Assembly: GCA_004173415.1 (NCBI GenBank)
Contig: SEHC01000006.1
Span: 1-33,419, forward strand
DNA length: 33,419 nucleotides
Origin: Lysobacteraceae bacterium
Lineage (GTDB): Bacteria > Pseudomonadota > Gammaproteobacteria > Xanthomonadales > Xanthomonadaceae
Direction of reading: 5' to 3'
Below the pieces are notes generated by a model, which had not been told where the DNA came from, ran no database searches, and was given only the letters and a program-made list of their open reading frames with translations. Shown here piece after piece: positions 1 to 33,419 of the stretch. The stretch's first letter is position 1. The number at the start of each line of letters is the position of its first letter. The position numbers and the translations under genes were made by a program.

Positions 1-458
1 GCATCGGGATCGAAGCCGCTTTCGGCGTGGGCGATCGAACGCAACCACGCATCCTCGACCCCGGTGGCGCGGGAGGCGGCCTTGAACTGCTTGGCGAACT
101 TGTCCAGTTGCGGCTTGCCAACCTTGCCCAGTCCGGCATGGGCCGGCTCACCCGGCGGCGTTTCGACGGTGAACTTCAGATAGACGGTGGCGCCCGGCAG
201 CTTGCGGGTGCCGTAGACCATCTTGCCGTCCTGCTCGCGCTGGTAGAGGGTACCGCTGAACACGCCCATCGAACCCCACAGGTTGGGCACCTTGGCCACG
301 TCGTCGTCGACCTGCCTGGCCTCGCACTTCGAGCCCGGCTCCGGCGCGGTGGACAGGCTGACGGTGCCGGCACGCACGCAGCGGTACACGGTGCGCGCGT
401 GCGCGGGCAACGCGCTGGCCACGAGCAGGATCAGCAGCAGGAAGCGGGAACCGGTCAT
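1..458 (-). CDS. Lytic transglycosylase, SLT domain (3' end outside window)
   Basis: This frame is open to the left edge and is absent from the ORF track because it lacks a stop in the window. It encodes 152 complete codons from an ATG at 458. The N-terminus is a signal peptide (MTGSRFLLLILLVASALPAHA), followed by a short cysteine-containing region of the kind that often precedes SLT domains in xanthomonads. The visible C-terminal part contains AHAESGFDPDA, which matches the catalytic-glutamate motif of family 1 lytic transglycosylases; these cleave peptidoglycan between MurNAc and GlcNAc in the periplasm. The rest of the catalytic domain lies beyond base 1. The family assignment rests mainly on that single motif plus the export signal, so it is good but not certain. 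Confidence 0.75.
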   Translation of the reverse strand, partial: MTGSRFLLLILLVASALPAHARTVYRCVRAGTVSLSTAPEPGSKCEARQVDDDVAKVPNLWGSMGVFSGTLYQREQDGKMVYGTRKLPGATVYLKFTVETPPGEPAHAGLGKVGKPQLDKFAKQFKAASRATGVEDAWLRSIAHAESGFDPD

Positions 459-546
459 GCGCGGATGCTAAACGCCTGAAAGCCAACCGCCCCACAACCA
501 GCGACCTGGGGTTCATCGGGGACTGGGGACCGAGAGTGATCGGCCT

Positions 547-1092
547 TCATCGCTGGCCGCGGGGTTGGATGGCAACGACCTTGACCTCGAAGCTGCTGCA
601 GTCGGCGCTGCCGGGACTGCAGATGCCATTGATCCAGGTTTCGCCACTGCCGAACATGATGCCCTGCTGGTTGACCCTCAGGTCCGCATACCGTTGCGCA
701 GCGACCACGCGGGAGATGTCCGGAGTGAGGATGCGTTCGTAGTCGCGCACCAATGCGGCGGCATCGTTGAGGCTGACCTTGTTGCCCTCCACGGTCGCCT
801 GCAGCGGATAGCGCACCAATGCGGCGACCGCTTCGCGGTCACCCGCCGCCACCGCTGCCTGGTAGGCCAGGATCACCGCGCGGTAGCGGGCGTGATCGCC
901 CAGCAGCGCATCGATGCGGTCGTCGACCGCCTGCGTCTCGGCCGCAACAGGCTGAGGCGTGGCGGAGGCCGGCACGCCCGCCATGGGCGCAACCGCAGCA
1001 GTCGCCGGCACCTGAGCCGCGGTTTCCGCCGGCTTGCCGCAGCCGGCCAGCAGGCACGCGAGCGTCGCGATGATCGGGAGCGGCTTGTTCAT
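547..1092 (-). CDS. Putative outer-membrane or periplasmic lipoprotein, unknown function
   Basis: The ORF track starts this frame at 1218, but the ATG at 1092 gives a typical lipoprotein signal: a short basic start, a hydrophobic stretch and lipobox LAGC with the lipidated cysteine at residue 18. The mature protein has an Ala/Pro-rich linker (about residues 20-55). A helical, charged segment follows with RYRAVILAYQAAVAAGDREA and VAALVRYPL, and the C-terminus has a small cysteine pair (GICSPGSADC). The middle part resembles periplasmic proteins that carry a short helical pair, but I do not recognise a named family. It is 181 aa, on the same strand as the transglycosylase and separated from it by 88 bases. 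No strong Shine-Dalgarno is visible before 1092. Confidence 0.7.
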   Translation of the reverse strand: MNKPLPIIATLACLLAGCGKPAETAAQVPATAAVAPMAGVPASATPQPVAAETQAVDDRIDALLGDHARYRAVILAYQAAVAAGDREAVAALVRYPLQATVEGNKVSLNDAAALVRDYERILTPDISRVVAAQRYADLRVNQQGIMFGSGETWINGICSPGSADCSSFEVKVVAIQPRGQR

Positions 1093-1269
1093 GGTCCAGG
1101 CTCGCTTGGAAAAGATCCATTCGGCAGGGAATGGACCCGCGATCTTAGCGGGGGTTGATGTGACGGCAACGGCCACGCCTCCCCCAGCCCGCTGGTATGG
1201 CCTTGACCCGATGCGCACAGGCGTATCGCCCTGCTAAGCTGGGATGGGGATCTTGATGGGAATACATGT

Positions 1270-1734
1270 ATGAGCGTGAAGCTCAAGGCCGGCTCCATGG
1301 AGCTGGAAACCGCGTTCATCGACTGGCTGCGCACCCAGGGCTACAACCCACCCGATGGCATCGAGCCCTTCTTCCAGGGCTCGGATTTCGTGCGCACCCA
1401 GCTGCTGCTGATCCACGACAGCGAGAAGCAGCAGTTGCTGGAGGAAGCCCGCCAGCACCTGGTCCGCCGCAGCAGGGACCCGATGTTCGCCGGCCAGTTC
1501 CCGGCGGTGCACGAATGCCGCGACCGCGACGGGAGGCCGGCGCGCTACACCGTCAACATGACCCTTTCCGACGACGGTGCCGAATGGATCGGACGGGCAT
1601 GGAGCGGTGGCGAGTACCTGGGCGAGATCCATGGCTCGGTCACGGGCCGTCGCGGCAACTACCTCGAACTGGCCTGCCAGCACGTCGAGGCCGAGATCCT
1701 CGGTCGCGGCGCCGCGGTGCGACAGGGCCGCTGA
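1270..1734 (+). CDS. Conserved-looking hypothetical protein, 154 aa
   Basis: The ORF starts at the second of two overlapping ATGs (1266 in another frame, 1270 here) and lies downstream of a purine-rich GGGATGGGG stretch. The product is soluble, acidic to neutral, and has no signal peptide or membrane segment. It begins with an amphipathic region (ELETAFIDWLRTQGY), and a beta-rich C-terminal half contains YTVNMTLSDDG and GSVTGRRGNYLELACQHVEA. I do not recognise the family. Codon use matches its neighbours, and it stands alone between a lipoprotein on the other strand and the oxidoreductase 63 bases downstream, so it is probably a real gene of unknown role. Confidence 0.65.
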   Translation: MSVKLKAGSMELETAFIDWLRTQGYNPPDGIEPFFQGSDFVRTQLLLIHDSEKQQLLEEARQHLVRRSRDPMFAGQFPAVHECRDRDGRPARYTVNMTLSDDGAEWIGRAWSGGEYLGEIHGSVTGRRGNYLELACQHVEAEILGRGAAVRQGR

Positions 1735-1797
1735 GGCCGGCAGGGACAGCGTCCGCTTCCCTGCGGAGGCCGTTGCCCGCGTAATAGACTGGCGGCG

Positions 1798-2904
1798 ATG
1801 GCCACCGCCGCGATCACGGAGCAGCACTTGGATCCCCTCCTCAACGTGGCACTGGTGGGCTATGGCTTCGTCGGCAAGGTGTTCCATGCGCCGTTGATCC
1901 GCCGCACGCCGGGCCTGCGCCTGCGCTGCGTGGTCTCCAGCGACGCGGCAAAGGTCCACGCCGACCATCCCGACGTGCGCGTGGTCGCCAGCGCCGAAAC
2001 CGCTTTTGCCGACCCGGCCATCGACCTGGTGGTCATCGCCGCGCCCAACGCCCTTCATGCCCCCCTCGCCATCGCCGCACTCGGGCAGGGCAAGCACGTG
2101 GTCGTGGACAAGCCCTTCACCGTGACCGCCGAAGAAGCGCGCCGCGTGGCCGAGCATGCACGCCGCGCGGGCCGCATCGCCAGCGTGTTCCAGAACCGGC
2201 GCTGGGACGCCGATTTCCTCGCCCTGCGCCGCCTGCTTGCCGACGGCAGCCTGGGAGAGATCGCCGAATTCCATTCCCACTTCGACCGCCACCGGCCGGC
2301 GGTCGCGCCGCGCTGGCGGGAAAGCGGCGAGCCCGGCTCCGGGCTCTGGTACGACCTGGGTCCGCACCTGCTGGACCAGGCGGTCCAGCTGTTCGGGATG
2401 CCCGACGCGGTGTTCGCCGACCTCGCGCGCCAGCGGGTGGGTGCGCTGGCCGACGACTACTTCCACGTGCTGCTGCGTTACCGGCACTTGCGCGTGGTCC
2501 TGCACGCCGGGTCCCTGGTGGCCGGCAACGGCCTGCGCTTCGCCGTGCATGGCAGCGCCGGCAGTTTCATCAAGCACGGCCTGGATCCGCAGGAGGCGGC
2601 CTTGCGCAGCGGGGCCACGCCCGGGCAGCCCGGCTGGGGCAGGGATCCGCAACCGGGCTGGCTGCATCCGGCCACCGCAGCCGGGGGGTCGCCCGCGCCC
2701 GCGACGCCACTGGCGGCCATGGCCGGGACCGACGGCGACTACCGCCGCTACTACCAGGCCATGCATTCGGCAATTACCGCCGGCCGGCCGCCACCGGTCG
2801 GCATCGACGAGGCCGTGCAACTGATGGAACTGCTGGAGGCCGGCCTGCTGAGCGCGGCGCAGGGCCGGGAAGTGGCATGCGGGGCGCCTGCCGTCACAGG
2901 CTAG
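1798..2904 (+). CDS. Gfo/Idh/MocA-family oxidoreductase, YdgJ-like
   Basis: This encodes a 368-aa NAD(P)-dependent dehydrogenase. The N-terminal Rossmann fold has the dinucleotide loop LVGYGFVGKVFHAP (about residues 19-32). The family signature DKPF, whose lysine is in the active site, lies near residue 104. The substrate domain carries FHSHFDRHRP and WYDLGPHLLDQ, both closely matching the E. coli YdgJ group by memory. The physiological substrate is unknown; relatives act on sugars, polyols or their derivatives. The ATG at 1798 has no Shine-Dalgarno, but a possible -10 element (TAGACT) ends seven bases before it, which fits a leaderless mRNA. A TTG at 1828 preceded by CGGAG is an alternative start that would trim the extra N-terminus to the length of YdgJ. 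Confidence 0.9.
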   Translation: MATAAITEQHLDPLLNVALVGYGFVGKVFHAPLIRRTPGLRLRCVVSSDAAKVHADHPDVRVVASAETAFADPAIDLVVIAAPNALHAPLAIAALGQGKHVVVDKPFTVTAEEARRVAEHARRAGRIASVFQNRRWDADFLALRRLLADGSLGEIAEFHSHFDRHRPAVAPRWRESGEPGSGLWYDLGPHLLDQAVQLFGMPDAVFADLARQRVGALADDYFHVLLRYRHLRVVLHAGSLVAGNGLRFAVHGSAGSFIKHGLDPQEAALRSGATPGQPGWGRDPQPGWLHPATAAGGSPAPATPLAAMAGTDGDYRRYYQAMHSAITAGRPPPVGIDEAVQLMELLEAGLLSAAQGREVACGAPAVTG

Positions 2905-2927
2905 CGCAGAGCCGCGGCGGCGAGTCC

Positions 2928-3215
2928 TCAGGCCGGGCCCAGGCGGGTGACCTGGCGCACCTGGTCCAGCCACAGGTAGTGCGACTGGCCGGGATGGTCC
3001 AGGTCGTCCAGGCGCAGCAGCGAATTGACTCCCTCCGCACCCTGCGCATCGCGGAACACCTGCATCGAGGGCCTGGCGGTGACCGTGCCCCGGAGCCGGC
3101 GGCCATCGCTCATGCCCAGCTCCACCCTCGCCTCGTCGTCGAGTTCGACGATGCGTGATTCGATCAGGGCGATGTCCGCCGGGTCGTGGTACACGCGCGG
3201 TGCGATGCTGGTCAT
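2928..3215 (-). CDS. DUF3247 family protein
   Basis: This is a 95-aa soluble protein with no export signal. It has the features I associate with DUF3247, a family largely restricted to xanthomonads: an N-terminal VYHDPADIALIESRI segment, then ARVELGMSDGRRLRGTV, RPSMQVFRDAQGAEG, and the C-terminal HYLWLDQVRQV. The fold looks like a small beta-barrel, reminiscent of a compact Sm-like arrangement, but this is inference. The function is unknown. It is convergent with the oxidoreductase (23 bases between stops) and is followed 69 bases away by the next minus-strand start, so it is probably a single-gene unit. Confidence 0.8.
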   Translation of the reverse strand: MTSIAPRVYHDPADIALIESRIVELDDEARVELGMSDGRRLRGTVTARPSMQVFRDAQGAEGVNSLLRLDDLDHPGQSHYLWLDQVRQVTRLGPA

Positions 3216-3284
3216 GACGGGATACCGGCCGGGGAAAGCCGAAAGCTAGTGCGCCGCGCGTAACGCCTCGTTAAGTGCCGGCGC

Positions 3285-3656
3285 TCAACCCTTGCCGCAG
3301 TCCGGCGCCACCGGCATGGCGTTCGTGTCCAGGCAATGCCGCGTGCCCGCCGGCAACCGGCCGGTGCGATGCCACTGGCCCGAGGCCAGGGTGAATCGCT
3401 CGAGCACCCGGGTGGCGCAGGCTCCGGGCGCGGCGGGTGCCGCCGTTCGCGTGCAGTCGTTGACGAACACGACGTAATGGCAACGGCCGCTGGCGCTGTG
3501 CAGGCATTCGAAGCGCGCGCCCTCGGCGCCGAGCTGGGATTTGGTCGAGGTGAGGCCCGCGGCGTCGACCGACAGGGTCAGCGTGGTGGGACCGGTCGGC
3601 GGGTTCAGGCCGACCAGCGAAAGCAGGAACGAGACCAGCGAAATCAGCAGGCGCAT
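3285..3656 (-). CDS. Small exported protein of unknown function, Cys-containing
   Basis: The 123-aa product has a hydrophobic N-terminus (MRLLISLVSFLLSLVGL) that acts either as a signal peptide without a clear cleavage motif or as a membrane anchor. The remainder has six cysteines (in FECLHS, GRCHYV, NDCTR, GACATR, RHCLD and APDCGKG), a number that suggests disulfide bonds in the periplasm. I do not recognise the family. It lies 49 bases downstream of the LytTR regulator stop on the same strand, so it could be read through from that operon or have its own promoter in the short gap. The alternative frame 3271..3690 in the ORF track lacks the hydrophobic leader and is rejected. Confidence 0.65.
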   Translation of the reverse strand: MRLLISLVSFLLSLVGLNPPTGPTTLTLSVDAAGLTSTKSQLGAEGARFECLHSASGRCHYVVFVNDCTRTAAPAAPGACATRVLERFTLASGQWHRTGRLPAGTRHCLDTNAMPVAPDCGKG

Positions 3657-3705
3657 GGGGGGTTTCCTCTGGATGGCATTGCCCGAACAAGGCGATGCCG
3701 ATGCG

Positions 3706-4473
3706 TTACATGTTGCGGAACAGGGCCATGAAGGGCTGGCTGACCGCCAGCGTCTCGGGCCTGGATTTGAGCCGCACCGTGCCCTTGCCGGTGTCGTCGC
3801 GCGAGACCGATGCGATCGCCTTCAGGTTGACCACGGTGGAGCGGTGGATCTGCTTGAAGATCGTCGGATCCAGCACTTCCAGCAGCTCGCGGATCGGCTT
3901 GCGCAGCAGCGACTCGCCCTCGGCGGTCATGACCACGGTGTACTTGTGGTCGGCCTGGAAATAGGCCACGTCGTCGACCATGATCAGGCGCGTGTCCTTG
4001 CCGGCGCTGGCGGTGAGCCAGACCAGCGGCTCGACCGCGGGAGCCGACAGGCGCGAGCCGAGCTGGCGGAACATCGCTGCCAGCGCTTCGGCATCGGGCG
4101 CGCCCTGAACCAGCCGCGACTGCAGGCGCTGCACGGTGGCGGCCAGGCGATCTTGCGCGACCGGCTTGAGCAGGTAATCGACGGCGCCCCGGTCGAAGGC
4201 ATCGACCGCGTACTGGTCGTAGGCGGTGACGAACACGACCTGGGTCCCGGGGCTGGCCTCGGCCGCGGCGGCGGCCACTTCCAGCCCGGTCAGCCCCGGC
4301 ATGCGGATGTCCAGGAAGGCCACGTCCGGCTGTTGCTCGGCGATGGCCTCCAGCGCGGTGCCGCCGTCCTCGCATTCGGCCACGATCTGCAGGCCGGGCC
4401 AGGCGGCGGCCAGCAGCCTGGACAGTTCCGTGCGCAACAGCGCTTCGTCTTCGGCAATCACGCACTTAGGCAT
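3706..4473 (-). CDS. LytTR-family response regulator (AlgR-like)
   Basis: This 255-aa DNA-binding response regulator partners the kinase directly upstream. The receiver domain occupies about residues 1-120, with the acidic pair E8/D9, phospho-acceptor D55 in FLDIRMPG, T83 in FVTAY and K103 in YLLKPV. The LytTR domain runs from about 150 to the end and shows VAYFQADHKYTVV, GESLLRKPIRELLE and FKQIHRSTVVNL, the usual beta-strand and loop motifs. The ORF track uses a start at 4497. I prefer the ATG at 4473, which overlaps the kinase stop as ATGCCTAA and has GGTGA eight bases upstream, implying translational coupling. The closest functional model is AlgR, but the target genes are unknown. Confidence 0.92.
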   Translation of the reverse strand: MPKCVIAEDEALLRTELSRLLAAAWPGLQIVAECEDGGTALEAIAEQQPDVAFLDIRMPGLTGLEVAAAAAEASPGTQVVFVTAYDQYAVDAFDRGAVDYLLKPVAQDRLAATVQRLQSRLVQGAPDAEALAAMFRQLGSRLSAPAVEPLVWLTASAGKDTRLIMVDDVAYFQADHKYTVVMTAEGESLLRKPIRELLEVLDPTIFKQIHRSTVVNLKAIASVSRDDTGKGTVRLKSRPETLAVSQPFMALFRNM

Positions 4474-5713
4474 TGTCGTCACCGTGTTCCTGGCCATGCG
4501 GCAGCTGGATGGTCGCGGCCACGCCGCTGGGGAAATTGGCGACGATGCTGAATGAAGCCGCGCCGCCGTAGGCCAGGCGCAGCCGTTCGCGCACGTTCTT
4601 CAGGCCGATGCCGGTGCCGCTGCTCTGCGCGTTGAAGCCCTGCCCGTCGTCGGCGACGGTGACCGCCAGCATCCCGTCTACCAGGCGGGCGATGATCCAG
4701 ATCGTGCCACCACCGGACTTGGGCTCCAGGCCGTGCTTGATCGCATTCTCGACCAGGGTCTGCAGCATCATCGCCGGGAACGGGATCGGCTTCAGCGCCT
4801 CGGGCACCTCGATCTGCAGTTCCAGCCGGTTGCCCATGCGGATCCTGAGGATTTCCAGGTAGGCCCGCGCGCGCTCCAGCTCTTCGCCCAGGGTGGACAG
4901 CGAATCCTCGGTGCGCGGCAGCGAATGGCGCAGGTAGGTGATCAGGTTGCCCAGCATCTGGTCGGCCCGGGCCGGGTCGCTGCGGGTCAGGTACTGCGCG
5001 CTGGCCAGGGTGTTGTAGAGGAAGTGCGGCTCGACCTGCGCGTGCAGCAGGCTCAGCTTGGCCACGGTCAGTTCCTTCTCGGTCACCGTCTGCCGCGCGG
5101 CCGCCTGTTCGTTGCGCCGGTGTTCGGCGACGCGGCGGGTGATCGCGCGGGTGAAGGCTTCGGCGTTTTCCAGGTTGGTGCCGTCGTCGACCAGGAACCA
5201 GTCGCTCCAGGCCCCGCTTTCCGGCTCGCAGACCAGGGTCACGCTGCAGATGCCGTCGCCCGGCGTGACCGTGGCCAGGATCTGGTTGCGCTTGATGTGG
5301 ATCCAGTACAGCGGATTGAAGCGGCCCGGGCTCTTGGCGCTGTAGGGATTGAGCCGGGCGACCTTGGCCCGTACCTGCAGGCTGTCGCGCGCGCTTTCGA
5401 TGTCCTCCGAGCGGGGCAGCTCGCGGATCGCCGCGTCGACCAGCTGGAAGGCTTCGTCGGCCCCCAGCGGGACCTCGATCTGCCGGCGCTGGCGGTTGGC
5501 CAGGCTGCCGGGGTCGATGTTGCCGACGATGAGGCGGATGCGGCGGATGTGGGAGACCGCGCTGGCGATGACGAAGCCGAGCACGACCAGGAACAGCAGG
5601 AACAGGCCGTCCGTGCCGCCGTCGAAGAAGCCGCCCCACAGGATCAGCAGGAGCAGGAAGCCGACGAACCAGGCGATGGCAATCCGCAGCACGAAGAAGA
5701 AGCTGGTTTTCAC
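4466..5713 (-). CDS. LytS/AlgZ-type sensor histidine kinase
   Basis: This is a 415-aa membrane kinase starting at GTG 5713. Two membrane segments (about residues 6-27 and 36-55) are followed by a cytoplasmic region of about 150 residues that I cannot assign, then the His_kinase/HATPase pair typical of LytTR partners. The phospho-accepting H230 lies in QVEPHFLYN, the N-box is LVENAIKHGLEP (N323), and the G-boxes are DDGQGF and GTGIGLKNVRERL. Only two membrane spans are seen, fewer than in AlgZ/FimS or LytS, so the stimulus is probably sensed in or near the membrane or by the unassigned cytoplasmic domain. It forms an overlapping operon with the response regulator. A phased direct repeat upstream (5794-5823) may be the operon's own regulatory site. 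Confidence 0.92.
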   Translation of the reverse strand: MKTSFFFVLRIAIAWFVGFLLLLILWGGFFDGGTDGLFLLFLVVLGFVIASAVSHIRRIRLIVGNIDPGSLANRQRRQIEVPLGADEAFQLVDAAIRELPRSEDIESARDSLQVRAKVARLNPYSAKSPGRFNPLYWIHIKRNQILATVTPGDGICSVTLVCEPESGAWSDWFLVDDGTNLENAEAFTRAITRRVAEHRRNEQAAARQTVTEKELTVAKLSLLHAQVEPHFLYNTLASAQYLTRSDPARADQMLGNLITYLRHSLPRTEDSLSTLGEELERARAYLEILRIRMGNRLELQIEVPEALKPIPFPAMMLQTLVENAIKHGLEPKSGGGTIWIIARLVDGMLAVTVADDGQGFNAQSSGTGIGLKNVRERLRLAYGGAASFSIVANFPSGVAATIQLPHGQEHGDDNA

Positions 5714-5793
5714 GGAAGTGTTCTCACGCAGTGCCCGGGGTTCCGGATTGCGGTGGAGCCTAGCCGAGCCACCGGCCCTCCGGTAGCGGAAGG

Positions 5794-5823
5794 CGACGAA
5801 ACCCGGTTGCCGCCGACGAAACC
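5794..5823 (-). promoter_or_regulatory. Phased direct repeat, candidate LytTR/AlgR-type binding site
   Basis: The decamer CGACGAAACC occurs twice, at 5794-5803 and 5814-5823, exactly 20 bases apart start to start. Read on the kinase strand each copy is GGTTTCGTCG, which contains the TTCGTC core of the AlgR recognition sequence known from Pseudomonas (CCGTTCGTC). LytTR domains usually bind two direct repeats about two helical turns apart. The site lies roughly 80-110 bases upstream of the kinase start, so autoregulation is a reasonable inference. The remainder of the 251-base gap (5714-5964) shows no recognisable gene or clear -35/-10 pair. Confidence 0.45.
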
Positions 5824-5964
5824 GGGGAAACAGGCGCGGCAGGGGGTTGCCGCAAGTGTTCGGACACGCCTGTTCCGCGCGAGCCTGGCCCGAGTGGCCG
5901 ACGTTTGCGCTGGCCGGGGCCTAGGGCGACGCCGGCACGGGCGGCGACGCGTCTAGGGCGCCGT

Positions 5965-7029
5965 TCATGGACGCGGGACCGATGCAGCCTGTTCGGCAAC
6001 GGCGGTCCCGGCTGCCGGCGCCACGAACTTTTCCTTGCGCAGTTGCAAGGTGGTGGTGAGCACCTCGTTCCTCTGGCCGACGCGGCGCCGCTGCACGGTC
6101 TGCATCCATTGCACGATGCCGGTTGCCGGGTCGATGCGGAAACGGGTCGAACTGCCTATGTCGATGTTAGCGGTCGCCTGCTCCAGGGTGGGCTGCCCCG
6201 GCTTGCCCTCGCCCTGCGCCGCCTGCGCTCCCATCAGCTTGCGCACTGTGGCCGCCAATACCTCGCCACCGCGCTCGCGGTCCACGCCCACGGTCCATTC
6301 CAGCATCATCCAGCCTTCGTGCAGCGGATCGCGGCTCAGGCTCATCCGGCCGGCCATCGGGAACGCATCACCGCCAAACGGATTGGCGCCCTCGTCCTCG
6401 TATTCGTACTCGTAGTCGAGGCCGAGGCCGCCGCCGGCCACGAAGTTGTAGGCCTGCGGCAGGATCGAAAGTTGCGTCTCCAGCACCGGTCCGCTGGTGT
6501 AGGCCGAGAACAGCCGCTCGCGCAGCGCGCGCGCCTCCGCGGTTTCCTTGCCCGGCCCGGATCCGGATTTGGCCGCATCCCGCCATTTCACCACCAGCGT
6601 CTTGAAGCGTCGCTGCAGGTCTTCCATGTTGGCGATGCCGGCATAGGTGCCGTCGCGGGCCAGGCTCACTTCCAGCGTGGTCTTGCCAAACTCCCGTGCG
6701 AGCTCGTCACGCACGCGGCGCTCTTCCACGGATTCATTGCCGGAACGACCGAGCACGGCCAGCGTGGTCCAGCCCTGGACGAAGCCGGACTTTTCCACGC
6801 GCAGGATCGCGATCCGGGTGACCTCGCTGCTGGTCACGCGGCTGCCCACGCCCTTGACCTCGACGACGCGCTCGCTGCTCTGGTCGTATTCCAGACTGAC
6901 CCCACTGGCCCAGGGCAGCGGCCATTCGACCACTTTCGGCGGCGGCTTGCGAAACTGCTTGGCCTCCGTTCCGGGCAGCGCAAGAACCAGGCCGGCCACC
7001 ATCAAGGCGGCGATGATCGATCGTTTCAT
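5965..7029 (-). CDS. Exported protein of unknown function, 354 aa
   Basis: The start is the ATG at 7029 rather than the track's 7062. It is preceded by GGGGA at good spacing and yields a clean signal peptide (MKRSIIAALMVAGLVLALPG). The mature protein has a proline/lysine start (KQFRKPPPKVVEWPLPW) and long beta-rich stretches. A region alternating acidic and tyrosine residues (DYEYEYEDEGANPFGG) sits near residue 215, and STRFRIDPATGIVQWMQTVQ lies near the C-terminus. The latter pattern, a value conditioned on residue-rich strands, is common in periplasmic proteins with repeated beta units, but I cannot name the family. It is followed 251 bases later by the kinase operon and preceded by 6-phosphogluconate dehydrogenase on the same strand, with no obvious functional link. 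Confidence 0.75.
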   Translation of the reverse strand: MKRSIIAALMVAGLVLALPGTEAKQFRKPPPKVVEWPLPWASGVSLEYDQSSERVVEVKGVGSRVTSSEVTRIAILRVEKSGFVQGWTTLAVLGRSGNESVEERRVRDELAREFGKTTLEVSLARDGTYAGIANMEDLQRRFKTLVVKWRDAAKSGSGPGKETAEARALRERLFSAYTSGPVLETQLSILPQAYNFVAGGGLGLDYEYEYEDEGANPFGGDAFPMAGRMSLSRDPLHEGWMMLEWTVGVDRERGGEVLAATVRKLMGAQAAQGEGKPGQPTLEQATANIDIGSSTRFRIDPATGIVQWMQTVQRRRVGQRNEVLTTTLQLRKEKFVAPAAGTAVAEQAASVPRP

Positions 7030-7110
7030 TGCGAATCCCCGCTCGCATCGTGCAGGCCACATCTTAAGCGACGTGCTGGCGCCGGCCGTGGCTGACCGTG
7101 CCGTCGCCGG

Positions 7111-8016
7111 TCAGCCTGGCTCGGTCGGGTGCCCGCCGAACTGGTTGCGCATCGCCGCCAGCAGCTTGTCGGCGAACGAATCGGCCTCGCGCGAACGCAG
7201 GCGCTCCAGCAACGACAGGGTGATCACCGGCGCGGACACGTCCAGGTCGATGGCCTCGGCCACGGTCCAGCGTCCCTCGCCCGAATCGGACACGCGCGGC
7301 GCGATCCCGGCCAGGGTCGGATTGCCGCCCAGCGCCTCGGCGGTCAGGTCCAGCAGCCAGGAGCGGACCACGCTGCCCTCGCGCCAGATCTCGGCCACCT
7401 GGTGCAGGTCCAGGTCGAAGTCGGTCTTGCGCTGCATGATCGCGAAGCCCTCGGCATAGGCCTGCATCATTCCGTACTCGATGCCGTTGTGGACCATCTT
7501 GGTGAAGTGGCCCGCGCCGCTGGGTCCGACCCTGCCCCAGCCGCGATCGGCCGCCGGCGCCAGCGTGGACAACAACGGCCGCAACCGCTGCACGGCACCG
7601 GCATCGCCGCCGACCATCAGGCTGTAGCCTTCGGCCAGCCCCCACACGCCGCCACTGGTACCGCAGTCCAGATAGTGGATGCCCTGCCGGGCCATCGTCG
7701 CGGCACGCCGCAACGTGTCCTTGTAGTAGGAATTGCCGCCGTCCACGACCACGTCATCGGGCGACAGCAGGGGCACCAGCTGGCCCAGGGTGTCGTCGAC
7801 GACATGGCCGGCGGGCACCATCATCCACAGCACGCGTGGCGCCGGCAGTGCCTGGACCAGTTCGGCCAGCGAGGCGGCCGCGGTCACGCCCCTGGCCGCG
7901 GCCAGCGCGCGCGCGTCGGCGTTCGGATCGAACCCGAACGCGGCATGTCCGCCGCGCGCAATCCTTTCGGCCATGTTGGCGCCCATGCGGCCCAGGCCGA
8001 TCATTCCCAGTTCCAT
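7111..8016 (-). CDS. gnd: 6-phosphogluconate dehydrogenase, decarboxylating, short NAD-type
   Basis: The 301-aa enzyme converts 6-phosphogluconate to ribulose 5-phosphate, CO2 and reduced cofactor. The length (about 300 aa, not the 470 aa of the classic NADP enzyme) matches the short form, typically NAD-dependent. Motifs are the Rossmann loop MIGLGRMGANM (residues 5-15), VVDGGNSYYKDT, the substrate-binding DCGTSGGVWGLAEGY, and the catalytic lysine region GHFTKMVHNGIEYGMMQAYAEG. The track start at 8079 is too early. Two in-frame ATGs lie at 8022 and 8016; an AGGG element sits at proper distance only from 8016, so I use that. Two short ORFs lie upstream on the same strand. No Zwf or Edd gene is nearby. 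Confidence 0.93.
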   Translation of the reverse strand: MELGMIGLGRMGANMAERIARGGHAAFGFDPNADARALAAARGVTAAASLAELVQALPAPRVLWMMVPAGHVVDDTLGQLVPLLSPDDVVVDGGNSYYKDTLRRAATMARQGIHYLDCGTSGGVWGLAEGYSLMVGGDAGAVQRLRPLLSTLAPAADRGWGRVGPSGAGHFTKMVHNGIEYGMMQAYAEGFAIMQRKTDFDLDLHQVAEIWREGSVVRSWLLDLTAEALGGNPTLAGIAPRVSDSGEGRWTVAEAIDLDVSAPVITLSLLERLRSREADSFADKLLAAMRNQFGGHPTEPG

Positions 8017-8107
8017 GTGCATGCCCTGCGGTAGTGGTCGCGGGCACCAGCTTCGCACGGTCGGCCGGGCAAGGCCCATCCTGCCGCTGCCACCGCCTGC
8101 GACGGGC

Positions 8108-8320
8108 TCAGGCGCGCATCATAGTGACAAGCGCGCCGGTGTCGATGACCTGGAAGGTGTCGCTGTCGATGCGCCTGACCGGACTGCCATCGTCGAGCGC
8201 ATACGCGGCAGCATTCGGGCGCCCCCCGGATTCTGCCGGATCAGCCGCGGAATGGCGGACGACGTGGACCTTCTGCATGTTGCCAGCCTGGTCTTGGGCG
8301 AAGAAGAAGCGGCTGCTCAT
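8108..8320 (-). CDS. Small hypothetical protein, 70 aa
   Basis: This short ORF begins at ATG 8320 with GGAAGG upstream. It encodes a soluble protein with no signal peptide. The N-terminal half has aromatic residues (SSRFFFAQDQAG) and the C-terminal half reads like a small beta unit (VRRIDSDTFQVIDTGALV). I do not recognise the family. Codon use resembles its neighbours and there is a plausible ribosome binding site, which favours a real gene. It sits between gnd (91 bases downstream) and a second 70-aa ORF (97 bases upstream) on the same strand. Confidence 0.5.
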   Translation of the reverse strand: MSSRFFFAQDQAGNMQKVHVVRHSAADPAESGGRPNAAAYALDDGSPVRRIDSDTFQVIDTGALVTMMRA

Positions 8321-8417
8321 GGTGCGTTGCCTTCCAGTGGAGGTTCCACCACGCTACCGGAGGGGATCGGCGAACGGACGTGAAATCAGCGTTCGGAATC
8401 CGTGAACCCGGCACCAC

Positions 8418-8630
8418 TCAGCCGTGGCGCAGGCGGATCACCGCTTCGCCGTACACGGTGCTGACCGCGACTGCGGTGGGCTGGCCGGTCAGCGCATGTC
8501 GCAGCTGCGCCAGGCTGCCGGCCGACGCGACCGCATCGTCCAGCCTTTCGTACCAGTCGCGGCACCTGAGTTCGTCATGCACCTGCCACCCGTTGTAGAT
8601 CGGCGAGATCGTGAACAGGACTGGTTGCAT
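8418..8630 (-). CDS. Small hypothetical protein, 70 aa, DUF2188-like pattern
   Basis: The ORF track reports a 172-aa frame (8418..8936), but the first ATG with a strong ribosome binding site (GGAGAGG) is at 8630. This gives MQPVLFTISPIYNGWQVHDE, then a helix-like DDAVASAGSLAQLRHAL and a final strand pair TAVAVSTVYGEAVIRL. This order, a beta hairpin with a central Trp, a helix with spaced alanines and a last strand ending in a Gly-x-Val-like turn, resembles small DUF2188-type proteins. The similarity is only a pattern match and the function is unknown. The remaining upstream part of the frame is Arg/Pro-rich and looks like a shadow. Confidence 0.55.
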   Translation of the reverse strand: MQPVLFTISPIYNGWQVHDELRCRDWYERLDDAVASAGSLAQLRHALTGQPTAVAVSTVYGEAVIRLRHG

Positions 8631-8947
8631 GGCACCTCTCCGCCGGCTGGTAGCAGGAGCATGGCGCGAGGATATTGCAGGACGATTGCGCCGGCCGCCC
8701 GCTTGTCGGGCATCGCTCCAGGACACCGCGCGTGGCGCGCTGGTCCGCGGCGACCGTCGCTGCATCCGACCAGCAGCGCCACGCGGACAACAAGGCCAGG
8801 CCAGGCCAGGGCAGGGCATGGGACGGCTCGTCAGGACGCCGGCGCCAGTATGGCCCCGGTTTCCATGAAACCGGGGTGATTCCACGGGCGGACCCGTGAA
8901 ACACTGTCGGCTCGCGGGACACTCCGTACGGAACAAGGGAAACCACG
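8631..8947. other. 317-base intergenic region between divergent small ORF and apt
   Basis: No gene is supported here. The ORFs listed by the track in this stretch are Arg/Pro-rich shadows. The first 200 bases are featureless GC-rich sequence with a short AGGCCAGGCCAGG run near 8800. The last 95 bases, leading into apt, hold three inverted repeats described as a separate feature and the AAGGGA ribosome binding site of apt. Confidence 0.6.
8854..8932 (+). repeat. Three consecutive inverted repeats in the apt upstream region
   Basis: Reading toward apt: CCCCGGTTTC-CAT-GAAACCGGGG (8854-8876, ten perfect pairs, three-base loop); CACGGG-CGGA-CCCGTG (8883-8898); and the ten-base palindrome TCCGTACGGA (8923-8932). 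None is followed by a T-run on either strand, so they are not obvious intrinsic terminators. They end 15 bases before the apt ATG. They could be mRNA leader hairpins, protein operators, or both. No known purine riboswitch sequence is recognisable. Confidence 0.6.
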
Positions 8948-9466
8948 ATGAGCCATTGGCAGTCCCTGTTGCGCGATGTCCCCGATTTCCCCAGGCCGGG
9001 GATCGTGTTCAAGGACATCACCCCGGTGCTGGCCCATGCCGGGGCCTTCGCCGAGGCGATCGCGGCGATGGCCGGGCCGTGGCACGGCCGAGGCCTGCAC
9101 GCGGTGGTCGGGGTCGAATCGCGCGGCTTCATCCTGGGCGCCGCCCTGGCACGCGAGCTTGGGATCGGCTTCGTGCCCGTGCGCAAGCCGGGCAAGCTGC
9201 CTGGGCCGACACTGTCGATCGACTACGCTCTGGAGTACGGCAGCGATCGCCTGCAGATCCAGGTCGACGCCTTGCCGCCGGGGGCGCGCGTGCTGGTGGT
9301 CGATGACGTGCTGGCCACCGGCGGTACGCTGAAGGCGGCCGCGGCGCTGGTGCGCCGCCAGGGCGCGGAAGTCGCCGCCACCGCGGTGCTGCTGGAACTG
9401 GCGGCATTGGGCGCGCGGGCGAGTTGGAACGATCCGGCGCCGCTGCTGTCGGTGGCGATGCTGTGA
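8948..9466 (+). CDS. apt: Adenine phosphoribosyltransferase
   Basis: This 172-aa enzyme makes AMP from adenine and PRPP in purine salvage in the cytoplasm. It has the expected length and the hallmark sequence VLVVDDVLATGGTLKAA (about residues 118-134), the PRPP-binding loop of type I phosphoribosyltransferases. The N-terminal RDVPDFPRPGIVFKDITPVL and VVGVESRGFILG are both characteristic of Apt. The ATG at 8948 is preceded by AAGGGA. Its promoter region contains three inverted repeats (8854-8932). It is monocistronic here: the next gene is on the other strand beyond a 340-base gap. Identification is secure. Confidence 0.97.
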   Translation: MSHWQSLLRDVPDFPRPGIVFKDITPVLAHAGAFAEAIAAMAGPWHGRGLHAVVGVESRGFILGAALARELGIGFVPVRKPGKLPGPTLSIDYALEYGSDRLQIQVDALPPGARVLVVDDVLATGGTLKAAAALVRRQGAEVAATAVLLELAALGARASWNDPAPLLSVAML

Positions 9467-9806
9467 CCATGCGGACGCGCCTGCCGGGCGCACCCAGCTA
9501 CCCCTCGCTGCTCCTTGCTGTCCGTGGCTGGCCTGCTGCCGTGCCTGTTGCCGGACACGCGCAAGGCGCCAGCGACTCGCGCGTGCTTCATGCCGGTGAC
9601 GCGACGCTGCGGACCCGACGGTAAACCACGGGCCTAAGCCGAACTACCCACCCACCCCGGCCAGCGCCCTGGCATCAGACCGGTGTCAACCGCCGATCAC
9701 CGATGAAGACCCGTGCCGGCCGGGACGCAAAAACGACAATGGCGACCCCGAGGCCGCCATTGTCGTTGAATCGGAAGCATCACCGCCCGGGTGGTTCGGC
9801 TTACGG
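9467..9806. other. 340-base gap between convergent apt and an exported-protein gene
   Basis: I see no credible gene. The only element supported is the minus-strand intrinsic terminator at 9729-9767. A short GCGCC/GGCGC complementarity shortly after the apt stop (about 9477-9491) is too weak to call a terminator. Confidence 0.6.
9729..9767 (-). terminator. Intrinsic terminator of the Gly/Lys-tail exported protein gene
   Basis: A perfect 13-bp stem, AACGACAATGGCG paired with CGCCATTGTCGTT, encloses a ten-base loop. On the minus strand it is followed by a run of five T. It lies about 40 bases past the stop of the minus-strand gene ending at 9807. The stem is less GC-rich than its surroundings, which makes the symmetry stand out. 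Confidence 0.85.
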
Positions 9807-10505
9807 CTATTTGCCGTTGCCGTTGCCGTTGCCTTTGCCTTTCCCGTTGCCGCCTTTGCCATCACCCTTGCCGTTGCCGCCATTGCCCTTGCCGCTGGCT
9901 TTCGGTCCGCCGCCGCCGTGATCCGAGTGCGCCTTGCCGCCGCCATGACCCGAGTGCCCGGCCGCCGGTCCGCCCTTGGACTTGGACTTCGACTCGCCCG
10001 GTCCGTGCTGCGACCAGTCCACGCGGACCACGCGATCCACTACCACCGGATAGCCCCAATGGCCGTAGGTCACTGCGGTGCCACGCTTGAGCGCATGGAA
10101 GGCAGGCGAACCCGGCTTGATCCCGTAACGCTTGGCCACGTTGCCCCAGCCCTTGCCCGGGTGGCGATCGTATTCGCGAACCACGTCGCCACAGGGGATG
10201 CCGAGGGAATGGGCCAGCGCACAAGCGTAGTACACGTCCGCCGGCGCCCAGCGACGCCGTTCCAGCAACTCGACCACCAGGCTGCGCGGCGCGCCGTAGT
10301 AACCGGACATTTCGTCGACGAAGGGATCGCGATAGCGATGGCCGTAGTCGTTGATCTCGCCCAGACGGGTGTCCACCCACACATCGCCCGTGCGGATGTT
10401 GTAGCCGACGGTCTGCGCGCTGGCTGCCGAACCCATCGCCAGGCCCAGGGCCAACGCGAGGGACAGCCCCAACTTCCTGTAAACGCCATGCTGCTGGATC
10501 TTCAT
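9807..10505 (-). CDS. Exported protein with Gly/Lys/Asn low-complexity C-terminal tail
   Basis: The start is ATG 10505 (MKIQQHGVYRKLGL), seven bases after GGAGG; the track start at 10775 is too early. The 232-aa product has a signal peptide ending ASA-Q near residue 31. A globular part (about 32-165) carries VGYNIRTGDVWVDTRLGEIN, PFVDEMSGYYGAP, a helical DVYYACALAHSLGIPC and PGKGWGNVAKRYGIKPGS. The last 55 or so residues are His/Gly- and then Gly/Lys/Asn-rich, made of repeats such as GNGKGDGKGG. The globular part resembles unnamed xanthomonad periplasmic proteins; the function is unknown. A basic, flexible tail suggests binding of polyanions such as nucleic acid or LPS, but this is inference. 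It is followed by a strong terminator. Confidence 0.8.
   Translation of the reverse strand: MKIQQHGVYRKLGLSLALALGLAMGSAASAQTVGYNIRTGDVWVDTRLGEINDYGHRYRDPFVDEMSGYYGAPRSLVVELLERRRWAPADVYYACALAHSLGIPCGDVVREYDRHPGKGWGNVAKRYGIKPGSPAFHALKRGTAVTYGHWGYPVVVDRVVRVDWSQHGPGESKSKSKGGPAAGHSGHGGGKAHSDHGGGGPKASGKGNGGNGKGDGKGGNGKGKGNGNGNGK
9811..9893. repeat. Degenerate TTGCCG hexanucleotide tract inside a coding region
   Basis: The plus strand reads TTGCCGTTGCCGTTGCCG followed by TTGCCTTTGCC variants and imperfect TTGCCGCC/TTGCCATC units. On the coding (minus) strand these specify alternating Gly-Asn and Gly-Lys. The first three units are exact. Because the unit is six bases, gain or loss keeps the frame and only changes tail length. 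Confidence 0.8.
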
Positions 10506-10795
10506 CGCCATGCCTCCCTGTTGGACAGGGGCCGAGTGTCCGCACCCGTGGATGAACAGGTGCTTAGAAAGGGCGCGTCGGCTGATCTGACGAGGCTCCC
10601 ATTCATGCGCAGGAGCGGGAGCGGTGCGCCTTCGCAGCCGCCCGGCAGTGGCCAGGCCGGCGCCGGCAGGATGCCGCGCCTTCATCGCGCGTGAGCTCCA
10701 AGACTCCGCTCCTTCACCTGCCGCAAGCATCGCCGCGTGCAACGTCGCCTCGTCCATGCACAAGTGCATCGGCATCTTTTCGCAGGAGATCCTTC
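10506..10795. other. 290-base divergent intergenic region
   Basis: This lies between the minus-strand exported-protein gene and the plus-strand proline-rich mini-ORF, so it must hold their promoters. I find no convincing -35/-10 pair. The minus reading frame stays open through most of it, but the translation is Arg/Ala-rich without domain features, so I read it as non-coding. Confidence 0.5.
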
Positions 10796-10957
10796 ATGCA
10801 ATACACACCCAATCCCTTCCAGCCGCCAGAGCCCAAGCCAGGCGAAACACCCAATCCCGTCCGCGATACCCCACCACACCAGCCCAGCGATCCGGTGTTT
10901 CCGCCGCAGCGCGATCCGGACGGACCGCAACCCACGCCCAGCGATCCGCCGGATTGA
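10796..10957 (+). CDS. Proline-rich small ORF, 53 aa
   Basis: ATG 10796 follows AGGAGA at usual spacing, and the frame ends at TGA 10957. The product is about one-third proline, very hydrophilic and without export signal; it begins MQYTPNPFQPPEPKPGE and ends PQPTPSDPPD. Such sequences are probably disordered. In-frame upstream sequence back to 10691 is also open in the track but has no ribosome binding site. The ribosome binding site and the composition, which differs from shadow ORFs (usually Arg/Ala-rich), suggest it may be translated. I do not recognise a family or function. Confidence 0.45.
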   Translation: MQYTPNPFQPPEPKPGETPNPVRDTPPHQPSDPVFPPQRDPDGPQPTPSDPPD

Positions 10958-11195
10958 CGGCCTCATGCCGGTTCGGCACCCACCCCAGGTCCGGATCCCG
11001 ACCGGTGCGATATACGGCGTCGGGCACGTAGCGTCGGTGCTCGATGCCCTGAGTACGCGGCGTTCCACGGTTTTCGTTAACTCGTAGGGAGCGCGTATGC
11101 ACGCGACATTCGCGGCACGCTTACCTGCGGTTGGCCAAGGTGGGGCCAGGAAATCCGGCTCATCGGACGGGCCATCGCATGAAAGGAGCACGAGC

Positions 11196-11540
11196 ATGAC
11201 CTATGACAAGAACCGCACGACCCGCATCGCCCTGGTGGCTTCGACCCTGCTGTTCGCCGGCAGCGCCTGGGCCGGTGGGGACAAGACCACCGAAGAGAAG
11301 GTCCGCTTGCTGGATACCGACGCAGATGGTCGCGTGTCGTTGAGCGAATATACGCAGCACGAAGGCAAGACTGCCGAGGACTTCGCCAAGCTCGACGTCA
11401 ACGCCGATGGCTATGCGACCGTGGCCGAGCTTGAGGTGGCCAAGGAACGTGGTCCGACCGCCGGCGAGAAGAAGGACACGCGGGCCAAGGCCTATCCGGT
11501 TCCCACCACCAACCCCAAGTCGGAAATCACCGACGACTGA
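11196..11540 (+). CDS. Secreted EF-hand calcium-binding protein, 114 aa
   Basis: The protein has a signal peptide ending in SAWA-GG. Two EF-hand loops follow with canonical 12-residue ligand spacing: DTDADGRVSLSE and DVNADGYATVAE. The C-terminus is lysine/proline-rich (TRAKAYPVPTTNPKSE). It therefore probably binds two Ca2+ ions in the periplasm or outside the cell; no partner is evident. The start at 11196 has AAGGAG seven bases upstream and places the signal peptide correctly. The track's earlier start at 11097, also preceded by a GGGAG, would put 33 polar residues before the signal and is less likely. Two hairpins follow the stop. Confidence 0.85.
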   Translation: MTYDKNRTTRIALVASTLLFAGSAWAGGDKTTEEKVRLLDTDADGRVSLSEYTQHEGKTAEDFAKLDVNADGYATVAELEVAKERGPTAGEKKDTRAKAYPVPTTNPKSEITDD

Positions 11541-11594
11541 GCCAATGCCTGCATTGGCAGACGAAAAACGGGGCCCCGCTGCGCGGGGCCCTTT
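11541..11594 (+). terminator. Tandem hairpins after the EF-hand gene; second is terminator-like
   Basis: Directly after the stop codon is the perfect inverted repeat GCCAATGC-CT-GCATTGGC (11541-11558). Next comes a short A-run and then GGGCCCCGC-TGC-GCGGGGCCC (11571-11591) followed by TTT. The second hairpin has the strength of an intrinsic terminator, but its T-run is short. The A-run on its left could also serve the minus strand, though no minus-strand gene reads into it. Confidence 0.65.
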
Positions 11595-11738
11595 GCAATC
11601 CAGCGCCGCCACGGCTGTCCACTCTTGCCAGCATCGGGATGTCTGCTCACCGGACGTTGGTCCGTTTCCGATCGCCGCAGACACTGCACGCGGGGTCAGG
11701 CGTGTAACCTTGCAACCTTCTCCTTGCCACGGCCCGCC

Positions 11739-12212
11739 ATGATCAACAACGACGTGATGCGCAGCATCCGCTACATGCTGGACCTGGGCGACGCCAAGGT
11801 CATCGAAGTCATGCAGCTGGCCGATGCGGATTTCCCCATGGTCAAGGACGACTTGCCGGCGCTGCTGAAGAAGGAGGGCGAGCCAGGCTTCGCCGCCTGC
11901 AGCGACCGCGTGCTCGCACACCTGCTCGATGGCCTGGTGATCTATTACCGGGGCCGCGACGAAAGCCTGCCGCCACGCCCGGTGGAAACCCGGATCAGCA
12001 ACAACCTGGTGCTGAAGAAGCTGCGGGTGGCCTTCCAGCTGAAGGATGCGGACATGCACGAGGTCTTCGCCTCCGCCGGCTTTCCGCTGTCCAAGCCGGA
12101 AATGACCGCGTTGTTCCGCCAGGCCGGACACAAGCACTACCGCGCCTGCGGCGACCAGATCCTGCGCAATTTCCTCAAGGGATTGACCCGGCGGTTCCGC
12201 GGCCCCGGCTGA
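11739..12212 (+). CDS. yehS: DUF1456 family protein, YehS-like
   Basis: The 157-aa protein has two related halves: INNDVMRSIRYMLDLGDAKV with FAACSDRVLAHLLDGLV, and ISNNLVLKKLRVAFQLKDAD with YRACGDQILRNFLKGL. This tandem helical repeat is the DUF1456 signature, and the length matches E. coli YehS. Its biochemical role is not known to me. The ATG at 11739 was chosen because homology begins there; upstream residues in the 195-aa track ORF are a shadow. It is followed 61 bases later by the dienelactone hydrolase gene on the same strand. Confidence 0.88.
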   Translation: MINNDVMRSIRYMLDLGDAKVIEVMQLADADFPMVKDDLPALLKKEGEPGFAACSDRVLAHLLDGLVIYYRGRDESLPPRPVETRISNNLVLKKLRVAFQLKDADMHEVFASAGFPLSKPEMTALFRQAGHKHYRACGDQILRNFLKGLTRRFRGPG

Positions 12213-12273
12213 GCTGCCGCCGCCGTGGGCGTCGCGTCCCACCGTTTCTCCACCACGCCGCCGAGGATACGCC

Positions 12274-13200
12274 ATGAAGCATCCGAGCCGACCGACCGCA
12301 AGTGATTTCGATCCAGCGGTGATGCGCCTCTTCGACCAGTACGTGCATGGTGACATCGACCGCCGCGGTTTCCTGCGGGCCACCGCGCGGCTGGCCAGCG
12401 GAGCGGCCGGGGCGGCCGGCTTGCTGGCGATGTTGAGTCCGCAGTTCGCCGCCGCCCAGCAGGTGGCGCCGGACGACAAGCGCCTGTCCACGCGCTACTT
12501 GGAATTCGATTCGCCACGTGGTTACGGCAAGGCCCGTGGCTACCTGGCCCGGCCGGCTGCAGCCAACGGCCCGTTGCCGGTGGTGCTGGTGGTGCACGAG
12601 AACCGCGGACTCAATCCCCACATCGAGGACATCGCACGGCGACTGGCGCTGGAGGGTTTCATCGCCTTCGCTCCGGACGCGCTGTTCCCGCTCGGCGGTT
12701 ATCCGGGCGACGAGGATGCGGCCCGCGCCTTGTTCACCCAACTGGACCAGGCAAAGACCCGCGAGGACTTCCTGGCTGCGTCCGCGCTGTTGCGCGGCAT
12801 CGAGGGCGGCAACGGAAAGCTCGGCGTGGTCGGTTTCTGCTACGGCGGCGCTATCGCCAACTTCCTCGCCACGCGACTTCCCCACCTGGAAGCGGCGGCG
12901 CCGTTCTACGGCGGCGCACCGGATCCGGCGGATGTGGCCAATATCAAGGCCGAATTGCTGGTGGTACTGGCGGCCAACGACGACCGCGTCAATGCTTCCT
13001 GGCCTGCCTACGAACAGGCATTGAAGGCGGCGGGCGTGCGTTACACGCTGCTGCAGCCCGCCGGCACCCAGCATGGCTTCAACAACGACACCACCCCGCG
13101 CTACGACGCCACCGCCGCGGCCGAGGCGTGGAAGCAGACCCTGGCGCTGTTCAATCGCGCGCTGCGCCCGCGGCGGCCGGCCGGCGACAACGGGCCCTGA
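12274..13200 (+). CDS. Dienelactone hydrolase family protein, Tat-exported (YghX-like)
   Basis: The 308-aa alpha/beta hydrolase has a Tat signal at residues 30-62 (DRRGFLRATA, then a hydrophobic stretch ending in AAAQQ), so it should be exported folded to the periplasm. Catalytic features are VVHENRGLNPHIEDI, the nucleophile C189 in GFCYGGA, an acid in NDDRVN (D236 or D237) and H267 in GTQHGFNND. Dienelactone hydrolases use a Cys-Asp-His triad, and this arrangement matches the YghX-like group. Many of these proteins have no tested substrate; chlorocatechol degradation genes are absent nearby, so I would not infer that pathway. A 60-base spacing to yehS allows co-transcription. Confidence 0.92.
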   Translation: MKHPSRPTASDFDPAVMRLFDQYVHGDIDRRGFLRATARLASGAAGAAGLLAMLSPQFAAAQQVAPDDKRLSTRYLEFDSPRGYGKARGYLARPAAANGPLPVVLVVHENRGLNPHIEDIARRLALEGFIAFAPDALFPLGGYPGDEDAARALFTQLDQAKTREDFLAASALLRGIEGGNGKLGVVGFCYGGAIANFLATRLPHLEAAAPFYGGAPDPADVANIKAELLVVLAANDDRVNASWPAYEQALKAAGVRYTLLQPAGTQHGFNNDTTPRYDATAAAEAWKQTLALFNRALRPRRPAGDNGP

Positions 13201-13397
13201 CTGCGCCAGCGCGCTGGCTTCCGTCGATCCTGATTGGGCGAGCGGGGCCGCGGCCTGCGGATCCGTGGTCGCATTGCGTGCCGCTTCCGGGCCCTTGCAC
13301 GCGTAGCCTTGCATCGAACCGCTTGGCCCGGCTTGGTCGCAGGCGCCCAGCCTCTGCATGCATGCCGGCAAGGAACGCAGTCGAAGCGTCGCGGCGC

Positions 13398-13428
13398 AAA
13401 AAAAAAGCCGGCGCACCAGGCGCCGGCT
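13398..13428 (-). terminator. Strong intrinsic terminator of the metalloprotease operon
   Basis: On the minus strand, AGCCGGCGC-CTGGT-GCGCCGGCT forms a perfect nine-pair stem with a five-base loop, followed by nine T (13398-13406, the first pair overlapping). It lies about 22 bases after the stop of the protease gene. The preceding stretch from 13201 holds no gene. Confidence 0.95.
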
Positions 13429-13450
13429 CTTCCAACAACAGAGGGATCGA

Positions 13451-15064
13451 TCAGCGGTTGCGGGCCACGCAGGCGTTCAACTTGCCCGCCTGGGTGGTGT
13501 TGATCAGGCCCGCGCTGCGCAGCTTGTTGCGATAGGTGGTCATGCAGCTGACGTAGGCGCCGTGGTTGGCCGCGCCGATCTCGCAGATGTTGCTCTGCGC
13601 AATGACGTTGGCACCGATGATCAGGCCACCCACCTGCGAAACCGGAATACCGGTATCGCAGCCGGCGATCCTGGCGTTGCCGGCGGTGAGCGTCCAACCC
13701 TCGTCCTGGAACAGCGCATTGGTCAGGTCGACGTTGTAGTTGGCGGCCAGGGTCGAGGTGATCGCCGGCTCCATCAGCGCGTTCGGCGTGGTGCTGACGT
13801 CGTAATGCGAGAACGACGAGCCCTGCGCCACCGGGTTGGGCGAATACAGCAACGCGTAGCCATTGGCGTCGGCACCGGCCAGGGTGCCGGGCAATGTCGC
13901 CAGGGTGACGTTGACGCCCGGCAGCCCCGCCTTGATCGCCGCGCCACTGACCGAGGACACGCTCAGGGTGGGCACCGTGGCCGCCACGCTCGCGTCTTCG
14001 CCCATGGACAGCAGCGCGTTGACGTTGTTGGCGACGATCACCGCCTTGGCGCCGGCGTCCTGCGCGAACCTGGCCTTGATCTCGAAGGCACAGGTGCCGC
14101 GGTCGACGATGGCGATCTTGCCGGCGTAGGCGCCGGCCGGCGATGCCGCGCAGCCCAGCGACGGCGAGGCGCTGCCATCGTTGACCAGCACCACGCTGCC
14201 GGTGAAGTTGGCAGCCGTCGGCGCGGGACCGAACGCAGCGGTGCCGTAGCTGTAGTCACCGCTGACCGTACCGCTGGCCCGCAACACGATCTTCTCGTCC
14301 AGCACCAGCGGGACCTGGCTGGTGACGATGGGCCCGCGGAAGGCCAGGTTGCCACCGATAACCGCCGCCACGCGGCCGGCGTTGGTCATCTGGTACCAGC
14401 CCTGGTTGGTGACGTTGTTCCAGGCGAAGCGCGAGTAGATGTCCTGGTAGCCAGCCAGCGGCGCGCCGGTGACCACGCTGCCGAAGCCGGAGAAGCCCAG
14501 GCCGTGCGCGATCTCGTGCATGACCACGTTGAGGAAGTTGGTCTTGCCGGCCGGGGTGTTGCCGTCCAGGCCGTAGTACCAGCCCGAACCCGGCGAGCAC
14601 GGCGTGCCGTCCGGATTGGTCAGCCCGTAGGACGCGTTGAAGCGGCTGATGATGTCCACGCCGGCGCCGCCCTGCAGGTCCTCGCCGATCAGGGCGTCGG
14701 CCAACGCGCCGTGGTACAGGGTGTCCGGCTTGCCCGGCTCGGTCAGCACGTAGATCGGCGAAGTACCGGCCGAACCGAGCACGGTACCGGCGGCGTTGCA
14801 CTGCAGTGCCTGGAAGCTGGCCTGCACGCGGATGTCGACGGGGCTGATCAGCACGGCGCCCCACAGGTCGGCGGCGAACTGGTAGGCGATTCGGCGTTGC
14901 TCGCCGATGCTGGTGCCCGGGTTGCCGCCGGCCGGTGCCAGCGGGGTGGTGTCGTTGAGGCCCTGGCCGGCCGGATCGGCGTTGACCGGGATGATGTTGG
15001 CGGCAAGCGCGTTGCCGGCGAGGAGCGCGGTGGACAAGGCGGCCAGCAGGAGGGTCTTCTTCAT
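13451..15064 (-). CDS. Secreted metalloprotease with PA domain, M8-like zinc site
   Basis: The start is ATG 15064 with GGGAGA upstream; the track's 703-aa frame is extended. The 537-aa product has a signal peptide (MKKTLLLAALSTALLAGNALA). The HExxH helix is MHEIAHGLGFSG (residues 182-193), so it is a zinc peptidase. A metzincin would need a third ligand three residues after the Gly, but Gly is found there. Instead SHYDVSTTPNALMEPA at about 419-434 resembles the third-His and Met-turn segment of leishmanolysin (M8). Between these lies a PA domain (about 280-395, with VVLVNDGSAS, GKIAIVDRGTCAFEIKARFA and GAKAVIVANN). The C-terminus has a cysteine-containing unit (NHGAYVSCMTTYRNKL, SAGLINTTQAGKLNACV) of a kind seen in secreted gammaproteobacterial proteins. 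It overlaps the upstream gene by ATGA. Confidence 0.85.
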   Translation of the reverse strand: MKKTLLLAALSTALLAGNALAANIIPVNADPAGQGLNDTTPLAPAGGNPGTSIGEQRRIAYQFAADLWGAVLISPVDIRVQASFQALQCNAAGTVLGSAGTSPIYVLTEPGKPDTLYHGALADALIGEDLQGGAGVDIISRFNASYGLTNPDGTPCSPGSGWYYGLDGNTPAGKTNFLNVVMHEIAHGLGFSGFGSVVTGAPLAGYQDIYSRFAWNNVTNQGWYQMTNAGRVAAVIGGNLAFRGPIVTSQVPLVLDEKIVLRASGTVSGDYSYGTAAFGPAPTAANFTGSVVLVNDGSASPSLGCAASPAGAYAGKIAIVDRGTCAFEIKARFAQDAGAKAVIVANNVNALLSMGEDASVAATVPTLSVSSVSGAAIKAGLPGVNVTLATLPGTLAGADANGYALLYSPNPVAQGSSFSHYDVSTTPNALMEPAITSTLAANYNVDLTNALFQDEGWTLTAGNARIAGCDTGIPVSQVGGLIIGANVIAQSNICEIGAANHGAYVSCMTTYRNKLRSAGLINTTQAGKLNACVARNR

Positions 15065-15417
15065 TTGACTTCTCCCTGCGAAGCCTGGGCCGGCAGGGTT
15101 TCGCCCTCGGCAAGGTGCTGGTAGGAAACCGTGCCGTCGGCATTGCGCACCGCTACCAGGTTGACCATGCGGTCTTCCGGCAACTGCAGCTCGAGCAGGC
15201 CGCGCGCGACGGTGCGCTTGCGGGCCACCGCTTCCTGTTCGTTCTTCGGCGGAGTGACGCGCTTGGCCTTGCTGTTCTCGTTGCCACGCACGAAATCGGC
15301 GCGGTCGCGCTTGGGCTTGTCGATCTTGGTCTGTGCGGCGACGGGCCCGACGATGGCGGCCGCGCCCAGCAGGACGACGACGGTAGCCAGGGCATTCCTG
15401 GGATGGACGGATTTCAC
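15061..15417 (-). CDS. Exported 118-aa protein, translationally coupled to the metalloprotease
   Basis: This starts at GTG 15417, which has AGGAG at eight bases, and ends in a TGA that overlaps the ATG of the protease (ATGA). It has a signal peptide ending in PVAA-QT. The mature part, about 90 residues, is highly charged and basic first (KIDKPKRDRADFVRGNENSK), then has a helical KNEQEAVARKRTVARGLL and a final MVNLVAVRNADGTVSYQHLA. I recognise no family. Because coupling ensures co-synthesis and both are exported, a partner role (inhibitor, foldase or substrate of the protease) is a reasonable inference, but nothing in the sequence proves it. The promoter probably lies in the region after 15418. 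Confidence 0.75.
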   Translation of the reverse strand: MKSVHPRNALATVVVLLGAAAIVGPVAAQTKIDKPKRDRADFVRGNENSKAKRVTPPKNEQEAVARKRTVARGLLELQLPEDRMVNLVAVRNADGTVSYQHLAEGETLPAQASQGEVK

Positions 15418-15831
15418 GGATGCGACTCCTGCGGTGGGATGGCGGGCAAGGGCCCGACGACGGGTACGGCGGCAAGCCTTTGCCCGGGAAGCCGGCGGGA
15501 TGGAGGCTTCGCATGCTCATGCCCCCATGCGCCGAAGCTAAGCGAGTTTGCCGGCCGGCCACAAGGGGGACCTGCAGGGATCGTCCGCAGGGTCGAGGTT
15601 GCCCCCGTCACGGCAGGCGCGGGAGTCCGGCCCGGCTGCGATTGTGCGGCGCGCGCGCGGATTCGTTCAGGCCGATGAAGTGGCTGGCAGCCGAGTCCGG
15701 TCGCGCTTTGTTGCGCGGCAACACCTTCTTCCGCAAGGGATGCAGGCGACCGGCGGCCCATGGCCGGCCCGCCCGCTGGCGCAGGCCCGGCCCGGCCCGG
15801 CCCGCAGGGTGTCACCCTGCAGACGGTTCTT
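15418..15831. other. 414-base gap between metalloprotease operon and RND permease
   Basis: No gene is supported. The part next to 15417 must hold the promoter of the protease operon, but no -35/-10 pair is clear. The part next to the permease stop has a CCCGG tandem run (15786-15803) and a seven-pair inverted repeat, GCAGGGT-GTC-ACCCTGC (15804-15820), on the downstream side of the permease. It is not followed by T residues, so it is a doubtful terminator. Confidence 0.55.
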
Positions 15832-18800
15832 TCAGGTGCCGCTGCCGCGTTCCTCGGGGCGCACCCGGAACCAGGCCGCGTACAAGGCCGGCAGGAACAG
15901 CAGGGTCAGCGCGGTGGCCACGGTCAGCCCACCCATGATCGCCACCGCCATCGGCCCGAAGAACGCGCTGCGCGACAGCGGGATCATCGCCAGCACCGCG
16001 GCCAGCGCGGTCAGCACGATCGGGCGGAAACGGCGTACGGTCGCGTCGATGATCGCGTGCCACCGATCATGGCCGGCGTCGATGTCCTGCTGGATCTGGT
16101 CGACCAGGATCACCGAGTTGCGCATGATCATGCCGGCCAGGGCGATCGTCCCCAGCATGGCCACGAAACCGAACGGCACCCGGAACACCAGCAGCGCCAA
16201 CGTCACCCCGATCAGTCCGAGCGGCGCGGTCAGCAACACCAGCGCCACCCGCGAGAAACTGCGCAGCTGCAGCATCAGCAGGGTGGCCACCACCAGCAGG
16301 AACAGGGGCATGCCGGCGGCGATCGACTTCTGCCCGCGCCCCGAGTCCTCCACCGTGCCGCCGGTTTCCAGCAGGTAGCCCGCCGGCAACTGCGCACGGA
16401 TGCCTTCCAGGGTCGGCAGGATCTTTGCGACCACGGTCGGCGCCGTGATGCCGTCGCGGATGTCGGCGCGCACGGTCACCGTGGGCAGGCGGTTGCGATG
16501 CCAGATGATGCCGTCCTCAAATGCGTACTGGACGCTGGCGATCTGCGCCAGCGGCACGCTACCGCTGGCCGTGGGCACGGCCAGGCTGCCGATCAGGTCC
16601 AGGCGCGCACGTTCCTCGTCCGGGCCGCGCAACAGGATCTCGACCAGCTCGTTGCCTTCGCGGTAGGTGCTGACCCGCAATCCCGACAGCGAGCTGGTCA
16701 GGAAATGGGAGACGTCGGACGAGCTGACCCCCATCGCGCGGGCACGGTCCTGGTCGATGCGCAGGCGCAGCACCTTGCTGGGTTCGTCCCAGTCCAGGTT
16801 GACGTTGCTCACGTCGGGATTTCCGCGGACCTGCGCGGCGACCTGCTGGGCCAGCGCCTGGACCCGGTCGATGTGCTCGCCGGAGACCCGGAACTGGATC
16901 GGGTAGCCGACCGGGGGGCCGTTCTCCAGGCGGGTGACGCGGAACTGCAGCTGCGGGAACTGCGGTCCGATCTCTTCCATCATCCAGCTGCGCAGCGCCT
17001 CGCGCGCCGGCAGGTCGGTGGCGGTGACCACGAACTGGGAGAAGTTGGCCTGCGGCAGCTGCTGGTCCAGCGGCAGGTAGAAACGCGGCGAACCGGTACC
17101 GACATACGCGACGTAGTTGTCGATGTCGGTACGCGTGGCCAGCAGCTTCTCCAGCTTCCTGGCCTGGGCCTCGGTCGAGCGCAGGGAGGAGCCTTCGGCC
17201 AGTTCCAGGTCGACCATCAGCTCGAGCCGGGTCGAATCGGGGAAGAACTGCTGTGGCACGAACCGGAACAGCAGCAGCGACGCCACGAACGCCAGCACGG
17301 TGATGCCGATGACCAGCCAGCGATGGCGCAGGCAGGCGTCGAGCAGCCGCCGGTAACGCTGGTAGAAGCGGGTCTGGTAAGGGTCGTGCTGTTCCCGCGG
17401 GTCATGCGCAGCGCGCGGCGCCAGCACGCCGGCGAAGGCCGGCCAGCGATCGGCCAGGCGTTCGCGCAGGCCATTCCAGCGCGCGCCCCACGAGCCGGGC
17501 CGGGGCGGCGCCGGATGGGCCAGGTCGGGCAGCATCTTGTCGCCCAGGTAGGGGATGAACAGCACCGCCGCGATCCACGACACGACCAGGGCGATGGTCA
17601 CCACCTGGAACAGCGAACGGGTGTACTCGCCGGTGCCGGAGGCGGCGGTGGCGATGGGCAGGAAGCCGGCGGCGGTCACCAGCGTGCCGGTCAGCATCGG
17701 GAAGGCGGTCGAGGTGTAGGCGAAGCTCGCCGCGCGCATGCGGTCGAACCCCTGCTCCATCTTGATCGCCATCATCTCCACGGCGATGATCGCGTCGTCC
17801 ACCAGCAGTCCCAGTGCCAGCACCAGCGCGCCCAGCGAGATCTTGTGCAGGCCGACGTTGAAGTAGTGCATGACCGCGAAGGTCATGGCCAGGACCAGCG
17901 GGATGGTCACTGCGACCACCAGCCCGGTGCGCAGGCCCAAAGAGAAGAAGCTGACCAGCAACACGATCAGCACCGCTTCGGTCAGCACCTGCACGAACTC
18001 GCCGACCGAGTCGCGCACCGAATGCGGCTGGTCGGAGACCTTGCGCAGCTGCATGCCCGCCGGCAGCGTCTTCTGCATGCGCTCGAAGCCGGCGTCCAGG
18101 GTCTTGCCCAGGGCCAGGATGTCGCCGCCCTGCTTCATCGCCACGGCCAGGCCGATCGCGTCCTCGCCCATGAAGCGCATCTTCGGCGCGGAAGGGTCGG
18201 CGAAGCCGCGCCGCACTTCGGCGATGTCGCCCAGGCGGATGGTGCGGCCACCGGCCTGGATCGGGAATTGGCGGATGTCGGCGACCGAGGCGAAGGCGCC
18301 GTCGACGCGCAACCGTACCCGGTCGGTGGTGGTTTCGAAGAAACCGGAGGAAGTCACCGTGTTCTGCTGGTCCAGCGCCTGCTGCACGCTGGCCAGGGGG
18401 ATCCCCAGCGTCGCCAGCTTGGTATTGGAAAGCTCGATCCAGACCTTCTCGTCCTGCAGCCCGACCAGTTCCACCTTGCCCACGTCGGCGACCCGCTGCA
18501 GTTCCAGCTGGATGCGCTCGGCGTAGTCCTTCATCACCGCGTAGTCGAAGCCCTTGCCGGTGAGCGCATAGATGTTGCCGAAGGTGTCACCGAACTCGTC
18601 GTTGAAGAACGGCCCGACCACGCCCTCGGGCAGGGTCGCGCGGATGTCGCCGACCTTCTTGCGCGCCTGGTACCAGAGCGCCGGCACTTCGTCGGAATGC
18701 ATCGAGTCGCGGGCCACGAAGATGACCTGCGATTCGCCGGGGCGCGAGTACGAGCGGATGTACTCGTACTCGCCGGTGGTCATCAGCGCCTTCTCGATGC

Positions 18801-19005
18801 GTTCGGTGACCTGCCGCGAGACTTCGTCGGCGGCCGCGCCGGGCCACACCGTGCGCACCACCATCACCTTGAAGGTGAAGGGAGGATCTTCCGACTGGCC
18901 CAGGTGCCGGTACGACCAGGCGCCGATGATGCCGAGCACGATCATCGCGTACAGCACCAGGCTGCGGTGGGTCAGCGCCCATTCGGAGAGGTTGAAGCGG
19001 CGCAT
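15832..19005 (-). CDS. RND efflux transporter permease
   Basis: The 1057-aa inner-membrane proton-driven pump is full length. ATG 19005 is used; the track's 1152-aa version reads into the adaptor out of frame. Signs are the N-terminal SLVLYAMIVLGIIGAWSYR membrane segment, the porter-domain RTVWPGAAADEVSRQVTERI and the TM4 proton-relay aspartates in LVLALGLLVDDAIIAVEMM. There are also two large periplasmic loops and the C-terminal GMIMRNSVILVDQ. In AcrB the last motif has a Lys (K940), whereas Arg is found here, as in some other RND lineages. By memory it resembles the group containing TriC rather than AcrB. Substrate is not predictable. It is downstream of an adaptor gene that appears broken and divergent from a TetR-family regulator. 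Confidence 0.95.
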   Translation of the reverse strand: MRRFNLSEWALTHRSLVLYAMIVLGIIGAWSYRHLGQSEDPPFTFKVMVVRTVWPGAAADEVSRQVTERIEKALMTTGEYEYIRSYSRPGESQVIFVARDSMHSDEVPALWYQARKKVGDIRATLPEGVVGPFFNDEFGDTFGNIYALTGKGFDYAVMKDYAERIQLELQRVADVGKVELVGLQDEKVWIELSNTKLATLGIPLASVQQALDQQNTVTSSGFFETTTDRVRLRVDGAFASVADIRQFPIQAGGRTIRLGDIAEVRRGFADPSAPKMRFMGEDAIGLAVAMKQGGDILALGKTLDAGFERMQKTLPAGMQLRKVSDQPHSVRDSVGEFVQVLTEAVLIVLLVSFFSLGLRTGLVVAVTIPLVLAMTFAVMHYFNVGLHKISLGALVLALGLLVDDAIIAVEMMAIKMEQGFDRMRAASFAYTSTAFPMLTGTLVTAAGFLPIATAASGTGEYTRSLFQVVTIALVVSWIAAVLFIPYLGDKMLPDLAHPAPPRPGSWGARWNGLRERLADRWPAFAGVLAPRAAHDPREQHDPYQTRFYQRYRRLLDACLRHRWLVIGITVLAFVASLLLFRFVPQQFFPDSTRLELMVDLELAEGSSLRSTEAQARKLEKLLATRTDIDNYVAYVGTGSPRFYLPLDQQLPQANFSQFVVTATDLPAREALRSWMMEEIGPQFPQLQFRVTRLENGPPVGYPIQFRVSGEHIDRVQALAQQVAAQVRGNPDVSNVNLDWDEPSKVLRLRIDQDRARAMGVSSSDVSHFLTSSLSGLRVSTYREGNELVEILLRGPDEERARLDLIGSLAVPTASGSVPLAQIASVQYAFEDGIIWHRNRLPTVTVRADIRDGITAPTVVAKILPTLEGIRAQLPAGYLLETGGTVEDSGRGQKSIAAGMPLFLLVVATLLMLQLRSFSRVALVLLTAPLGLIGVTLALLVFRVPFGFVAMLGTIALAGMIMRNSVILVDQIQQDIDAGHDRWHAIIDATVRRFRPIVLTALAAVLAMIPLSRSAFFGPMAVAIMGGLTVATALTLLFLPALYAAWFRVRPEERGSGT

Positions 19006-19007
19006 GT

Positions 19008-19815
19008 TCAGTCCGCCTGCGATCGGCCTTGAGGCCACCCAGTACCGGCACGTCGGTCTCGCCATAGCGGCCGAGCTGCACCGCCTGGGACCGGACCTTG
19101 CCGGTCGCCGGATCGACCACCCAGACCGCGTTGGCGCCGTTGGCGCCGCGCTGGATCGCCGAAAGCGGCACGCTGAGTTCGGCCGCGGCGGCATCCTGCA
19201 CGTAGACGCGGGCGCTCTGGCCGAGTTCCACCGAGGCGGCCGCCTGGCCGACCAGGTTGACCCGCGCGGCATAGGTGCGAGTCTGCGCATCGGCGGCCGG
19301 GGAGATCTCGCGGATCACCCCGGGCAGGCGTTCGCCGGGCGCATTCCACAATTCCACCAGTACCGGCTGGCCGACAGTGAAGTCGCGGATCCGGCCCTCC
19401 GGCAAGGCAATGGCCACTTCGCGGCCATCGTCGGCGGCCAGGGTGAAGATCGTCTGGCCGGCGGCCACCACCTGTCCTGCCTCGGCCAGGCGGGTGGCGA
19501 TGACCCCGTCGCGGGGCGCGCGCAACTGCGAATAACCGGCCTGGTTGCGGGCCACGTCCAGTTGCGCGCGGGCAGCGCGGGCCTGGCCCTCGGTCGCCTT
19601 GTAGGCGGCATTCTGCGCATCGTAGGCGGACTGGCTGACCAGCTTGTCCTGCACAAGCCGCGCGTAGCGGTCGCGATCGCCGCGCGCGCGGACCAGCTCG
19701 GCATCGGCTGCACCACCAGGGCCGGGCGTGGCGCCTGGTTGCCGTCGCCCTGGTCTCCGCAAGCAGCCAGGGTGGCGAGAAGCAGAAGGAGGACGGAACC
19801 GCGCATTCTGCTCAT
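19008..19815 (-). pseudogene. RND efflux membrane-fusion (adaptor) protein, two internal deletions
   Basis: The start is intact: ATG 19815 with GGAG seven bases upstream, then a lipoprotein signal with LAAC (C19) and an N-terminal QAPRPALVVQP. Around 19700-19712 the reading frame switches. In the new frame a typical adaptor continues with AELVRARGDRDRYARLVQDK, LVSQSAYDAQN, GYSQLRAPRDGVIATRLAEA, SPAADAQTRTYAARVNL and AVWVVDPATGKV. The segment normally between these, about 70 residues with the first half of the lipoyl/barrel-sandwich domain and start of the helical hairpin, is missing. Near 19020-19030, after VLGGLKA, the frame must switch again to reach a TGA at 19008-19010, and roughly 30 C-terminal residues are absent. 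Two separate out-of-frame deletions in one gene make functional product unlikely. The permease downstream is intact. Confidence 0.8.
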
Positions 19816-19899
19816 CGGGACACTCCGTTCCTGCTCGGACGATAATTGGACTTCCCGGTATAGTATAAATATCGAACCGGTTAGTCTACTATTGGACGC
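19816..19899. promoter_or_regulatory. Divergent promoter/operator between efflux operon and tetR-type gene
   Basis: The 84-base gap is the most AT-rich part of its neighbourhood. On the minus strand TATACT (19867-19862) is a candidate -10 for the efflux operon. On the plus strand TACTAT (19887-19892) ends seven bases before the regulator's ATG, so its mRNA could be leaderless. An interrupted palindrome, CCGGT-N16-ACCGG (19855-19880), covers the efflux -10; ACCGG is also part of the palindrome AACCGGTT at 19875. ATTGGAC occurs twice (19845 and 19891). TetR proteins commonly bind such sites; which element is the operator is inference. Confidence 0.5.
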
Positions 19900-20571
19900 A
19901 TGGTCCGCAGCGAGCTACCAGGCAACCGTTCCAAGTCCCCCGGCAAGGTGTCCAGCCCCGGTCGGCCCAAGGACCTGGGCAAGCGCGCCGCGATCCTGGA
20001 AGCGGCCAAGCGGCTGTTCTCCAGCGAAGGCTTCAATGGCGCCAGCATGGACCAGATCGCCGCCGAAGCGGGGGTCTCCAAACTCACCGTCTACAGCCAT
20101 TTCGGCGACAAGGAAGCGCTGTTCTCGGCCGCGGTCCGGGCCAAGTGCGAGGAGATGCTGCCCGACGACCTGTTCGACATCGAACTCAAGGGTCCGCTGC
20201 AGGCGCAGTTGCGTGCGATCGCCAGCGCTTTCTTCGAACTGATCAGCAGCGACGAGGCGATCAGCACCCAGCGCATGATGATGGCCCTGGGGCAGGCGGA
20301 CGATCCCTTGCGCAACCTGTTCTGGGAGGCCGGCCCGCAGCGTACCCACCAGGCGTTCGCGGTCTTCCTGCAGTCGCGGGTCGAGGCCGGCGAACTGGAG
20401 ATCGCCGACGTCGGCCGCGCCACCGAGCAGTTCTTCGCCCTGATCAAGGGCGAGATGCACGGCCGCATGATGTGCGGCCTCTGCGCCAGTCCGCGGCAGG
20501 TCGACGTGGCCGCCCACGTCGATGCGACCGTGGACATGTTCCTGCGCGCCTATGGGCCGCGCCAGCAGTGA
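19900..20571 (+). CDS. TetR/AcrR-family transcriptional regulator of the efflux locus
   Basis: The 223-aa protein has a TetR DNA-binding domain at about residues 28-75: KRAAILEAAKRLFSSEGFNG, then the recognition helix region MDQIAAEAGVSKLTVYSHFG and DKEALFSAAV. The C-terminal ligand/dimerisation part (about 90-215) resembles AefR-like regulators. A basic, disordered N-terminus of about 25 residues (LPGNRSKSPGK) precedes the HTH. It is divergently oriented and 84 bases from the efflux operon, the usual arrangement for a local repressor. Substrates that relieve repression are unknown. No Shine-Dalgarno is seen before ATG 19900, consistent with the leaderless promoter proposed in the gap. It has no sign of decay. 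Confidence 0.92.
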   Translation: MVRSELPGNRSKSPGKVSSPGRPKDLGKRAAILEAAKRLFSSEGFNGASMDQIAAEAGVSKLTVYSHFGDKEALFSAAVRAKCEEMLPDDLFDIELKGPLQAQLRAIASAFFELISSDEAISTQRMMMALGQADDPLRNLFWEAGPQRTHQAFAVFLQSRVEAGELEIADVGRATEQFFALIKGEMHGRMMCGLCASPRQVDVAAHVDATVDMFLRAYGPRQQ

Positions 20572-20681
20572 CCAGGCCCCCGGCGACGGAGGTCTCGGTG
20601 ACTTCCGGCACTGCGTGCTGGTGTGCTACTACGGCGATCCTGATGCACGGCGGCGCCCCCTCGAAACACGCCGCGAGCCGC

Positions 20682-20687
20682 TAAAAT
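20682..20687 (+). promoter_or_regulatory. Possible -10 element of the PCMT-like/tolC operon
   Basis: TAAAAT at 20682-20687 stands out in otherwise GC-rich sequence, 30 bases before the ATG at 20717. No good -35 hexamer is seen at 16-18 bases upstream; TCGAAA at 20661 is the closest, with only 15 bases between. The call rests on the -10-like sequence alone. Confidence 0.35.
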
Positions 20688-20716
20688 GGCCGGCTCCCGT
20701 GCAGGATGACCTTCCG

Positions 20717-21373
20717 ATGACGATGAACTACAACCAGGCCCGCGAAACCATGGTCGAGCAGCAGGTGCGTCCCTGGGACGTGCTCGATGCGCGCGTGCTG
20801 GGCACCCTGGCGACCCTGCCGCGCGAGAAGTTCGTGCCGGAGATCCATCGCGCCCTGGCCTATGCCGACGTGGAGATCCCGCTGGGCCCGGGCCAGCGCA
20901 TGATGAAGCCGGTGATCGAAGGCCGCACCCTGCAGGCGCTCGCCCTGCAGGAAGGCGAGGAGGTCCTGGAGATCGGCACTGGCAGCGGTTACCTGGCCGC
21001 CTGCATGGGCGCCCTCGCCCGCGACGTGCTCAGCCTGGAGATCGACCCGGCCCTGGCCGCGCTGGCCCGCACCCGGCTGGACGACTGCGGCCTCGGCAAC
21101 AACGTGCGCATCGAGAACGTCGACGCGCTGCACTTCTCCACCGAGCGCCGCTTCGATGCGATCTGCGTGACCGCCGCGGTCGACCAGGTGCCGTCACTTT
21201 TCCTGCAGTGGCTGCGTCCCGGGGGCCGCCTGTTCGTGATCCACGGCCGTTCGCCGGCAATGGAGGCGGTCCTGATCCGCAACGCGGTCAACGGCCCCAG
21301 CATCGAGTCGTTGTTCGAAACCGATCTTCCCTACCTTGTCGGCGCCGCCCCGGCCCCGCAATTCGTCTTTTGA
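20717..21373 (+). CDS. Protein-L-isoaspartate O-methyltransferase-like SAM methyltransferase
   Basis: The 218-aa protein has the class I SAM-binding motif VLEIGTGSGYLAACMGALA (about residues 79-97) and matches the PCMT family along its length, including PREKFVP near residue 36 and the C-terminal RPGGRLFVIHGRSP. PCMT repairs isoaspartyl residues by methylation in the cytoplasm. However, the family's conserved TISQP-type substrate motif before the SAM loop is not present; here the sequence reads IPLGPGQRMMKPVIEGRTL. The specific activity is therefore uncertain. This version is, to my memory, regularly next to tolC in xanthomonads. It is 17 bases upstream of tolC and probably co-transcribed. The start at 20717 has a weak AGGA. 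Confidence 0.85.
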   Translation: MTMNYNQARETMVEQQVRPWDVLDARVLGTLATLPREKFVPEIHRALAYADVEIPLGPGQRMMKPVIEGRTLQALALQEGEEVLEIGTGSGYLAACMGALARDVLSLEIDPALAALARTRLDDCGLGNNVRIENVDALHFSTERRFDAICVTAAVDQVPSLFLQWLRPGGRLFVIHGRSPAMEAVLIRNAVNGPSIESLFETDLPYLVGAAPAPQFVF

Positions 21374-21390
21374 ACACGAAAGGAAACCGC

Positions 21391-22740
21391 ATGAGCCGTC
21401 GTCCCCTCGCCTTCGCGCTTGCCCTGGCCCTGTTGCCGCTGGGCGCCAACGCCGCCGACCTGCTGCAGACCTACGAACTCGCCCGCGCCGGCGACCCGCA
21501 ACTGTCGGCCGCCGAATCCGGACGCCTGGCCCAGAAGGAAGGCGCGGTGCAGGCACGCGCCGTGCTGCTGCCGCAGATCAACGGCCAGGCCAGCTACAAC
21601 CGCAGCAAGTTCAAGCCCGAGGGCGGCTCCTGGTCCGGCACCAGCAACTCGCGCGACGTCGGCGTATCGGTCAACCAGTCGCTGCTGGACTTCGGCAGCT
21701 ACGCCAACCTGCGCGGCCAGAATGCGCTGAGCAAGGCCGCCGACTTCGACCTGGAGGCGGCCAACGATTCACTGATCACCCGCACCTCGGCGGCCTACTT
21801 CAACGTGCTGGTGGCGATCGAGACCCTGGCCGCGGCCGAAGCCCAGCAGACCGCGCTGCAGAAGCAGTTCGACTACGCGCAGAAGCGCCTGGACGTGGGC
21901 CTGGCCCCGATCACCGACGTGCACGAGGCCCGCGCCCAGTACGACAGCGCGCGCGCCAACGTGATCCTCAGCCGCAACACGCTGAAGGACGCCTACGAGG
22001 CGCTGGCCGAGATCACCGGCCAGCCGGTGGCCAACCTCAAGGGCCTGCCGGACGATTTCCGCCCCGAATTGCCCACCGACTACGATGCCAGCGGCTGGGT
22101 CGAAACCGCGATCACCACCAACCCGGCGCTCAAGTCCACCGAGTTCCAGGTCCAGGCCTCCGAAGCGGCGGTCGCCGCCGCGCGCGCCGGCCACCTGCCG
22201 ACCTTGTCGCTGGGCGGCAATTTCGGCCGCGGCGCCAACTGGGGCAACTCGGTGACCGGCGGCCTGTCCAGCAACGGCGATTCGCAGAGCATCGGCCTGA
22301 CCCTGAACGTGCCGATCTTCTCCGGCGGCGCGACCCAGTCCCGGGTCCGCGAGGCGCTCGCCAACCGCGACGTGGCCCAGGACAGCTACGAGCAGCAGAA
22401 GCGCGCGATCGTGCGCAACACCCGCAACGCCTACCAGACCCTGGAGGCCGGGATCAGCGAGATCGAGGCCCGGCGCCTGGCGCTGGTTTCGGCAAGGGCC
22501 GCCTACGATGCTTCGCAGGTCGGCCTGGAAGTCGGCACCCGTACCGTGCTGGACGTGTTGATCAACCAGCAGAACCTGTTCCAGGCCCAGCAGGCCTACG
22601 CGCTGGCCAAGTACAACTACCTGCAGAACCGGCTGCTGCTGGACCAGGCCGCCGGAACCCTGGACATCGCCGACGTGCAGGCGGTCAACCGCCTGCTGAC
22701 CGTCGATGCCGAAGCGCAACTGGCGCCCAGCGCCCAGTAG
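21391..22740 (+). CDS. tolC: TolC family outer-membrane channel protein
   Basis: The 449-aa outer-membrane efflux protein has a signal peptide (MSRRPLAFALALALLPLGANA-A) and two OEP repeats, as TolC does. Visible markers are DLLQTYELARAGDPQL at the mature N-terminus, VGVSVNQSLLDFGSYANL, the helix with YAQKRLDVGLAPITDVHEAR, LTLNVPIFSGGATQSRV and VGTRTVLDVLINQQNLFQAQ. These match the TolC group rather than OprM-like lipoproteins. The product forms a trimeric channel used by tripartite pumps and type I secretion. It is preceded by a good AAAGGA site and lies in an operon with the PCMT-like gene. It is not adjacent to the efflux permease operon, from which it is separated by tetR; partnership with that pump is only a possibility. 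Confidence 0.95.
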   Translation: MSRRPLAFALALALLPLGANAADLLQTYELARAGDPQLSAAESGRLAQKEGAVQARAVLLPQINGQASYNRSKFKPEGGSWSGTSNSRDVGVSVNQSLLDFGSYANLRGQNALSKAADFDLEAANDSLITRTSAAYFNVLVAIETLAAAEAQQTALQKQFDYAQKRLDVGLAPITDVHEARAQYDSARANVILSRNTLKDAYEALAEITGQPVANLKGLPDDFRPELPTDYDASGWVETAITTNPALKSTEFQVQASEAAVAAARAGHLPTLSLGGNFGRGANWGNSVTGGLSSNGDSQSIGLTLNVPIFSGGATQSRVREALANRDVAQDSYEQQKRAIVRNTRNAYQTLEAGISEIEARRLALVSARAAYDASQVGLEVGTRTVLDVLINQQNLFQAQQAYALAKYNYLQNRLLLDQAAGTLDIADVQAVNRLLTVDAEAQLAPSAQ

Positions 22741-22766
22741 GTCGCGAGGCTCCAGGCAACACCGGC

Positions 22767-22797
22767 GACGGCGGACCCAGGTCCGCCGTCGTCGTTT
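22767..22797 (+). terminator. Terminator-like hairpin downstream of tolC
   Basis: GACGGCGGAC-CCAG-GTCCGCCGTC forms a perfect ten-pair stem starting 27 bases after the tolC stop. It is followed by GTCGTTT, only a weak T-tract. Because waaA converges on this region from the right, it could also help stop minus-strand transcription, though no T-run follows on that strand. Confidence 0.65.
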
Positions 22798-22842
22798 CCG
22801 ACGCGAGGATCCGCTGCCCCACCGCGCCGGCGTCGGGTGGCG

Positions 22843-24183
22843 CTAGGCCGGGGCGGCGCCCGCGGGGCCGGCGACCGCTTCGTCCGCCGCCGGAATCGTC
22901 GGCAGGTCCGCGGCGATCATCTGCAGGGTCCGCGCCAGGGCGCCGCGTCCCTGCAGGACCAGCGCCTGCCCGGCTTCGACCATCGCCCCGCGGCGCGCAC
23001 GATCCTGCAGCAGCTCGTCCAGCGCCGTGGCGATGCCCTCGGCGTCCTCACGGATTTCCAGCGCGCCGGCTTCGCGCAGGCGGCGCGAGATCTCGGCGAA
23101 GTTGTGCAGGTGCGGGCCGGTGACCATGGCGGTGCCGACCGCGGCCGGCTCCAGCAGGTTGTGCCCACCCACGGCCTGCAGGCTGCCGCCGACGAAGGCC
23201 ACTTCGGCGCAGGCGTAGAAGGCCATCAGTTCGCCGAGGGTATCGATCACGAACACCGCATCGTCCGCGCCCGGCCAGGTATGGGCGCGCCGGGTGCCGA
23301 CCCGCCAGCCGGCGCCCGCAGCCTGGTCGGCCACCCGCGGGAAGCGCTCCGGATGGCGCGGCGCCCACAGCAACAGCAGGTCCGGGTAGCGCTGGCGCAG
23401 GCGGCGGTGGATGGCGATCACCGCCGCCTCCTCGTCTTCATGGGTGCTGGCCGCGATCCACGCCCTGCGCGTGCCCAGGCCGCTGCCGAACGCGTGCACG
23501 AATTCCACGATCCCCTGCGGCACGGCGATGTCGAACTTGAGGTTGCCGGTGTCGACCACATGGTCGGGTTGCGCCCCCAGGGCCACGAAGCGCTTGCCGT
23601 CGGCGCCGGACTGCGCGCCGATCCGCCGCAGGGTTCGCACCACCCGCGAGATCAATGGCGCAAGCACCCGGTAGCCGCGCAGGGAACGCGCCGACAGGCG
23701 CGCGTTGAGGATGTAGGTGGGGATGCCGCGGTCGCGGCAACCGAACAGCAGGTTGGGCCACAGCTCGGTTTCCATCACCAGCGCCAGCCTCGGGCGGTAC
23801 TGGCCGAGGAAGCGTGACACCGCGCCCGGCAGGTCGTAGGGCACGTAGACGTGGTCCACGCCCTCGCCCCACAGCGCACGCACGCGTTCGGAGCCGGTCG
23901 GGGTGATCGTGGTGACCAGCCAGCGCCATTGCGGATGCGCGCGGCGCAGCGCGTCGACCACCGGCGCGGCGGCGTTGACCTCGCCCACCGAGACCGCGTG
24001 CAGCCATACGTCCACGCGCGGTGAGGGCTGCGGATAGGACGCGTAGCGTTCGTTCCAGCGCTGGAAATACTCGCGAAAACGAAAGCCGCGCCAGATCAGG
24101 TGGTAGACCGTGACCGGCGTAAGTACATAGAGCACGGCCGAATACAGGCCACGCAGGAAACGCTCGGTCAGGTCCATCCGCAT
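22843..24183 (-). CDS. waaA: 3-deoxy-D-manno-octulosonic acid (Kdo) transferase
   Basis: The 446-aa inner-membrane glycosyltransferase adds Kdo to the lipid A precursor, the first core step of LPS synthesis. It starts with a membrane anchor (LRGLYSAVLYVLTPVTVYHL). The family motifs follow: VWLHAVSVGEVNAAAPVV (about residue 59), LVTTITPTGSERV, VMETELWPNLLFGC, NARLSARSLRGYRV, the central GNLKFD, and GSLQAVGGHNLLEPAA near residue 360. ATG 24183 is used instead of the track's much earlier start. It has no Shine-Dalgarno but a TATCCT -10-like sequence ends six bases before it. It is divergent from an LpxL homologue 38 bases away and converges with tolC. Confidence 0.95.
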   Translation of the reverse strand: MRMDLTERFLRGLYSAVLYVLTPVTVYHLIWRGFRFREYFQRWNERYASYPQPSPRVDVWLHAVSVGEVNAAAPVVDALRRAHPQWRWLVTTITPTGSERVRALWGEGVDHVYVPYDLPGAVSRFLGQYRPRLALVMETELWPNLLFGCRDRGIPTYILNARLSARSLRGYRVLAPLISRVVRTLRRIGAQSGADGKRFVALGAQPDHVVDTGNLKFDIAVPQGIVEFVHAFGSGLGTRRAWIAASTHEDEEAAVIAIHRRLRQRYPDLLLLWAPRHPERFPRVADQAAGAGWRVGTRRAHTWPGADDAVFVIDTLGELMAFYACAEVAFVGGSLQAVGGHNLLEPAAVGTAMVTGPHLHNFAEISRRLREAGALEIREDAEGIATALDELLQDRARRGAMVEAGQALVLQGRGALARTLQMIAADLPTIPAADEAVAGPAGAAPA

Positions 24184-24221
24184 CGCGAAAGGATAACCAA
24201 CTGAACCGGTAGAATCCCGGT
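24184..24221. promoter_or_regulatory. Back-to-back leaderless promoters, waaA and lpxL homologue
   Basis: The gap between divergent start codons is only 38 bases. On the minus strand TATCCT (24195-24190) is followed by six bases and ATG; on the plus strand TAGAAT (24210-24215) is followed by six bases and ATG. Neither gene has a Shine-Dalgarno, so transcription from these -10 elements would begin at or near the A of each start codon. No good -35 hexamer is seen at the usual distance on either strand, so the -10 calls are suggestive only. Confidence 0.45.
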
Positions 24222-25142
24222 ATGGCAGAACCCGGCAGCGAGCACGACCCGGCCCCCCTGGGTCCCCGACAATGGCCGGCGTGGCTCGGCATCGGCGCCG
24301 CCGCGCTGCTGGCGCGACTGCCGTGGCCGTTGCAGCGCGGGATGGGCCGCTTGCTGGGCCGCTTCCTGCAGCTGCTGTTGCGCGATCGCCGGCACGTGGC
24401 CGCACGCAACATCGCCCTGTGCTTTCCCGAACTCGACGCGGCCGCGCAGGCGCGATTGCTGGACCGGAGCTTTTCCGAGCTGGGCATCGGCCTGTTCGAG
24501 TTCGCCCGCGCCTGGTGGGGCAGCGTGGCGCCGCAGCGTCGCGGCTTGCGCGTCGAGGGCCTGGAGCACCTGCATGCCGCGCAGGCCGGTGGCCGCGGGG
24601 TGATCGTGGTCTCCGGCCACTTCACCACCCTGGAGATCGCCGCGCGGCTGATGTGCGCGTATGCGCCGCTGGCCGGCATGTACCGCCCGCATGACCAGGC
24701 GGCGATGGAATGGGCGGTCCGCCGCGGCCGCCTGCGCTACGCCAGCCACATGTTCACCCGCGAGGAACTGCGGCCGGCGCTGAAGCACCTCAAGCAGGGT
24801 GGCTTGCTGTGGTTCGCCCCGGACCAGGACACGCGGCGCGGCGAGAGCGTGTTCGCGCCGTTCTTCGGCCTGCCCGCGCACAGCCTGACCTCGACCCACC
24901 AGCTGGCGCGCCTGTCGGGGGCGGCCGTCATCGCCTTCGCCCACGAGCGCCGGGACGATGGCGGCTACACCCTGCGCCTGTCGCCGGCGTTCGAGGACTT
25001 CCCGTCGAAAGACGCCAGCGCCGACACCGCCCGGGTGATGGCCGCGATCGAGGCCATGGTGCGGACGGTACCGGCCCAGTACCTGTGGATCCATCGACGC
25101 TTCAAGCGCCAGCCGGACGGACGCGGCAAGCTCTACGAATAG
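24222..25142 (+). CDS. LpxL/HtrB-family lipid A acyltransferase
   Basis: The 306-aa protein has the single N-terminal membrane segment and family blocks of late acyltransferases: DRRHVAARNIALCFPELD, then VIVVSGHFTTLEIA, whose HX4E holds the catalytic pair (H and E), then MYRPHDQAAMEW, QGGLLWFAPDQDTRRGESVFAPFFGLPA and a C-terminal PAQYLWIHRRFKRQP. LpxL-type enzymes add a secondary acyl chain to Kdo2-lipid A at the inner membrane. Which acyl position it uses, and whether it is LpxL or LpxM, cannot be told from sequence alone. It is divergent from waaA. Its end meets the end of a second paralogue on the opposite strand; their stop codons share a palindrome. Confidence 0.92.
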   Translation: MAEPGSEHDPAPLGPRQWPAWLGIGAAALLARLPWPLQRGMGRLLGRFLQLLLRDRRHVAARNIALCFPELDAAAQARLLDRSFSELGIGLFEFARAWWGSVAPQRRGLRVEGLEHLHAAQAGGRGVIVVSGHFTTLEIAARLMCAYAPLAGMYRPHDQAAMEWAVRRGRLRYASHMFTREELRPALKHLKQGGLLWFAPDQDTRRGESVFAPFFGLPAHSLTSTHQLARLSGAAVIAFAHERRDDGGYTLRLSPAFEDFPSKDASADTARVMAAIEAMVRTVPAQYLWIHRRFKRQPDGRGKLYE

Positions 25143-25145
25143 AGC
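25130..25145. repeat. Palindrome spanning both stop codons of the two lpxL paralogues
   Basis: GCTCTA-CGAA-TAGAGC is a perfect inverted repeat. The plus-strand gene ends at 25142 (TAG in the right arm) and the minus-strand gene ends at 25133 (TAG in the left arm), so each gene's last codons come from the same symmetric bases: both proteins end in LY followed by one residue (LYE and LYS). The six-pair stem is too short to be a strong terminator and lacks a T-run. Confidence 0.8.
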
Positions 25146-26032
25146 GGTGGTTGCCCGGGCGGGCGCGTCTTGAAGCGCCGGTGCACCCACAGGTACTGCT
25201 CGGGATGCTGGCGCACGACGTGTTCCAGTTCGCGCATGTAGCGCGCCGCATCGGCGACCGGATCCTCGCTGGGCCATCCCTGCCACGGGGCTTCGATGCG
25301 CAACTGGTAAAGCCCCTGCCGGTCGCGGTGGAACCAGAACGGCAGCACCACCGCCTTGCCGCGCCTTGCCAAGTCCGGGGTCGCGGTGAGGGTCGCGGCG
25401 GGCACGCCGAAGAACGGCACGAAGGCGCTCTGGTAGGTGAAATTCTGGTCGGCCGAATACGCCACCACGCCGCCCTGGGCCAGGGTGCGCAGCAGTCCGC
25501 GCACGTCCTTCTTGGCGATGGTCCCGGCGAAGGAGCGGCGTCGCGCGCGGTCGAACATCGCCTCCAGGCAACGGTGGTTGTTGCGCCGGACCACCACGTG
25601 CACCGGCTGGCCGGCGAGTTCCTGCAGCAGGCGCGCGGCGAGTTCGGAATGGGTGAAGTGGCCCCCGAACAACAACACCCCGCGTCCGCCCGCGACCGCC
25701 GCGCGCAGGTGCTCCACGCCCTGCACCTGCGCCAGTCCGGCCAGCGACGACGCGGGCGCGTACCAGGCCCGCAGCAGTTCCAGCGCCCCGGTCACGGTGG
25801 CGCGCAGGTTGGCGCGCAGCAACCGGTGGCGACGGCGTGGGTCGAGTTCGGGAAAGCACAGCGCCAGGTTGGTCCGCGCGTAACGACGGCGCTTGCCCAG
25901 CAACGGCCGCAGCAACCAGGCCAGGCATCGCCCCAGGCCCAGCAGCAGCCCCTGCGGCAACCTGGCGAGGGCCGCGGCCAGCAGGTCCAGTGGGGCGATG
26001 AACCAGCAGCGCCCCGGCAACCGCTCAGCCAT
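25133..26032 (-). CDS. Second LpxL/HtrB-family lipid A acyltransferase
   Basis: The 299-aa protein has the same architecture as the plus-strand paralogue: KRRRYARTNLALCFPELD, GVLLFGGHFTHSELAARLLQ with the HX4E pair, VVVRRNNHRCLEAMFDRAR, GGVVAYSADQNFTYQSAFVPFFGVPA and PEQYLWVHRRFKTRP. The two sequences are clearly related but far from identical, so they may add different acyl chains. The ATG at 26032 overlaps the stop of the ligase gene upstream by eight bases (ATGGCTGA), so translation is probably coupled to it. This makes it the last gene of an LPS operon that begins upstream of 28449. Its own 3' end overlaps that of the other paralogue by ten bases. Confidence 0.93.
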   Translation of the reverse strand: MAERLPGRCWFIAPLDLLAAALARLPQGLLLGLGRCLAWLLRPLLGKRRRYARTNLALCFPELDPRRRHRLLRANLRATVTGALELLRAWYAPASSLAGLAQVQGVEHLRAAVAGGRGVLLFGGHFTHSELAARLLQELAGQPVHVVVRRNNHRCLEAMFDRARRRSFAGTIAKKDVRGLLRTLAQGGVVAYSADQNFTYQSAFVPFFGVPAATLTATPDLARRGKAVVLPFWFHRDRQGLYQLRIEAPWQGWPSEDPVADAARYMRELEHVVRQHPEQYLWVHRRFKTRPPGQPPLYS

Positions 26033-27341
26033 CGTCCCGGGCCAGCAGGCTGCCCGAATACAGCGCCGCCAGCAGCAACGTCAGCCCGCCCCAGAAGGTC
26101 GAATAGAACGCCAGGTGGGTATTGAACGGGAACACGGTGACGCCGAGGGCCAGCATGGCCGGACGGGCGCGATCGCGCGCCTCGGGCGTGGCATAGCGCC
26201 AGGCACGCCAGGCCAGCGCCGCGCCGGCCAGCCACAGCAGCAGGCCTACCGCGCCGGTCTCGCTGAGGATTTCCAGCAGGATCTGGTGGGCGTGGTGGGC
26301 AGGACCGTCACCCCAGGCCGGGGTCTCGTCCGGGAACGGATCGCAGGCCGGGAACTCCTGGCGGAAGTTGCGCGCGCCGACGCCGTTGACCGGGTGCTCG
26401 CGGATCATGCAGGTCGCCGCGCGCCAGATCTGCGCACGTCCGGACAGGGCCACATCGACGCCGCTCTCGTCGGCGGTCAGGACCCGCGCGGTGCGCTCGA
26501 TCCGCTCCTGGAACTGCGGCGAGACCAGGGTCAGCACCACCAGCGACAGTGCGCCGAAGGCGAACACCGCAAGCAGCTTCCTCCACCCCAGCAGCCGCCA
26601 GCCCGAGAACACCAGCACCAGGGCGAAGGTCAACCAGGCCGCGCGTGCGCCGGCCAGCAGGATCACCATGCCGATCGCCGCGGCGGCCAGCGACCAGCCG
26701 GCCAGGCCGAAGCGCCTGGCCGCGGCGAACAGCGCGAACGGCGACAGGCTGGCGAGGATCACCCCGAGCTTGAGGTTGCACGGGCCGAGGATGCCGCTGA
26801 GCCGGTCCAGGGCGGCGGTCTCGGCAGCCGAGCACATGCCCCGGCCACTGATCAGGTGCTTGAGCTGGTCGATGCCCCAGAACAGGGGACTGGTGCCGGA
26901 AGCCACCTGCAGCAGCGCGTCCACGGTCCACACCGCGACGATCACCGCCAGCCCGTTGAAGGTGACGCGGCGGCCGTGCTCGTTGGCCACCGCCGAGGCG
27001 ACCAGCCACAGGAACGGCAGGTAGCGCAGGCCGGTGGCAGTCTTGTAGAACGCGTGGCGTGCGTCGATGGCATCGAACGAGGAGACCAGCTGCGGCGTCC
27101 AGTAGGCGAAGAACAGCACGCTGGTCAGGGCCCAGGCCGGCCCGCTGAGCAGGCGGGTGCCGCCGCGGAACCGCACCACCAGCAACTGGATGATCGCGGC
27201 CAGCGCGCCCAACACCATCACCGCCTCGGCGTAGCCGGCAGCCGGCCACAGGGCGACGAAGGTCAGTACCCAGGCAGGCGCCCAGCGCCAGCCGTGGGCG
27301 GAACCGGCCTGCTCAGCGTGGAGTGTGGGGCTCGTCGTCAT
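26025..27341 (-). CDS. O-antigen ligase (WaaL/Wzy_C)-family membrane protein
   Basis: The 438-aa polytopic inner-membrane protein shows roughly ten hydrophobic segments and the Wzy_C periplasmic loop with AQIWRAATCMIREHPVNGVG and the conserved HHAHQILLEILSETGAVG. Proteins of this family either join O-antigen to lipid A-core on the periplasmic face or polymerise O-units; WaaL and Wzy are hard to separate by sequence. The context (waaA, acyltransferases and a glycosyltransferase) favours a ligase or a core-linked function. I choose ATG 27341 rather than the track's 27467, because the earlier residues are Arg/Ser/Cys-rich shadow. It overlaps the glycosyltransferase stop by 29 bases and the downstream acyltransferase start by eight. 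Confidence 0.88.
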   Translation of the reverse strand: MTTSPTLHAEQAGSAHGWRWAPAWVLTFVALWPAAGYAEAVMVLGALAAIIQLLVVRFRGGTRLLSGPAWALTSVLFFAYWTPQLVSSFDAIDARHAFYKTATGLRYLPFLWLVASAVANEHGRRVTFNGLAVIVAVWTVDALLQVASGTSPLFWGIDQLKHLISGRGMCSAAETAALDRLSGILGPCNLKLGVILASLSPFALFAAARRFGLAGWSLAAAAIGMVILLAGARAAWLTFALVLVFSGWRLLGWRKLLAVFAFGALSLVVLTLVSPQFQERIERTARVLTADESGVDVALSGRAQIWRAATCMIREHPVNGVGARNFRQEFPACDPFPDETPAWGDGPAHHAHQILLEILSETGAVGLLLWLAGAALAWRAWRYATPEARDRARPAMLALGVTVFPFNTHLAFYSTFWGGLTLLLAALYSGSLLARDDG

Positions 27342-28449
27342 GTGCGAGTTCTTGGTAGAGGTCGAGCGTGGACTGCTGCATCGCGCGCAGGGTGTAGGGC
27401 ATCCTAGCCAATGGCGGTGGCCGCTGCCTGAGCAAGGCCCGCGCGCCGGCCAGCAGCGCGTCGGCATCGAACGGCGGCGCCATGCCCTGCGGCTGCAGTT
27501 CGGCCAGCAGTTCCCCGACCCCGCCGTGGGCCCAGCCCAGCACCGGGCAGCCGACCGACAAGGCCTCGATCACCGTGCGGCCGAACGACTCGGGCTTGCG
27601 CGACAACTGCAGGACCAGGTCGGAGGCGGCATAGGCTTCGGCGATGCGCGAGGTCGCCTCGGTGAACGCCACGGCGTGGGCGATGCCCAGCCTGGCGGCC
27701 TCGGCTTCCATCTCCAGGATGTAGTCCTCGCGGCCCGCTTCGCGCGCGCCCGGCAGCCACAGGCGCGCGTCGAGTCCGTCGCCACGCAGGCCGGCAAGCA
27801 GGCGCAGGCCATCGACATGTCCTTTCAGCCGCGTGCCCCGTCCCGGCAGCAGCAGCAGCGGCCCGCTGCCGGCCAATTGCGGATGCTGCGCGGCCAGGCG
27901 CAGGCGCAAGACCGGTTCGGGACAGGCCGCGCGCGGGAAGCGGGCCGGGTCGATCCCGCGCGGGATGACCCGCAACTTGCCCGGATCGGTGCGTGGATAG
28001 TGCGCTAGCAGGTAGCGGCGCACGGTTTCGGAAACGCAGACCACGCGCTCGCCGCGGGTCATCACCGCGCTGTAGCGGCCGGGCGAGTTGAGCCCGTGCA
28101 TGGTGGTGACGAAATGCGGCCGCCGGGACGCCGGGATGCCCTGCAGGGCCTTGAGGCCCAGCCACGCCGGCAAGCGCGAACGCGCGTGCACGATGTCGGC
28201 GCCCTGGTCCAGGAACAGGCGGCGCAGCGCCGGCAGGTGGCGCAGGCTCAGGATCGACTTGCGGCCGATGTCCAGGGCGACGTGGTCGGCGCCGGTATCG
28301 AGCAGAGCCGGCAGCAGGCGGCCACCGGCCGAAACCACCAGCGCGCGGTGGCCGGCCTCGACCAGGGCCTGGGAAATCTCGAGGGTGGATCGCTCGACGC
28401 CGCCGGATTCAAGCGCGGGGAGCAGCTGGACTACGGTGAGCCGACGCAT
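27313..28449 (-). CDS. GT4-family glycosyltransferase (LPS/exopolysaccharide)
   Basis: The 378-aa GT-B enzyme starts at ATG 28449. The N-terminal Rossmann domain has LLPALESGGVERSTLEISQA, common in GT4 enzymes, and an HARSRLPAW region. The C-terminal nucleotide-sugar domain contains LLLLPGRGTRLKGHVDGLRL and the EX7E signature ESFGRTVIEALSVGCPVLGW. This usually indicates a retaining mechanism with a nucleotide-sugar donor. Acceptor and sugar are not predictable from the sequence. It heads a coupled block with the ligase and the acyltransferase, so LPS core assembly is the most likely role. The small zinc-finger gene is 25 bases upstream on the same strand. Confidence 0.92.
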   Translation of the reverse strand: MRRLTVVQLLPALESGGVERSTLEISQALVEAGHRALVVSAGGRLLPALLDTGADHVALDIGRKSILSLRHLPALRRLFLDQGADIVHARSRLPAWLGLKALQGIPASRRPHFVTTMHGLNSPGRYSAVMTRGERVVCVSETVRRYLLAHYPRTDPGKLRVIPRGIDPARFPRAACPEPVLRLRLAAQHPQLAGSGPLLLLPGRGTRLKGHVDGLRLLAGLRGDGLDARLWLPGAREAGREDYILEMEAEAARLGIAHAVAFTEATSRIAEAYAASDLVLQLSRKPESFGRTVIEALSVGCPVLGWAHGGVGELLAELQPQGMAPPFDADALLAGARALLRQRPPPLARMPYTLRAMQQSTLDLYQELAHDDEPHTPR

Positions 28450-28474
28450 CGGCAGGACGCGCGCGGCCGCCGGT

Positions 28475-28672
28475 TCAGTCGGCCAGGACGAAGTGCGAGC
28501 CGCAGTAGGGGCACTGCACTTCCCGGTCCGCGGCGGCTTCGATGGCCAGGTACACGCGCGGGTGCGAGTTCCACAACGCCATCGACGGCAACGGGCAGCT
28601 CAGCGGCAGGTCGCTGCGATGCACGGTGTATCGCTTCTCTGCATTGGCGGGCGCGGTCGCGGTGTGGCTCAT
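28475..28672 (-). CDS. Small zinc-finger domain protein (zf-CHCC type)
   Basis: The 65-aa protein has the pattern expected of the zf-CHCC family: LPLSCPLPSMALWNSHPRVY followed by QCPYCGSHFVL, giving ligands Cys-His-Cys-Cys. The family is related to the NDUFS6/NUMM zinc domain of complex I, and stand-alone bacterial proteins of this kind have no well-established role. It is 25 bases upstream of the glycosyltransferase on the same strand, so they are probably co-transcribed. No membrane segment or export signal is seen. Length and motif are clear; function is open. Confidence 0.88.
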   Translation of the reverse strand: MSHTATAPANAEKRYTVHRSDLPLSCPLPSMALWNSHPRVYLAIEAAADREVQCPYCGSHFVLAD

Positions 28673-28756
28673 GGCGGCAGTGATCAGGGCAAAGAGGCGG
28701 CGAGTTTAGCACTTGCGCCTGGCGCCCCCCCCGCGGGGCAGGGCCGCGCATGCAGG

Positions 28757-28794
28757 CAAAACAAAACGCCGGCCGCGACTGGCGCGGCCGGCGT
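28757..28794 (-). terminator. Strong intrinsic terminator of yceI
   Basis: A perfect 12-pair stem, ACGCCGGCCGCG and CGCGGCCGGCGT, with a five-base loop is followed on the minus strand by TTTTGTTTT. It lies about 24 bases past the yceI stop. This ends transcription before the zinc-finger/glycosyltransferase operon and indicates that operon has its own promoter between 28673 and about 28756. Confidence 0.93.
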
Positions 28795-28817
28795 TCGGGG
28801 ACCGTGCGGCGCCGGGC

Positions 28818-29393
28818 TTACTCGGCCTTGGGCACACCGGCCTCGGTGGTGATGCGGATCTTGACCTCGTCGCTGACCGCCGGCGCATACAGGCCCAGAC
28901 CGAAATCGGTGCGCTTGATCGTGGTGCTGGCGTCGAAGCCGATGGCGGGCTGCTTCTGCATGTTCTCGCCGGCCTTGTTCAGGGTCACGTCGAGGACCAC
29001 CGGCTTGGTCACGTCCTTGATGGTCAGGTCGCCGGTGACCTTGAGCTTGCCGCCGCCCAGGTCCTCGACCTTGGTGCTCTTGAAGCTGGCGCTGGGGAAC
29101 TTGGCCGCGTCGAAGAAATCGCCGCTGCGCAGGTGCTCGTCGAACTTGGCGGTGAAGCCGTTCAGGCCGGACAGCGGCAGGGTCACGTTGACGCTGGAGC
29201 CGGCGACGTTGTCCGCGTCGTAGACCAGGGTGCCGTCGGCATTGCCGAAGTGTGCGCTCGGGTTGGAGAAACCGAAGTGGCTCCACTGGGCGATCACGTC
29301 GGTGTGGGACGGATCGAGCTTGTAGGTAACCGGGGCGGCGAAAGCCGAACCGGCGACAGCGAACAGGGCGGCGACTAGCAGGGTCTTGCGCAT
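28818..29393 (-). CDS. YceI family periplasmic protein
   Basis: The 191-aa protein has a signal peptide (MRKTLLVAALFAVAGSAFA-A) and the YceI beta-barrel signature: YKLDPSHTDVIAQWSHFGFSN at the mature start, GFTAKFDEHLRSGDFFDAAK, FKSTKVEDLGGGKLKVTGDL and DFGLGLYAPAVSDEVKI. YceI proteins fold as lipocalin-like barrels that bind isoprenoid or fatty-acid-like molecules in the periplasm; the physiological role is generally unclear. The start at 29393 has AAGGAG eight bases upstream. It follows the nitroreductase gene by 61 bases on the same strand and is closed by a strong terminator. Confidence 0.94.
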   Translation of the reverse strand: MRKTLLVAALFAVAGSAFAAPVTYKLDPSHTDVIAQWSHFGFSNPSAHFGNADGTLVYDADNVAGSSVNVTLPLSGLNGFTAKFDEHLRSGDFFDAAKFPSASFKSTKVEDLGGGKLKVTGDLTIKDVTKPVVLDVTLNKAGENMQKQPAIGFDASTTIKRTDFGLGLYAPAVSDEVKIRITTEAGVPKAE

Positions 29394-29454
29394 GACGTGA
29401 CTCCTTGGAATGCGTGGCGGGAATGGAAGCAGATGGGGAGTTGGAACGGGGTGA

Positions 29455-30048
29455 TCACTCGATCCGTGCGGCTTCGTCGAACGGCAGCCGCGGCGAGCGC
29501 GGGAATACGCCGGACGGGTCGCCATACCCAAGGTTGACCAGGAAATTGGACTTGATGGCGGTGCCGGAGAAGAACGCCTGGTCGACCTTGGCATTGTCGA
29601 AACCGGACATCGGGCCAGTATCCAGGCCCAGCGCGCGCGCTGCCAGGATCAGGTAGCCGCCTTGCAGGCTGCCGTTGCGGAACGCCGGCACGTGGCGGTT
29701 CTCGCGCGGGCCTTCGAACCAGCTCTTGGCGTCGGCCACGTGGGGGAACAGGAACGGCGTTTTCTCGTGGAAATCCTCGTCGAAACCGACTATCACGGTC
29801 ACCGGCGCGGCCAGGGTCTTGGCCAGGTTCCCGGCGTCCAGGGCCGGCGCCAGCCTGGCCTTGGCTTCGGCCGACTTGACGAAGACGAAGCGGGCCGGGG
29901 TGGTGTTGGCGGCGGTCGGGCCCCACTTCACCAGTTCGTACAGGGCATGCAGCTGGGCGTCGTCCACCGGACGCTCCAGGAAGGCGTTCTGGGTGCGCGC
30001 GGTACGGAACAACTGGTCGAGGGCGGCGGCAGCGAGGGGTTCTGACAT
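29455..30048 (-). CDS. Nitroreductase-family protein, RutE/malonic semialdehyde reductase-like
   Basis: The 197-aa flavoprotein matches the RutE type by memory: [76 protein letters not shown] and NLGYGD near the C-terminus. RutE reduces malonic semialdehyde in the pyrimidine degradation (Rut) pathway. No other rut genes are near, so it more likely reduces another aldehyde, nitro or quinone compound. The start at 30048 has AAGGA eight bases upstream. It is divergent from the ELM1 gene, with a 150-base gap containing an AT-rich stretch (30150-30175), and it precedes yceI on the same strand. Confidence 0.9.
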
Positions 30049-30198
30049 GGAATGTCCTTGGAAAGATGGAAAGAGGCCGGGGGGAGCGGAACCACGGCGC
30101 ACAGTGTAGACTGTCCCGCCTATGGCAACATCCTGACGCATCGAAACGGATTGTTTTAGTTTTTAGAACGATAAGCTCCCGTCATCCCGTAAAAGCCC
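30049..30198. promoter_or_regulatory. Divergent promoter region, nitroreductase/ELM1 gene
   Basis: This 150-base gap contains TACACT on the minus strand (about 30106-30101), a candidate -10 for the nitroreductase, and a T-rich run TTGTTTTAGTTTTTAG near 30150-30167, upstream of the ELM1 gene. No paired -35/-10 with normal spacing was found. The composition marks a promoter region, but exact elements are uncertain. Confidence 0.35.
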
Positions 30199-31149
30199 AT
30201 GCATTCAACACCCATCTGGACCCTCACTGACGGAAACGCGGGTAACCGTCGCCAGGCCCAGGCCTTGGCCGACGCCCTGGATCGCGGCGCGGTTACCGAC
30301 TGGGTCCTGCAACCGCATCTGCCGTGGAGCGTATCGGCGCCGCGCAGCTTCGCCGGCGCCGAGCATGCCTTCGGCACGACCTTCACCCGCGCGCTGGAAC
30401 AGCCCCCGCCGCTGGCCATCGGCTGTGGCCGCCAGGCTGCGCTGGCCACTCGCCTGCTTCGCGATCGCGGCAGCAAGGCGGTGCAGATCCTCGATCCGCG
30501 CATCGACACCCGGCACTGGGACCTGGTGGTCGCGCCCGAACACGACCTCCTGCAGGGCGATAACGTCATCACCCTGCTGGGCAGCCTCAATCCGGTGGAC
30601 GATCCGTGGCTGGACAGCGCGCGCGCCGCCTTCGCCGCCTTCGCCGCCTTGCCGCAGCCGCGCACCGCGCTGCTGCTGGGCGGGATCAGTTCCCACGCGC
30701 GCTTCGATCTGGACGCCTTCCAGCCACTGGTCGCGCGCCTGGAGGCGGTCCTCGCCCGCGACGGTGGCAGCCTGCTGGTCACCAGCTCGCGACGCACGCC
30801 GGCCGATCTGCTGGCGGCGCTGCGCGGACGCAGCTTCGGCGTCCCGGGGATGGTCTGGTGTGGCGAGGCCGATGGCCCCAACCCCTACGACGGCCTGCTG
30901 GCCTGGGCCGACCGCATCGTCTGCTCGCCGGATTCGGTGAACATGGTGTCCGAGGCCAGCGCGACCCATGCGCCGGTATTCGTTTCCGATCCCTGGCGGG
31001 TCAGCGGGCGGCCGCGCAGGTTCCTGGATTCGATGCTGGCCCTGGGCCGGGTACGCGAAATGGATGCGCGACTGGATCCATTCCCGGCCCAACCGCTGCG
31101 CGAGACCGGGCGCGTGGCCGCGCTGGTCAGGCAGCGGCTGGCCCTGTAA
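30199..31149 (+). CDS. ELM1/DUF1022-family protein
   Basis: The 316-aa soluble protein has the pattern of the ELM1-like family: an N-terminal IWTLTDGNAGNRRQAQALAD, LAIGCGRQAALATRLL, VQILDPRIDTRHWDLVVAPEHD, ALLLGGISSHARFDLDAF, SLLVTSSRRTPADLL and a C-terminal DRIVCSPDSVNMVSEASAT. In plants the name comes from a mitochondrial fission factor, but the bacterial proteins have no established role; the fold appears GT-B-like, so a nucleotide-sugar function is conceivable. It converges with glnE: eight bases separate the stops, and a GGCCCTG/CAGGGCC inverted repeat spans them. No Shine-Dalgarno is obvious at 30199. Confidence 0.85.
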   Translation: MHSTPIWTLTDGNAGNRRQAQALADALDRGAVTDWVLQPHLPWSVSAPRSFAGAEHAFGTTFTRALEQPPPLAIGCGRQAALATRLLRDRGSKAVQILDPRIDTRHWDLVVAPEHDLLQGDNVITLLGSLNPVDDPWLDSARAAFAAFAALPQPRTALLLGGISSHARFDLDAFQPLVARLEAVLARDGGSLLVTSSRRTPADLLAALRGRSFGVPGMVWCGEADGPNPYDGLLAWADRIVCSPDSVNMVSEASATHAPVFVSDPWRVSGRPRRFLDSMLALGRVREMDARLDPFPAQPLRETGRVAALVRQRLAL

Positions 31150-31157
31150 TCGCCGCG

Positions 31158-33419
31158 CTAGCCTGACAGGGCCGCTCCGGCCTGCTCGAAACGCAAGCCG
31201 AACGCAGCCACCGCGCGGGCGACCAGTTCGCGGTCCGCATCGAGCTGGGCGCCACGGGCCAGCAAGCGCGGACGCCGGTCAAGGGTGCAGGCCAGGCCTT
31301 CGGCGACGAAGCCGGCATGCGCCTGTTGCAGGCCCCTCGCCTGTGCCTCGTCCAGGATCGCCGCCGCGCGCAAGGCCTCGACCAGTGCCTGGCTGTTGCG
31401 TGGCCATGCCAGTCCGGGATGCGCGGCGGAGTGGCGCAGGACCAGGTACTGCAGCAGGAACTCCAGGTCGACCAGGCCGCCGGCCCCCTGCTTCAGGTCG
31501 AAGCGCGCGGCGTCGCTGCGATCCAGCTCGGCGCGCATCTTGGCCCGCATGCCGCCCACTTCGGCCGCCAACTCGCGCGGATCGCGTCGCTGGCCCAGGA
31601 TCTGGTTGCGGATCGACTCGAACTCCGCCAGCAGCGCGGCATCGCCGGCGATGCCGCGGGCGCGCACCAGCGCCTGGTGCTCCCAGGTCCAGGCACGCTC
31701 GCGCTGGTATTCGCGATAACTGGCCAGCGACGACACCAGCAGGCCCTTGGCCCCGTCCGGGCGCAGGCGCACGTCCACGTCGTAGAGCCTCCCTGCCCCG
31801 GTCTCGGCACCCAGCAGGGCCACCAGTTTCTGCGCCAGGCGCGCATACCAGCGCCCCGCCTCCAGCGGCCGGCGGCCATCGGAAACGGTCGCCGGATCGG
31901 CATCGAACAGGAACACCAGGTCCAGGTCGGAACCGAAGCCGAGCTCCTCGCCGCCCAGGCTGCCGTAACCGATCACCGCGAAGCTGCCGCCAGCGACCGC
32001 GCCGTGGGCGTGGGTCACTTCGGCGGTGGCCATGCCCAGGACCACGCGCACCACTTCCTCGGCCAGGCAGGCCAGTTGCCGGGCGCCCTCGCTGGCCGGC
32101 TGGCGCTGGTCCAGGGTGGCCAGGGCGATGCGGAAACCCAGCGCCAGGCGTTTTTCGTTGAGCAGGCGCAAGGCCGCCTCCGGATCCTCCTCGCGCAGCG
32201 CCTGTTCGCATTCCTCGCGCATTCCCTCGCGGCCGGGGATGGGTCCACCGACGCGGGTGTCCAGCAATTCGTCCAGCAGCAGTGGATACAGGGCCAGGCG
32301 TTCGCCCAGCAAAGCGCTTCGCGCCAGCACGTCGACCAGCCGGTGCAGTGCGCTGGGCTGCTCGTCGAGCAGGGCCAGGTAGCTGGTCCGGCGCAGGATC
32401 GCGCGCAGCAGCAGCAACAGCCGCCGCAGCGCGGGGTCGGGCTGGCTGGAGCGCGCGGCCGCCTCGAGCAGCGCCGGCAGGACACGGTCCAGGCGCGCGC
32501 GCGCGGTGTCGGAAAGGCCAAGCACGCCACTGGAATTGGCGAAATCGCGCAGCGCGGCATCGGCGCCGGCGGCATCGGCGAACCCGGCGGCGGCCAGCAA
32601 TCCGGCCTGGTCCACCTCCCCGGCGGCCGCCAGCGCGCGCCAGTACCCGGCCAGCGCGCCCGGCGCGGCCTCGCCGCCGCGCGGCGCCAGCAACTCGCCG
32701 AATTCGCCGGCCACGCGCGTCCGTTGCACCTGCAATGCCTGCTCCAGCGCGGGCCAGTCCGCATGGTCCAGGCCGTGGGCGATCCGCGCCCGCTCCAGCG
32801 GGTCCTGCGGCAAGGCGTGGGTCTGCGCATCGCGCAGCATCTGCAGGCGGTTCTCGAGCTTGCGCAGGAAGCGGTAGGCATGGGTCAGCGCGGCCCCGTT
32901 CTCTTCGGTGATCCGTCGCGATTCCACCAGCGCGCGCAGCGCCGGCAGCAGGCGCCGTTCGCGCAGCGCGGCGTCGCGGCCGCCATGGATCAGCTGCAGG
33001 GCCTGGGCCAGGAATTCGATCTCGCGGATGCCACCGGGCCCGCGCTTGATGTCATCGGCCATTTCGCGGCGCGCCACTTCGGCCGCGATCGCCGCCTTCA
33101 TCTCGCGCAGGCCGTCCAGCGCGGTGAAGTCCAGGTAGCGCCGGTACACGAACGGGCGCAGCGTCTGCAGCCATTGCTCGCCGGCGTGGATGTCGCCGGC
33201 CACCGCGCGCGCCTTCAACCACGCATAGCGCTCCCAGTCGCGGCCTTCGCGCTGGAAGTACTGGTCCATGCCGGCGAAGGACAGGGCCACGCGCCCGGCA
33301 TTGCCGAACGGCCGCAGGCGCAGGTCGACGCGGTGGCAGAAGCCGTCCACCGTGGTCTCGTCCAGCAGCTTGGCCAGGCGCTGCCCGAGCCGGGCGAAAT
33401 AATCCTCCGCCGCCAGCGG
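31158..33419 (-). CDS. glnE: Glutamine synthetase adenylyltransferase/adenylyl-removing enzyme (5' end outside window)
   Basis: The frame is open to the right edge; 753 codons are visible, about four-fifths of the usual enzyme. GlnE controls glutamine synthetase by adding or removing AMP under control of PII. The visible part has the end of the N-terminal adenylyl-removing domain ([52 protein letters not shown]). The complete C-terminal adenylyltransferase domain carries the nucleotidyltransferase motif [19 protein letters not shown] and [16 protein letters not shown]. The track's start at 33350 is a GTG inside the gene, not its true start. The first catalytic motif of the removing domain lies outside the window. 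It converges with the ELM1 gene. Confidence 0.96.

Follow-up and report, generated by a model that had tools for sequence, protein, structure and literature searches.

The window that we analyzed is a stretch of 33,419 nucleotides from a Lysobacteraceae bacterium, and its minus strand carries two overlapping genes. The downstream gene, P0001 (13451..15064, including the stop codon), encodes a secreted, M8-like metalloprotease of 537 amino acids with an internal PA domain, and its nearest named relatives belong to Pseudoxanthomonas and other Lysobacteraceae. The upstream gene, P0002 (15061..15417), starts with GTG and encodes a small secreted partner of 118 amino acids, which profile and family matches identified as NF047450-like; this overlapping gene was absent from an earlier note on the region. 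The stop codon of P0002 and the start codon of P0001 are joined in a 4-nt overlap, ATGA (15061..15064, minus strand, from the gene coordinates), and the translational coupling of the two genes is inferred from sequence alone. The protease operon adjoins a gene for an RND efflux pump of the AcrB type (15832..18993, minus strand), beyond which lie genes for a TetR-type regulator (19900..20571, plus strand) and an outer-membrane efflux protein (21208..22740, plus strand); the region 15832..22740 looks like an ordinary efflux locus.

P0001 starts with a signal-peptide-like N-terminus, recognized in the sequence (residues 1–22; 14999..15064; this and all the following features of P0001 are on the minus strand). 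HEIAHGLGFSG spans H183–G193, and its first nine residues (183–191; 14492..14518) contain the putative first two zinc ligands (H183 and H187) and the putative catalytic Glu (E184), an invariant H/E/H set, followed by Gly where the short-spaced metzincins have their third His. A second conserved stretch, SHYDVSTTPNALMEPA, begins at S419. Here, in SH420-YDVSTTPNA-LM431EP (residues 419–433; 13766..13810), which conservation and the alignment with leishmanolysin (1lml) mark as the segment of the third zinc His and the Met-turn, nine residues separate the His from the LM pair, and H420 lies about 233 residues past HExxH. Between the two motifs is the PA domain (PF02225, residues 288–377; 13934..14203), supported by Foldseek and by Pfam (E = 6.6e-17, 61.9 bits against a gathering cut-off of 23.9). 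The earlier note had reported exactly this arrangement of HEIAHGLGFSG, a distant His with a nine-residue spacing to LM, and a PA domain between them, and this observation was confirmed. The protein ends in a helical, Cys-containing extension (residues 463–537; 13454..13678), which was delimited by the alignment coverage and the structural model, is typical of the Lysobacteraceae members, and has no Pfam match.

The motif residues are strongly conserved. In an alignment of 55 PA-bearing relatives, H183, E184, H187, H420, E432, and P433 are invariant, and therefore the pair of motifs is not a chance resemblance; the matching His and Met positions are also invariant in the alignment of the PA-less proteins. 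The earlier note had named a lack of conservation of H420 and the Met as the result that would refute its reading, and the family passed this test with a single exception among the full-length subfamily members. The exception (L044:5001-6656) comes from a Luteimonas MAG, in which the Met-turn Met is replaced by Gln (ALQEP) and all three His residues are kept. It was found in a member list that was not filtered by motif, separate from the set of 94 distinct sequences used for the spacing analysis, which was picked by motif. As a further caveat of the sampling, two of the six search peptides (NALMEPAI and WYYGLDGN) lie within or near the conserved core, which is partly offset by the fact that a single matching peptide was sufficient to fetch a locus. 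The binding of the catalytic zinc by H183, H187, and H420 remains an inference from sequence alone, because the geometry of the site has not been measured.

The kinship of P0001 with M8 proteases is shown by profile comparisons. When a profile of the PA-less relatives was compared with solved structures, leishmanolysin (1lml) was the best match (E = 0.0044), and the alignment covered both HEMAHALGF and GSAGSH...ELMAP...DLGF. According to the HMM alignment, 1lml has the same nine-residue spacing from His to LM as P0001 (SH-IKMRNAQDE-LM), and the same His/Met spacing is present in bacterial M8 proteins such as L110. The profile of the PA-bearing proteins also retrieved 1lml, in two stretches (E = 0.0017). 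In profile–profile comparisons, the PA-less profile matched a set of four bacterial proteins above the Pfam M8 cut-off at 97.5% over the whole domain, including its N-terminal part, and matched the NF038122 proteins at 98.8%. When HExxH was masked on both sides, the matches to M8 and NF038122 remained at 85% and 96%, respectively, whereas that to M10 fell from 80% to 0.2%. Reversed-sequence controls stayed below 1% (reversed M8, 0.3%), and M43 could not serve as an hhalign control because no members were found in 60 genomes. The likeness to M8 is therefore specific, both because 1lml is the top solved structure and because the M8 match survives the masking that abolishes the M10 match.

Nevertheless, strict membership of M8 was not met. 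Pfam detected no metallopeptidase family above its cut-off in P0001, which gave no hit to PF01457 (cut-off, 21 bits). The PA-less protein L105 reached 14.4 bits, the best PF01457 E value among the PA-bearing members was only 0.0028, and no examined member was seen above the cut-off in our tables; there were also weak Pfam matches to M10, M12B, and M66. In NCBIfam, the M36 models matched P0001 through its PA part only, and NF038122 (metallo_LGF), which is the closest described profile, remained below its cut-off of 80 bits (33.1 bits for P0001 and 49.1 bits for L105), although 15 of the 15 PA-less members matched it at E ≤ 1 (best, 1.9e-21). The NF038122 loci (L112–L116) differ from P0001 in having SHW and another His–Met spacing, and no such upstream partner was seen in them. 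P0001 shares with leishmanolysin and M8 (PF01457; 1lml) the HExxHxxGF helix, the distant third His, the Met at His+11, and the downstream D-[LI]-G-[FYW] motif, and it shows profile kinship to the bacterial M8 proteins; it differs from them in its score below the cut-off, the PA domain that separates ligands 2 and 3, the lack of a cis propeptide, and the upstream partner gene. Overall, the evidence supports the M8-like reading of the earlier note: P0001 is related to M8 and has M8-type active-site motifs, with the zinc site itself inferred, yet it is not a member of M8 by the Pfam threshold. An AlphaFold model of P0001, built with 55 sequences, was of high confidence (pLDDT, 93.8; pTM, 0.89). 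In the best 50 rows of a Foldseek search with this model there were only PA domains and PA-bearing proteins, without 1lml, and thus the search did not test the metzincin fold of P0001. The model of PA-less L105 had low confidence exactly at the active site and yielded no Foldseek matches.

The PA domain is inserted between zinc ligands 2 and 3 of P0001. Among the 94 distinct sequences, the spacing between HExxH and the third His is bimodal, at 96–108 residues in the PA-less proteins and 237–260 residues in the others. In the alignment, a W.G..V segment of the PA-less proteins directly joins GH..MYAPNP..GSSVSH, and P0001 has approximately 140 additional residues at this point; the insert, placed at about residues 250–396 (13877..14317) by the comparison of PA-bearing and PA-less proteins, is missing in the latter. 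The profiles of the two groups matched each other at 100%, with the PA block as a gap. Because the PA-less relatives keep both flanks and both motifs, the PA domain is a true insertion, and the claim of the earlier note that it lies inside the active-site scaffold held on this ground; its suggestion that the domain may be a lid is only conjecture. A single origin of the insert is not what the best tree shows, which needs four changes and whose starred branches force at least two. A single PA-bearing clade was not rejected by the AU test (p = 0.065), however, so that the data only hint at repeated gain or loss.

The insertion of PA domains into proteases is already known, and what differs here is the position. 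The top Foldseek matches of the P0001 model were PA domains, first the cargo-binding PA domain of plant VSR1 and then those of M28 and S8 proteases. In an M36 protein among our loci (L025), the PA domain sits just before HExxH, and in three subtilases (L020, L027, and L029) it likewise lies inside the protease part. The PA-bearing S8, M28, and M36 proteases thus resemble P0001 in that a PA domain interrupts the catalytic domain, whereas in P0001 it does so within a metzincin, after the second zinc ligand and before the third. No leishmanolysin or other metzincin with a PA domain was found in the literature that we searched. The insertion in P0001 shows that metzincins tolerate an entire PA domain at this position, and the PA-less relatives provide natural controls. 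By analogy with PA domains elsewhere, we infer that the PA domain may serve as a substrate-recruiting module.

The catalytic domain of P0001 begins directly after the signal peptide, with the first modelled strand at residues 24–28 (pLDDT approximately 98), and P0001 is therefore without a propeptide. What precedes it instead is P0002, and the pairing of the two genes is conserved. A seed profile built from 20 Lysobacteraceae-type partners was run on all 9,392 ORFs from the six reading frames of the loci, and it found 57 ORFs, all directly ahead of a protease: 51 were flagged as adjacent, and the other six were either artefacts of the start estimate, which are adjacent too, or preceded the second protease copy in L009. 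The iterated profile found 86 partner ORFs at E ≤ 0.001, with overlaps of −4 nt in 28 cases and −8 nt in 19. These partners occur in Pseudomonadota, Acidobacteriota, Myxococcota, Verrucomicrobiota, Krumholzibacteriota, and Eisenbacteria, and accompany PA-bearing and PA-less proteases alike. Upstream ORFs with DGxxxxxC were also present at the distant proteases L021, L022, L026, L028, and L141 and, with small variations, at L011, L014, L015, and L019. No recognizable partner was found in L090 or in the giant multi-protease ORFs (L091, L092, L094, L099, and L107), and the partner of L138 is truncated; because it is missing in a few relatives, the partner is not absolutely required. The profile work was limited to the loci fetched with P0001, so the distant branches are under-sampled.

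The partner family corresponds to NF047450 (post-PEP-CTERM-1), which is uncharacterized in NCBI and whose name carries no function. P0002 itself scored 22.9 bits, below the 28-bit cut-off, and 29 of the 31 aligned partners matched the model (best E = 6e-24). Matches above the threshold numbered 10 in 61 related genomes and three in 399 genomes of the phylum (one shared), and every such match in the sampled genomes lies just upstream of an M8-like protease. Among 37 genomes of the genus, NF047450 was matched in seven of the 10 that have the protease and in none of the 27 that lack it; the remaining three protease-bearing genomes, including that of the window, have a more divergent P0002. The conserved domain of the partner comprises only about 45 residues. 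Family and profile searches found no metal-binding family for it, and a PDB search with the partner profile gave only weak lectin-repeat matches (E = 0.02), a kinship that we rejected as chance. No link between post-PEP-CTERM proteins and this protease was found in the literature that we searched. In L134 and L136, the partner gene is immediately preceded by sequence encoding a PEP-CTERM-like C-terminus (PEPAAWMMLAMGLGGFGLLRR), an arrangement that may account for the name of the family.

One alignment column of the partner, six residues past an invariant Gly, is strongly constrained; in P0002 it is His101 (codon at 15115..15117, minus strand), which we propose as the zinc-ligand switch. This column holds only His (28), Glu (24), Cys (22), or Asp (3) across the 77 distinct partners, two of which were counted with a one-residue shift, and these are the four residues with which proteins usually bind zinc. 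Counted by parsimony on the protease tree, the column underwent at least 10 changes, none of which left the set, whereas in the two adjacent columns 43 and 38 changes were counted, involving 17 and 14 residue types, respectively; no further column with at least 10 changes was confined to four residues. BLOSUM62 odds give a probability of roughly 0.08–0.23 that any of the four residues, when it changes, stays inside the set, and therefore ten such changes are very unlikely without constraint, although this figure is a rough one. A disulfide role for the partner Cys was rejected, since His and Glu replace it.

The partner domain also occurs in cis. In L017 and L018, from other Lysobacterales families, it lies between the signal peptide and the catalytic domain and carries Cys as its switch residue, and no separate partner was found at these loci. 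When the N-termini of 108 proteases were scanned, only these two scored (E = 1.9e-4 and 5.6e-6; next, 0.46). Judged by eye, L093 and L102 also have N-terminal extensions, which are possibly decayed partner fusions. Of two features expected of a prosegment, that of being encoded in cis is met by L017 and L018 and is unmet by P0002 and most of its relatives; a single conserved zinc-ligand residue is present across the partner family.

These observations lead us to favor, with moderate confidence, a split zymogen, in which P0002 and P0001 form a two-gene secreted unit and P0002 blocks the zinc in trans. This is an inference made without biochemical data or a model of the complex. P0001 would be a leishmanolysin-like metzincin that holds zinc on H183, H187, and H420, with E184 as the general base and M431 forming the Met-turn. 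The PA domain, in the loop between ligands 2 and 3, would lie beside the active-site cleft and probably recruit or orient protein substrates. P0002 would be co-translated and co-secreted with P0001 and supply latency in trans, its C-terminal domain covering the active site and His101 (Cys, Glu, or Asp in the relatives) coordinating the zinc. Latency would last until P0002 is broken down or dislodged in the extracellular space. The motifs, the insertion, the kinship with M8, the paired genes, the four-residue constraint, and the cis fusions rest directly on sequence, whereas the coordination of zinc, the inhibition, the removal of the partner, and the role of the PA domain are all inferred.

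Two precedents resemble parts of this scheme. The zinc of metzincins is blocked by a Cys or an Asp of the prosegment, and the choice can vary among the members of one family (PMC6949598, PMC9848320). The zymogens with Cys- or Asp-switches (MMPs, astacins, mirolysin, and karilysin) share with our proposal the use of one side chain of the prosegment to bind the zinc (PMC6949598, PMC9848320), whereas P0002 is a separate gene, and His and Glu occur besides Cys and Asp within one family; we met no description of a His or Glu switch in the literature that we searched. For the KLIKK proteases of Tannerella, the genes of small secreted inhibitors, the potempins, lie directly before those of their target proteases (PMC7296668). 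One of these proteases, mirolysin, additionally carries a prosegment in cis whose switch is a Cys (PMC6949598), whereas P0001 has no cis prosegment, and in some relatives the partner is fused to the protease as a prosegment. We infer that P0002–P0001 would combine both precedents, as a zinc-blocking prosegment usually encoded by a gene of its own.

The rival explanation that survives best is that P0002 serves as a dedicated chaperone or foldase in the periplasm, aiding the folding and secretion of P0001 and leaving the zinc unblocked, while the switch residue has another role. Lipase-specific foldases and the pro regions of alpha-lytic protease acting in trans are models of such foldases. The strict pairing, the overlapping genes, and the cis fusions fit a foldase equally well, and many propeptides do both. 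However, the limitation to four zinc-ligand residues over at least 10 changes, with freely varying neighbors, is left unexplained, and the conserved domain is small for this role, so we consider a foldase alone unlikely. Much less plausible is a zinc-delivery protein that hands zinc to the apo-protease through the switch residue: the set of residues is that of zinc ligands and the partner accompanies a zinc enzyme, but only one ligand residue is conserved, metallochaperones normally having at least two, and no metal-binding family was identified. It is equally hard to maintain that P0001 is merely a PA-bearing metzincin of the usual kind, whose small secreted neighbor is unrelated to it and kept by operon inheritance without functional meaning, because although gene order can persist within families and many of the loci are from Lysobacteraceae, the pair is kept over six phyla, NF047450 co-occurs with the protease in the genus sample (7/10 against 0/27), and there are two cis fusions. 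Finally, the view that the catalytic domain is another zincin with a convergent SH420...LM, which could appeal to the lack of a PF01457 hit above the cut-off in P0001, the weak M10/M12B/M66 matches, and the absence of M8 from the Foldseek results, is very unlikely given the domain-wide M8 match that outlasts masking, unlike that of M10, the rank of 1lml as the best solved relative, and an equally close relationship to NF038122, in which SHW...M.P is likewise present.

Returning to the split zymogen, a bolder reading, which we hold to be slightly more likely than not, is that there is a multi-phylum family of metzincins with a separate, coupled prosegment gene whose switch has repeatedly changed among Cys, His, Glu, and Asp, and that the orphan post-PEP-CTERM-1 family is this prosegment. 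The close linkage of NF047450 to an unnamed family of M8-like proteases offers a testable function for a domain family known by name only, and the Cys/His/Glu/Asp variants form a natural series on how the switch residue of a zymogen sets latency and activation.

Several other features of the family were observed. Protease genes are duplicated in tandem in L055, L065, L036, L037, and L078; in the first four of these loci, each protease copy has its own partner gene, and the two partners of L036 differ at the switch residue (His and Glu). The giant ORFs noted above as lacking an upstream partner are 3,389–3,806 amino acids long and contain several HExxH motifs each, and most of them hold two or three complete PA-less M8-like motif pairs per polypeptide; they come from Acidobacteriota (among them Acanthopleuribacter pedis) and from one gammaproteobacterial MAG. 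Additionally, the C-termini of L013, L019, and L105 and the tail of L090, all from outside Lysobacteraceae, resemble one another in ending with an FE pair (VFANGFE, VFASGFE, IFQDRFE, and LLADQFE), and this tail is possibly a sorting or anchoring signal.
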